Of a stretch of 43,929 nt of DNA, positions 1-43,929 are shown in pieces. The notes beneath the pieces were generated by a model. The model was not told the origin of the DNA. It did not search any database and saw only the letters and a program-made list of their open reading frames with translations. Both the position numbers and the translations under genes were made by a program. The first letter of the stretch is position 1. Every line of letters begins with the position of its first letter. This stretch comes from a virus. The DNA lies in the IMG/VR virus record IMGVR_UViG_3300047325_000020, positions 1-43,929 of that record. One strand, 5' to 3'.

Positions 1-206
1 CACCGCTCAGGGCGGCACCGCGCAGGTCGGCATCGCGCAGGACGGCACCGCTCAGGTCGGCACCGCGCAGGTCGGCACCGCTCAGGTCGGCACCGCGCAG
101 GTCGGCATCGCTCAGGACGGCACCGCGCAGGTCGGCACCGCGCAGGTCGGCATCGCTCAGGACGGCACCGCGCAGGTCGGCACCGCTCAGGTCGGCACCG
201 CTCAGG
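1..206. repeat. 15-bp tandem repeat array coding for pentapeptides
   Basis: About 13-14 direct copies of a 15-bp unit (consensus CACCGCGCAGGTCGG, with CTCAG/CGCAG and GACGG/GTCGG variants) run into the left edge. The period keeps the reading frame of the minus-strand pentapeptide gene. Variation is confined to a few positions, which suggests recent slippage or unequal recombination. Such an array is a likely cause of an assembly break. Confidence 0.9.
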
Positions 207-304
207 GATTTTTTTGCCGCATACGCGGCGGTTACGAGTGCAAGCATGGTCTTTGCCCCTTCAAGCGCAAAGATCACAGTTCCGTAGATGTTTTTCAGTT
301 CCAT
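1..304 (-). CDS. Pentapeptide-repeat protein, N-terminal part (cut by window edge)
   Basis: The start is ATG at 304, with an AGGAAA ribosome site about 8 bases upstream. The first ~34 residues ([12 protein letters not shown]..., Ala-rich, weakly hydrophobic) lead into about 13 tandem copies of A-(D/V)-L-x-G, each encoded by one 15-bp repeat, with no stop before the edge. A(D/N)LxG repeats fold into the right-handed quadrilateral beta-helix of the pentapeptide-repeat family. Some members mimic DNA, but most have no known function. It is the last gene visible in the leftward unit. Its start overlaps the end of the 261-659 gene. The gene continues past base 1. It may belong to the same gene as the Cys-Ser-X repeat protein at the other end, because related proteins, from memory, end in the domain found there. 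Confidence 0.85.
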
Positions 305-659
305 TGGAGTTTTCCTTTCTTCGGTTGGGGCGGGGCGGTTCCCGTTGCCATAGAACAAGGGAGAGCGGCGTTTCATGATTCCGGCAGATTCGGAAACGTC
401 TTTGAGTGGCCGGCGCATCTGCTTTGCCATCTCCAAGGCTTCGTGAGAGCTGGGCATCCTTCACCGCCTGCTGAATCGCTTCCTCCGCATCCAGCATCAA
501 TGCGCCCGCGAACACGGTATCGGTGAGCACGGCGCGCAGCTCGAGCATCGACCCGCACACCTCGACGGCCCACCAGGGCTGTTGCCGCAGCGTGTAGGCC
601 ATTACGGCCGCCCTGTCGGGATCGGCGCGGTAGAGCAGCAGCTTCTTACGTGGTCGCAC
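261..659 (-). CDS. Small protein resembling a degenerate receiver domain
   Basis: 132 aa from a GTG start at 659, with GGAGG six bases upstream and a 14-bp overlap with the gene before it. Residues 1-60 look like the first half of a response-regulator receiver: a basic start, then a hydrophobic strand and an acidic turn ([13 protein letters not shown]), a helix (AYTLRQQ), and a second hydrophobic strand ending in Asp (AGALMLD, about residue 57). The family resemblance is by eye only. A full receiver has ~120 residues and a conserved Lys, which I do not see. The last ~55 residues are rich in Arg, Pro and Asn, overlap the pentapeptide gene and may be non-native, for instance after a frameshift. 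No function is assigned. Confidence 0.55.
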
Positions 660-927
660 GGGTGCCTCCAGTCGCCAGCGATTTCATGTAGGCGTCATAG
701 GCATTAAATGCCTCCTGTCGCTTCGCTTCAGCGGTCCAGCACGCGGACTGGCTCTCAACCATATCCCCCACCAGGGCACGCAGGCGCTCCTCCTGCTGCT
801 CCGTAATCCCGCCCACAGGCTGCACCACGGGCGCGGCTGGCTTCCGGGGGATACCTGCATCGCTCCGGCGCTTCTTGGGCGGCTTGGGGTGCTCCTGCAT
901 AAGTTCTGCTGCTGTGTCCTGCGTCAT
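646..927 (-). CDS. Small hydrophilic protein of unknown function
   Basis: 93 aa from ATG at 927, with AGGAGC nine bases upstream. The N-terminus is Pro/Lys-rich (residues 13-25), followed by a charged helical stretch, roughly residues 42-85 (TEQQEERLRALVGDMV..., EAKRQEAFNAYDAYMKSLA), typical of small coiled phage proteins. It overlaps the downstream gene by 14 bp and sits inside the 3' part of the 755-1111 reading frame. No recognised domain. The good ribosome site and the ordinary composition of the helical part favour this frame over the competing one in the overlap. Confidence 0.6.
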   Translation of the reverse strand: MTQDTAAELMQEHPKPPKKRRSDAGIPRKPAAPVVQPVGGITEQQEERLRALVGDMVESQSACWTAEAKRQEAFNAYDAYMKSLATGGTRATT

Positions 928-1111
928 GGTGGTACGCTCCTGTTTCTAAGATTCGCTGCTTCAGGGCCTGCAATGCCCGTTTCTGAGCTTTGCCATACCC
1001 AGTCGGTGAGCATTGCTCTATCATTCGGTCGATTTCGGCGTTGATGCGCATGAATTCTATATCCATGCCGATTGCTAGCGCCGCGTCAGCATCACTCTCT
1101 GATTGCGTCAT
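755..1111 (-). CDS. Small unknown protein; 3' half overlaps the next gene
   Basis: 118 aa from ATG at 1111, with GAGG upstream. Residues 1-52 look like real coding sequence (an acidic helical start, then a basic KAQKRALQALKQRI helix). The remaining residues are Gly/Ala/Pro/Arg-rich and lie antiphase to the 646-927 gene, which has its own ribosome site. Either the protein truly extends through a 173-bp overlap or a frameshift has removed an earlier stop. It lies just downstream of the exonuclease gene in the leftward unit. No function recognised. Confidence 0.45.
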   Translation of the reverse strand: MTQSESDADAALAIGMDIEFMRINAEIDRMIEQCSPTGYGKAQKRALQALKQRILETGAYHHDAGHSSRTYAGAPQAAQEAPERCRYPPEASRARGAACGRDYGAAGGAPACPGGGYG

Positions 1112-1162
1112 GCTGCCTCGTCAAGGTGCTACGTCAATTCCAACTGCGCCGTGCGCTGCTTG

Positions 1163-1909
1163 CTACTGGTTGCGGAACTCGGCCTCGATTGCGTCGATGT
1201 CGGCATCTGTGATGCCCAGGGCGTCGTCTTCCGTGGGTTCCTGCTTCTGCGCTGGCATTGCCCGGTCCAGCTTGGCAATGATGCCGTCCACCTCGCTCAG
1301 GAACAGCAGAACCTCTTCGTCGATGCGGTCCATCCGCTCTTTGTGGGCCTTCAGGCGCACAATGAACTTCTGGTATCGCTTAGGCAGTCGCGGGTCGAAG
1401 CTCATAAAGTCGGCCCATTGCCGCTCACAGCAGCGCATCTGAAAGTACATCTGCGCCTTGTGCTGCTCAGGAACCACGCCAGCCAGAATCCATTCGATGT
1501 GTGTCGTCGTCTCAGGGCACTTGACCTCAAGCAGCCCATGCTTGCCGACAAGCCTGTCCGGCGATGCTCCAGCCCGGTCAATCGATGGATGGTAGACAAA
1601 GCCCACATTGGACACGTCCTCATCGGTGCCAAGCTCGTATTCGGTTGCTGCCAGGGCCTCCATCTCGATGCCCCACTTCATTGCATCGTTCACGTAATGG
1701 GGGATCGCCTGCCCGAGCAACATCTCCGCGATCAACTCGGTTTTGTAGTCGATGCGCTTCTGACTCTCGCGCCGTATTCCAGCCTCACGCTCTGCCCAGG
1801 ACTTTGGCTTGAGATAGCTCATTACGTCCTTAACCCGGCTTGCAGTCACGCGGCCATTTCTGCAATCCCACCACGCTTGGGTGCCCTGTACACAGTGCTC
1901 AATCTTCAT
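1163..1909 (-). CDS. YqaJ-family phage recombination exonuclease
   Basis: 248 aa, the usual size for YqaJ/lambda-exonuclease-type PD-(D/E)XK nucleases, which resect double-stranded DNA 5' to 3' to feed a single-strand annealing protein. Visible motifs: GRVTAS (19-24), GIEMEALA (80-87), GASPDRLV (114-121, Asp118) and LLEVKCP (126-132, Glu128 and Lys130), which match the family's metal-binding core. The C-terminal third is charged and helical. Its ATG overlaps the stop of the ERF gene by 4 bp, so the two are probably translationally coupled and act as a SynExo-type recombination pair in DNA repair, replication or concatemer formation. Confidence 0.93.
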   Translation of the reverse strand: MKIEHCVQGTQAWWDCRNGRVTASRVKDVMSYLKPKSWAEREAGIRRESQKRIDYKTELIAEMLLGQAIPHYVNDAMKWGIEMEALAATEYELGTDEDVSNVGFVYHPSIDRAGASPDRLVGKHGLLEVKCPETTTHIEWILAGVVPEQHKAQMYFQMRCCERQWADFMSFDPRLPKRYQKFIVRLKAHKERMDRIDEEVLLFLSEVDGIIAKLDRAMPAQKQEPTEDDALGITDADIDAIEAEFRNQ

Positions 1910-2628
1910 CGGCTCAACTCCGCTTTCCTGTTGTCCTTGGCCTTCATAAAGGCGTCACGCGCCGCTGTATCGCCAGCCCCATTCGCAGCATCGTAGGCCA
2001 TCTTGAACAGCCGTTTCAACTCATCAAGGTTATTGGCGTTCTGAATGTTCTCCAGATGCTCGATGTAAGCCTGCTCGTTCATTGCGGGTGAGGCTCCAGC
2101 CCCGTCGTTGTCCGTGCCAGCCGCCGCCATGCCGGTAGCCGCCAGCAGGGTATACCGCTCGAGATAGGTCACGGCGCTTGCAATCGACTGGATGGCGTTC
2201 TTGCTGCCGGACGGATCCGCCCCAGCCTCAAGCGTGGTCGATTCCGAGTGCCCCAACTCATGCGACAGGATGCAGGTCACGATGATCTTGCCCTCGCGCT
2301 GCGCCGTATCCCAGCGGTGCCGGATGCCCACCTTGCTCAGCGCCTGGGTGATCACATCGGTAACGTGGTCGAGCGTGGCATGGTCGTACTCGGTGTTGCC
2401 AAACTTGACGTGCTTGTTCTTGGCGATGCGCGGCGGGTGCGCCTTGAATTGGCCCATCGCCGCATTGAAGGCCTTGCGGGCCTCGTCGGCCTCCACGCGC
2501 AGCTTAAGGTCGAAGAGTTGCGCCATCTGCTCAATGCTGGCCCCTGCTGCCGATGCCCGTGCAATCAGGTCCATCGGGGTGGGCACAGTGTTTGCTTCAC
2601 CCACTGCGAGTTGTGCTGTATCTGCCAT
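1906..2628 (-). CDS. erf: ERF-family single-strand annealing protein
   Basis: 240 aa from ATG at 2628, with AAAGGAGCG upstream. The N-terminal half has the ERF pattern of long helices followed by K-x-H-P.., FGNTEYDHATLDHV (77-90) and a central beta region. The diagnostic stretch GSKNAIQSIASAVTYLERYT lies at 141-160 and is followed by LLAATGMA. The C-terminus is a variable acidic tail. ERF proteins anneal complementary single strands and circularise or recombine phage genomes. The paired exonuclease follows directly with a 4-bp overlap. Its start lies inside the end of the 2597-2830 gene, which supports a single transcript. Confidence 0.95.
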   Translation of the reverse strand: MADTAQLAVGEANTVPTPMDLIARASAAGASIEQMAQLFDLKLRVEADEARKAFNAAMGQFKAHPPRIAKNKHVKFGNTEYDHATLDHVTDVITQALSKVGIRHRWDTAQREGKIIVTCILSHELGHSESTTLEAGADPSGSKNAIQSIASAVTYLERYTLLAATGMAAAGTDNDGAGASPAMNEQAYIEHLENIQNANNLDELKRLFKMAYDAANGAGDTAARDAFMKAKDNRKAELSR

Positions 2629-2830
2629 AACGCTCCTTTGAATATGCCTTCTGTAACATTGCGAAGAACCCAGACGGGCGCGGTAGCTTGCGTGTCATGT
2701 GATAGAACCGCATCATGTCCGCGATGCGATCCACGCCCCAGACAATGCTCGGACACGGCCTCGGGTCGGCATCAATCTCCTGCTGCACCAAGCGGTCGTA
2801 TTCCTCATCGCCGTCACGCTGGCGTCTCAT
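2597..2830 (-). CDS. Small basic protein of unknown function
   Basis: 77 aa. ATG at 2830 overlaps the stop of the preceding gene (ATGA). The protein is charged at both ends (MRRQRDGDEEYDRLVQ..., KERYGRYSTTRSG), with a hydrophobic and aromatic middle (IVWGVDRIADMMRFYHM). It runs 32 bp into the ERF gene. The tight overlaps with both neighbours suggest it is a genuine member of the recombination operon. No family recognised. Confidence 0.6.
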   Translation of the reverse strand: MRRQRDGDEEYDRLVQQEIDADPRPCPSIVWGVDRIADMMRFYHMTRKLPRPSGFFAMLQKAYSKERYGRYSTTRSG

Positions 2831-3096
2831 GCGGTGACCTGCGCCGGGATTACGACTAGGCCCTCGATGTAGGCATACTCCATATCGTCCTTGCGGTCGC
2901 GCTGGATTTCAACAGCAGCTTCCGCGAGTTTCCTGCTCCTTATCGGTCCGCCAAGCACCTGCCACGGCCTACTCGCGCTCCCGCGAAATACAAGCACATA
3001 CACTTGCTGCTCCATAACGAAGGCTTCATTGGCTTCGATCAGCGCCGTAAACTCAGTAGTCACCTTCTGCTCCTCTGTCAATTGCTTGCGTGCCAT
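2827..3096 (-). CDS. Small unknown protein in the recombination operon
   Basis: 89 aa from ATG at 3096, with a strong AAGGAG ribosome site six bases upstream. The N-terminal region is helical and acidic. The centre looks beta-rich and hydrophobic (VYVLVFRGSASRPWQVLGG), followed by a helix (RKLAEAAVEIQRDRKDDM) and a terminal strand. It is coupled to the next gene through ATGA. It is a compact alpha/beta protein of unknown role. Confidence 0.65.
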   Translation of the reverse strand: MARKQLTEEQKVTTEFTALIEANEAFVMEQQVYVLVFRGSASRPWQVLGGPIRSRKLAEAAVEIQRDRKDDMEYAYIEGLVVIPAQVTA

Positions 3097-3109
3097 CGTT
3101 TCTCCTTTG

Positions 3110-3187
3110 CTACAGCTTGTAACGATTCATCACATACGCCACGGCCAGGACTGCGCCGACCATGAGCCACATCAGGTCCGCGATCAT
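3110..3187 (-). CDS. 25-aa single-span membrane micropeptide
   Basis: ATG at 3187 overlaps the TGA of the upstream gene (ATGA). The peptide is almost entirely one hydrophobic span (MIADLMWLMVGAVLAVAYV) with a basic end, N-R-Y-K-L. Translation would rely on coupling, because no separate ribosome site is obvious. It is the last of four overlapping tiny genes, three of them membrane peptides. The role is unknown. A membrane-acting regulator or lysis modulator is possible but not shown. Confidence 0.5.
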   Translation of the reverse strand: MIADLMWLMVGAVLAVAYVMNRYKL

Positions 3188-3381
3188 AGCCAGCCCATCC
3201 ACACGCCGACGATGAAAGCCATGAGCACCAAGGTTGCCGCGCCCGATGCGAACACCATCACGGTCAAAATGCGATGCAGGATGGTCATGGGAGCGGCTCC
3301 AGTTTCCACGATCTGCCACTGCGTTGTTTCGCCTGCGACCTCGTGCAGCGTTTCGAGGATGGATGCGCATTCGGCGGTCAT
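3184..3381 (-). CDS. 65-aa membrane protein
   Basis: ATG at 3381 (reading MTAECASIL...) is preferred over ATG at 3402 because it overlaps the stop of the gene before it (ATGA). Residues 1-34 are soluble. Residues ~38-65 are a long hydrophobic stretch (ILTVMVFASGAATLVLMAF...GVWMGWL) long enough for one membrane span. It has overlap coupling on both sides within the micro-gene chain. No family recognised. Confidence 0.6.
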   Translation of the reverse strand: MTAECASILETLHEVAGETTQWQIVETGAAPMTILHRILTVMVFASGAATLVLMAFIVGVWMGWL

Positions 3382-3461
3382 GCGATCACCCAGCCGATGC
3401 ATAATCCGGCCACGACCAGCGCCCAGAAGATGCGCGCGCGGAATTGCAGCTGCGGGTTCAC
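3378..3461 (-). CDS. 27-aa single-span membrane micropeptide
   Basis: GTG at 3461 overlaps the stop of the zinc-ribbon gene (GTGA), with AAGGTG eight bases upstream. The peptide has a short basic head (NPQLQFRAR) followed by one hydrophobic span (IFWALVVAGLCIGWVIA) and ends in a TGA that overlaps the next ATG. The positive head and hydrophobic tail fit an N-in membrane peptide. The role is unknown. Confidence 0.5.
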   Translation of the reverse strand: MNPQLQFRARIFWALVVAGLCIGWVIA

Positions 3462-3586
3462 GGTTTCACCTTCGTTTTCTTCGCCACTTCCCATTTCGGA
3501 GAGTGGCACTTCGGGCACTGGACAGGCTTGCCGCTCACCCGCTTCTGCCACTCATGCCCGCATCGTTTACAGTTCCTGATTGCCAT
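3458..3586 (-). CDS. 42-aa zinc-ribbon protein
   Basis: It starts at ATG 3586 and ends in the GTGA overlap with the next gene. It has two Cys pairs, CKRC at 6-9 and CPKC at 24-27, the standard four-ligand zinc ribbon, with His11 and His28 nearby and a basic tail (KKTKVKP). Such mini-ribbons usually bind nucleic acid or a transcription/translation partner. It is the first gene after the transposon-like element, and no clear ribosome site is seen, so it may depend on read-through from the element promoter at ~4.45 kb. Confidence 0.65.
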   Translation of the reverse strand: MAIRNCKRCGHEWQKRVSGKPVQCPKCHSPKWEVAKKTKVKP

Positions 3587-3632
3587 GAACAAGACATTAG
3601 CATTGATGATGATAATATGCAAGAACTATTTT

Positions 3633-3655
3633 AGGGAATTATTTACTTGACTTAC
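3633..3655 (+). repeat. Left terminal inverted repeat
   Basis: 23 bp, beginning AGGGAATTATTTAC, identical to the reverse complement of 4466-4488. It encodes the last codons and TAA stop of the truncated transposase. Confidence 0.85.
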
Positions 3656-4184
3656 TAGCATCTTGAGCAGCCTTTGCAATCTTGCGTTTGCGGCGGATAG
3701 CGGCTTTGGTCTTAGGTTTGGGTTTGTACGCGAGGACAATATCGGTGATGGCGTCGAGCGTCTCGTCGATCTCTACGATACCTTTGAGTTTGTCGATGCT
3801 GTCGGGCGCGGAGCAAGCCTCCCGGAGCCGGCCCAGCATAAACCATGCCGACTTTTGAGTGATCCCAATTTCCTTGGCGAGTTGCATAGAGCTAATACCT
3901 TTGCGGGAAGTTACCAGCAAATACATTGCATAGAGCCACTTATGCAACGGGATGTGCGACCGCTCGAAAATGGTCCCGGTACGGACGGTATAGGTGCAAT
4001 CACAGGCGTTGCAGCGGTAGTAGCCCTGATACTTGCCGCCCATCGTCGTGATGCGCTCGCTTGACTTGCACTCAGGGCACATGGAGCCTTTGGGCCAGAG
4101 ACGGCCCTCTAGGTATATCCGGGCCGACTCCGCATCGGGAAAACGCTCGAAAAGTTGGAAGGTGGAGATGGTGGACTTGCTCAT
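3639..4184 (-). CDS. Truncated IS1595-family transposase: zinc ribbon and HTH only
   Basis: 181 aa, against about 300 in the intact family. A zinc ribbon (C36, C39, C58, C61) is followed by the highly typical TVRTGTIFERSHIPLHKWLYA (66-86) and a helix-turn-helix (about 99-122). It then reaches VEIDET (137-142), where the first catalytic Asp of the ISXO2-like DDE domain sits. Instead of the family's YVGG continuation the chain goes into a Lys/Ala-rich tail (KPKPKTKAAIRRKRK). The catalytic core is therefore missing. Start ATG 4184 overlaps the upstream stop (TAATG). It could bind the terminal repeats without transposing, as a dead-end repressor or a domesticated DNA-binding protein. That role is inferred. 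Confidence 0.85.
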   Translation of the reverse strand: MSKSTISTFQLFERFPDAESARIYLEGRLWPKGSMCPECKSSERITTMGGKYQGYYRCNACDCTYTVRTGTIFERSHIPLHKWLYAMYLLVTSRKGISSMQLAKEIGITQKSAWFMLGRLREACSAPDSIDKLKGIVEIDETLDAITDIVLAYKPKPKTKAAIRRKRKIAKAAQDASKSSK

Positions 4185-4408
4185 TAGAGTCTCTTGCCCC
4201 TGAGCCCAGCCACGGTGCCGCTGTAGACATTTCCTTTGCTACTCTCGCTGATATCCACGCGGATATAGTCATCAGTGACCTTGGTGGTGCGGAGATTGTC
4301 GTTGAGTGCCACCGTCAGTTCCCGTCGAGAATTGAGGCCGTCAATGGTCGCGGTTACAGGGCCGTAAGGGTGGGGATTGCAGCGGGTGATGTGCAGTCTG
4401 TAGCTCAT
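4184..4408 (-). CDS. 74-aa passenger protein of the element, unknown
   Basis: The start ATG 4408 is chosen because AGGAG lies six bases upstream. A longer frame begins at 4474 inside the promoter and is unlikely. The protein is beta-rich with many Thr and Val (VTATIDGLNSRRELTVAL, DDYIRVDIS, NVYSGTVAGL). It is the first gene of the leftward unit, directly behind the promoter at 4446-4474, and is coupled to the truncated transposase by TAATG. It is not part of any IS1595 element I know. An antirestriction or DNA-binding role would be guesswork. Confidence 0.65.
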   Translation of the reverse strand: MSYRLHITRCNPHPYGPVTATIDGLNSRRELTVALNDNLRTTKVTDDYIRVDISESSKGNVYSGTVAGLRGKRL

Positions 4409-4445
4409 GTTATCTCCTAAGCGGGCTGATTGCCTCACTGAGATA

Positions 4446-4474
4446 ATAGTAGATGACTTACTAACGTAAGTCAA
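4446..4474 (-). promoter_or_regulatory. Strong leftward promoter with overlapping operator-like palindrome
   Basis: Reading the minus strand: -35 TTGACT (4474-4469), a 17-base spacer, -10 TACTAT (4451-4446), close to the sigma-70 consensus. An inverted repeat of 8-bp arms, TGACTTAC and GTAAGTCA around GTTA, covers 4473-4454, that is the -35 box and spacer. The outer arm lies in the element's terminal repeat. A protein that recognises the terminal repeat would therefore also occlude this promoter, and the truncated transposase encoded 270 bp downstream is the obvious candidate. Both boxes and the palindrome are visible. The regulation is inferred. Confidence 0.7.
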
Positions 4475-4488
4475 GTAAATAATTCCCT
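4466..4488 (-). repeat. Right terminal inverted repeat
   Basis: A perfect reverse-complement copy of 3633-3655. Its inner end supplies the -35 box and one arm of the palindrome of the leftward promoter. Confidence 0.85.
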
Positions 4489-4637
4489 TTCATTTGCTCC
4501 CTTGCGCGCAGGCGGTCCCGCTCCGCCTCAAGCGCCGCAAAATGGGCCTCGACCCCCCGCAAGCGAGCTTTGGCTTCGGCTGGGGGATTTCCATGCCCTA
4601 AACCCAAGCAAGCAACGCTGGGGCTTATAGTAATTCC
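4489..4637. promoter_or_regulatory. Divergent intergenic region with a possible leaderless rightward promoter
   Basis: 149 bp between the leftward and rightward units. A TATAGT -10-like box at 4626-4631 lies six bases before the ATG at 4638. No -35 match and no ribosome site are seen, which would fit a leaderless transcript starting at or near the ATG. On the minus strand a short coding-like coiled stretch (VEAHFAALEAERDRLRAREQ) runs into the element end at 4488. It may be the remains of a gene cut by the insertion, but there is no clear start, so it is not annotated as a gene. Confidence 0.4.
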
Positions 4638-4823
4638 ATGACCACTCCGCAAGCCCACTTGATGCACAAACAAGAATACGAATTGCGCATCCAACTCAAA
4701 CAACACAAAACAGAAGAGATAAAGCGTCTAATCCGCGAACGCGAACAGCGCACAGGTCAGATTTTAGTTGCGGAACTGCCCAAGCCCGTGCTAGGTTCGA
4801 AACGAATTCACGCGCGAAAGTGA
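4638..4823 (+). CDS. Small charged protein at the head of the late unit
   Basis: 61 aa. The middle is strongly helical and charged (KQEYELRIQLKQHKTEEIKRLIREREQRTG, about residues 11-40), coiled-coil-like, with a short Pro/Lys tail. It has no ribosome site, and the TATAGT box six bases upstream suggests leaderless expression. An in-frame internal Met is at residue 9. Its stop overlaps the next GTG (GTGA). Its position before the terminase genes suggests a packaging or regulatory role, but no family is recognised. Confidence 0.55.
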   Translation: MTTPQAHLMHKQEYELRIQLKQHKTEEIKRLIREREQRTGQILVAELPKPVLGSKRIHARK

Positions 4824-5026
4824 TAGACTTGCATCCAATGTTGATGATGCCCAACCCGCTCACCAAACCCGTGGTTATCCTCCAGTTGCGCGTCGTTGCG
4901 CCACGCAGGCCCGCCACTGTGCCCGTCTTTGCTGAGTACGCGCCGGGCAGATTGCGCAAGATTGAAAGCTACGTTGCGCACGCCGGGGGCGTTTGCACAC
5001 GATCCGAGTCAGAGAGGGCACGATAA
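4820..5026 (+). CDS. Small unknown protein upstream of terminase
   Basis: 68 aa from GTG at 4820, overlapping the previous stop. Met-rich start (MIDLHPMLMMPNPL), then beta-like VVILQLRVVAPRRPATVPVF, and a basic Ser/Arg end. Its TAA overlaps an ATG that opens an 11-codon frame (5026-5061, MSAAINWTPER) with GAGG upstream, and that frame stops exactly one base before the terminase small-subunit ATG. The mini-frame could be a coupling leader or a decayed terminase N-terminus. No function recognised. Confidence 0.45.
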   Translation: MIDLHPMLMMPNPLTKPVVILQLRVVAPRRPATVPVFAEYAPGRLRKIESYVAHAGGVCTRSESERAR

Positions 5027-5061
5027 TGTCAGCCGCGATCAACTGGACGCCGGAGCGATGA

Positions 5062-5538
5062 ATGCCAGCCGCCGAATGGAATCCGGTAATTGACGACATT
5101 CTCGCCGCAATCGCTACAACGCCAAAATCATTAGAATCAATATGTTCTGAGCTTGAATCAGCGCCAACCGCGAGAACGGTTTACCGCTGGATTGAGTCGG
5201 ATGCAGAATTATGTCAGAGATATACGCGCGCGAAAGCAGCTCAATTACAGGTGCTTGCCGATCAACTGATTGACCTTGCGGATACTGACCGCGTTTGTGA
5301 GAAAGTCACAATCAAACCAGACGGTTCGCGCGAGGTTGTGATACTGGACCAAGTTGAGCGCACCAAGTTGCAGATCGACACACGCAAGTGGCTGCTGTCC
5401 AAACTCGACCCGAAGAAGTACGGCGACAAGGTGCAGCAGGAGCTTAGCGGGGAGGTTGGCATTAAGACCGTCATTGTGCAGCCGGATGTGAAAATTGAGC
5501 GCGAACGGCCTGCAATGAAGCCTGAGTTTGGCGAATGA
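5062..5538 (+). CDS. Terminase small subunit
   Basis: 158 aa from ATG 5062, with GGAG six bases upstream. An N-terminal helix-turn-helix region carries the typical pattern S-L-x-x-I-C-S-E-L...PTARTVYRWIESD (23-46), followed by QRYTRAKAAQLQVLADQLIDLAD (52-74), a long oligomerisation helix, and then RTKLQIDTRKWLLSKLDPKKYGDK, a signature of Sf6 gp1/Terminase_5-type small subunits. The C-terminal beta end (IKTVIVQPDVKIE) is also usual. It recognises phage DNA and delivers it to the large subunit encoded next. A 51-bp gap containing an eight-G run (5543-5550) separates the two. Confidence 0.88.
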   Translation: MPAAEWNPVIDDILAAIATTPKSLESICSELESAPTARTVYRWIESDAELCQRYTRAKAAQLQVLADQLIDLADTDRVCEKVTIKPDGSREVVILDQVERTKLQIDTRKWLLSKLDPKKYGDKVQQELSGEVGIKTVIVQPDVKIERERPAMKPEFGE

Positions 5539-5589
5539 GGCCGGGGGGGGCAATAGGTAATAAGTATATTAATACCCTGATCTTTATCA

Positions 5590-7233
5590 ATGTCTGGCTG
5601 CGTGCTATCATGGCTATCTATGCCACATCCCGCAATAAGCGTTGACGGAACGCTCGACACGGCGAAACTCTGGGAGCCCACAGCCAAGAACAAAATCATT
5701 CGCTCATCGGACGCGCGCAACCGGCTGCGTGTGGGGGGGACGGGATCGAGCAAGTCATCCGACGCGATGATGGAAGTGGTGCAGAACTACCTGCTGCGCT
5801 TCCCTGGCTGCTTTGGCCTGATCTTGCGCCGGACGATGGACGATCATCGCAAGGCCAATATCCCCGACTTCAAGGCTTATGTTCCTCAAGAGTTATATAA
5901 ATTCAATGAATCGCTTGCGATAGCGACGTTCTACAACGGTAGCCAGTTGCACTTTGGGCACATGACCAACTTCAGCCCGAAGGATTTAGCAAGCTATCAA
6001 TCGGCCAGCTTCCCGGTCATCTTCATCGACGAGTGCGGATATTTCCCTGGCGAAGTGTGGACGTGGATGATCTCCCGTAATCGCGTCAATCCTAGTTGCA
6101 AGCAGGATTCGGCCGGCAACTGGCCGCGTCCGACGATGCTAGGTGCCTGCAACCCGATTGGAGCGCATTGGGGCTGGTATCAGAGCATGTTCCGCGAGAA
6201 GAAGCCGGAGGATTTGCCGGAGGGATCGCGCAAGGACGTGCATGGGCGCTGGTGGTCGCCGAAAGGTGAGGAATGGCGGCTTGAGTACGATCCGTTTGAG
6301 TGGGATTACGTGCATTCGACGATCATGGACAATCCGCACATGCTCGAGAAAGACCCTGACATCTTAGAGCGGTTGAATGGGCTGCCGCAGGGCCAGCGGG
6401 AGAAGCTGCTCGACGGCTACATGGATTCGATGGTTGGGCAGTATTTCGATTGCTTCGACCCGAGTTATGACGTGATCAACCTGCGCGACGATCCAGACGC
6501 GATTATCTGGCAGTATTGGCAGCCGCGCTGGTTGGGATGGGATTGGGGCCGCGCGCATTGGAATGCTGTGTTCTGGTTCACCAAGGCGCTGGTCAGGCGT
6601 GCCGGCGGCGAGTATCACATGAAGACGGTCTGCTATCGGGAGTATGTAGACCGTGGCCGCGATTACGTCGAGATGGCTGAGGTCGTGGCTAAGCTGACGC
6701 GCATGGGGCTGCCAGGTGGCCGCGACGAGGACAAGGCGAAGGGCTGCGATTACCGGGCGGCATACTTCAGCCATGAGAAGTTCGCCAAGCAGATGGAGGC
6801 GGAAGCGCCGGCGGCGAAGTTGAGCAAGTATTTAATGGACAAGGGGCTTTCTGGAGTAACGCGGGGCACAACAGACAGAATTGGACGCGCATCGCTGATG
6901 TATCACATGATCAAGCGGCGAGAGTTGGTGATACTCGATTCGTGCCCGGAAGCAATCAGGGCGATTCCTCAAATGACGCGGGACGAGGACAACCTCGAGG
7001 ACGTGCTGAAGGTGGATACCAAGGCAGACGACTGCTATGACGGATTCAGCCTGGGCTTGTTCGGGGAGTTGGGCAAGCGTCCCAAGCCGCAGGAGGAGAT
7101 TGACCGCGAAAAGCTGGAAGCGGCGGCAAAGATTGGCAGGCAGGAAGAAATGCTGGTCCGATTCCGGTTGACGCATGAGTCAGAATCGCAGCAACGGACA
7201 GCGGAAGAGCGCCGGCCTGATCATTGGGAGTGA
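5590..7233 (+). CDS. Terminase large subunit (packaging ATPase and nuclease)
   Basis: 547 aa. Walker A is RVGGTGSSKSS (47-57, Lys55), Walker B is FPVIFIDE (141-148, Asp147/Glu148), and the coupling motif is LGACNPIGAHWGW (184-196). The RNase-H-like nuclease begins at LGWDWG (Asp318), and a late acidic cluster is DDCYDGF near the C-terminus. These make it the motor that cuts concatemers and pumps DNA into the procapsid through the portal encoded at 8811. Neither ATG 5590 nor ATG 5620 has a good ribosome site, so the start is uncertain. The C-terminal ~50 residues are charged and probably contact the portal. Confidence 0.95.
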   Translation: MSGCVLSWLSMPHPAISVDGTLDTAKLWEPTAKNKIIRSSDARNRLRVGGTGSSKSSDAMMEVVQNYLLRFPGCFGLILRRTMDDHRKANIPDFKAYVPQELYKFNESLAIATFYNGSQLHFGHMTNFSPKDLASYQSASFPVIFIDECGYFPGEVWTWMISRNRVNPSCKQDSAGNWPRPTMLGACNPIGAHWGWYQSMFREKKPEDLPEGSRKDVHGRWWSPKGEEWRLEYDPFEWDYVHSTIMDNPHMLEKDPDILERLNGLPQGQREKLLDGYMDSMVGQYFDCFDPSYDVINLRDDPDAIIWQYWQPRWLGWDWGRAHWNAVFWFTKALVRRAGGEYHMKTVCYREYVDRGRDYVEMAEVVAKLTRMGLPGGRDEDKAKGCDYRAAYFSHEKFAKQMEAEAPAAKLSKYLMDKGLSGVTRGTTDRIGRASLMYHMIKRRELVILDSCPEAIRAIPQMTRDEDNLEDVLKVDTKADDCYDGFSLGLFGELGKRPKPQEEIDREKLEAAAKIGRQEEMLVRFRLTHESESQQRTAEERRPDHWE

Positions 7234-7240
7234 GGACGGA

Positions 7241-7435
7241 ATGACCGAATCGCAGCGATTAGCGCAACGCGGGCTTCGCATCTTGGCTGACCAAGGCTGG
7301 CCGGAGCATGAGGCGGTCGCGCTTATGAATACCTTCATGGAAGCGGGCGCTGCGCTGGTTACGGAGCGATTGCAAGCCGAGGCGGCACAAAAGGAATCGC
7401 TTATCCAGCGGGTCACCAGCGGGGTGATCCAGTGA
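7241..7435 (+). CDS. Small unknown protein, 64 aa
   Basis: ATG 7241 is chosen over an ATG inside the terminase gene (7175), because GAGGACGGA lies just upstream. Helical throughout (SQRLAQRGLRILADQGW, EHEAVALMNTFMEAGAALVTERLQAEAAQKESL). It is coupled to the next gene by GTGA. Small helical proteins between terminase and portal are common in P22-like and related phages, but this one matches no family I recognise. Confidence 0.6.
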   Translation: MTESQRLAQRGLRILADQGWPEHEAVALMNTFMEAGAALVTERLQAEAAQKESLIQRVTSGVIQ

Positions 7436-7827
7436 GTCTGCGCCGCTGGCTTTCCGACGTCCTTACGGCATCGCGCTATTGCCAATCGCTTGAACAGCGC
7501 ATCATCCAGGAACGCCAGGACATGACCGAACGGCTGGGCGAAAAGGATGCCAGAATCAAGGAGTTGCGCACAGAACTTGCGGGGCTGAAACTGGAATCTG
7601 ATAGGATGCGTTTAGTTCTCATGCCTTTAGGGAGTCCGGCGGGGGCGATGTATGCGGAACGGTTCAACCGCGAGCAGCGACCGCAGACGCACACGCCTGA
7701 GTGGGATGGGCCGGAAGACTGGCAGAGCGAATTGCAGCGGATGATCAAGCAGGAGGAAGCAGCCGATGGCACACACAGCGAGCGACGGGAAGCAGTTCAC
7801 GAACCGGCCACCGATGCGTCAGCATGA
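7432..7827 (+). CDS. Coiled-coil protein, unknown
   Basis: 131 aa from GTG at 7432, overlapping the previous stop. Residues ~20-60 form a clear coiled coil (LEQRIIQERQDMTERLGEKDARIKELRTELAGLKLESDRM). The rest is Pro/Glu/Gln-rich, including EWDGPEDWQSELQRMIKQEE. It overlaps the His-rich gene by 62 bp. Its place between terminase and portal suggests an accessory role in packaging or head assembly (inference). Confidence 0.6.
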   Translation: MSLRRWLSDVLTASRYCQSLEQRIIQERQDMTERLGEKDARIKELRTELAGLKLESDRMRLVLMPLGSPAGAMYAERFNREQRPQTHTPEWDGPEDWQSELQRMIKQEEAADGTHSERREAVHEPATDASA

Positions 7828-8173
7828 GCGGTCAATGATGGCCAAGAAGTCGCAGGCGGGTGGCGCTGGGGTCGAAGAGCGCGTTGACCCGCTGCAATCC
7901 CCTGGAGGCGAGGACGAACAGGGCGGCCAGGAAGACCCGCATGCAGTAATGCAGGAGCATGGCGCTGCCACGCATACCATGACCGAGCATCCGCCGGAGG
8001 GTCAGGAGGGCGGCCACATGGCGCACTCAATGCACCCTGATGGCCACGAGCATCATTCTGAGCACGGCGACGGTAAGAGCGCACATCAGCACGCCATGTG
8101 CCTTAGTGGGCATTGCGATTGCGGGGGGGCGGACTCGGGGTCGAACCGAGGCAGCGAAGCCGAGTTTGAGTAG
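7766..8173 (+). CDS. His/Met/Gly-rich acidic protein with metal-ligand tail
   Basis: 135 aa from ATG 7766, with AGGAGG nine bases upstream. The first 50 residues are hydrophilic. From about residue 55 it is dominated by His, Met, Glu and Gly (GHMAHSMHPDGHEHHSEHGD), then HQHAMCLSGHCDCGG. About 17 His and 3 Cys in a 60-residue stretch point to metal binding, which is inferred from composition alone. It has low complexity and no fold family. It lies between terminase and portal. Confidence 0.6.
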   Translation: MAHTASDGKQFTNRPPMRQHERSMMAKKSQAGGAGVEERVDPLQSPGGEDEQGGQEDPHAVMQEHGAATHTMTEHPPEGQEGGHMAHSMHPDGHEHHSEHGDGKSAHQHAMCLSGHCDCGGADSGSNRGSEAEFE

Positions 8174-8253
8174 TGTTCACATTGGGACAGCATCTCGCGG
8201 CGGTCGGTGAAAGTCTCACGGCAAGAGTCACTATATTGGAGATTCTGCGCTAA
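8173..8253 (+). CDS. Possible 26-aa micropeptide
   Basis: GTG 8173 overlaps the previous TAG (TAGTG), and the frame runs to TAA 8251-8253 as an amphipathic helix-like peptide (FTLGQHLAAVGESLTARV, TILEILR). There is no good ribosome site. It fills most of an otherwise empty 108-bp gap, and could equally be untranslated spacer. Confidence 0.25.
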   Translation: MFTLGQHLAAVGESLTARVTILEILR

Positions 8254-8281
8254 CCATCAACCGGACTATGAGGGTAAAAAC

Positions 8282-8638
8282 ATGACTGAGAGAAATGCCG
8301 AAGGATGCCTGACAAGCACTGCGCAACTCGGCGAAGCCATTGCCACGCATGGACTGATTGACCACATTCGCAGCTTGGATGTGCGCGTGAAAGCAATCGA
8401 GGATAAGCTCTGGCCTCCGGTAGCGGACGGTTCAGGAACCGAGCGTTACGACGGTTCTGGCACAGGCCGCTATGCCGACAACTGGACGCAGGTGAGCGAC
8501 GGAAGCGATTACCCCGGCTCTTACGGCGTCTGGGGACTGGAGCGCAAGCCGTTCGTGCCCCTCGCCGATGATGCGCCAGAGGCCGCAATTGAGCCTGTGC
8601 AGGAGAACACCGATGTACGGCACGACCAAGAAGGTTGA
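8282..8638 (+). CDS. Small unknown protein with Gly/Ser/Tyr repeats
   Basis: 118 aa from ATG 8282, with GAGGG eight bases upstream. An upstream in-frame GTG at 8207 lacks a ribosome site. The N-terminal half is helical (TAQLGEAIATHGLIDHIRSLDVRVKAIEDKLW, about residues 11-42). The middle has two near-repeats, DGSGTERY and DGSGTGRY, and the C-terminus is Pro/acidic. It may be a minor structural protein. It overlaps the next gene by 26 bp. Confidence 0.6.
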   Translation: MTERNAEGCLTSTAQLGEAIATHGLIDHIRSLDVRVKAIEDKLWPPVADGSGTERYDGSGTGRYADNWTQVSDGSDYPGSYGVWGLERKPFVPLADDAPEAAIEPVQENTDVRHDQEG

Positions 8639-8810
8639 TCTGGGCGAGAAGGGTAGCTTCGATGTGCATAAGGGCGCGCTTCACCGCGCGCTCGGTGTGC
8701 CCGAGGGCGAGAAGATTCCTGCTTCGGAGAAGGAGCCGCATCCGGGCGACTCGGAGCATTTGAAGCGGATGAAGGCGTCGGCGCGTGGGTTTGCCGCGAT
8801 GGGAAAATAG
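8613..8810 (+). CDS. 65-aa protein upstream of portal, unknown
   Basis: ATG 8613 follows AGGAG. Charged, with GEKGSFDVHKGALHRALGVP (8-27), EGEKIPASEKEPHPGDSEHL and a basic helical end (KRMKASARGFAAMG). I recall similar short proteins just before portal genes of other soil phages, but no function is attached to them. Its TAG is directly followed by the portal ATG. Confidence 0.6.
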   Translation: MYGTTKKVDLGEKGSFDVHKGALHRALGVPEGEKIPASEKEPHPGDSEHLKRMKASARGFAAMGK

Positions 8811-11411
8811 ATGGCCGATAATACCGTCGATGCTCCGATTGCCGAGGATGAAGAGCAGGCGGAACTGCCTGAGTTTGACCCCGCATTGATGCCGCTCGGC
8901 ACATTTGCCGCTTTCGATGTTTCTGACGAGCCGATGTGGACCACCAAAGAAGGCCCACGCCAAATCAGCAGCGATTACAAGAATGCAATCAAGGCAATGG
9001 TGGATGCGGCAGGAGCCGCCGACCCTGTTGCGCGGCGCATTGAAGTTCAGGGCGCATGGATGCTGGAATTGCTGGATCGCGGCCTGCACAATATCAAACC
9101 CACAAGCAACAGCGGATGGGAAATAAGCGGCGCACCGGGGGTGGGGCGCTACCAGAGTTATGGAATCTACGGGGCCAATTGTGCCGGCAGTTGGCATTCG
9201 ACCAACGTGATTGGCGAGAAGAATGACACGCTTGTGGCCTGCCTGACGCGCGAGGTCGCTGAGTCGAAGTTTGTTCCTGAAACTCCTGGCGATCCAGACG
9301 ATGAGGTTTACGCCGACACCGCTGATTCAATGCGGCATTTCATTGCGGATGAGAACAAATATGGCAAGCGGCAGGGAGAAGTTGCACGATTCTACTGCAC
9401 GGACGAACGTGCACTCAGTTATACACGTCCAGTGGCTGACGCCCAACGATGGGGATATGAAGACCAAACCCCCGACGTTGTACCAGAGACTGCGGATGGC
9501 CTTGACCCGGACGCTGGCGCGGGTTCGACATCGAAGCGTCCCAAGATCAGGGCAGTAACCACGATCTTCGGGAAACTCTCGCATAAATGCCCCATGATGG
9601 CGGCTGACCAGACTTCGATGCAGTACCAGATGCTTTGCTTCGAGAATGATGTGGCGTTGTCGAAGGCGAAGTACCCGTGGATTGAGGATCAGATTCAAGC
9701 GGGTGATCTGGGCATTGCTCAGTTGAAACTTGACCGGCTGGCGCGTCAGTCGATCCGGTTGGCTATGCAGGCATCATTCGGGACCGGCGATGGGCTGGCG
9801 CGGGACGTGACGGAGACTTATGTTTGGTTCCGGCCCGGTTTCTACATCGACGATTCATGCCCCAAGGAATGCCGTAGCTGGTTCTGGACTAACTTTCCCA
9901 AAGGGATGCTGGTTGTTTATGCGGCTGGGGCTTTGGCCTTCGTGCGCAACGAAAGCATGGACGAGACACTGAACATCTTTCATGCAAGGACCGGCAATGG
10001 CCAGAATCGCAGGGCGCTGACAGAGAGCTATTCTGGCCCACAGATGCGGCTAAATACGCTGGTTGATTTGCGGGACGAGTTTTGCAGAAAGACGATTCCG
10101 CGCACCGGACTGGATGCGGACGCCTGGAACGTGCCAGCCCTGAGAGCGTCGAGCGTGCGCGTGGGAGCGTTGGAGCCATTCAAGGCACCTGTCGGGCGGC
10201 CAGCCGCAGACACGGTTTTGCCGTTCCCTGTTGCAACCGGAACACCCGATATTGCCGCGTTTATCGATTGGCTGGCTGGTCCACTTGCTGAGCAGCTTAC
10301 GCACGCGACACAGGGCATTGCAGGTTCGCAGGACGGATCTGACCCGGAGCAGACAGCGGAAGAGTCGCGGCTCAAGCAGAATAACGCGATGTCCAGCTTT
10401 GGCGAAAGCTGGAAGGACATCTGCGAGGGGTTTGCGACTATCGACACGCAGGCAGTTGCATGGATTGCTCGCGTTCTGCCAGACTCGGAGAAGTTTGACT
10501 CGAATTTCAGTGGCAAGGGGCGCATTCAGGCCGAGGTTGCCAAACTAAAAATGGGATCAGGAAAGGCCCGCGCCGCCGGAGATGCAAATTTCCCGCAGTC
10601 CTGGGCAGAGCGTGAGGCGGCATGGGATAAGGCGCTCACCACTGCCGAAGCCAATCCGCAGGGGATCGCGGCGTCTATCGTGAGCAATCCCATGACGATG
10701 GCAGGCATGAAGGAGTTTCTGCCGAAAGGCATGGAGATTCCTGAAGTCGATGCGGTTGAGAAGCAGCAGGCGGAGTTTGACATTCTGTTGCGCACTGCGC
10801 CGGTAGACAATCCGCAGTTCCTGCAAGCTCAGCAGATGGTGCAGAAGTTGACGCCCATCCTGCAAGCGGCCACACAGGAAGCGCAAATGATGGCTGCAAC
10901 GGGCCAACAGATGCCGCCGGACAAGATGCAGATGCTACAGCAGGCCCAGCAAATGCTCCAGCAGGCGCAACAGGCGATGCAGACGCTGCCGCCCATGATT
11001 TCCTCTGTTCCGGTGCTGCCGACCGATCATGACGCGACGGAGGCCCTGGTGTGCGACAAGATGATCAACGGCGCGATTGGCCGGCGGTTCGCATTGAGCA
11101 AAGACTCGAAGGCGATTGCAGCGTTTCAGAATCTCAATCTGCATTTCCAGACGCACACGCAGAATGCGAAACAGAAGGCGTTGCAGAACCAGCAGCCCGT
11201 CCAGCCGAAGACGAGCATTACAGTGGACGCGAGCAAACTGGTGGGCGTCGAGCAGGATTCGGCATTGCAGAAGTTGGGGATTGCGGCGGATCCGGCGGGA
11301 GACGCACCACCGCAGAATATCCACGAGATGACGACCAAGGAAAAGGGTGTTGGGCCGAGCGGTTCGGAGATCGAGCGCACGGTTTCGGTGAGCGGAAAAC
11401 CACTGAATTAA
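8811..11411 (+). CDS. Portal protein (P22-like, dodecameric head vertex)
   Basis: 866 aa. The acidic N-terminus (1-40) is followed by the portal body, with ISSDYKNAIKAMVDAAG...DPVARRIEVQGAWML (residues ~45-85) and conserved aromatic stretches such as VWFRPGFYIDD and CRSWFWTNFPKGMLVVYAAG (residues ~340-375). The C-terminal third is rich in Gln, Met and Ala (QMLQQAQQMLQQAQQAM, about 705-720), a pattern expected for the helical barrel of P22-type portals. It sits at the expected place between terminase and scaffold/capsid. It forms the ring through which DNA is packaged. The last residues (SGKPLN) are echoed at the end of the next gene. Confidence 0.88.
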   Translation: MADNTVDAPIAEDEEQAELPEFDPALMPLGTFAAFDVSDEPMWTTKEGPRQISSDYKNAIKAMVDAAGAADPVARRIEVQGAWMLELLDRGLHNIKPTSNSGWEISGAPGVGRYQSYGIYGANCAGSWHSTNVIGEKNDTLVACLTREVAESKFVPETPGDPDDEVYADTADSMRHFIADENKYGKRQGEVARFYCTDERALSYTRPVADAQRWGYEDQTPDVVPETADGLDPDAGAGSTSKRPKIRAVTTIFGKLSHKCPMMAADQTSMQYQMLCFENDVALSKAKYPWIEDQIQAGDLGIAQLKLDRLARQSIRLAMQASFGTGDGLARDVTETYVWFRPGFYIDDSCPKECRSWFWTNFPKGMLVVYAAGALAFVRNESMDETLNIFHARTGNGQNRRALTESYSGPQMRLNTLVDLRDEFCRKTIPRTGLDADAWNVPALRASSVRVGALEPFKAPVGRPAADTVLPFPVATGTPDIAAFIDWLAGPLAEQLTHATQGIAGSQDGSDPEQTAEESRLKQNNAMSSFGESWKDICEGFATIDTQAVAWIARVLPDSEKFDSNFSGKGRIQAEVAKLKMGSGKARAAGDANFPQSWAEREAAWDKALTTAEANPQGIAASIVSNPMTMAGMKEFLPKGMEIPEVDAVEKQQAEFDILLRTAPVDNPQFLQAQQMVQKLTPILQAATQEAQMMAATGQQMPPDKMQMLQQAQQMLQQAQQAMQTLPPMISSVPVLPTDHDATEALVCDKMINGAIGRRFALSKDSKAIAAFQNLNLHFQTHTQNAKQKALQNQQPVQPKTSITVDASKLVGVEQDSALQKLGIAADPAGDAPPQNIHEMTTKEKGVGPSGSEIERTVSVSGKPLN

Positions 11412-11420
11412 GGAGGGGTT

Positions 11421-11597
11421 ATGGATAAATACGTTCCACTTGTGGTAAACGATGCCTCTGGGTTTGTAGATATGCAGAGGATCGAGGCAACAATAGCTTT
11501 CGTTGATCACGTCACGAACACTGTCTATTTATTCGGAGACACAATAAAACGTGGCCCAGATGTAGGGGTAGACTCGCAAGGGAAACCACTGAATTGA
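11421..11597 (+). CDS. 58-aa inserted small gene (moron-like), unknown
   Basis: ATG 11421 has an ideal AAGGAGG site. The protein (MDKYVPLVVNDASGFVDM..., IEATIAFVDHVTNTVYLFGD) looks like a small beta-rich fold and ends in QGKPLN. The same end, SGKPLN, closes the portal gene. At the DNA level 11394-11414 and 11580-11600 match at 19 of 21 positions. The gene is visibly more AT-rich than its neighbours. The direct repeats and base composition suggest insertion between portal and scaffold. Function unknown. Confidence 0.65.
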   Translation: MDKYVPLVVNDASGFVDMQRIEATIAFVDHVTNTVYLFGDTIKRGPDVGVDSQGKPLN

Positions 11598-11604
11598 GGA
11601 CGGA

Positions 11605-11730
11605 ATGGAAACAGTAGAAGCTATCAACGCAACATTGAGGTGCATCCACGCAGAAAAAGTTTGGCCTGTACCGAACAGTTGGATTCAGTTCGTCGTGCGA
11701 GCTGGCGTCAAAGAACTTATGAAGAATTAG
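11605..11730 (+). CDS. 41-aa small protein, unknown
   Basis: ATG 11605 is preceded by GAGGACGGA. The peptide (METVEAINATLRCIHAEK, then VWPVPNSWIQFVVRAGVKEL) has two short helices and ends with KN. It lies between the 58-aa insert and the scaffold-like gene, and the same 13-base ribosome-site cassette TGAGGACGGAATG precedes the 7241 gene. Function unknown. Confidence 0.5.
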   Translation: METVEAINATLRCIHAEKVWPVPNSWIQFVVRAGVKELMKN

Positions 11731-11743
11731 GACGGAGGACGGC

Positions 11744-13069
11744 ATGGCCGATGAGGGTGCGGTAGGCGTTATCGAAGCGCCGGTTGTAGACGCAGGACAG
11801 GATAATTCCGCAGAGGAATCTACTCAGTCAATAACGACCAATGAAACGGGAACCAAGGAGGATATTACCCCGCAGGATGATAAGCTCGATGGCCGCGCCA
11901 AGCCGGACGCGCTCAAGAAGTTTGTCGCCGATCTGCGGCGGCAGGCGGATGCGGAGCCGAACCCAACGCGCAAGGCCGAAATTCTGGCACACGTCAAGTC
12001 TCTCAATGACAAGGTAGGCAAGGTCGGCGCTTACGAGGGCTTGTTTCCCACCGTGCGCGAAGTCAAAGAGGTCAAGGCTCTGCTCGATACGGTCGGCGCG
12101 AACCACAACGGCGACTGGCGGCAGGGCTTTCAGCAGATGCGGACGCATGTTGAGAATGCGCGCGCGATTGATGCTCAATTGTCGGCGGGCGATCCGGCTG
12201 TCGTCGAAAAGATATGGAATGAGGCACCGGAGGGCGTGCCGAAGCTGATTCCCGCGCTGGTGGACAAGTTCGCCACAGAGAAGCCTGCGGAGTACCAGAA
12301 GTTTGCGGCGGGATTTACCGCTAAAGCTCTCGACGACAGCAAGATCGATTTTAATGGAAGGGGATACTCTTTCCCCGTTCTTTTCGATCACATGGCATCG
12401 CTCTACGCGGCGGGAAACATTGAAGCTGCCGACGCGATTCGCTTCACGCTCAACGGGTGGGTAGTCCGCAACCGTCAGGCGACAACACAGGCCGTGAAGG
12501 TTGACCCCGAAGTGGAGAAGTTGCGCACCCAGTTGCAGGAGCGCGATCAGAAGGATACCGAAAAGGCCATCGACACGGCTTACAACGCTGTGGTAGCCCA
12601 TGCGCCGGCTGCCATCGACAAGGCGCTCAAGCCCCTCGTTGCCAAGCTCGGACTCAGCACGGAGCAGTACAACAAGCTGCGCAGCCACGTCTGGGACGAC
12701 ATTCAGACCACGCGCAACCAGCATCCTACTTACAAGACCGTCGCTCCCTCAAAGCAGCAGCAGGGCTATGACAAGTTCACCGAATATGCGAACCAGTGGA
12801 CGGACGACAATGCAGCGGAATCGGCGCGCAAAGTTGCCCATCTCTACTACGGCCATCAGCTCAAGAACGGGGTGAAGACCACTGTAGACGCGACCAAGCA
12901 GCCAACCGCGCAAACCGTTGTCACAGGTCAGATGCCCAAGGCCAGCGAGATCGATTACGGGCCAAAGGGACAGGCGTTTGCCAAGAAGCTCGGCTTCGCC
13001 AACATGCAGGACTATGTGCTGGGGCACAAGGTTCTGCTGAATGACGGGACCGTACGGATGTGGAAGTAG
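11744..13069 (+). CDS. Scaffold-like protein
   Basis: 441 aa from ATG 11744, with GGAGGACGG upstream. Hydrophilic and mostly helical. The N-terminus is acidic and disordered (1-55), followed by charged helices (ALKKFVADLRRQADAEPNPTRK) and a central coiled region, VEKLRTQLQERDQKDTEKAI (about 255-275). The C-terminal end has basic segments and TVRMWK. Location directly between portal and capsid and overall composition fit an internal scaffold that guides procapsid assembly. There is no sequence motif that proves it. Confidence 0.65.
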   Translation: MADEGAVGVIEAPVVDAGQDNSAEESTQSITTNETGTKEDITPQDDKLDGRAKPDALKKFVADLRRQADAEPNPTRKAEILAHVKSLNDKVGKVGAYEGLFPTVREVKEVKALLDTVGANHNGDWRQGFQQMRTHVENARAIDAQLSAGDPAVVEKIWNEAPEGVPKLIPALVDKFATEKPAEYQKFAAGFTAKALDDSKIDFNGRGYSFPVLFDHMASLYAAGNIEAADAIRFTLNGWVVRNRQATTQAVKVDPEVEKLRTQLQERDQKDTEKAIDTAYNAVVAHAPAAIDKALKPLVAKLGLSTEQYNKLRSHVWDDIQTTRNQHPTYKTVAPSKQQQGYDKFTEYANQWTDDNAAESARKVAHLYYGHQLKNGVKTTVDATKQPTAQTVVTGQMPKASEIDYGPKGQAFAKKLGFANMQDYVLGHKVLLNDGTVRMWK

Positions 13070-13227
13070 TGCTACAATTCCCAACAGACAATCCCAACAG
13101 AGCTGGTGGCTCTTAAAAAACATAGGACAGTCTGCCCAGAGGGTAGAGCGCAAGTCTCTTAAAACTATCACTTCCGGGGAATAGTGAACCACGCCGCAAG
13201 GCGACCTATTTCATCTGGAGGTGTCCT
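13070..13227 (+). promoter_or_regulatory. Structured leader and possible promoter before the capsid gene
   Basis: 158 bases without a gene. An extended -10 (TGCTACAAT, 13070-13078) would start a transcript near 13085. Downstream are CTGCCC-AGA-GGGTAG (about 13133-13147), an imperfect TCACTTCC/GGAATAGTGA hairpin, and CGCC-GCAA-GGCG with a GNRA loop, ending just before the GGAGGTG ribosome site. Two copies of CTCTTAAAA also occur. Long structured leaders can stabilise or tune highly expressed capsid mRNA. Part of it (GGGTAGAGCGC) looks tRNA-like, but no cloverleaf forms. Confidence 0.4.
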
Positions 13228-14562
13228 TTGGCGACACTGAACGAAGCAGCCGTAGAATCCATCGAACTGGAGAATGTAGGCAAGGAAATTCAAATCCTGT
13301 GGCCCACATTCAAAGGACTTTATAACCGATTCGAGAAGTCGGCGAAGAAAGTCAACATTGCCAACGTCACCCAGGCGGCTGGCACGACGCGCTCAGCATG
13401 GCGCGAAACAATGCTCATTCAGGGCGCATCCGGCATTCAGGTTGGCACCGGCGACGGTAACGGTATGGGTTCCGGCACCGGATCGCAGACCGCATCCTTT
13501 GCGATGGCTCCCATCTTCGCATTCAACGTTACCCAGTACACGCACTTGGCCGAGATTGCGACCAATGGCGGCGAGCGCGCGGTCGAGTCGCTGACAAAAA
13601 CCGAGGTCAAGCGGTCGATCAAGCAGTTCTACAACGGCATCGAAGGCCTGTTCAACGGCGACGGTTCCGGCGCATTCGACCAGATTCCGTCAAGCGCCAT
13701 CGTTTCGTCTAACTCTGGTTCCGGCAATTCCACCTCCTACATCCAGGGCGTTTCCACTGCTGCGGCCTTTGTCGATCAGCAGGTTGTGTCCATCTTCCCC
13801 TCGGAAGGCGGAACGACACGCGGAACCGCGACCATCAGCTTTGTGGATGTGGTGGGGCAAACCCTTTGGTTCTCGACCGTGCTGCCCTCAACCGGCGGCG
13901 CTACCGCAGTCGGCGATTACATCATGGTGCAGGGAAGTTCTGGCGCTGTGGGATCGTCTGTGCTGGGCATCCCCTACTGGAACACCAACGGCAACACCGG
14001 CAGCAAGGGCGGTTTGTCGCTGTCCACGTACCCGTCACGCCTCTCGACCCCGGTAATCAACCTAGGTGGCGCTCAGATCACTCCGAGCGTTGCACAGCGC
14101 GCCTTCGTGCTGCTTACCCGCGCACTGGGCGACGATGCCGAGGAGCTTGAAAAGGGCATTTGGTACGGGCGTCCTGAGCAGGTTGCGACCATTGCAACCC
14201 AGTGGTACAACACGCTCATTACGCAGAACAAGGAACCAGAGAGCGACAGCGTGTTTGATCGCGCGCGCGCTGGCGTTGCCAAGACGTTTGGCGAACGCAA
14301 CTTCGAGTATTCCAACACCGCCAAACCGGGGCGTGTCGATCTGCTCTTCCCTGAGAACTGGGCACTTGGCCAGCTTGAGGAAGCGCACCTCTACGACTTT
14401 GGCGGCGGAAACACCGTGATGCCGGTAACGGACACCAGCGGTAACGCGGGGGCGACGTACAACTTCGCCAAGATGTTCGTCTATGTCTGGGCTGGTCAAG
14501 TCTGTAACCTAGCACCTCGGCATGGTTTGTTCGTGACAAACGCTGGAACTATCGCAATCTAA
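13228..14562 (+). CDS. Major capsid protein
   Basis: 444 aa from a TTG start at 13228, five bases after GGAGGTG. It is the only sensible start. The sequence alternates helical (VESIELENVGKEIQILWPTF, N-terminal) and glycine/serine-rich beta regions. The central part, residues ~145-270, is a Ser/Gly/Thr-rich insertion with GYI/V-type strands. The C-terminal part has RPEQVATIATQWYN and FPENWALGQLEEAHLYDF. It follows the scaffold and is followed by a strong hairpin, as usual for the most abundant virion protein. HK97 fold is expected but cannot be shown by motif alone. Confidence 0.82.
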   Translation: MATLNEAAVESIELENVGKEIQILWPTFKGLYNRFEKSAKKVNIANVTQAAGTTRSAWRETMLIQGASGIQVGTGDGNGMGSGTGSQTASFAMAPIFAFNVTQYTHLAEIATNGGERAVESLTKTEVKRSIKQFYNGIEGLFNGDGSGAFDQIPSSAIVSSNSGSGNSTSYIQGVSTAAAFVDQQVVSIFPSEGGTTRGTATISFVDVVGQTLWFSTVLPSTGGATAVGDYIMVQGSSGAVGSSVLGIPYWNTNGNTGSKGGLSLSTYPSRLSTPVINLGGAQITPSVAQRAFVLLTRALGDDAEELEKGIWYGRPEQVATIATQWYNTLITQNKEPESDSVFDRARAGVAKTFGERNFEYSNTAKPGRVDLLFPENWALGQLEEAHLYDFGGGNTVMPVTDTSGNAGATYNFAKMFVYVWAGQVCNLAPRHGLFVTNAGTIAI

Positions 14563-14569
14563 TCAACTT

Positions 14570-14600
14570 GGGGCGATGTTTTCACGTGGAACATCGCCCC
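14570..14600 (+). terminator. Perfect 11-bp hairpin after the capsid gene
   Basis: GGGGCGATGTT (14570-14580), a nine-base loop, then AACATCGCCCC (14590-14600). It is followed by CTAACCC, not a T-run, so it is more likely an mRNA 3' stabiliser/processing stem or a partial terminator than a strong intrinsic terminator. It would set capsid mRNA above downstream mRNA. Confidence 0.7.
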
Positions 14601-14625
14601 CTAACCCTTGAAAGGACGGTTCAAG

Positions 14626-15003
14626 ATGGAAGTTCAAGACAAGCGCAGTATCGAGGGCGAAAAGCCGGAAGCGCCTGAGGTAGAAATCTTTGGCAAGGTT
14701 GCCGGATTCAGGCCCGCACAGAATCGCATCCTGATTCGCAGGCAGCAGCAGACGGATGATCTTGGGGCTGGATTGATCCGCGCCCAGGCTTATACCGAGG
14801 TATCGGCACGTGGCGAAGTGATTGCGGTGGGCGCACCTTACCCCGAGACATCACCCTTTTACGTTCAGCTTCCGCCAGTGGGCGCGGTTGCCACGTTCTC
14901 AAAGTATGCCGAGACGAAGGAGTTTGACGACCAGACGCGGCCTGACGAGTTTGCCATGCCCTACGCGCACGATATTCATGGGTGGCATAATGCAGGCCGT
15001 TGA
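14626..15003 (+). CDS. GroES-like co-chaperonin domain protein
   Basis: 125 aa from ATG 14626, with AAGGACGG upstream. A TTG at 14608 is less likely. After an acidic ~25-residue leader, the order of GroES elements is recognisable: NRILIRR (33-39), a loop with GAGLIR (47-52) where GroES has its GG(I/V) mobile loop, then ARGEVIAVG (61-69), matching the highly typical G-E-V-x-A-V-G, and PVGAVATFSKYAETKEFD (84-101), matching the V-G-D-x-V-x-F-x-K-Y-A-G strand. GroES-type proteins cap GroEL. T4 gp31 is a phage version needed for capsid folding. Its position immediately after the capsid gene fits that role, which remains inferred. Confidence 0.75.
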   Translation: MEVQDKRSIEGEKPEAPEVEIFGKVAGFRPAQNRILIRRQQQTDDLGAGLIRAQAYTEVSARGEVIAVGAPYPETSPFYVQLPPVGAVATFSKYAETKEFDDQTRPDEFAMPYAHDIHGWHNAGR

Positions 15004-15685
15004 ACGCAGGCAATGCCCGCCAGAATTTCAAGCGCGGCTCACGCGCTCTGCGGGTCTGAATCGTTTTGGGGAGCCAAACTTCATCATTGCCTGGGGCCAG
15101 ACGTTCACCTATCAAGCTGGCGGCGTGTGGCCGAAACCGCAGGGCGATGGTCATTTTGGTTACCGGCAACTGATGCTATCAAACTCCAGCCCATCGGGGC
15201 GCGGCATCCCGTGCTGGATGATTCTCGAATGGCACCCACCAGAGGATTACGAAACGGACGCGGTTTACTACTTTCGTAACCGCGACGATGTGACGGGCTT
15301 GCAGATTCTGGGCGAGTATCCCTACCGTGGCCGCTATGAGATTGCGTTCAAGCTGACTTCGACGGAGTTGCGCGACGGTCGGCTTCAAGTGACGCATTAT
15401 CATCTCGATGGCATGATTCTCGACGTGCTGATTCCGGCCATTGTCGAAGGCCAGAAGATGACCATGAAGCAACGGTTGCAGCGGTTGCGGCAATACGAAG
15501 AGCAAAAAGAGAAAGACCTGGATCGCAATATAGACGCCTGCCTCAATGGCGCAAAGCGGCGTCTGCTTCCTTCGCAGATCGATGATCGCGTGCGGCTGAT
15601 TCAGCAGCAGATGAGCACAATGCTCAAGACGTTCGGGCGCGTCCAGCCTGGATTTCAGATCAACAAAATGCACCAAGCGGCATGA
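14990..15685 (+). CDS. Unknown head protein, 231 aa
   Basis: ATG 14990 (MQAVERRQ...) is preferred over upstream in-frame starts whose translation is Arg/Pro-rich and out of character. It overlaps the GroES-like gene by 14 bp. The first half is beta-rich with aromatics (FIIAWGQTFTYQAGGVWP, YRQLMLSNSS, CWMILEWHPPEDY). The second half ends in a charged coiled stretch, MTMKQRLQRLRQYEEQKEKDL (about 163-183). Conserved neighbourhood genes in related phages are unannotated. A minor head or connector component is possible. Confidence 0.65.
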   Translation: MQAVERRQCPPEFQARLTRSAGLNRFGEPNFIIAWGQTFTYQAGGVWPKPQGDGHFGYRQLMLSNSSPSGRGIPCWMILEWHPPEDYETDAVYYFRNRDDVTGLQILGEYPYRGRYEIAFKLTSTELRDGRLQVTHYHLDGMILDVLIPAIVEGQKMTMKQRLQRLRQYEEQKEKDLDRNIDACLNGAKRRLLPSQIDDRVRLIQQQMSTMLKTFGRVQPGFQINKMHQAA

Positions 15686-15697
15686 TGAGGAGGACGG

Positions 15698-16570
15698 ATG
15701 GCAACCTGCACAGTAATCCCCGGACGTGGCGGCTTCAATTCAGGCGCAGTGCGCGATGGGCAGACATCGGCGCGCGGCACCGCTTTTTACCTTGACCCGG
15801 ACGAAATGCGGCAGCCGCAGTACACGGTTTACCTGCACACGATTTCCAAGCGTGCGCATGAGCAGCCGAACCCGGTTTACGGCAATGTGATTATTCCGGC
15901 GTGTCCCAAAGAAAAGCGGTCAATTAACTTCATGAAGATCACGCATCCGGTGGCGCAATGGATGGTGAATCCCGACAATGTGAGCGGGCCGCTGGTTCCG
16001 AAGTATTGCAATGCGACGGGGCTGGCCCTGTCGATCTGCAATCCGTCGCACGTGGGCAATGATTTGGCGGCACAGGACAATGCACTGCCGGACTGGGCGC
16101 GCATTTCAAGCGGCGAGTGCGACCTTGGGCGGCAAGGTGTTTTTGCGTCGTTGAACGAGGTTCCGACCGAGGAGGAGTTGCGGAAGGCGGAAGCGCGGCG
16201 GCTGGCTTACTACAAGTTTCGCTTTGAAGAGGCCAACGGGTTGCTGCGCTCGAACCCGCGCCAGTTGCAGGAGATTCTGATTCTGGATCACCACATGGCG
16301 GCTGAGATGTTTGGCGTCGATGTGGAGTGGCATCGCGTGATGACGCCAAAGATAGAGTGTCCTCAGTGCGGCGAGAAGATCAAAGAGAGCCTTGCGTTCC
16401 ACTACGTCAACGGCGTGAAGTGCGTTCTGGATTGGGAGCGGGCTTATCTGGCCGGCGCAGTGAAGAAAGACGAAGTGCCGGAGGGCCGCGAATGGTGGAC
16501 AGTCGAAGATAAGCCAAAGCGCAAGACGGGCATCAGCGCAGCGGCACGGGATTTCAGCAAAGAGGTTTAA
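15698..16570 (+). CDS. Unknown protein with a C-terminal Cys motif
   Basis: 290 aa from ATG 15698, with AGGAGGACGG upstream. The N-terminal third is beta-like (TVIPGRGGFNSGAV..., YTVYLHTISKRAHE). Helices follow in the middle (EEELRKAEARRLAYYKFRFEEA, about 156-177). Residues ~222-241 carry CPQCGEKIKE and a later Cys (VKCVL), half of a zinc ribbon. The end is basic. It may tie RNA, DNA or partner proteins to the head, but nothing in the sequence settles this. Confidence 0.65.
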   Translation: MATCTVIPGRGGFNSGAVRDGQTSARGTAFYLDPDEMRQPQYTVYLHTISKRAHEQPNPVYGNVIIPACPKEKRSINFMKITHPVAQWMVNPDNVSGPLVPKYCNATGLALSICNPSHVGNDLAAQDNALPDWARISSGECDLGRQGVFASLNEVPTEEELRKAEARRLAYYKFRFEEANGLLRSNPRQLQEILILDHHMAAEMFGVDVEWHRVMTPKIECPQCGEKIKESLAFHYVNGVKCVLDWERAYLAGAVKKDEVPEGREWWTVEDKPKRKTGISAAARDFSKEV

Positions 16571-16576
16571 CACAAG

Positions 16577-16636
16577 TTGTCAGGGGGAGGGAGTTCTCAA
16601 GCGCCCGTCCCGCAAGGTTCGCCTGAACCCTGACAA
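16577..16636. other. 60-base inverted repeat between two head genes
   Basis: A 9-bp perfect pair, TTGTCAGGG (16577-16585) and CCCTGACAA (16628-16636), encloses 42 bases, in an 80-base gap with no gene. It could form a large hairpin in mRNA before the ribosome site at ~16640, and thus modulate the next gene, or act as an RNase processing site. Confidence 0.5.
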
Positions 16637-16650
16637 GCCACGAGGCCAGA

Positions 16651-17481
16651 ATGCCAGTTGTTCCCGTTAGTGTGACGAGTTATCCGACAGTAGCCACAAT
16701 CACGGGATTGGTGCGTTCCGATGTCAGGGACGATATGGCGGGCGCGACGAACACGATTGGCGAGGGCCAGATTCTCGTTGATAACCTGGCCACTTCGGTA
16801 ACGATGGCCAATTTCTTTAACAGTGCCGTCCGCGAGCTGTCGCGCCAGTTGCGCCTTGTCTCCGCGCCGATGCTGATTGCCGACAACTACATCATCACGA
16901 ACATTCCGCCGATCAATGGCCCGATGGGGTTTCAGGTGGCTGACCCCTCCGTGCAATGCTATGTGGGCTTCAATGGCTACTACGACGGCACGTTCTGGCA
17001 CTCGACGTATGGACTGCCGCAGGGATTGTTTCAGGTGCTTCGCTGTTGGGAGCGCCAGACATCCTCGCAGAATACATTTCAAGACATGGGCGAACCATCG
17101 GACGGGCTTGCAGGCGTATACCAGACGAATGGCTGGGGATGCTGGGAATGGAGGCAGGACCAGGTGTGCCTACCTGGATCGCTGGACTACCGCGATCTAC
17201 GCTTGCGCTACCTGATGATTCTGAATGCGATTTTCGTGGCCAATGCGCCACCGGCGACCACGTATCTTCCCATCATGGATTGCGAGGAATCGATTGCGCG
17301 CAAGATTGGCAGGATGTACGCCCGGCGGCAGGGCGGCGCACTTTACGAAATGGCGAAGGCTGAGGAAGCCGACGCCACACGCGACTTTATCAATGAGCAA
17401 GTGAAGCGGCAACAGGGCGCAAACTACCAGACGCTTGCTTACGGAAACGAGGAACCACCCGTACTTGGGTGGGGATGGTAG
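16651..17481 (+). CDS. Head-tail connector/adaptor candidate
   Basis: 276 aa from ATG 16651, with GAGG upstream. The N-terminal 75 residues are helical (residues ~47-70, SVTMANFFNSAVRELSRQLRL), the middle is aromatic and beta-rich (VGFNGYYDGTFWHSTYGLPQ, WGCWEWRQDQVCLPG), and the C-terminus is a helix with RKIGRMYARRQGGALYEMAK. The size, the position right after head genes and before the hub, and the helix-beta-helix order fit P22 gp4-type connectors. No motif proves it. Confidence 0.5.
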   Translation: MPVVPVSVTSYPTVATITGLVRSDVRDDMAGATNTIGEGQILVDNLATSVTMANFFNSAVRELSRQLRLVSAPMLIADNYIITNIPPINGPMGFQVADPSVQCYVGFNGYYDGTFWHSTYGLPQGLFQVLRCWERQTSSQNTFQDMGEPSDGLAGVYQTNGWGCWEWRQDQVCLPGSLDYRDLRLRYLMILNAIFVANAPPATTYLPIMDCEESIARKIGRMYARRQGGALYEMAKAEEADATRDFINEQVKRQQGANYQTLAYGNEEPPVLGWGW

Positions 17482-17538
17482 TTTAACCCCGCGAGGAGCG
17501 GATAACAGAAACACGGCGTCGAGGAGGCGCTGCCCAAC

Positions 17539-18444
17539 ATGGCAAACCAACTTTTAGTAGACGGATTTCCCGCTGGCTTCGACGCTACGCACACAACACT
17601 GACCATGAACGGGTCGATCATCCTGGCCGGTTCTGCGGTTGCAACAGGCGAGCCGATTAACTGGACCCTGTTGAATGAAGGAGTTGGATTCAACGAAATC
17701 AACTATCGCGGCGACGGCATGAATGGTCAGAGTGCTGCTTATACGACCGGCTTTGCTGTTTCAGCCGGAATCTGCACCGTGACCGCCGCAAACAATTTCC
17801 AGGTTGGATACCCGATTGTCTTTCTCGGCAATACCCAAACGCTTTCTGCCTTGTTCAACAACCAGCAGCCGGTTACCATCTTGACTGCGACCTCTTCATC
17901 GTTCACCTTTGCGACCACAAATACCGGCACCACGACCACAGGTGATGTGGGGATTGCGGTGCGGTATCAGCCGGTCGCCAATCCATGCCCCCCTCAGGGA
18001 GCAACGCTGACCGCAACTGTCACTGCTGTTTCCGCATCCGGCGGCGTGGTCACCGTGACGGCGGCGAACAACTTCCTGCCCGGAGCCGGAGTTTCTTTCT
18101 CGGGCTTCGCTTCGGGAACGCTGGGGCCAAAACTGATTGCGGCTGGGCAGTTGATCGTGGCGTCATCTACGACGAGCGCCTTTACCATCACTTCCGCTTT
18201 GACGGGCACGACCGGGACCGGAACAGCAACAGGCGTCAACCCACCGACCCCGTTTTCCGTCAAGTTCTGGTCTGATTTGGCGTCGGGATATGTCTATCAG
18301 TATTCCTCGACAACCGGCGTGCTTTATGTCATGCAGGGGGCCGCAAGCGCCAATCTGCCCTTGGCTGTACTGAGCGCGGGCGCTTATCCGTCTGGGGTAC
18401 TCGCGGATGTGGTCAATTGGGAAGCGAAGTTCGTCCGTCAATAG
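17539..18444 (+). CDS. Beta-rich virion protein with two copies of a recurrent module
   Basis: 301 aa from ATG 17539, with GAGGAGG upstream. It contains two copies (about residues 75-135 and 160-230) of a module beginning with a strand of the type (G/S)xVTVTAANNF, then (V/I)xFxGF, then a late strand SAFTI/SSFTF, ending GTxTG. The same pattern recurs in the 18454, 27973 and 31773 genes. Low in charge, high in Thr, Gly and Ala, as in exposed decoration or tail proteins. The C-terminal end (FSVKFWSDLASGYVYQYSST) looks like a fold core. It is a virion protein by context, its exact role unknown. Confidence 0.65.
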   Translation: MANQLLVDGFPAGFDATHTTLTMNGSIILAGSAVATGEPINWTLLNEGVGFNEINYRGDGMNGQSAAYTTGFAVSAGICTVTAANNFQVGYPIVFLGNTQTLSALFNNQQPVTILTATSSSFTFATTNTGTTTTGDVGIAVRYQPVANPCPPQGATLTATVTAVSASGGVVTVTAANNFLPGAGVSFSGFASGTLGPKLIAAGQLIVASSTTSAFTITSALTGTTGTGTATGVNPPTPFSVKFWSDLASGYVYQYSSTTGVLYVMQGAASANLPLAVLSAGAYPSGVLADVVNWEAKFVRQ

Positions 18445-18453
18445 GAGCCAGCT

Positions 18454-21400
18454 TTGCCGGGACAACCTGTAATCCTGGACACGTTCGGAGGCCTCGTAGC
18501 AACTGCGAGGCCCGAGGACATTCCAGAAGGAGCGTCGCCGCGTACATGGGACACGGATTTTGTCGTTGGCCGCTTTATCCAGCGTCCCGGCGAGCAGAGC
18601 GTGTTTACTTACGGCGGCTCTGTCTTTGGGCCTAACGGCGCTGCATCGGCTGTTGACACGGCTACCGGCGGCATCGCATGGGGCAACCCAACCAATGTGC
18701 TGTTGAACACCGGCGTCTATGCAACGGCAACGCTTGCAACCAGCGGAAGCGTCGTTTCATCGGCATCAACCGGCACGAACACGGGCGGCGGCGTAGCGTG
18801 GGCAAATCCAGCCAACATCGACAGCACTTCATCTTTTGCAACAGTTTCCCTTTCTGCGGGTGGCACTAACTACACGCCAAGCGCACAAACGGGCACGGTA
18901 ACACTTAACGCCAATTCTTCAAATCAGACACCGCCAAGCACCTTTGATGCGCTAGGGGGATTTGCCTCTGTGGCGGCCACGGCAGCCACGCTCTATGTGT
19001 CGATCAACGGCAGTATCGCGGCGGCAATGGGAGGCGGCAATGTTGCGCTGAATTACTCCAAGAATGGCGGCGCGACGTGGATCAACGCGGGAGGGTGGGG
19101 AGCCTCGTTCTCTACAACTGTCCCAATTTCGATTTCTGGTATCACCAATTTAAGCAGCGTTCAGATTCAGATTGAGGCGAGCGGTGGATGCGGGCCGACT
19201 GGCTTTGTGACCATCAGCGCCAGCGTGACAAGTTGGTTTGGGACAGTTCCCGGCGGCGGCGGATTGACCGCGCAGACGCTGAGCGCGGCAGTTTCCGGAC
19301 TGACTGTTCCATCAGGTGCAACGATTGTGGGCTTGGGCATCAGCTTTCAGGCCGATTACACGGGTGTCGCGCCTTCATTCATGGTAGGCCTGAATGTGGG
19401 CAACGTTGACCCGTCTTTTACGTTGACCACCTCGCCTGCGACATACACCTCGGGCGGCGCAATGACCCTCTGGGGATATGGCGCATGGACGCAGGCGACA
19501 CTGGCGGCGCTCACGGTGAATTTCTTCGCGTCCTCAACCGGCACCACTTCGGTGAGCGTCAATTCGTTGGTGGTCACGGTCTATTACACGGCTACGGCGC
19601 TGACCACGGACGCGCTCGACATAAAGCAGTTCGGGTTCTCGATTCCGTCCAGCAGCACGATTCAGGGATTCGCCATCACGGCCCTTGGGTTCGCATCCAC
19701 AACCGGGGCAACACTGACAGCCCAACTCTTCAAGGGTGGCGTGCTGGTGGGCACTACGGCGTCAGTGGCGATGGGTACAACCGTTGCACCGCTCATCCTC
19801 GGCAACGCCAATGACCTTTTTAGTGCTTCGTGGTTGTTCGGCGATGTGGATGCTTCAGGTTTTGGAGTGCGGCTGATAGCGTCCTCCGCAAGCGCGGGAA
19901 CCATCAGCGTTGGCTATGTGACGATCACCGTCTATTGCCTGCCGTCGCAGGCCAATTTCAACGGTCTGATGGATGCAGCGATTGATGCCATTGGGCAGGT
20001 AACCATTGCGCTCGATGCCGATGGCGTCTCGTGGGAAGAGGATGTTGCCGACGCGCCTACGGTGCTTGCCGTGCAATCGCTTATCCCCCCCGTCACGCCG
20101 GGAAGCTATCTCAAAGGACTCGATGCTGACGGGGTGGCCTATATGGCCTATCCCAACGCGCAACTGACAACAGGCGCGAATCAGCCGATGCAGTATAACG
20201 GCCAATGGTGCGATCGCATCACGCAGGTAGGCCCTGGAGCACCCCCAACCTTCACCGCAAGCCAGCAGGCCGGGGTGCAGGCCGCTGTGACGGCTTACAG
20301 CTTCTCGGGCGGCATCTTAACGCTCACTGCGGTCAATACCTTCACCGCTGGCGAGCTTGTGGCTTTTATCGGCTTCACGGGTGGATTGGTGCCCCTCAAT
20401 GGGCTGACCTTCTCAGTATTGGGAACGGGGTTATCAGGGACGCAGTTTGAGATTGCTACTTCGCTGGTCGCAGGAGCTGGTTCTGATGCTGGCTTTGCCA
20501 CGCCGCAGTACAGTTATCCGATTGCGCCGTCGCCGACCGGCATCACGCAGCCGCCTGCATATTCAGACCCCGGCAATGCTGGGTATCTGTCCGTTATGCT
20601 CTGGTCCAATGGTCCCGGCTCAACCACACCAGGCAATGTAATCACGGTCTATTACCAGTCGAGTTTCAATTTCCCGACGCCGGACAACACGCTTGTCAAC
20701 GCATTCACGGCTGGCAACCCTGTCTACGTCTACATCTCGAATGCGCCTTTCGGCAACGGCACATGGCTGGTGACGAGCATTGGCAACGCGCTACCACCGG
20801 GAGTGGACCACTGGCGCTATTACTTCACCATTCAGGTGCCATCCGACGCCTATCAGAACGCCATCGAGCCGAACGGCCAATACGAAATTTCACAGGCCAC
20901 GGTTACGCTGCTTACTGCGGCTCCGGGCGTCGTTCCGGGCGATCAGGTATCGCTCTCAGGCGTGACCAATACCGCGTGGGACCAGACCTATACCATCGTC
21001 GCGGCGCTGACCTCCGGCACGTTCTCGATTTCGCAGAGCAGCCTGACGGCTGGGACGGCAACCTATTCATGGACTTTGGTGAGCGGTGTTGCGCCGTCGA
21101 AAGGGCAATTGGTGACCATCACTGGCACCTTGAATGCAAACGGACTTTTGAACGTCACCAACTCGCTGATTGTGACGGCATCCGGGGTGTCTTCGGGCAC
21201 GTTCACGGTTGGCGGGTTGCCCCAGACGGTGAATTACCCAATAGCGGTTGAAACCGGGCAGGCGACGACAGCAGGAACGCAATTCATCATCGACCCTGGC
21301 GCGGCGCTGGTAAACACTACTACGCAATCGCCGATCCTTGGCAACTCCGGGGGCGGCGTGCTGAATGTGGTAGGGCAGGCATCCGGCGGCACGTTTCCCA

Positions 21401-23772
21401 TCGGCGCGGGTACGAGGCAGGGAGTGGTCGGCTTCGTCACGCGCAATGGCGCTTCCACCCGGCCATCTCCGCCATCCACCTTCACGGTCGCGGTCGGATC
21501 AAACTACATCACTGCGTCGAACATCCCGCTTGGGCCGCCGAATGTGGTGGCGCGGTATATTTCGTTCACGGAAGCCGGGCAGAATGGCATTCCCGGGGCA
21601 AACTTCTACACCTACGATGTGCCGGTAACGTTCACCGTCGCGGGCGTCATCTTCACCGCATCGGCGCTCATTGTGCCTGACAACGTGACTACGACAATGA
21701 AATTTACGTTTTCAGATGCCGTGCTTCTTTCTAGCGATGAGATAGACGTGGAGGGAAGCAACTATTTCAACCTGATCGAGCTTGGCAATCCGGCATGGAT
21801 GTTCCAATATGCGAATCGGATGCTCTACGGCCTCTGCCAGACCAAGGTGCAGAACTTCCTGAATCTCACTTTCGATGGCGGCTATCTGCCGACGAATAAC
21901 TATGCGCTCCCGTCGCCCTTGGGATGGAATGAAGTCACAGCGCCAGGTGCGCAGCAGTACACCATTACCGCTTTCCAGATTACGGGCGGCATTGTCACAT
22001 TTACCGCAACCAATTCGCTGATTCAGGGCGTCTTGGTTGCAGTGAGTGGCTTGACTGTGGGCACGTACCTCAATGGCTTGACCTACACCGTGCTGACTGC
22101 CAATGGAACGCAGTTCACAGCCTCCACTTCACATGCGAACGTGGGTTCAACAAGCGACTCAGGAACCGCGCAGGTTACTTCGAGTGCAAGCGGCCTCGTG
22201 GTTTCGCCCGCATTCGGTAATAGCTTCGTGATCAATAACAATTCATCGACAACACAACTGGGAAGCTGGGTGCTTTTCCAGTCGGCCTATCAAGACGCCT
22301 ATTTTGTCGCCATCCTCCAGCCGAACACCGCTTACTCTGTGCGGGTGACGGCGCGCGCGTTGACGGCCAGCGCATCGAGCAGCATCCAGATTGGCCTGAT
22401 CGAGTATTCAGGCGGCGATTTCGGAACTTCACATGGCGTTGCGGCGTTTGGCCTCACTACCGGCAACTTGGTTATCCAGACAGCACCGCTCACTACCGGA
22501 ATCAGCGTCATTCCGACCACGCTTCAGATTGCGCTGGGCATTCAATCGCTATCGTCCGGCGGCAGCGTCGAGATTGACCGCATCGAGATATTTCCTACCA
22601 ATCGACCAGTGGATACGACTACCATCTGGTGCAGCTATGCGGGCGAGGGCGCACCCAACTTTGAGGCGGTAGACGGCGTGACCGGCCAACTCGGTTGCGG
22701 CGATGATAACCCGCAGCCCACGCAGGGCGCTTATGAGATACTGACGCAATTGTTCATCGAAAAGACGCGCTCCTGTTGCGTGACGCAGGATTCGCCCAAC
22801 TATGAGCCGTTTCGCTGGAAGGTGCCGCTGTCCTCCAATAGCGTTGGCGCAGTAGGGCCGAATGCGTTTGATGCGCAGGAGGAATTTGCGCTCAAGGCCA
22901 ACCGCACGGGACTTTACTTCTTCGACGGCGGCAAACCGCAGCCGATCATGCGCGAGCTGCAATCGAGCGGCGTGAATGGGTCAATCTGGGAGTTGATCAA
23001 CTGGGCGGCTGGGTCAACCCTCTGGCTGCGCAATGACACGCTCAAGCGGCGCTTTTATATCGGCGTTCCGATGATTACGCCGAACTTCTATCTGCCGAAT
23101 GCGCCAGCATCGACGCCGACGCAGCCGAATGTCATTCTGATGTGCAACTACACCGGCTGCCCCACGGCGGAAGAATTGATGGAGTCGATGCCGGTCCACA
23201 CGACCATGTTTGGCGACTTGAAGGCGGTCGATATGCGACGCAAGTGGTCAATCTGGCAGATCGTTTGCCCGGTTGCCGAATTTATCCAGCGCGGCGACGG
23301 TTTCACGCAGGAATTGCTTCTGTGCAATGGCATCGGGTCAAGCAAGATTTACAGTCTAGTCAACGGCGCGGCATCCGGTGGTCAGAATACCGATGATGGC
23401 GCGGCAATCAACTGGCTTTATACGACCTATGGTTTTGTGAAGGCGAAGCAGGGGCAAGTGCAGCCGGGGCTGGGCGCACTGCGCAAGATTGCCTACTACC
23501 TGACTGCAACGATGGAGGGTATAGGTCAGGTTGCCGGGAAACTCTACTCAAACTCACTTGGCGCAAAGTCGCAGAACACGTTCACTATTCCGCTTCCGTT
23601 TTTGCTGTCTTATCCGCAACAGAACGATCAGGAGCGGGTGCTCGAAATCGGAGGGCAATGCATCTTTGTGGAGTTTTCTGCAATTGGCATCGGAGGGTAT
23701 GCCGAGATTGGCCCAGTGATTCTGGACATGGAAGCCGATAAGAACAGTCCGCATCGCGGGGTGTCCTCATGA
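18454..23772 (+). CDS. Giant tail hub/connector protein with beta modules
   Basis: 1772 aa from TTG 18454, with AGGAG six bases upstream. The opening (VILDTFGGLVATARPEDIPEGASP...) and the C-terminal ~400 residues (ADKNSPH end, WKVPLSS, FALKANRTGLYFFDGGKPQP, WSIWQIVCPVAEF) look like one beta-propeller-like core, similar in style to short-tail stabilisation/hub proteins. Between them are long Thr/Ser/Gly-rich stretches (residues ~60-500) and at least four copies of the recurrent V-T-x-T-A-x-N module (about 20285-20510, 20880-21060, 21085-21215 and 21970-22190). It is the largest gene. It overlaps the next gene by 4 bp. The hub role is inferred. Confidence 0.7.
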   Translation: MPGQPVILDTFGGLVATARPEDIPEGASPRTWDTDFVVGRFIQRPGEQSVFTYGGSVFGPNGAASAVDTATGGIAWGNPTNVLLNTGVYATATLATSGSVVSSASTGTNTGGGVAWANPANIDSTSSFATVSLSAGGTNYTPSAQTGTVTLNANSSNQTPPSTFDALGGFASVAATAATLYVSINGSIAAAMGGGNVALNYSKNGGATWINAGGWGASFSTTVPISISGITNLSSVQIQIEASGGCGPTGFVTISASVTSWFGTVPGGGGLTAQTLSAAVSGLTVPSGATIVGLGISFQADYTGVAPSFMVGLNVGNVDPSFTLTTSPATYTSGGAMTLWGYGAWTQATLAALTVNFFASSTGTTSVSVNSLVVTVYYTATALTTDALDIKQFGFSIPSSSTIQGFAITALGFASTTGATLTAQLFKGGVLVGTTASVAMGTTVAPLILGNANDLFSASWLFGDVDASGFGVRLIASSASAGTISVGYVTITVYCLPSQANFNGLMDAAIDAIGQVTIALDADGVSWEEDVADAPTVLAVQSLIPPVTPGSYLKGLDADGVAYMAYPNAQLTTGANQPMQYNGQWCDRITQVGPGAPPTFTASQQAGVQAAVTAYSFSGGILTLTAVNTFTAGELVAFIGFTGGLVPLNGLTFSVLGTGLSGTQFEIATSLVAGAGSDAGFATPQYSYPIAPSPTGITQPPAYSDPGNAGYLSVMLWSNGPGSTTPGNVITVYYQSSFNFPTPDNTLVNAFTAGNPVYVYISNAPFGNGTWLVTSIGNALPPGVDHWRYYFTIQVPSDAYQNAIEPNGQYEISQATVTLLTAAPGVVPGDQVSLSGVTNTAWDQTYTIVAALTSGTFSISQSSLTAGTATYSWTLVSGVAPSKGQLVTITGTLNANGLLNVTNSLIVTASGVSSGTFTVGGLPQTVNYPIAVETGQATTAGTQFIIDPGAALVNTTTQSPILGNSGGGVLNVVGQASGGTFPIGAGTRQGVVGFVTRNGASTRPSPPSTFTVAVGSNYITASNIPLGPPNVVARYISFTEAGQNGIPGANFYTYDVPVTFTVAGVIFTASALIVPDNVTTTMKFTFSDAVLLSSDEIDVEGSNYFNLIELGNPAWMFQYANRMLYGLCQTKVQNFLNLTFDGGYLPTNNYALPSPLGWNEVTAPGAQQYTITAFQITGGIVTFTATNSLIQGVLVAVSGLTVGTYLNGLTYTVLTANGTQFTASTSHANVGSTSDSGTAQVTSSASGLVVSPAFGNSFVINNNSSTTQLGSWVLFQSAYQDAYFVAILQPNTAYSVRVTARALTASASSSIQIGLIEYSGGDFGTSHGVAAFGLTTGNLVIQTAPLTTGISVIPTTLQIALGIQSLSSGGSVEIDRIEIFPTNRPVDTTTIWCSYAGEGAPNFEAVDGVTGQLGCGDDNPQPTQGAYEILTQLFIEKTRSCCVTQDSPNYEPFRWKVPLSSNSVGAVGPNAFDAQEEFALKANRTGLYFFDGGKPQPIMRELQSSGVNGSIWELINWAAGSTLWLRNDTLKRRFYIGVPMITPNFYLPNAPASTPTQPNVILMCNYTGCPTAEELMESMPVHTTMFGDLKAVDMRRKWSIWQIVCPVAEFIQRGDGFTQELLLCNGIGSSKIYSLVNGAASGGQNTDDGAAINWLYTTYGFVKAKQGQVQPGLGALRKIAYYLTATMEGIGQVAGKLYSNSLGAKSQNTFTIPLPFLLSYPQQNDQERVLEIGGQCIFVEFSAIGIGGYAEIGPVILDMEADKNSPHRGVSS

Positions 23773-24329
23773 GCAAATCCAAGGGCATCCTCACTGGTGG
23801 CCGCGTCCTGGCGAAGTGGTTGAACGACAACGCGCAGCAGGGGCGCTTGCTGCAATCCATCATCGACGGCGTGAATACGCTGGCCGATAATACGGCATCG
23901 AGCGCGGTGGGTAGACTTGCCCCGCCCACGCCCATCAATGGCGTTGCGATCAAGCAATCAGGGGAAATGCTGCATATTCAGATTTCGCATTCGGGAGCGG
24001 TTCAACAGGGGGTGCGTTATTTCAGCGAGATTTCAACGAGCGGCGGATCGCAGCCACTGGTTATCGACCACGGCACAAGCCGGACGAGCCACCCGATTTC
24101 GTTGCCCACATTGGACGACAATGGCAACACGCAGCAGTACACGCTTCACAGTTATAACCAGCTTCCCGGCTCAGATCCGACACCGCGCGTGGCTTATCCT
24201 GGCAACCCGTTTACGATGAGCGGGACCACGCGCATGACGCTCTTGCCATCGACGGGCAGCGGGACGGCAGCCAACACCGGCCAACAGGCAGGGTGGGGCT
24301 TGGGCAAAGTTCTCAGGAGAACGAAATGA
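23769..24329 (+). CDS. Small tail-associated protein
   Basis: 186 aa from ATG 23769, overlapping the hub stop (ATGA). The N-terminal 30 residues are helical and basic. Then come PPTPINGVAIKQSGEMLHIQIS, a beta-rich Fn3-like segment (VRYFSEISTSGGSQP, HTLHSYNQLPGSDP) and a Gly/Ser/Thr tail with LLPSTGSGT. The order (alpha, then beta sandwich, then Gly tail) and position after the hub fit a small tail component in other phages I have seen, with no proven function. Confidence 0.6.
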   Translation: MSKSKGILTGGRVLAKWLNDNAQQGRLLQSIIDGVNTLADNTASSAVGRLAPPTPINGVAIKQSGEMLHIQISHSGAVQQGVRYFSEISTSGGSQPLVIDHGTSRTSHPISLPTLDDNGNTQQYTLHSYNQLPGSDPTPRVAYPGNPFTMSGTTRMTLLPSTGSGTAANTGQQAGWGLGKVLRRTK

Positions 24330-24385
24330 GTATTTTGATACTATCAAGACGGCAGCGGACGGCTGGCGAGCGGGAGGCCGTCTGA
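24326..24385 (+). CDS. Possible 19-aa micropeptide
   Basis: ATG 24326 overlaps the previous TGA, with AGGAG seven bases upstream. The frame ends in TGATG, overlapping the start of the next gene. The product (MSILILSRRQRTAGEREAV) has a hydrophobic start and basic middle. It may be just a coupling device that moves ribosomes to the next gene, or a real micropeptide. Confidence 0.35.
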   Translation: MSILILSRRQRTAGEREAV

Positions 24386-25008
24386 TGTTTGGATTAGGTG
24401 GACCAGGCTACAACCAAGCACTCAATGCGGGCAACCAAGCCAACTCCGTTGGCGCTGGTTATGGCGCTCAAGCGGCGGGTATCAGCGCCCAACTGCTCCC
24501 CTTCCTCACACGCGAATTGAACAATCCCCAAGGCTTCACGCAGCAGCAGACCGGCTCCATGCTGGGCGCTGCGGAAGGGGGCGCTGGTGGTTCGACGGCG
24601 GGACTCACGACAGAAGCGAATCTGGCCGGAGCACGCGACCGCAATTCCGGCGGATTTTCCGGGGCGCTCGATGAAGCCGCTCGGCAGAAGGACAAGGCGC
24701 TGGCTGGCACATCCGAAGGTATCGCGGGTGAGAATGCCGACCTGCAACAGAAGCAGCAGCAGGAAGCGGCCAGCGGTCTAAGCAACATGCAGGGCATGGA
24801 CCAGAGTGCTCAACTGAAAGCGATGGGCTTGATTCCAGAGGACGTGAAAGCAGCGACCGAGGCGTTCGGGACCGGCGACTGGGCTTCCCAGTTGGCGGAC
24901 CTGAGCAAAGGCATTGGTTCGGCCACTGGAATTGCTGGACAGATCGGCAAGTGGGCTTCCCAGTTGGCGCAACTGAGCAAAGGCACTGGTTCGGGCGGGG
25001 GGCTGTAA
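24385..25008 (+). CDS. Internal virion/ejection protein candidate
   Basis: 207 aa from ATG 24385 (TGATG overlap). Gly/Ala/Gln-rich and helical: GAQAAGISAQLLPFLTREL (28-46), then QQTGSMLGAAEGGAGGS, and QQKQQQEAASGLSNMQG (about 122-138). The first ~40 residues resemble the N-terminus of small ejection proteins in P22- and T7-like phages, which are packaged in the head and injected. The end holds a tandem 24-residue repeat starting WASQLA(D/Q)LSKG. Start/stop overlaps join it to the genes on both sides. Confidence 0.55.
   Translation: MFGLGGPGYNQALNAGNQANSVGAGYGAQAAGISAQLLPFLTRELNNPQGFTQQQTGSMLGAAEGGAGGSTAGLTTEANLAGARDRNSGGFSGALDEAARQKDKALAGTSEGIAGENADLQQKQQQEAASGLSNMQGMDQSAQLKAMGLIPEDVKAATEAFGTGDWASQLADLSKGIGSATGIAGQIGKWASQLAQLSKGTGSGGGL
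24880..24994 (+). repeat. Tandem 72-bp in-frame duplication at the 3' end of the gene
   Basis: Copies begin at 24880 and 24952 (period 72 bp, 24 codons). The first ~43 bases agree at all but a few positions (24880-24922 and 24952-24994). The second copy is cut by the stop codon. A young slippage or unequal recombination event is likely. Confidence 0.85.
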
Positions 25009-26405
25009 TGGGAAACATGGCTACATATCCGCGCATGATGGGACTCTCGCCGGACGAGCTTCTGGCACCGTCTGCGAATGACCCTATGCAGATGGCCCCC
25101 GTTGACCCGGCGCACGCCATGACAGCACCGCTTGGCCCGACGCATGACGCGATGGCGTCGATGATGTCGGCAGCGACGGGCGCAGTGCAAGGCGCTGGCG
25201 GCGCGGAGGGTGAGAAGCCCACACAAATGGCAGCCAAGCCCAAGGGTAGCCCGCTACAGGATCAGGAAGACTACGCGCAATCGAAGTTGATGGAGGATTA
25301 CCACAAGGATGCCGACCCGTGGGGATCACCGGACAACCATCCGGGCTTCCTGGGCAAGCTGGGGCATTTCGGAAGCGTGTTAGCAGCCCTTGCACTCCAT
25401 GCGAATCACGAACTGACGCCGCGTGAAGCGGAAGAACAGCAACTCAGCAAGGTCATTCAGGGAATCGAGGCGGAAAACAGCAAGGAGGGGCTTGAGCGCG
25501 CGCAGACGCAGCACGAAAATGCTGCTACCGATGTATTGCAGAACCCGCCGGACAAATACTCGACGCTCGCTACAGATCAGGGAGAAATGCGATTCGATCC
25601 CAAGACCGGGGAAGTTTCTCCATTGCAATCTGGTGGGCAAACTCTACAGTCTCCGAGCAAAAAAGCCGCACCGATGCTGCATGAAACAGATCAAGGCTTG
25701 TTTCTTGTCGATCCAGATACTAAGCAGGTAACTCCGCTGACTTACAACGGGCAACCCCTCATGCCTAAGGGAAAAGATGTGAACACCAAAGAGGGTCTAC
25801 AACAGCAACTCGTCAAAGCGGAGAACTCTGGCGATACGGCGACAGCCAACAAACTGAAACAGCAAATCAAGGACTTGGACCCGAACGCAGAACAACGCAT
25901 CGTCATTCAGCAGCAGAACGCGGCCAACACGAATAACCGCCAAACGGACGCCGCCACAGAGCGCGAATTTACCTACTATCGCGGCAAGTGGGATAAGGAT
26001 TTGACTCTCTACAACTCTCAAAACGAGAAATTACAGGAGGCCGAGAGTTTCATTGGCAATGGCGCTCTTGGTGACGCGCTAGGGTCAATCAAGGCGCTTT
26101 CCGGGTTGGCATCTGGCGCTGGTTCCGGTGTTCGCATCACTCAGGCCGAACTTAACTCGATTGCGCGCGCGCGTGGTTTGGGCGGCGACTTTCAAGCCGC
26201 GTTACAGAAGTTCGGCGACGGCAAAAACCTCACGCCTGGACAAGAGAAGCAACTTAGAACGATTCTTTCGGATGTTCAGGGTATTGCTGGACGCAAGGAG
26301 CGTGCTATCAACCAAGGCCTGGATGATATGAGCAACGCGAAGGACAAGGCGACGATTCGCAGGATTGATTCGCAATTGCGTCATGCGCTGATGGGAGGCC
26401 AGTGA
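25008..26405 (+). CDS. Large helical internal virion protein candidate
   Basis: 465 aa from ATG 25008 (TAATG overlap). A Met/Pro-rich start (residues 1-60), then charged helices (EEQQLSKVIQGIEAENSKEG, EGLQQQLVKAENSGDTATANK) and a long coiled region around residues 330-360. It is Gln/Ala/Lys-rich, without enzyme motifs. The run of three such genes after the hub (24385, 25008, 26405) mirrors the ejection-protein block of short-tailed phages. The C-terminus (QGLDDMSNAKDKATIRRIDS) is a helical pair. Confidence 0.55.
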   Translation: MGNMATYPRMMGLSPDELLAPSANDPMQMAPVDPAHAMTAPLGPTHDAMASMMSAATGAVQGAGGAEGEKPTQMAAKPKGSPLQDQEDYAQSKLMEDYHKDADPWGSPDNHPGFLGKLGHFGSVLAALALHANHELTPREAEEQQLSKVIQGIEAENSKEGLERAQTQHENAATDVLQNPPDKYSTLATDQGEMRFDPKTGEVSPLQSGGQTLQSPSKKAAPMLHETDQGLFLVDPDTKQVTPLTYNGQPLMPKGKDVNTKEGLQQQLVKAENSGDTATANKLKQQIKDLDPNAEQRIVIQQQNAANTNNRQTDAATEREFTYYRGKWDKDLTLYNSQNEKLQEAESFIGNGALGDALGSIKALSGLASGAGSGVRITQAELNSIARARGLGGDFQAALQKFGDGKNLTPGQEKQLRTILSDVQGIAGRKERAINQGLDDMSNAKDKATIRRIDSQLRHALMGGQ

Positions 26406-27820
26406 TGGCAGGGCAAGACCCAAAGCAGCCTGAAAATCCGTATGCAGCGATTATGTCGGAGCCGTTGCCGCATGAACAGGCTATGCAAACGGCTGCTGAC
26501 GCCGGAACGCAGGAACCTGGCGTCATGTCGCAAATTGGCACCGGAATTGAGAACTTCGGTAAAGGCTTAGGTAAGAGCGCGATTGGGTTAATGTCAACCG
26601 GCGATGATTTCGCGCGCGCGCATTTGCCCGCGTTTTTCACCAATAAGAATTTGGGATTTGGGCCGCCGGCGGACGAGCAGCACATAAAGGATTTGGCGAC
26701 GCCTCACACGCCGGGGCAATCGTTTGGCAAAGGCTTGGGCGATATGGCGCAATTCTTCATTCCGGGTGATGCAGAGGCCGCAGCAGCGGAAAAGTTACCC
26801 ATGCTGGGGCGCTTTGCGAAGCCACTGATGAAAATGATTGGTGGCGAAACCGTCAATGAAGCGCAGGGCGGCCCCAAGGGCGCTGGGGCTGTTGGCGCTG
26901 GTATCGGTGAAGGCATCGGCGCATTGATGCGCAAAGGGGCTCCGTTTGCAGCACAAACGGCGATGCGGATTCCGAGTGTCGCGCGGGCATTTGGAAAAAC
27001 GCCGGGAGAGGCGATTCTCAATGAGACAAAGGGGATTCTGCCCTCAACTGTGGGTAAGAGTGCGCAGGAGTCAACGAATCGCTTGACATCGCAGGTAGAG
27101 CAGGCTGCGGACAGGGCTAGTGTCCGGCCAGAGGGGGGCGCACCCATCCCTGCTACTGAACCGAATCCGATTGCATCGCTTCGTCCTGCTCGCGGCGTCC
27201 TCGGAGATGCAGGGAATCAGGCCGTCAGGGAAAACGCCGCCAGCCGTTATGCGCAAATTCAGCCGATGGTTGACACATTGAGTAGTCGTTTTAATACGGG
27301 AGAGCCGATTCCTGAGAATGTGACGCCGCGCCAATTGCTCGATCTCAAACGCGGATTTTCTGACGAGCATCTTGGGCGGTGGAATCCTGACTTGCACGCG
27401 AAGACGACAGCCACCGCACGCCAAGCCTATCACGCGCTCGATCAAGAGTTTGACCGCACTGTACCGGAAGGGGCAGAGACTAATCAGAAGATTTCCAGCC
27501 TTATTCCGGTAATTCACGCCGCAGACAAGGCCGAACGCGCACCATCCTTGTTTCAGCGCACGGCTGGGCGCATCGGAGCGCATACGGGAGCACTTACGAT
27601 GGGCGGCATGGGCGCGCTGGGCGGCTATCACGCCGGAGGGTTACCGGGAGCTATAGCACTTGGTGCGGCGGGGCTGGTGGGACCGGAATTGATGGCCTCA
27701 CCCGAAAGCCAGATGATTTTGGCTCGGACGATGGGCAACAAAGGCGTTCAGAATGCCGCTGCTCCATTAATGTCTGCGGCTACTTCCAAATTGATGAAGT
27801 CAATTAGGGAGGTGCAATGA
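26405..27820 (+). CDS. Large internal virion protein with glycine-rich hydrophobic segments
   Basis: 471 aa from ATG 26405 (TGATG overlap; GGGAGG upstream). A GTG at 26402 is possible. The N-terminal half has short hydrophobic Gly-rich stretches (GAGAVGAGIGEGIGALM), and the C-terminus has a long one (TGALTMGGMGALGGYHAGGL...AIALGAAGLVG), able to enter a membrane, as expected of ejection proteins that form a trans-envelope channel. The centre is helical and charged. It is joined to the next gene by ATGA. Confidence 0.55.
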   Translation: MAGQDPKQPENPYAAIMSEPLPHEQAMQTAADAGTQEPGVMSQIGTGIENFGKGLGKSAIGLMSTGDDFARAHLPAFFTNKNLGFGPPADEQHIKDLATPHTPGQSFGKGLGDMAQFFIPGDAEAAAAEKLPMLGRFAKPLMKMIGGETVNEAQGGPKGAGAVGAGIGEGIGALMRKGAPFAAQTAMRIPSVARAFGKTPGEAILNETKGILPSTVGKSAQESTNRLTSQVEQAADRASVRPEGGAPIPATEPNPIASLRPARGVLGDAGNQAVRENAASRYAQIQPMVDTLSSRFNTGEPIPENVTPRQLLDLKRGFSDEHLGRWNPDLHAKTTATARQAYHALDQEFDRTVPEGAETNQKISSLIPVIHAADKAERAPSLFQRTAGRIGAHTGALTMGGMGALGGYHAGGLPGAIALGAAGLVGPELMASPESQMILARTMGNKGVQNAAAPLMSAATSKLMKSIREVQ

Positions 27821-27963
27821 TCTTGGTTATTTTGTTTATGCTGCTGCTTTCGATCTTGCGCGTGGTGGGCGAGGTTGTGTTTGAGCGAGCGTTCCCAAAG
27901 CGGACGCTGCCTGTCGCGTTTTTTTTAATCGGAATCACGTTCTACGCACTTGTGAATCTTTAG
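27817..27963 (+). CDS. 48-aa two-span membrane protein
   Basis: ATG 27817 overlaps the previous stop, with GGGAGGT upstream. Span one is ILVILFMLLLSILRVV (2-17). A charged loop, GEVVFERAFPKRT, follows, then span two, LPVAFFLIGITFYALVNL (31-48). Two spans and a short charged loop are compatible with a small class II holin or an anchor for internal proteins. The distance to the lysin gene (11 kb) makes a holin role less likely. Confidence 0.6.
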   Translation: MILVILFMLLLSILRVVGEVVFERAFPKRTLPVAFFLIGITFYALVNL

Positions 27964-27972
27964 GAGGCTTCA

Positions 27973-28701
27973 ATGCCCGGATACGTCACACCAGTAGGTT
28001 TCAACACGCTTCCCGAAGTGGCAGTCTCAGGCAAGCCCGCGTACTTCTTCGGCTCACTTGCCACCGATACGCAGGACACGCTGGCGCAGGTTACCAATGT
28101 TGCGCTGACCAGCAATGTCGCCAGCGTCACAGCGACAATCCAGCAGGGTAGCATTCCCATCGTCGGCAACCTGATCAGCATTCAGGGAACCACGAACACA
28201 TCCGGCCTGTTCAATGTGTCCAACGCCAAACTTACCGGCGTGACAGGCACCGCCAGCACGGGCATCTACGTGTTCACATTTGCGCTGACTCATGCCAATG
28301 TGGCCAGCGCGGCTGACAGCGGCAAGGCCATCGTGCTGATTCAGGAAGTGGCGGAAACAATGGCCGCCGGTCAATCCGTGGCTATCTACGTGCCATCGCA
28401 GGAGCCGCTGAATAACGGCCAGCGGTCCATCACCGTGGCGACCACGTTCCCGACGCTGCAAGCCTCTACGGGCGCGGCTACGGTCACGCTTTATACCTCA
28501 ATCAACAATCAGACCAATGGCATCGCGCCGGGTACTGCTGGCTCAGAATGGACCTCGATGGGTGTGGTTGCAGTTGCCGCTGGCGGTGCGCAGACGGGTG
28601 GCCCGCTGAATACGCTGACGGCTCCGGCTGGCAGATTCTTCTGTGTCGTTGTTTCCGGCGTTACAGGGACAAACACGATTGTTTGCAAGATGATTTCGTA
28701 G
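27973..28701 (+). CDS. Beta-rich virion surface protein
   Basis: 242 aa from ATG 27973, with AGGAGG upstream and no signal peptide. Residues ~38-118 carry the recurrent module (ALTSNVASVTATIQQG, IPIVGNLISIQGTTNTSGLFNV, ... FTFALTHANVASAADSG), the same order as in 17539 and the hub. The remainder (SVAIYVPSQEPLNNGQRSI, TSINNQTNGIAPGT, a C-terminal AGRFFCVVVSGVTGT) is a beta sandwich. It could be a head decoration or fibre-attachment protein. Confidence 0.6.
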   Translation: MPGYVTPVGFNTLPEVAVSGKPAYFFGSLATDTQDTLAQVTNVALTSNVASVTATIQQGSIPIVGNLISIQGTTNTSGLFNVSNAKLTGVTGTASTGIYVFTFALTHANVASAADSGKAIVLIQEVAETMAAGQSVAIYVPSQEPLNNGQRSITVATTFPTLQASTGAATVTLYTSINNQTNGIAPGTAGSEWTSMGVVAVAAGGAQTGGPLNTLTAPAGRFFCVVVSGVTGTNTIVCKMIS

Positions 28702-28710
28702 GGAGACGAA

Positions 28711-31700
28711 GTGAAGCGCATATTGATCGCATTCCTGCTGCTGTTCCCCGTCGCTGCTGCGGCGCAGTCGTATTGCGGTCTGCGGCAGGATAACGTGACC
28801 AATGCACTCGGTCAGGCAATCCCCAACATCGCGGTTACTTATTATTCCCAGCCCAGCTTGGCTCCCGCCACAGTGTTCAGCAGCACAACGTGCGGCACGT
28901 CTACGGCCAATAACGTGACATGCAACGGCGCGACTTGCTCCAATCCGCAGACAACCAACGGACTTGGCGCTGCCTATGCGTACCTTGCACCGGGGCTTTA
29001 CACGGTCACCTACTCCGGCGCGCAGATTCAGACGCAGACGTATGTGGACCAGAACATTCCCGCGTCAGGAAGCAGCAGCGCGGGGTCAATCATTCCATCG
29101 CCGCAATTTCAAGTGCCTTACTTTTCCAGCCCTGGCACTGCGAGCGCGTTGACGGGAAGCACGGGCGTAACGACGAACGGACTTGGCACGCTTACTGCTA
29201 CGCAGTTGAATGCCGCCCAGTACGACATGAACTGCGGCGGCAGCATAGGCCTCGGACCGATGCTGAGCAACGGTTCTGGAGTCCTCGACATTAACAATCC
29301 TTGCGGCGTCGGAATGAGCTTCTTTCCTTCTGGCACGCTGGACCCCGGCGCTGGCGTGATGATGAGCACCAGTGACGACAATGGCGATCTTGGGCAACCG
29401 TTTTTGCAGGTGCATCACTTTAGCTACGCTTCTACACTCAAGAATCTGACAGGCATTCAACTTAAACCATCGTTCTCTAACAGCCTTTCCCTTCCTTCCC
29501 CTGTGGGCATCGACGCGGCTTTGACCAGTTCAGGCGCTTCGATCAACGCCATGACAGGAATTGGTGGTGGCCAGAACTACACATGCTCCGGCAGCACCGT
29601 AACAATTACCGGCGGCACTTTGGCTAGTGGCGCACCCCCGTCATGCACCGCTACTGCATCATCCAGCGCGATTTCATTGTCATGCTCCGGGGCGAACAGT
29701 TACACCGTCCCCCCGCTGGTGACAATCTCCGGATGCACAGGCGGCACATTTGCGAACCTGTCCGGCTATCCATCGCTGGCAACGGACCTGACCGAAACCA
29801 GCAGCCTGATTCTGGACCCGGCGGGGAACTTCAATTTCGGGCATGTGGCGCTCAAGAATTACACGGGACCGGCTAGCGCTGTCTTCAATATCGACTCCAC
29901 CGGCAACGTGACAGATGCGCTCTGCACTTCGGGCCAGTTCATAAAAGGAGATGGCACGGGATGCGGCGCAGGTGGCAGCGGCGCACCCACCGGCTTACTC
30001 GGCAACCCGGTCACACTTGGAGCGGGACCGGCATTCAGCGTGCAGCCAAACATTTTCGACGCCACGCAATTTAGCGGCGCAAACACCATTGCAAAGATTC
30101 AGGCGTGCCTGGCGGCTGCGCTGGCGGCTGGCGGTGGATCGGCTGGAGGTGTCTGCGATGCGAGCGGTTTCAGCACTACGGCGGGCATCACAAGCTCAAC
30201 CGGCTTCACGGTGGGCAATTCCGGGGGCACCTCGGAAGTATTAAATCTTCCTGCCGGTGGTTCATTTCAGGGAACGATGACCGGCGGCACCAACTCGATG
30301 CTGACGCAGTATCAGAACACGACGATCACCGGCCCCGCAGGAAGCGGAATCGCCAATAAGACTCAGATTGCGGTTGATGGCGGGACATCGGCAAACTATA
30401 TCTATAACAGCGTAGGCGGCGCTTCCGGCGACTACTTCGCGGTCGATGGCCTTGCTGTTTACAACAATGGCGCAATCACAGCATCGGGCATCGGCGCACT
30501 CTACCAAGGCTCGGCCGATGGCACCACGTTCTTTCACATGCCGATTGAGGATCGCTTCGATACCTACGGCGCAAAGTTCGACGGAACTTGCTGCGGGACG
30601 ACACACGCATTCTCGCAGTTCAATTCAGCTAACGTGGCTGGCCTTACCCCGGTGTGGATTAATGATGGCGTGAGCACTGTCGGCAAGACGCAGGGACTCA
30701 ATTTCATCTCCGATACCTTCGTGCATCCGGGCGCGGGACTGCCAGTCGTCAAAGTCACGGATACAACCGGGCAGCCGTTGCTGGACACACATTTCTTCGG
30801 CTCCTACATCGAAACAAATTCAACCGATACAACCTCCGCGCTGATTACTAATTCGGGCGCAAAGGCTCTCGGATTCTTCGGTACAACCATCCACTGCAAC
30901 GACGCTTCCCGCGCTCCGTTTCTGACCTCGGACAATAGCTACAACACGCAGATCACGGTGTTTGACCTGGAGTATGGGACTGGCGGCGTAGGGTGCGGCA
31001 CTTCGGGATTCTCTGCCATCGTCAACAACTTCACTGGCCACACCGTCGTAACGGACTCGAATAATGCGGTGGCCATGTACTTGAGCGGCAGGGCATGGAT
31101 GGAGGACGCAACCATCTGGTCACTGCGCGACCCGACGCAGGCTGCCAGCAGCGGTCAGAATTGCTTGCAGATCGACACGATGGGCTTCATCACGAACACC
31201 GGCTCGGCCTGCAGCTCTGGCGGCGGCGGGAGTGTATCCGGCGGAACAGCGGGCTACGCGGCCATTTTCGGCTCAGCGACCACGATTACCAGCGGCGTGC
31301 CTTTGGCGAATGCGGTAAGCGCGAACCAATATCCCTGCTCGACGGGTGCCGGGACTGGCGTGTGGAATCCCTGCTCGTTTCCAACATCAGCGTTGGTCAT
31401 AGGAACAAACAGCAGCGCGGTCCCGGTTGCGGCGACAAGCGCGAATGTCGCTGGCGTCCTCTGGACCTACGCCAACAACACATCGGCAACGGGCGGCACA
31501 GGCACAGGCACCGTGACATGCTTGACTGCGACTTGCACGAACCTCAGCGGATCGTACTCAGTGGTTGGCGGGACGTTCACCACGGGCACGCTGTTGACGC
31601 TGGTTTGGCCGACCACCACCACGGCGTACAAGTGCTCCGTATCGCAGAACGGCGGTGCGGCTTTCTATGGTCTGGGGCACGGTGTGGCCACGGCAACAGG

Positions 31701-31773
31701 CATGACGATCACCAACACAGTAACCGTCACTGGCGTCACCGTCAGCTTTGATTACACTTGTTCGGAGTATTGA
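28711..31773 (+). CDS. Exported beta-helix fibre/spike-like protein
   Basis: 1020 aa from GTG 28711, with GGAG upstream. Residues 1-19 are a textbook Sec signal peptide (MKRILIAFLLLFPVAAAA followed by QS). The next ~200 residues are Gly/Ser/Thr-rich with many Cys. Around residue 450 begins FDATQFSGANTIAKIQACLA, followed by GGVCDASGF, which resembles the entry helix of pectate-lyase-type right-handed beta-helices of tailspikes. The rest is beta-rich, up to a C-terminal CSEY. Cys pairs suggest disulphides formed outside the cytoplasm. Phage tailspikes normally lack a signal peptide. Confidence 0.7.
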   Translation: MKRILIAFLLLFPVAAAAQSYCGLRQDNVTNALGQAIPNIAVTYYSQPSLAPATVFSSTTCGTSTANNVTCNGATCSNPQTTNGLGAAYAYLAPGLYTVTYSGAQIQTQTYVDQNIPASGSSSAGSIIPSPQFQVPYFSSPGTASALTGSTGVTTNGLGTLTATQLNAAQYDMNCGGSIGLGPMLSNGSGVLDINNPCGVGMSFFPSGTLDPGAGVMMSTSDDNGDLGQPFLQVHHFSYASTLKNLTGIQLKPSFSNSLSLPSPVGIDAALTSSGASINAMTGIGGGQNYTCSGSTVTITGGTLASGAPPSCTATASSSAISLSCSGANSYTVPPLVTISGCTGGTFANLSGYPSLATDLTETSSLILDPAGNFNFGHVALKNYTGPASAVFNIDSTGNVTDALCTSGQFIKGDGTGCGAGGSGAPTGLLGNPVTLGAGPAFSVQPNIFDATQFSGANTIAKIQACLAAALAAGGGSAGGVCDASGFSTTAGITSSTGFTVGNSGGTSEVLNLPAGGSFQGTMTGGTNSMLTQYQNTTITGPAGSGIANKTQIAVDGGTSANYIYNSVGGASGDYFAVDGLAVYNNGAITASGIGALYQGSADGTTFFHMPIEDRFDTYGAKFDGTCCGTTHAFSQFNSANVAGLTPVWINDGVSTVGKTQGLNFISDTFVHPGAGLPVVKVTDTTGQPLLDTHFFGSYIETNSTDTTSALITNSGAKALGFFGTTIHCNDASRAPFLTSDNSYNTQITVFDLEYGTGGVGCGTSGFSAIVNNFTGHTVVTDSNNAVAMYLSGRAWMEDATIWSLRDPTQAASSGQNCLQIDTMGFITNTGSACSSGGGGSVSGGTAGYAAIFGSATTITSGVPLANAVSANQYPCSTGAGTGVWNPCSFPTSALVIGTNSSAVPVAATSANVAGVLWTYANNTSATGGTGTGTVTCLTATCTNLSGSYSVVGGTFTTGTLLTLVWPTTTTAYKCSVSQNGGAAFYGLGHGVATATGMTITNTVTVTGVTVSFDYTCSEY

Positions 31774-34700
31774 TGCGCAAACGGTTTATCCCATTTCTGC
31801 TTCTACTCGCACCGCTGGCTCAAGCCCAGAACGGAGGCATCTTCGCTGCGCCTCCGCCGATTGCCAGTTTGACCCTGTCGAACACGCCTGCGAACGCTGT
31901 GCAGCCGTTCTATCCGGGCCTGTCGATTCCCTCGTCTGACTTCCGCTACATGCCTAGGCACACCAACTGCGGCGGCGGGTCGAATCAGCAACCTTGTACT
32001 GCGGCTCCGGCGGGACTCTCGACCGAGGTTCCCGTCCAGCTTTACAAGAACTGGACCAACCTTTACAGCCGCCCGCTGTTCATTCGTTTCGAGTCCGACG
32101 AAATGAATCCGTGGGACTGGTCCTGCAATTTCGTTCCCGTGGGCACGCCGATTCGCGGAACACCTACAGTTCCCGGCCTGACATGGAGTACGAGCGGCGG
32201 CACAACTACGGTCTACACCACGGCAGCGGCTCCCGGCGGCACGTTTTATGTTTGGGGTGGGTTGGCTTCCGATGGCTTTATGAATCCGTCCACGCCGACT
32301 GCCGCTACAACGCCTTACACTGTTTCCTCGTCAGTTGCGGGCGTGAGCTTCAGTTTCGTGACTGGCGCGGCGGCGGGAAGCGGCTCAGACGTGTTCTGGT
32401 GGACTCTGGCCTCGCAATGGTATCCAACGCAGTTGACTGCGCCAACCTGTGCATCCGGCGCTGGTCAGCCACCGGCAACCGCATGGGTGGATGGCGCGAC
32501 GGGCATGATTAAAGCCAACCCGCTCATCATGGCCACGGTAGGCGCTGATCTGCAATCCGCCTACACCGCGAACGGTCACTACATCGGGAACATGACCGGC
32601 AGTGGCACCTTTACCGGCGTGGTCCCGCATCCGGCGGTGTCCTATCCCACGGTTGAACTGCCCATGTGGAACACGCTGATTGCTTCGCTGGGCATCGGCG
32701 GCCAGATTCTCGGCACGGAGATCGGCAACGAGCCGGACAATTACACGTCGCAGTGCATCACAAATCAGTGGTGCTCACGGGCATCGTTCTATGGCGCTTA
32801 CTCTTCATCGCTGAATGTGGCGATCATCAATCCATTGTTTCCCGGCTCTGGCCAGACGCCAACCAGCGGAACGACGGTTTATAACATCACTGACACCGGC
32901 CCAAACGCAGGCGGAGGAACACGGGCCAAGATTGCACTGACGGTCACCAACGGCGTTTGCACGGCAGTTTCGATTACGACAGCAGGAAGTCTTTATTTCA
33001 ACCAGACGCTGCCCTTTTTCGACATTCCCGGCAACATTCCGACGATCGGCACCAACTGCCAATTGATGCTGCAATCGGAAAGCTGGATGAACGACTTTCA
33101 GGACATTGTGGCTGACCTGAACGCGAACAGGATCACGCCTCCGGGCGGCGGCTATATGAATCCGTCTGAAGCGACGAGTTCTTACGCGCCACAGTTCTAT
33201 GGCTCAGCCACGAATGGCTCGACAACCAACGACGGCTACGGACCTGGCGGCGGCGCACCACCCTCGATTCCCAACGAGCTGGTGAATATGTTCCCAGCCG
33301 GAGGATTGGACGGCATCACGACCTACTCGCAGCACGCCTATCCGCTGGGCACTCAGGTATTCTGCCCCGCCTACCCGATTTCGAGCATGACTCGCGTTGG
33401 CAACACGTTCCCGCTGACCTCGACGACCACGGTGACGACATCCGCGCCGACCAACTTTGCGACCACGATCAATTTGGGCGGATTGACTTATAGTTCCTCG
33501 AGCGGCCTTGTTACGGCCTCGATTGCCGACTCGGACACCATAGCGGGTGGCCACACCTGGGCAAACAACGTCGTGACCATGAACGTCGGATCAACACCGA
33601 ATGTGCAGGTGGGCGAACAGATTCAGACGAACGGCTGGACAACAGACACGGGACTCAATGGGCAGCCCCTGATCGTGCAGTCTGTCGGCGCGACTTCGTA
33701 TACGGCAAGCTGGCCTCTCTACACCAACTCGCTTGCAGACCCCGGCACGGGCTACGATCAGCCCTACATTTACTCTGGTGCCACAATCAACGTTACCGGC
33801 GTGGCTGACTCGACTTACAACCTGAGCGGCGTGACAATCGCCAGTATCAATCCCAAGACGCGCACCGCGGTCAACGGCGTGACCGGAGCGACGTTCACTT
33901 ACACCACAGGCTCCGCGACACTGGGCGCGTCCTCGACAGGCGGCTCGTTCATCATGACCGGGGAGCAAGCCATCCTGGTGACAGGCACGCCCATCGGCGT
34001 CAACGGGACGGATATGCAGTTGCTCTCCACCTTCGGATGCCAGAACTTGAGTTCCAACGCTTACGTCTATCCGCCCTATGTCTACCCACCCTTTGGAAGT
34101 GCTACCACGAGTGCCTATCCGGTCTGCGGAAGCCATCAGAACGGATACCTCTCTCCGAACTTCCTGCAATTCGGAGCGCCAACCGCGATCACATGCTCGA
34201 CGCCGACCACATGCACCTTCCAGCAGACGGGCGCTGCGGATTCCGTCGCCAGCGGGACGCTTGAACTTGTGACCGGCACAACGTCGAACACCAATGGCGC
34301 TCTTGGCGTGGTCAAGGCCCCGAACTGCAATGCGCAGGATGTGCTGACGATTCCCTCGACGCAGACCAAAGGCGTGGCGCTCAATGCGCCGAAGCAGATT
34401 GAGCTTGACGGCCTGAGCATTGGCACCTATACGGGCGGCGGTGGCGCGACACCCTACAGCAACACCGCCCGCCTGCAATACCGCATTGGCGAGTGGAACT
34501 GCTGCTCTCCGGCCACGCATGGGATTTCTGACTCGATTCAGGCCGCGCTCTATGAAACGCTGTTCGATCTGGACGGCGCTACATGGAACGGCATCAACGG
34601 GACGCTGGGATCAACTGGCCTTGTCTCCCCGGCCTCGTCCTTCCCGCTTTCCGGCTTCGACGGCACCAACATGCACACCGGCGAATCAACCGTCTACGCA

Positions 34701-35528
34701 CAATGCACCTACAATTTCACGCCGATCACTGTGGGCGGAGCAAACGTGATTCAGCTATTCGATTCGACCAGCATGACCGGGCCTGCCTGCCAGGGACCGT
34801 ATTACGGTCACTACATGGAGTTCCTGTTCATGGGCGCACAGGGCACGACCGGAAACCCAACCTCATGGCTTCCGCTGACCGGAACCACGGTCAATCAGAA
34901 CCTCTCCGCATGGGCGATTCAAAACAGTTCTCTGAGCGATAGCCACAAGCACGTCATGCTCATCAACGCGAGCGAGGCTGAGGGCGGTAATGTCAAGCTG
35001 ACAACCACCGGGCTGACCACAGGAACCGCCACCACACTGCAAGCCACCAACTCGAATTTCCAGATTGCGCCGACGCTGACCACGATCAGCGGGACAACCG
35101 CGACCTTCACTGTACCCTGCATCGCACAGCCCTCAACCACGCCCAGCGCGTTCAACATCAACTTCAACATGCCCTTTCAACTGAGCGGATACAGCGCCGC
35201 CGGCATCGCAGATGGCACTTGGGTAACGGTGGCCACGCATACCACGGCGACGACAGGCTGCATCAGCGAGCCATTTACGGCCACGGTGGCGAGCGGGACG
35301 CCCGGAAGCTACTCGATCCAGGGGGTTGCCACCGAGGGATGCGGGCCACTGCTTGCGACCAACCCCTATTTCTGCACCTGGGGCAAGAGCATTTCCGGGC
35401 TGACGATGGACGGAAGTTACTCAGGCGCTATGATGGGCACATACACGCCCACGCCGCTGACTGCGGTATCGAACGTGTTCACGGTGTATGTGCCACCGCT
35501 GAGCGAAGTTATGCTGGATATTCATTGA
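31773..35528 (+). CDS. Exported glycoside hydrolase, GH79-like, with inserted beta module
   Basis: 1251 aa. ATG 31773 overlaps the previous stop (TGATG). A Sec signal (RKRFIPFLLLLAPLAQAQ) is followed by a (beta/alpha)8-like domain. TEIGNEPDNY places a likely acid/base Glu at 320, and YRIGEWNCC...GISDS...AALYETLFDLDG a likely nucleophile Glu at 907. These match the two GH79 (heparanase, bacterial beta-glucuronidase) signatures. In known GH79 enzymes they are ~115-120 residues apart. Here they are 587 apart, with Thr/Ser/Gly-rich sequence and a recurrent module (about 33525-33765) between. The C-terminal beta domain ends PPLSEVMLDI, as GH79 enzymes do. Probably degrades host polysaccharide; substrate unknown. 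Confidence 0.72.
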   Translation: MRKRFIPFLLLLAPLAQAQNGGIFAAPPPIASLTLSNTPANAVQPFYPGLSIPSSDFRYMPRHTNCGGGSNQQPCTAAPAGLSTEVPVQLYKNWTNLYSRPLFIRFESDEMNPWDWSCNFVPVGTPIRGTPTVPGLTWSTSGGTTTVYTTAAAPGGTFYVWGGLASDGFMNPSTPTAATTPYTVSSSVAGVSFSFVTGAAAGSGSDVFWWTLASQWYPTQLTAPTCASGAGQPPATAWVDGATGMIKANPLIMATVGADLQSAYTANGHYIGNMTGSGTFTGVVPHPAVSYPTVELPMWNTLIASLGIGGQILGTEIGNEPDNYTSQCITNQWCSRASFYGAYSSSLNVAIINPLFPGSGQTPTSGTTVYNITDTGPNAGGGTRAKIALTVTNGVCTAVSITTAGSLYFNQTLPFFDIPGNIPTIGTNCQLMLQSESWMNDFQDIVADLNANRITPPGGGYMNPSEATSSYAPQFYGSATNGSTTNDGYGPGGGAPPSIPNELVNMFPAGGLDGITTYSQHAYPLGTQVFCPAYPISSMTRVGNTFPLTSTTTVTTSAPTNFATTINLGGLTYSSSSGLVTASIADSDTIAGGHTWANNVVTMNVGSTPNVQVGEQIQTNGWTTDTGLNGQPLIVQSVGATSYTASWPLYTNSLADPGTGYDQPYIYSGATINVTGVADSTYNLSGVTIASINPKTRTAVNGVTGATFTYTTGSATLGASSTGGSFIMTGEQAILVTGTPIGVNGTDMQLLSTFGCQNLSSNAYVYPPYVYPPFGSATTSAYPVCGSHQNGYLSPNFLQFGAPTAITCSTPTTCTFQQTGAADSVASGTLELVTGTTSNTNGALGVVKAPNCNAQDVLTIPSTQTKGVALNAPKQIELDGLSIGTYTGGGGATPYSNTARLQYRIGEWNCCSPATHGISDSIQAALYETLFDLDGATWNGINGTLGSTGLVSPASSFPLSGFDGTNMHTGESTVYAQCTYNFTPITVGGANVIQLFDSTSMTGPACQGPYYGHYMEFLFMGAQGTTGNPTSWLPLTGTTVNQNLSAWAIQNSSLSDSHKHVMLINASEAEGGNVKLTTTGLTTGTATTLQATNSNFQIAPTLTTISGTTATFTVPCIAQPSTTPSAFNINFNMPFQLSGYSAAGIADGTWVTVATHTTATTGCISEPFTATVASGTPGSYSIQGVATEGCGPLLATNPYFCTWGKSISGLTMDGSYSGAMMGTYTPTPLTAVSNVFTVYVPPLSEVMLDIH

Positions 35529-35536
35529 GAGGGATT

Positions 35537-36790
35537 ATGAAACGAATCGCGTTGCTGACACTTCTATTCGCCTGCTCATCGCTGCTTGTTTTGGGACAGC
35601 AGACAATCCCTACGCCGAAATTTGCCGCGATGTTTACCAGCAGCAACGGAACCGGGAACCCTGGCACATGGACGCCGTTGGCAGGCAGTGGCGGCTCGAC
35701 AATTCCCTATACACCGCCCCTATCAGTGGCCATGATGTATTCGACAGATGGGACTGGCAACCCCGGCACATGGGCATTTTGCACGGCTACGACTTGCGGG
35801 GGCGGGGGCGGTTCCGGCGTAACCAGTGTATCCGGCACAGCTAACCAGATCGACGTGGCGAACGGCACCACAACGCCGATAATCTCGTTTGATGCTGCGG
35901 CGCTGGCAAGCCTCGGGGGTGCCCCGCTGGCGTCTCCTACCTTTACCGGCACGGTAACCATCCCTGGCGGCGCTTCCATTTCTGGATACCTGACCAGCGC
36001 CACGGCTGCTTCCACCTATGCACCACTTGCGTCTCCTACCTTTACGGGAACAGTGACGATTCCGACCGGCGCAGCGTTGGCGACTCCCGCTTCGGGCGTG
36101 ATTACCAACCTGACCGGCACTTGCACAGCCTGCACCGCGAATGCGGCGACTACTGCGGGCAATCTGAGCGGCACACCCGCGCTGCCCAGCGGCACAACGG
36201 CAACGACGCAGGCAAGCACCGATAACACCACCAAGCTCGCAACCGACGCCTTTGTGCAGACGCTCGCAACCGTAAGCACATGGAACAATTCGCAGGTTGG
36301 CGCGGTGACCACAGCAGAAGGCACAGCGCCGACGACGAATCAGATCAGGGTTGCCTCCGTCTACGTTCCGCAGCCGTTCACCGTGTCCAATCTTGCCTGG
36401 TCGGTGACCACTGCGGATAATTCAACCAACACCTATGACTTTGGCCTGTACGGTCCAGGGTGCCAGGCGGGCGCGACGAGCATTCCATTGGTTGCGCACC
36501 TCGGCTCGACGCTGGGCAGCACATTCGCGGGAACCACCGGGCGCAATCACGGAGCGATTACAGGCGGTCCGGTCACTGGTGCAGCGGGCTACTACTGCCT
36601 TGCATGGACTTCCGGCGGCGCGACTCCGGCTGCGGTTCTCGGTGGCGCAACAGCATCGAATTATGCGCCCTTTGCCGTAGCAACAGCAGTCTCGCAGACC
36701 AGCACAGGCGGCGCTCTACCTTCGACAATCACTGCGCCCGCTACGGCGCTTACGGTCAACAGCCCGATTGTTTTTGTGCAGGTGTACTGA
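35537..36790 (+). CDS. Exported fibre-like protein with tail-fibre repeats
   Basis: 417 aa from ATG 35537, with GAGAGGG upstream. The first 21 residues look like a Sec signal (KRIALLTLLFACSSLLVLG). An L-F-A-C lipobox variant is possible but weak. The body has two copies of A-P-L-A-S-P-T-F-T-G-T-V-T, the classic tail-fibre repeat, then TTATTQASTDNTTKLATDAFV, another tail-fibre repeat, and a C-terminal beta sandwich (VPQPFTVSNLAWSVTTADNS, YDFGLYGPGC). It therefore combines fibre repeats with an export signal. The role is receptor binding or surface display (inference). Confidence 0.72.
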   Translation: MKRIALLTLLFACSSLLVLGQQTIPTPKFAAMFTSSNGTGNPGTWTPLAGSGGSTIPYTPPLSVAMMYSTDGTGNPGTWAFCTATTCGGGGGSGVTSVSGTANQIDVANGTTTPIISFDAAALASLGGAPLASPTFTGTVTIPGGASISGYLTSATAASTYAPLASPTFTGTVTIPTGAALATPASGVITNLTGTCTACTANAATTAGNLSGTPALPSGTTATTQASTDNTTKLATDAFVQTLATVSTWNNSQVGAVTTAEGTAPTTNQIRVASVYVPQPFTVSNLAWSVTTADNSTNTYDFGLYGPGCQAGATSIPLVAHLGSTLGSTFAGTTGRNHGAITGGPVTGAAGYYCLAWTSGGATPAAVLGGATASNYAPFAVATAVSQTSTGGALPSTITAPATALTVNSPIVFVQVY

Positions 36791-37188
36791 TGAAACTACT
36801 CGCCCCTCTCGCCCTCTTCGCCTTCGCCGCAGTAGTCCACGCACAGGCCTCTACCACCGTGCTGCTGCCCTCGGTTTCCTACAGCGTACTGCTGAGCTGG
36901 ACGCAGCCTGCGGTCTGCACCGCTGCGGCCCCATGCACCTATCAGCCCTATCGCATCACCGGCGCGTGTCCGGCGCAGCCCATGCTCGCGCAGTGGGTGC
37001 AAACGACGACCAGCGCGGTGAATGCGTCCAGCGTGAGCGATACGACCGTGGCGTCAGGGCAGGCCTATTGCTACGTGGTGCTGACCAATCAGCAAGGCGC
37101 GTATTCGCCGCCATCGAACAGCGTGGCAGTCACCATTCCATCCGTGCCCCCGCAGCCGACCGGAATCACAGCTGTGCATGTGCCGTAA
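36790..37188 (+). CDS. Exported Fn3-like protein
   Basis: 132 aa. ATG 36790 overlaps the previous stop (TGATG). A signal peptide (KLLAPLALFAFAAVVHA, cut before QA) is followed by one fibronectin-III-like domain: SVSYSVLLSWTQPA, then PYRITGAC, then GQAYCYVVLTNQQGAYSPPS and a closing SVAVTIPS. Four Cys are placed to form disulphides. It is the fourth gene of the exported run. It could bind the surface, the fibre protein or sugars. Confidence 0.7.
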   Translation: MKLLAPLALFAFAAVVHAQASTTVLLPSVSYSVLLSWTQPAVCTAAAPCTYQPYRITGACPAQPMLAQWVQTTTSAVNASSVSDTTVASGQAYCYVVLTNQQGAYSPPSNSVAVTIPSVPPQPTGITAVHVP

Positions 37189-37253
37189 AGCAGGACTGAT
37201 CCGGCAGTAATGGCCGGAACGCGAAAGCGTGTCAGACGCATCAAAAGGGGAAC

Positions 37254-37520
37254 ATGGTAGAAATGACTGAAAAGGCGCTGGCGTGGTTCCGCGAACTCCC
37301 CGCATGGATACCGATCTGCGGCTCTCTGATCTTCTGCGCCCTGTGGATAGGGCAGCACTACCAAAGCATCACCGACCGGCTGGATACTCTGGAGCACCAG
37401 ATGAAGGATGTGCAGGAATATCTGCGCAATGACCACAAAAAAGGTATGTCGGAGTTTCCCGATTCGGAGTTACAATTGCCCCCAGCGCCCCAGGATGCGA
37501 AGATTCCACCAATGAGGTAA
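37254..37520 (+). CDS. Membrane-anchored coiled-coil protein (spanin-like candidate)
   Basis: 88 aa from ATG 37254, with AAGGGG upstream. One membrane span (WIPICGSLIFCALWIGQHY, 18-36) is followed by a coiled coil (SITDRLDTLEHQMKDVQEYLRNDH) and a Pro-rich end with PPAPQDAKIPPMR. N-in topology with a periplasmic coil is typical of inner-membrane spanins, and the next two genes are exported. The last codons sit in a 13-base repeat also found at 37846. The gap before it (37189-37253) holds two small hairpins, CCGGC/GCCGG and ACGC-GAAA-GCGT, of unknown use. Confidence 0.5.
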   Translation: MVEMTEKALAWFRELPAWIPICGSLIFCALWIGQHYQSITDRLDTLEHQMKDVQEYLRNDHKKGMSEFPDSELQLPPAPQDAKIPPMR

Positions 37521-37522
37521 GT

Positions 37523-37852
37523 ATGAAATTAGCCCTGTTAGCCGCTTTCTTGGCGCTGCCAATGGCAATGCCCGCACAGTCCGCTAAAGTTGTTGCCTTG
37601 TCAGACGCCGATGCAAAGCTGGCTAAATCCCTGTACGAGCAGAAAGCGGCCGTAGAAGCCAAGATCGACGCATTGAACAAGCGAATTCACGAGCAGTCTA
37701 AATGGACTATGGATTTCGAGTACAGCGAGGATTTCCGCTTCATCGTTCCCAAAGACGCTCCGACCTTCAGGCCCAACTATGCCGGAATCCTGGACTGTAC
37801 TACACTTACCATCAAACCGACGCTTACAACAGCACCGGGGACTTTCCAATGA
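37523..37852 (+). CDS. Exported small coiled-coil protein
   Basis: 109 aa from ATG 37523, with GAGG upstream. The signal peptide MKLALLAAFLALPMAMPAQS (cut after the Ala of P-A) is followed by a coiled helix (ADAKLAKSLYEQKAAVEAKI, about 31-50). The C-terminal end is beta-like with one Cys. The gene is bracketed by identical 13-base repeats (CCAATGAGGTAAG at 37509-37521 and 37846-37858). Possible partner of the 37254 protein in lysis, or the fifth of the exported group. No family recognised. Confidence 0.65.
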   Translation: MKLALLAAFLALPMAMPAQSAKVVALSDADAKLAKSLYEQKAAVEAKIDALNKRIHEQSKWTMDFEYSEDFRFIVPKDAPTFRPNYAGILDCTTLTIKPTLTTAPGTFQ

Positions 37853-37860
37853 GGTAAGCC

Positions 37861-38001
37861 ATGAGCGAAGACGCGCAGGATCCCAGCCCGGTCGATCCTA
37901 ACCCGAAATCGCCGACCGGCAACCCATTTCCACCCAAGCCGGAGCCGACGGCCGCCGAGACGGATGGATTCGATGAGCAGCCCGAAGAAGAAGCGTCCTA
38001 A
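37861..38001 (+). CDS. 46-aa Pro/Glu-rich protein
   Basis: ATG 37861 follows GAGGTAAGCC. Acidic and Pro-rich (SEDAQDPSPVDPNPKSPTG, PFPPKPEPTAAETD), probably unstructured. The next gene starts inside its 3' end in another frame. No known role. Confidence 0.5.
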   Translation: MSEDAQDPSPVDPNPKSPTGNPFPPKPEPTAAETDGFDEQPEEEAS

Positions 38002-38164
38002 GAAGCCAGACAAGCACGGCGAGCTGGTCACATTGGGCGACGGCAAGAAGTTGAGTTGGGCCAAATACCGGGAGATGCTGAAGGATATGCCGGAGCCGAC
38101 GATCGAGCAGATCAATGCGTTTAAGGATGGCCCGATCGGCGATCCGGGGAGGAAGCGAAAGTGA
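37964..38164 (+). CDS. 66-aa basic protein, unknown
   Basis: Start ATG 37964 is preceded by GAGACGG. A second ATG at 37973 is possible. It overlaps the previous gene by 38 bp. A Lys-rich head (SSPKKKRPKKPDKHG) is followed by a small helical unit (KKLSWAKYREMLKDMPEPTIEQI) and a basic tail (GDPGRKRK). It is probably nucleic-acid or membrane-surface binding, by charge only. Coupled to the next gene by GTGA. Confidence 0.55.
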   Translation: MDSMSSPKKKRPKKPDKHGELVTLGDGKKLSWAKYREMLKDMPEPTIEQINAFKDGPIGDPGRKRK

Positions 38165-38256
38165 TCCACCAATCCATAGACCGGGCAGAGGGTAGACTGG
38201 ACGAACAGAGCGATATTCGGGACCGAGACGAAAAGAAGGAGCATGACGCGAAATGA
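38161..38256 (+). CDS. 31-aa charged micropeptide
   Basis: GTG 38161 overlaps the previous stop, with GGAGG eight bases upstream. Its TGA overlaps the holin ATG at 38253. The product is a charged helix (SIDRAEGRLDEQSDIRDRDE, KKEHDAK). It may regulate the holin through coupling. It could also simply be a translational relay. Confidence 0.4.
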   Translation: MIHQSIDRAEGRLDEQSDIRDRDEKKEHDAK

Positions 38257-38510
38257 ACCCAATCATTCAACACATTGTAACCAACTGGAAGTCGAGCCTG
38301 CAAAGCATTCTCAGCGTCGTCATTGCGCTGGGGGTCTACTTCTCCGCGATTCCATCCGGCATCATCGATCAGCACACGGTCGTCATCCTCACTGTTATCA
38401 CGGGGGCTGCCAAAGTGCTGCTGGGCCTGATTCAGTCCGATGCGAAACCCGCCGTGACCTCATCCGTCACGGTCCAGACCACCACACCCATGACCCAGGA
38501 GAAGCCATGA
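38253..38510 (+). CDS. Putative holin
   Basis: 85 aa. ATG 38253 lies in the stop of the previous frame (ATGA), with AAGGAG upstream. Span one is SILSVVIALGVYFSAIPSGI and span two is TVVILTVITGAAKVLLGLI, with a short HQ loop and a polar Thr/Val tail. Two close spans, short length and placement two genes before the lysin are the usual holin picture. Holins open the inner membrane at a set time so that the lysin reaches the wall. Coupled to the Tat lipoprotein by ATGA. Confidence 0.7.
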   Translation: MNPIIQHIVTNWKSSLQSILSVVIALGVYFSAIPSGIIDQHTVVILTVITGAAKVLLGLIQSDAKPAVTSSVTVQTTTPMTQEKP

Positions 38511-39016
38511 TTACCCGCCGCCAGTTTTCCGCCCGCACCGCCGCACTCGCCATGCTGACCATCGCGCCGTCGTTCCTGCTGACCGCTTGCGGCGCACAGA
38601 GCTACATCTCCATCATCATCAGCGCCGTCTCCAGCATCCTCGGATTCATCGGTGGACCGCTTGCAGGCCAGATTGCCGAAGCCCTGGCCGCCGTACAGAC
38701 CGCCGTAGCCAACTGGAAGACCGGAACCATCACCCAACAGGTAACGGAGGCGCTACAGGCGCTACAGGCGGTTCTGGACACCGTGCCGCTGGGTAAGGCG
38801 GTGGACACGCTGATCGGCATTGCGATTGCGGCGATTGAGGCCATCCTGGGCGCGTCTGGCGGGACCGTGGTTGCGGCTCGCGTTCAGGTGGTCAAGGCGC
38901 ATCCAGCACCGGCCACGGCACCCAAGACGCACAAGCAGTTTGCGCACTCCTGGAACGCTGCTGTCGAGGCCGCCGCGCTGCCGGCCAGCATCAAAGTATC
39001 CGAACCGCTGATCTAA
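38507..39016 (+). CDS. Tat-exported lipoprotein
   Basis: 169 aa from ATG 38507, with AGGAG upstream. Residues 1-27: MITRRQFSARTAALAML..., a twin-arginine signal (TRRQF), then LLTAC, a proper lipobox (Cys27). The mature part is rich in Ala, Ile and Val with a long amphipathic coil (AQIAEALAAVQTAVANWKTGT, then VTEALQALQAVLDTVPLG) and a second hydrophobic stretch (ALLGIAIAAIEAILG). Cytoplasmic folding before export plus a lipid anchor is rare for a phage product. The position between holin and lysin suggests an outer-spanin-like, superinfection or lysis-control role, without proof. Confidence 0.7.
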   Translation: MITRRQFSARTAALAMLTIAPSFLLTACGAQSYISIIISAVSSILGFIGGPLAGQIAEALAAVQTAVANWKTGTITQQVTEALQALQAVLDTVPLGKAVDTLIGIAIAAIEAILGASGGTVVAARVQVVKAHPAPATAPKTHKQFAHSWNAAVEAAALPASIKVSEPLI

Positions 39017-39040
39017 TCGGCCTCTTCGCGGGTCATTGGG

Positions 39041-39070
39041 GCCGCTCTCGTTTGAGGGCGGCTTACTTTT
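39041..39070 (+). terminator. Intrinsic terminator
   Basis: GCCGCTCTC-GTTT-GAGGGCGGC (39041-39062): a nine-bp stem with one U-G pair and a tetraloop, followed by TTACTTTT (39063-39070). It lies after the Tat lipoprotein gene and just before the lysin gene, so the lysin may depend on read-through or its own start. Confidence 0.72.
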
Positions 39071-39079
39071 GGAGGCATG

Positions 39080-39451
39080 ATGGCTTGGACCTATCAGCAA
39101 TCGACCGGCTACCTCACGGACGCCAGCGGAGAAGTCGTAGGGCAAGGCTACAGCGGCAATGGCGCGGATATGAACTCGCCGACTGCTGAGGGTGTAATCG
39201 GACATGGCCCCATCCCCCAAGGGGCCTGGACCATCGGCCCATTCGAGACGTATCCGCATCTCGGCCCGTTTGCTGCGCCGCTGACACCGGGCCCGGGCAA
39301 TGACATGGACGGAAGGCAGGGCGGCTTCTTCATCCACGGCGATAATGCGGAGATGAATCACACGGCGTCGGATGGGTGCGTTATTTTGGCGCATGATCTG
39401 CGCACAGAGATTGCCAACAGCGGAGACGTTGACCTTATCGTGATCGCGTAA
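39080..39451 (+). CDS. L,D-transpeptidase-like lysin (DUF2778-like)
   Basis: 123 aa from ATG 39080, four bases after GGAGG. The ATG at 39077 is too close to it. The sequence MAWTYQQSTGYLTD...GQGYSGNGADMN and, near the end, GGFFIHGD (81-88), then HTASDGCVIL (94-103) match the pattern of DUF2778/Tlde1-like proteins, with His86 and Cys100 as likely catalytic residues. In bacteria such enzymes act on peptidoglycan cross-bridges. Here, without a signal peptide and after the holin, it would be the phage lysin. The length is similar to the domain alone. Confidence 0.72.
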   Translation: MAWTYQQSTGYLTDASGEVVGQGYSGNGADMNSPTAEGVIGHGPIPQGAWTIGPFETYPHLGPFAAPLTPGPGNDMDGRQGGFFIHGDNAEMNHTASDGCVILAHDLRTEIANSGDVDLIVIA

Positions 39452-39516
39452 GGTAGTGGTGCAGTTTGAAATCCACAGGGCTGGCGCATCCGGCTGACCC
39501 GGCGTAGGCTTTGGTT

Positions 39517-39741
39517 ATGACACGAACCAACAAGGTGTGCCCCGAGTGCGGTCACGAGTTTCAAGGGAGCGGCTGGGATGGAATAGATGCTCACTGGCGC
39601 TCAAAACACGCTCGCGTGATGTCATACGAAGACGCATGGCCGCTGATTGCCGCTGGCGTATACAGACGCGATAAGAATCCCCGCGAGGACGTAAATCAGG
39701 CCGCCGCGAGGATCATCAGGGAAGCTACTGAGCGCGATTAA
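39517..39741 (+). CDS. Small zinc-finger protein
   Basis: 74 aa. ATG 39517 follows TAGG; a TTG at 39511 is less likely. A CPECGHEF motif (8-15), followed by a helix with H-W-R-S-K-H, gives a C2H2 finger (Cys8, Cys11, His26, His31). The C-terminus is helical and charged. It lies at the end of the rightward unit. Its stop overlaps that of the leftward 39738 gene, the convergence point. The 65-base gap before it shows no clear promoter. Confidence 0.65.
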   Translation: MTRTNKVCPECGHEFQGSGWDGIDAHWRSKHARVMSYEDAWPLIAAGVYRRDKNPREDVNQAAARIIREATERD

Positions 39742-40118
39742 CTTGCCTCACCTGTACGTGCTTTGAGAGAGCGCTTGAGAGCCTTTATCGTGATCTCCAC
39801 GTAGTCAGCTAACGCATCGATATCTTCTTCGGTCTTCGCTTCCCCAAACAAGTCCATCTTCGCGTTGAAATCGCCAGATAGAGCCCAAGAATACGAACGC
39901 ATTTGAGACGGCGGGGGAGCTTTGAAGACCGACGCATTTGTTGCTGGAGGTCTTGCGGGTGGGGGCGTCGGCGTTTGGGGCGTCGGCACTACGATTGAAT
40001 GACGCGCATCCAGTCCGACAGATCGCGGGTGCGTGCCGTTCTCGTCAGGCTGTAAGTCAGGATGATTGATAACCACTTCACCCGCGCCATTAGTGCCAAC
40101 CTCCAAGATATCGCCCAT
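39738..40118 (-). CDS. Unknown protein with Pro-rich linker
   Basis: 126 aa. ATG 40118 is chosen over 40124, because GGAGGAG (40131-40125) then lies six bases upstream. The acidic N-terminal region is followed by a Pro/Thr linker, PTPQTPTPPPARPPATN (~46-62), a short FKAPPPSQMR segment, and a C-terminal charged helix pair (EEDIDALADYVEITIKALKR). The last gene of the leftward unit on this side. No family recognised. Confidence 0.6.
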   Translation of the reverse strand: MGDILEVGTNGAGEVVINHPDLQPDENGTHPRSVGLDARHSIVVPTPQTPTPPPARPPATNASVFKAPPPSQMRSYSWALSGDFNAKMDLFGEAKTEEDIDALADYVEITIKALKRSLKARTGEAS

Positions 40119-40155
40119 ACTCATCTCCTCCGATCCGCCCGCCCATGGGGCGGGG

Positions 40156-40398
40156 CTACATAAACATTGAATCGTCGTCCCAATCACGTAATTGGGTGCA
40201 GCGTTCACACTCTTCTACAACCCCGTAACGGCACTCATCGCACGTCTCCATCTCGTCCATATCGTCCCGACGACTGCTCCCCAGATAGTGTCTGCCGCCG
40301 GACGAAAAGAACACGTTCCCAGTGCCTTTACATTCAGCGCAAGGAACGCACTCGCAGGGCTTTGCTTCCAAGTCCTTCACCCATTGCGGCGTCTCCAT
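40156..40398 (-). CDS. Small Cys-rich zinc protein (DnaJ-type motifs)
   Basis: 80 aa from ATG 40398, behind GAGGGAGAGGGG. Cys motifs: CECVPCAECKGTG (about 15-27) and, later, CDECRYG...CERC (about 53-66). C-x-E-C-K-G-T-G echoes the DnaJ zinc-centre motif CxxCxGxG. The middle (FFSSGGRHYLGSSRRDD) is variable. It probably binds one or two zinc ions. Partner unknown. It sits among several such micro-proteins. Confidence 0.7.
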   Translation of the reverse strand: METPQWVKDLEAKPCECVPCAECKGTGNVFFSSGGRHYLGSSRRDDMDEMETCDECRYGVVEECERCTQLRDWDDDSMFM

Positions 40399-40448
40399 AC
40401 CCCTCTCCCTCCGTTGCGTGATGCCCATCCGTGCGCTGCGATGGGCGG

Positions 40449-40586
40449 TTAGTTGCCGTCGTATTCATCCAGCGAAGGATCGTCGTCCTCGCCGCACTTG
40501 TGGTCGCAGTCGTCTGGCGCTTCCTGATCGTGGTCTTCCATGTCGCAATAGCAGGCCTGACCGCAATCTGGGCATTCGTGACTCAT
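40449..40586 (-). CDS. 45-aa acidic Cys-rich protein
   Basis: ATG 40586, with AGGAA upstream. Contains CPDCGQACYC (5-14) and a second region with DDCDHKCGED (26-35). Six Cys and several His/Asp make it a strong metal-binding candidate. The tail is acidic (DDDPSLDEYDGN). It is missed by ordinary minimum-length rules but has a ribosome site and ordered neighbours. Confidence 0.6.
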   Translation of the reverse strand: MSHECPDCGQACYCDMEDHDQEAPDDCDHKCGEDDDPSLDEYDGN

Positions 40587-40587
40587 G

Positions 40588-40782
40588 TTATTCCTGCCTC
40601 TGGATCACGCCCTCCCCGCACCACGGGCATACGTAGTTGGCTCGGTATCTGGCCAGAGTAACGGACCCGCCGCAAATGTTGCATTCATAGCGGTGGTACT
40701 GCGGATGCTCGGATTCATATTCGCGGTTAAACATCGCGTCTGGGTCCATTCCGCAAGCTCTCGCATGACTGCGCATACTCAT
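40588..40782 (-). CDS. Small zinc-ribbon protein
   Basis: 64 aa from ATG 40782, with GGAGGGGAACG upstream. The N-terminal helix (MRSHARACGMDPDAMFNREYE) is followed by YECNICGGSVTLARYRANY and VCPWCGEG, a classic C-x2-C...C-x2-C ribbon. It probably binds RNA, DNA or a polymerase part. It sits between other Cys-rich genes. Confidence 0.7.
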   Translation of the reverse strand: MSMRSHARACGMDPDAMFNREYESEHPQYHRYECNICGGSVTLARYRANYVCPWCGEGVIQRQE

Positions 40783-40848
40783 CGTTCCCCTCCCTCTCGC
40801 ACCGTGTTTCCGCGCCCTGCCCGGTGCCGTCAGAGCGCGGGGGTGTAG

Positions 40849-40944
40849 TCAGTCGTTCATCCGGTCTAGTTGGCGGAATGCTGGCTCTTCCCTGAAATCG
40901 GGGGCAGGTGCGCGCATCCTTGGGAGGCGTACCGCCAACCTCAC
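40849..40944 (-). CDS. Possible 31-aa peptide
   Basis: GTG 40944 lies in the stop of the upstream gene (GTGA). The frame ends at TGA 40849-40851. Basic at the start (RLAVRLPRMRAPAPD), acidic and polar at the end. No good ribosome site. The gap to the next gene (40783-40848) shows nothing. Confidence 0.35.
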   Translation of the reverse strand: MRLAVRLPRMRAPAPDFREEPAFRQLDRMND

Positions 40945-41066
40945 TGTTGGCCGCACCCAGACGGTGGGCGGCTGTGGTGCGTTGTGTGGTGCGTATCCAG
41001 CCAGTGCGTACCCCATAGCAGCGTGAGAATCAACAGCAGCATCAGGGCGAGTTTACGGGCGGTCAT
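40941..41066 (-). CDS. 41-aa single-span membrane peptide
   Basis: ATG 41066 overlaps the TGA of the upstream gene, with AAAGGAACG upstream. One hydrophobic span (RKLALMLLLILTLLWGTHW) with positive residues before it. A His/Ser/Pro tail with Cys follows. N-in topology is expected. Role unknown. Confidence 0.55.
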   Translation of the reverse strand: MTARKLALMLLLILTLLWGTHWLDTHHTTHHSRPPSGCGQQ

Positions 41067-41227
41067 GGGCGTTCCTTTCGGGCGGCTATAGATAGCAACG
41101 CCAATGTAATCCCGGCCATTCCAGCAGCTTCGGTGAACTGTTGCTTGTCGATTTCGCGGCGACCGGGGCCATATACAACCTTGCCGCCGCACTTCTTGCA
41201 GCGGTAGTAGTCTCTGAGTGCCATCAT
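41063..41227 (-). CDS. 54-aa protein with a Cys pair and hydrophobic tail
   Basis: ATG 41227 overlaps the stop of the 41224 gene, with AAGGAG upstream. ATG 41224 is a near alternative. RCKKCGGKVV (about 9-18) is half a zinc ribbon, followed by a helix and a moderately hydrophobic C-terminus (AAGMAGITLALLSIAAR). It could be a small membrane-tethered zinc protein. Confidence 0.6.
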   Translation of the reverse strand: MMALRDYYRCKKCGGKVVYGPGRREIDKQQFTEAAGMAGITLALLSIAARKERP

Positions 41228-42177
41228 TTGCTCTCCTTCTGCTGCGCGTCGAGGGCAGCGATGATTTCGCTTGTCAAGGTGCGCTGATATTTCGTCAACT
41301 CTATTCCGCTTTCGCCGGCGTATCCTACAGTTCGCCTCCGTAGGATGCCTAAGACTGCTTCCACCCGCGCATCTGGCACCGGAGCGGCGAGGATGCGATT
41401 ACGGCGAAGTTCTAAGCACACGTTGACGGGGCATTGGTATCGCATGAAAAACGGTTCTTCTGTGCATTCTTTAATCGTCACCGGCCCCAGGAACTCCTCA
41501 GCGTGTGCTGCGCGGGCTACGGCGTCACGCTCCCGTAACCATTTCGCCAGTCTGTGCGGCAGATCGCCCGATGCCCAACCCCGAGCTTCCAATTCAGCGA
41601 CATCATCTCTGGAAATCATCATGTGGCAGGCACCAACAGACTCTCGAAGAAAGTCGGCGTTCTCTTTCAGGGATTTGAGTTGATGCTCTAATTGAGCAAC
41701 ATACTCACCCACGTTATGATTCTCGGCGGCAATCGCGGTCACGCTCAATGTACGCCAATCTGAGGGCGCTACTTGATGCTCAACCGTGCCCTCCGTGTGC
41801 GTACCCTCGCCACGGGCAAGCGACTGGCCATTCTGACACGCCCAGCAATGCGCCATCTCCTGCGCTACCGGCTCGGCCACCGCTGGCTCTGCAGCGCGAT
41901 GCGCGTACTGCACGTGAGGGGCTGCTGCGCGGATTTCAACGAGCCACAGATTCTTTTCGTATTGCGACGCGGTGGCCCATTCCACGCCGCCTTGCACCTC
42001 ATACGCCGCCTTTGCCCCGGCCTCGACCATCGCATCCGTCAACTCGCCAGGGGGATGCGCGTCACGCCATGCGAGCACGTGTGCTACGACGGCCTTGATG
42101 CCGTCTCCGGTATTGAATGGGGCGCTCCAAAGCAATTTGTATGCTTCGTGCTCCAACTCACTGCGCTCGTCGTTCAT
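41224..42177 (-). CDS. Unknown helical protein, 317 aa
   Basis: ATG 42177 is chosen because GGAGG lies seven bases upstream. A longer frame begins at 42216. It is rich in Ala, Glu and His, with helical blocks, EVKLLWS-type start, QLEHQLKSLKENADFLRESV (about 161-180), and ELEARGWASGDLPHRLAKWL. It has scattered Cys (HCWACQNG; CPVNVCLELRR). I do not see a catalytic motif. It lies between the nuclease region and the micro-gene run. Confidence 0.6.
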   Translation of the reverse strand: MNDERSELEHEAYKLLWSAPFNTGDGIKAVVAHVLAWRDAHPPGELTDAMVEAGAKAAYEVQGGVEWATASQYEKNLWLVEIRAAAPHVQYAHRAAEPAVAEPVAQEMAHCWACQNGQSLARGEGTHTEGTVEHQVAPSDWRTLSVTAIAAENHNVGEYVAQLEHQLKSLKENADFLRESVGACHMMISRDDVAELEARGWASGDLPHRLAKWLRERDAVARAAHAEEFLGPVTIKECTEEPFFMRYQCPVNVCLELRRNRILAAPVPDARVEAVLGILRRRTVGYAGESGIELTKYQRTLTSEIIAALDAQQKESK

Positions 42178-42850
42178 TCGCTGCCTCCGGTTGTGGTGTA
42201 GGTAGGAACTTTTCAAATCTCAACAGCGCGGCTCTCAGGAATGGCAACGCGCCCTCTTGCTGTTTAGCGGCAATTTCGAGACTAGGAATGCCGGTATCAA
42301 CGGATCGTTGAACTTCCTCTCTTGTGGCCTTGCGCCCCTCAAAATACCACTCCACGGACTCTGGCTCGCCCATCTGGATTAGCGGCCTACCTTTGCCGTC
42401 ATTGAAGATTTCGTACTCGCGGGTGACCCAGAGCATTGTGACTCCAGGGTTGCGGAGAATCGCCATCCCCGGTGCATTTTCCGCGTGTGAAGTCTTGTTG
42501 AACTGCTCATCCTCGCGGCGAACCATGCGAGGGTTGCTCAGGAACGGGCAATTCTTCGCGCTCCAGCGGCCGCAGTCAAGATGACAGGGTGGCTCTGAAG
42601 ACGTGCGGTTGACTCCGCCCATCGGACCTGCCACGAAACACTTCTGGACGCCCAGCCGCCCACCGCATACCCAGCACAGATTCTCTCGAACCGCGCGAAT
42701 ATACTTGCGCTGGTCCATCGCTCGGAACTCTGGCTTTCCGTCGATATAATCCACAAACCAAGGGATCACATAGCCGCGCTCATCGACCGGCAGACCGGAC
42801 ATGTGCTTCGGCAAAGTCTTCATCATCGCTAAATGTGGACATGCTCCCAT
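42158..42850 (-). CDS. Unknown protein with Cys clusters, 230 aa
   Basis: ATG 42850, with AGGAGGT upstream. ENLCWVCGGRLGVQKCFVAGP (about 56-76) and PPCHLDCGRWSAKNCPF (about 87-103) give seven Cys, plus His, at zinc-like spacing, within an otherwise soluble protein. The C-terminal half is alpha/beta with EEVQRSVDTGIPSLEIAAKQQ. Known phage proteins with this Cys arrangement, as far as I recall, are unannotated. It overlaps the 41224 gene by 20 bp. Confidence 0.65.
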   Translation of the reverse strand: MGACPHLAMMKTLPKHMSGLPVDERGYVIPWFVDYIDGKPEFRAMDQRKYIRAVRENLCWVCGGRLGVQKCFVAGPMGGVNRTSSEPPCHLDCGRWSAKNCPFLSNPRMVRREDEQFNKTSHAENAPGMAILRNPGVTMLWVTREYEIFNDGKGRPLIQMGEPESVEWYFEGRKATREEVQRSVDTGIPSLEIAAKQQEGALPFLRAALLRFEKFLPTPQPEAANERRAQ

Positions 42851-42892
42851 CCCCTACCTCCTCCCGCCCGCACTGCGCAAGCGTTACTCTGG

Positions 42893-43210
42893 TTACTCGC
42901 CCAACGCCTCTAATCCCTGAGCCACGCTCTTGACGATCAAGTATTCGTGCCCGAATGCCTCTACCAGCGACTTGAAGGCACCCTGGGCGGCCTTCTGCGG
43001 CTTCAGGGTTTTCCCGGCAGGGTCTTTGCATTCCAGCCACAGCACACGCCCCGTGCGCGTGAAGCAGAGGATGTCAGCGGTGCCGGCATTGTGCATCTGG
43101 ATATAGTTCCGCCCGATCTTCGCTTTCCCCACCGGCATGCGCATGACAAGGCATCCGGCCTGCTCCAGCGCCTTAACCAGCGGCCCCGTGATCTGACTGG
43201 TTTCGCTCAC
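42893..43210 (-). CDS. VRR-NUC domain nuclease
   Basis: 105 aa from GTG 43210 (GTGA overlap, AGGAG upstream). Typical VRR-NUC order: helix at 8-20 (TGPLVKALEQAGCLVMR), NAGTADILCF (41-50, Asp46), VLWLECKD (56-63, Glu60-x-Lys62), KPQKAAQGAF (70-79), and ending in a helix. VRR-NUC is a PD-(D/E)XK nuclease fold found in phage Holliday-junction resolvase-like and repair enzymes. Here it is a stand-alone domain, probably acting on branched DNA during replication or packaging, together with the ERF/exonuclease pair. Confidence 0.88.
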   Translation of the reverse strand: MSETSQITGPLVKALEQAGCLVMRMPVGKAKIGRNYIQMHNAGTADILCFTRTGRVLWLECKDPAGKTLKPQKAAQGAFKSLVEAFGHEYLIVKSVAQGLEALGE

Positions 43211-43374
43211 CGCTTCTCCTCGATCAATCCGTCCACCAAAGTAATGCCGGTGATTTCCCGGAATACCTGCTTGAACTTGGGTCCGGGGGTTAATGTGCCA
43301 TTCGCTAACTGCTGGCAGTATTGACGAGTGATTGCCACTCCGCGCGATTCAAGCCAGCGGTGAAACTCACTCAC
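43207..43374 (-). CDS. Small HTH DNA-binding protein
   Basis: 55 aa from GTG 43374. The frame stays open upstream to the previous gene, so an earlier start is possible. WLESRGVAITRQYCQQLANG (7-26), then KFKQVFREITGI, resembles the Cro/CI-type helix-turn-helix in which the second helix reads T-R-Q-Y-x-Q-Q-L-A-N-G and ends before a Pro/Gly. It could be the phage regulator. It is coupled to the nuclease through GTGA. The 104-base gap to the next gene shows nothing else. Confidence 0.6.
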   Translation of the reverse strand: MSEFHRWLESRGVAITRQYCQQLANGTLTPGPKFKQVFREITGITLVDGLIEEKR

Positions 43375-43478
43375 CCCCAGCCGCTCCCTGTGGAGGAACT
43401 TCGTCAGAACGGTTTGCGCTTCCTTTCCGTGGCCGGTAAACTTACGTCTAGCACACCGCCACGCTTGCGCAGGGCGGG

Positions 43479-43929
43479 TCAGCTTGCGTCCGCGAGCTTT
43501 TTCATGTCCGCCAAGGCGTCTTCGTTCGAATCGTAGAAGCGCGCTGGATTGATCCTGAAACCGGGTGCGCTGGAGTCGTAAATCTTCATCGCTGCAAGTT
43601 CCCAGTTAAAGAATTCCTCTAGCTTCTTGCCAGCCTCGCCTGCGAGTGCGATCACCCATCCACCACGGCAATGTGTGGACTCGCAGGTATGGACGTCTTC
43701 CATCGCCAGCGCCTCCGGTTGGGATGCGGCGGCGTAGACAGCCTGGTGGATGTTCGGAATGACCGGCACTGGGGGCGGACCGAAGTCTCCCGTTTCTCTA
43801 ACCGTCGCTTCGACAGGACGGGCATTCCTCAAGCCCGAGCAGTCCGAGCAGTACGAGCAGTGCGAGCAGCCCGAGCACTGCGAGCAGTCCGAGCAGCGCG
43901 AGCAGCCTGAGCAGCCCGAGCAGCGCGAG
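43479..43929 (-). CDS. Cys-Ser-X repeat protein with conserved C-terminal domain (cut by edge)
   Basis: No start is seen: the frame runs in from the right edge. The first ~32 visible residues are (C-S-x)n, with x = R, G, D, Q, H or Y, encoded by 9-bp repeats. Then GLRNARPVEATVRETGDFG, a linker, and an ~80-residue domain (IPNIHQAVYAAASQPEALAM, HTCESTHCRGGWVIALAG, EAGKKLEEFF, IYDSSAPGF, then ADMKKLADAS). I recall this C-terminal domain at the ends of pentapeptide-repeat proteins of many bacteria and phages. A TTG at 43832 is an internal start candidate, but the repeat is in the same frame, so the longer form is favoured. Confidence 0.75.
   Translation of the reverse strand, partial: SRCSGCSGCSRCSDCSQCSGCSHCSYCSDCSGLRNARPVEATVRETGDFGPPPVPVIPNIHQAVYAAASQPEALAMEDVHTCESTHCRGGWVIALAGEAGKKLEEFFNWELAAMKIYDSSAPGFRINPARFYDSNEDALADMKKLADAS
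43833..43929. repeat. 9-bp tandem repeat array coding for Cys-Ser-X
   Basis: About ten to eleven copies of a 9-bp unit (plus strand CGAGCAGyC/CGAGCAGyN) run into the right edge. Every copy keeps Cys and Ser in the minus-strand frame, with the third residue varying. Low-complexity copies like this can vary in number between relatives. Confidence 0.85.

Follow-up and report, generated by a model that had tools for sequence, protein, structure and literature searches.

The locus and its gene neighbourhood

The window analysed here is the whole 43,929-base IMG/VR virus record. Small and large terminase subunits are encoded at 5062-7233 (Pfam Sf6_terminase, E 2e-28; PHROG 979, E 5e-23), and the recombination genes YqaJ and ERF lie on the minus strand at 1163-2628. 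A protein with an IS1595-type transposase zinc-ribbon domain (PF12760, E 8.8e-8) is encoded amid the phage genes at 3639-4184, on the minus strand. Both contig ends (1-457 and 43479-43928) carry open minus-strand ORFs with low-complexity repeats; they resemble one gene across a circular junction, and a direct joint is out of frame. The terminase is uninformative about the host, since the nearest named phages share less than 30% identity with it (28% for the best among the matches listed). A terminase of this kind is absent from 96 Verrucomicrobiota genomes.

Downstream of the terminase and recombination genes extends a long run of rightward genes, most of them without a family match. Near its end, on the plus strand, lies the gene under study (31773-35528), which encodes a protein of 1251 residues matched by our GH79 profiles. 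Its ATG at 31773 overlaps the stop codon of the preceding gene and has a Shine-Dalgarno-like GGAG upstream. The gene is flanked by two fibre-like genes of the same strand, at 28711-31773 (1020 aa) and 35537-36790, the products of which both start with predicted signal peptides (MKRIALLTLLFACSSLLVLGQQ in the latter). Further along are possible lysis genes (37254-37852) and, close to them, a gene for a Tlde1/L,D-transpeptidase-like domain protein without a signal peptide (39077-39451; PF10908, E 2.8e-9).

The first 19 residues of the GH79-like protein (MRKRFIPFLLLLAPLAQAQ; 31773-31829, plus strand) have the features of a Sec-type signal peptide, namely, three Lys/Arg among the first six residues, a hydrophobicity of 2.49 over 10 residues and an AQA site. 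Signal peptides were judged by a simple rule, which this protein passes, and by eye. Signal-peptide-like N-termini are found on the window genes starting at 28711, 31773, 35537 and 37523, and also on fibre-like genes of two terminase-related contigs (L030:4371; L031, minus strand). On an unrelated contig, L063/G018 (IMGVR_UViG_3300044691_000045), where structural-type ORFs including a tape-measure-like one were recognized by inspection, six genes of the fibre cluster (L063 1963-13298) have a signal peptide, and one of the six encodes a GH79 protein. Across the contigs examined, the crude automatic rule assigned signal peptides to 9 of 31 Thr/Ser/Gly-rich genes versus 4 of 254 others, with six of the nine coming from the L063/G018 contig alone and with some peptides recognized by eye (35537; L031) being missed by the rule. 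Judging from its N-terminus, export of the GH79-like protein is fairly likely. It is a much more speculative suggestion that an environmental phage group routinely uses the Sec pathway of its hosts for fibre-type proteins, including GH79 enzymes and the loop-expanded protein of the window, either as a secreted adhesin- or depolymerase-like set or for loading onto particles after export, as opposed to cytoplasmic assembly. Provided that these signal peptides are genuine and functional, a testable question follows, that is, why phages would send fibre-type proteins via Sec.

Relationship to GH79 enzymes

Searches of the whole 1,251-residue protein against Pfam, PHROG and PDB sequences were empty, and excised cores yielded nothing beyond chance in the family and PDB libraries. 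GH79 proteins were therefore gathered for profiles of our own: the protein of viral contig L063 (PDB GH79 match at 1e-40), one protein from Opitutus and ~30 from Verrucomicrobiota genomes. The Opitutus protein came from a search with an alignment headed by the excised core, at an E-value of 1e-6 that is relative to the candidate stretches only. A pattern scan for EIGNEPD was discarded as a source of relatives because it returned mostly unrelated proteins, L063 alone being useful. The curated GH79 models PF03662 and PF16862 left the protein unmatched; this is a weak test, because the L063 GH79, despite its PDB match, itself reaches only 16.6 bits with PF03662, under the cut-off of 23.1.

A profile of seven GH79 sequences matches the uncut protein with 27.3 bits (E 1.7e-8 in a set of 202), and a profile of 32 sequences does so with an E-value of 8.2e-6 at a nominal Z of 100,000. 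Overall, our profiles score 27.3-27.5 bits, versus at most 7.1 bits for shuffles. In a search of the window and related contigs (1,272 ORFs), the only above-threshold matches are this protein and the GH79 of L063/L080, the latter being a member of the very 32-sequence profile that matches it. The pieces aligned by the seven-sequence profile are colinear (309-347, 898-1109 and 1211-1250), with the last one insignificant alone in the uncut protein. When scored separately, pieces 290-360, 880-1251 and 1000-1251 each give 12-23 bits (16.6 for 290-360 and 14.9 for 1000-1251), versus 7.1 for the best reported shuffle; the main insert, 532-880, has no GH79 score (0.3 bits). With EIGNEPD masked, the protein keeps 16.9-18.4 bits. 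Since both the separate pieces and the masked protein still score, the relationship is broader than one short motif; hhalign with the single sequence gave a match limited to the EIGNEPD patch (Prob 17).

Divergence is strong, with 20-28% identity. Exact-peptide searches of viral contigs found no close relatives, no close homologue turned up otherwise, and the contigs of terminase-sharing phages, which are mostly fragments, contain no GH79 relative. The earlier note had proposed a GH79-like catalytic domain, and the uncut-protein profile searches, together with the conserved anchor residues described below, bear this out. We consider GH79-like homology and fold highly probable from the sequence comparisons, and the protein is best read as a diverged member of the GH79 superfamily, within clan GH-A, with a retaining mechanism. 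That it is a host-type enzyme, as the note also had it, and was acquired by the phage is plausible.

Predicted barrel anatomy and the insertions

Anchors were checked by alignment in two or three MAFFT modes, which agree on GLSTE (81-85), beta2 (LFIRFES), EIGNEPD, QHAY (520-523), RIGEWN...GISD, GTNMH (964-968) and the last strand, VYVPPLSEVML. The consistently aligned residues are E85, N319/E320/P321, H521/Y523, E907/N909, S919 and N966/H968. The beta1-alpha1-beta2 portion of the barrel spans aa 80-108 (32010-32096; GLSTE with E85, then LYKNWTNLYSRPLFIRFES); in two MAFFT modes it aligns with G[IL]S[YT]E ... LRIG of GH79 proteins, and the beta1 strand is predicted. EIGNEPD (aa 316-322, 32718-32738) belongs to beta4 and holds the putative acid/base E320, with GNEP invariant in 26 GH79 rows. 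Beta6 (DGITTYSQHAYPL, aa ~515-527, 33315-33353) bears H521 and Y523, corresponds to [STRQ]HxY in all GH79 rows, where His and Tyr are invariant, and is a strand in both structure models. Beta7-alpha7 (aa 902-946, 34476-34610), with the putative nucleophile E907 (RIGEWNCCSPATHGISDSIQAALYE), aligns with RLAExNSxSxGGxxGVSDxFxSALW. Beta8, GFDGTNMHTG (aa 961-970, 34653-34682), contains H968 and is the alignment equivalent of the GH79 NFH motif, with near-invariant Gly, Asn and His columns. The first part of the C-terminal beta-sandwich follows at aa ~1000-1100 (34770-35072); the score for aa 1000-1251 is above all shuffles, and pLDDT reaches 70-90 in part of the region. All these elements are on the plus strand.

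E320 in EIGNEPD and E907 in RIGEWNCC are located where the earlier note had placed them, 587 residues apart, and the stretch between them is indeed rich in Thr, Ser and Gly (fraction of 0.27-0.47 per 60-residue block). In 32 GH79 proteins the two Glu residues are 114-143 residues apart (median 122); thus, the excess of ~465 residues in this protein is real. Element-by-element spacings also exceed those of GH79, showing that the excess is distributed over several sites: from the acid/base to the beta6 His there are 201 residues (GH79 62-91, median 69, n=32), from this His to the nucleophile 386 (46-64, median 53, n=32), from the nucleophile to the beta8 His 61 (40 in GH79) and from E85 to E320 235 (median ~113). 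By site, the surplus amounts to 120 residues ahead of E320, ~130 from E320 to H521, 330 from H521 to E907 and 20 beyond E907, and the C-terminal sandwich holds roughly 120 more. The note's interruption of the hydrolase between barrel strands stands by alignment, but not as one block, since E320 and E907 are separated by two insertions that flank a recognizable beta6 (DGITTYSQHAYPLG).

Insert 1 (aa ~120-232, 32130-32468) is assigned to the beta2-alpha2 loop, insert 2 (aa ~359-432, 32847-33068) to the beta5-alpha5 loop and insert 3 (aa ~531-868, 33363-34376) to the beta6-alpha6 loop, all on the plus strand and on the basis of the E85-E320, E320-H521 and H521-E907 spacings, respectively. Insert 1 is placed with the least certainty, since the beta2-beta4 stretch aligns poorly. 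Insert 5 (aa ~1101-1225, 35073-35447, plus strand) belongs to the C-terminal sandwich and corresponds to a gap in the GH79 rows ahead of the last strand, NVFTVYVPPLSEVMLDI. The alignments support the view that beta2, beta5 and beta6 are each followed by a large barrel insert, which would thus occupy a catalytic-face loop, given that the known element order of (beta/alpha)8 barrels puts these loops there.

Two AlphaFold2 runs, with alignments limited to window and locus sequences, gave low-confidence models (mean pLDDT 39 and 40; pTM 0.42 and 0.46). The alignment for the first model had no GH79 rows over beta1-beta3; the second started from aa 77 with full rows and brought little gain. The modelled core keeps the expected order of strands and helices, parts of the C-terminal sandwich are confident (pLDDT blocks of 70-90), and the inserts are not resolved. 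A Foldseek search of the PDB ranked the beta-glucuronidase of Acidobacterium capsulatum and the heparanase of Burkholderia first or nearly so, at low TM-scores, with other clan GH-A enzymes (GH51, GH44, GH30) among and below the top matches; these matches are partly circular, because the model alignments included GH79 sequences. Neither a meeting of E320 and E907 nor the location of the inserts between strands can be proved with models of this confidence.

As for the source of the inserts, the earlier note had described a V-x-M/T-x-x-x-T/N module of the phage's own virion proteins. The pattern occurs twice between the two Glu residues, versus 1.3 occurrences expected in shuffles (p ~0.36). Insert segments do not align with the neighbouring proteins above shuffles, and a profile of the best candidate module, which combines the 27973 protein with homologues from two further phages, scores the 1,251-residue protein no better than its shuffled copies. 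With the shuffle comparisons and the profile negative, a module shared by the inserts and the neighbouring genes was rejected. The ~80-residue insert 2 after beta5 has weak PHROG similarity to phage structural (tail) proteins (E 0.0022), and the main insert has no match in the PDB. Segments aa 660-780 (33750-34112) and 1100-1225 (35070-35447) are weakly alike (z 3.5, 1 of 200 shuffles), a likeness too weak for them to be considered a repeat family. There is no sign of recent foreign insertion, because codon-position GC is broadly uniform between core and inserts.

Active site, proposed function and known systems

The acid/base expected in GNEP at the end of beta4 corresponds to E320 (EIGNEPD), and E907 (GEWN...GISD) to the nucleophile, which in GH79 enzymes ends beta7 within an ExN motif upstream of G[IV]SD. 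Both Glu residues, Asn and Pro of GNEP, His and Tyr of beta6 and His of beta8 are kept. By contrast, the Gly-Gly of the nucleophile loop is not: one near-invariant Gly column is a gap, and the protein reads CCSPATHGISD. In heparanase, this Gly pair makes backbone contact to the carboxylate of the substrate uronate. The lost Gly bears on the substrate and not on GH79 membership as such; because of it, specificity for glucuronic acid is unproven. Since both Glu and the other active-site residues are retained, catalysis is likely to be retained as well, and we regard hydrolase activity as quite probable. E85 aligns with the Glu of the GH79 G[IL]SxE motif, and Glu45 of AcGH79 contacts the 4-OH of the substrate (PMC10785800). 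We infer that E85 is equivalent to Glu45, and H968 to His327, of AcGH79.

The reading we favour, and hold to be somewhat more probable than not, is that the gene encodes a GH79-like retaining hydrolase with expanded loops, which would be exported and act on polysaccharides that are extracellular or belong to the host. It would comprise a (beta/alpha)8 barrel, with E320 as acid/base and E907 as nucleophile, and a C-terminal beta-sandwich, with large Thr/Ser/Gly-rich insertions in the sandwich and in the loops that lead from beta2, beta5 and beta6 to the next helix. Since loops of this kind line the catalytic side of a barrel, the extra sequence would most likely wall the active-site cleft or provide binding platforms beside it, which would fit a polymeric substrate. 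The coupling of surface binding to enzymatic digestion that the earlier note suggested is conjectural. The enzyme, a product of a fibre-type gene cluster with a Sec signal peptide, would be exported and might hydrolyse glycans surrounding the host, be they capsule, exopolysaccharide or others of uronic or neutral type, as a depolymerase either soluble and secreted or associated with the cell surface or the particle.

The same GH79-like depolymerase could instead form the body of a virion-borne, receptor-destroying spike or fibre, in which the hydrophobic N-terminus is unused for export or export is compatible with assembly. Phage domains that degrade polysaccharides usually reside in tailspikes, the gene occupies a fibre slot, and in related phages (by the terminase, 26402 and 27973 genes) this slot holds fibre-like ORFs with another body. 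However, no virion-anchoring N-terminal domain is recognizable with PHROG or Pfam, which novel anchors would escape, and the protein has a canonical signal peptide of the kind counted above mainly on Thr/Ser/Gly-rich genes, so that we consider the spike unlikely. The loss of one member of the nucleophile-loop Gly pair, the heavy expansion of the loops and the strong divergence would also be compatible with a catalytically dead scaffold, that is, a GH79 barrel turned into a binding protein, either an adhesin or one for surface display. This is rather improbable: drift would not favour the retention seen for both catalytic Glu, for the Asn preceding the acid/base, for His and Tyr of beta6 and for His of beta8. 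A similarly low probability is given to an auxiliary host-fitness enzyme, a secreted polysaccharidase that would feed the infected cell or lysogen rather than act against its coat, a role that has been proposed for glycoside hydrolases of soil viruses. The signal peptide would suit such a role, and soil viruses are reported to encode glycoside hydrolases, one of them with tested endomannanase activity (PMC6786970), whereas the gene is located inside a fibre-type cluster and other carbon-use genes were not noticed in the window.

Compared with known enzymes, the preferred loop-expanded hydrolase has the same order of barrel and sandwich elements as AcGH79 beta-glucuronidase of Acidobacterium capsulatum (PDB 3VNY, 5G0M) and the Burkholderia heparanase (5BWI, 7PR9). 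It shares with them the GNEP acid/base motif, ExN followed by G[IV]SDxxxxAL, HxY of beta6, NxH of beta8 and the C-terminal strand VxxPxxS. It differs in the Glu-Glu spacing, in the deletion of the nucleophile-loop Gly and in length (1,251 versus about 450 residues). WceF of Pantoea stewartii, a secreted hydrolase of stewartan whose fold resembles that of tailspikes, is a functional likeness, being exported, phage-depolymerase-like and trimming exopolysaccharide; it is not a relative, since it is a beta-helix trimer of another fold, with a Tat signal, encoded by a bacterial gene (PMC7949094). The GH5 endomannanase of soil viruses from a permafrost gradient is likewise a glycoside hydrolase of environmental viruses, but belongs to another family, and the term 'GH79' is absent from the main text of that study (PMC6786970).

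A tblastn search of 50,697 named phage records with two viral queries found no GH79 relative, and an IMG/VR scan led by the GH79 alignment confirmed one contig, that of L063 itself. Titles and abstract openings of the papers retrieved on GH79 and phages do not suggest a phage GH79. Glycoside hydrolases of soil viruses are already known as such (PMC6786970); the present protein would be a GH79-superfamily variant, with several insertions on the catalytic face, encoded in a fibre-type cluster of a phage. A GH79-type barrel with insertions in three catalytic-face loops would broaden the known tolerance of this fold.

The GH79 of L063/G018 comes from an unrelated phage and offers a parallel in setting: its gene sits between fibre-like genes of a fibre-type cluster, and its product has a signal peptide and is Thr/Ser/Gly-rich. 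Its core, by contrast, is intact and without inserts, with a Glu-Glu spacing of 114, and is preceded by a large additional N-terminal region of its own. In the L063 protein (encoded at 3841-7476), this region contains the motifs GVNESD and LETEGG and possibly represents a second glycosidase-like barrel in tandem.
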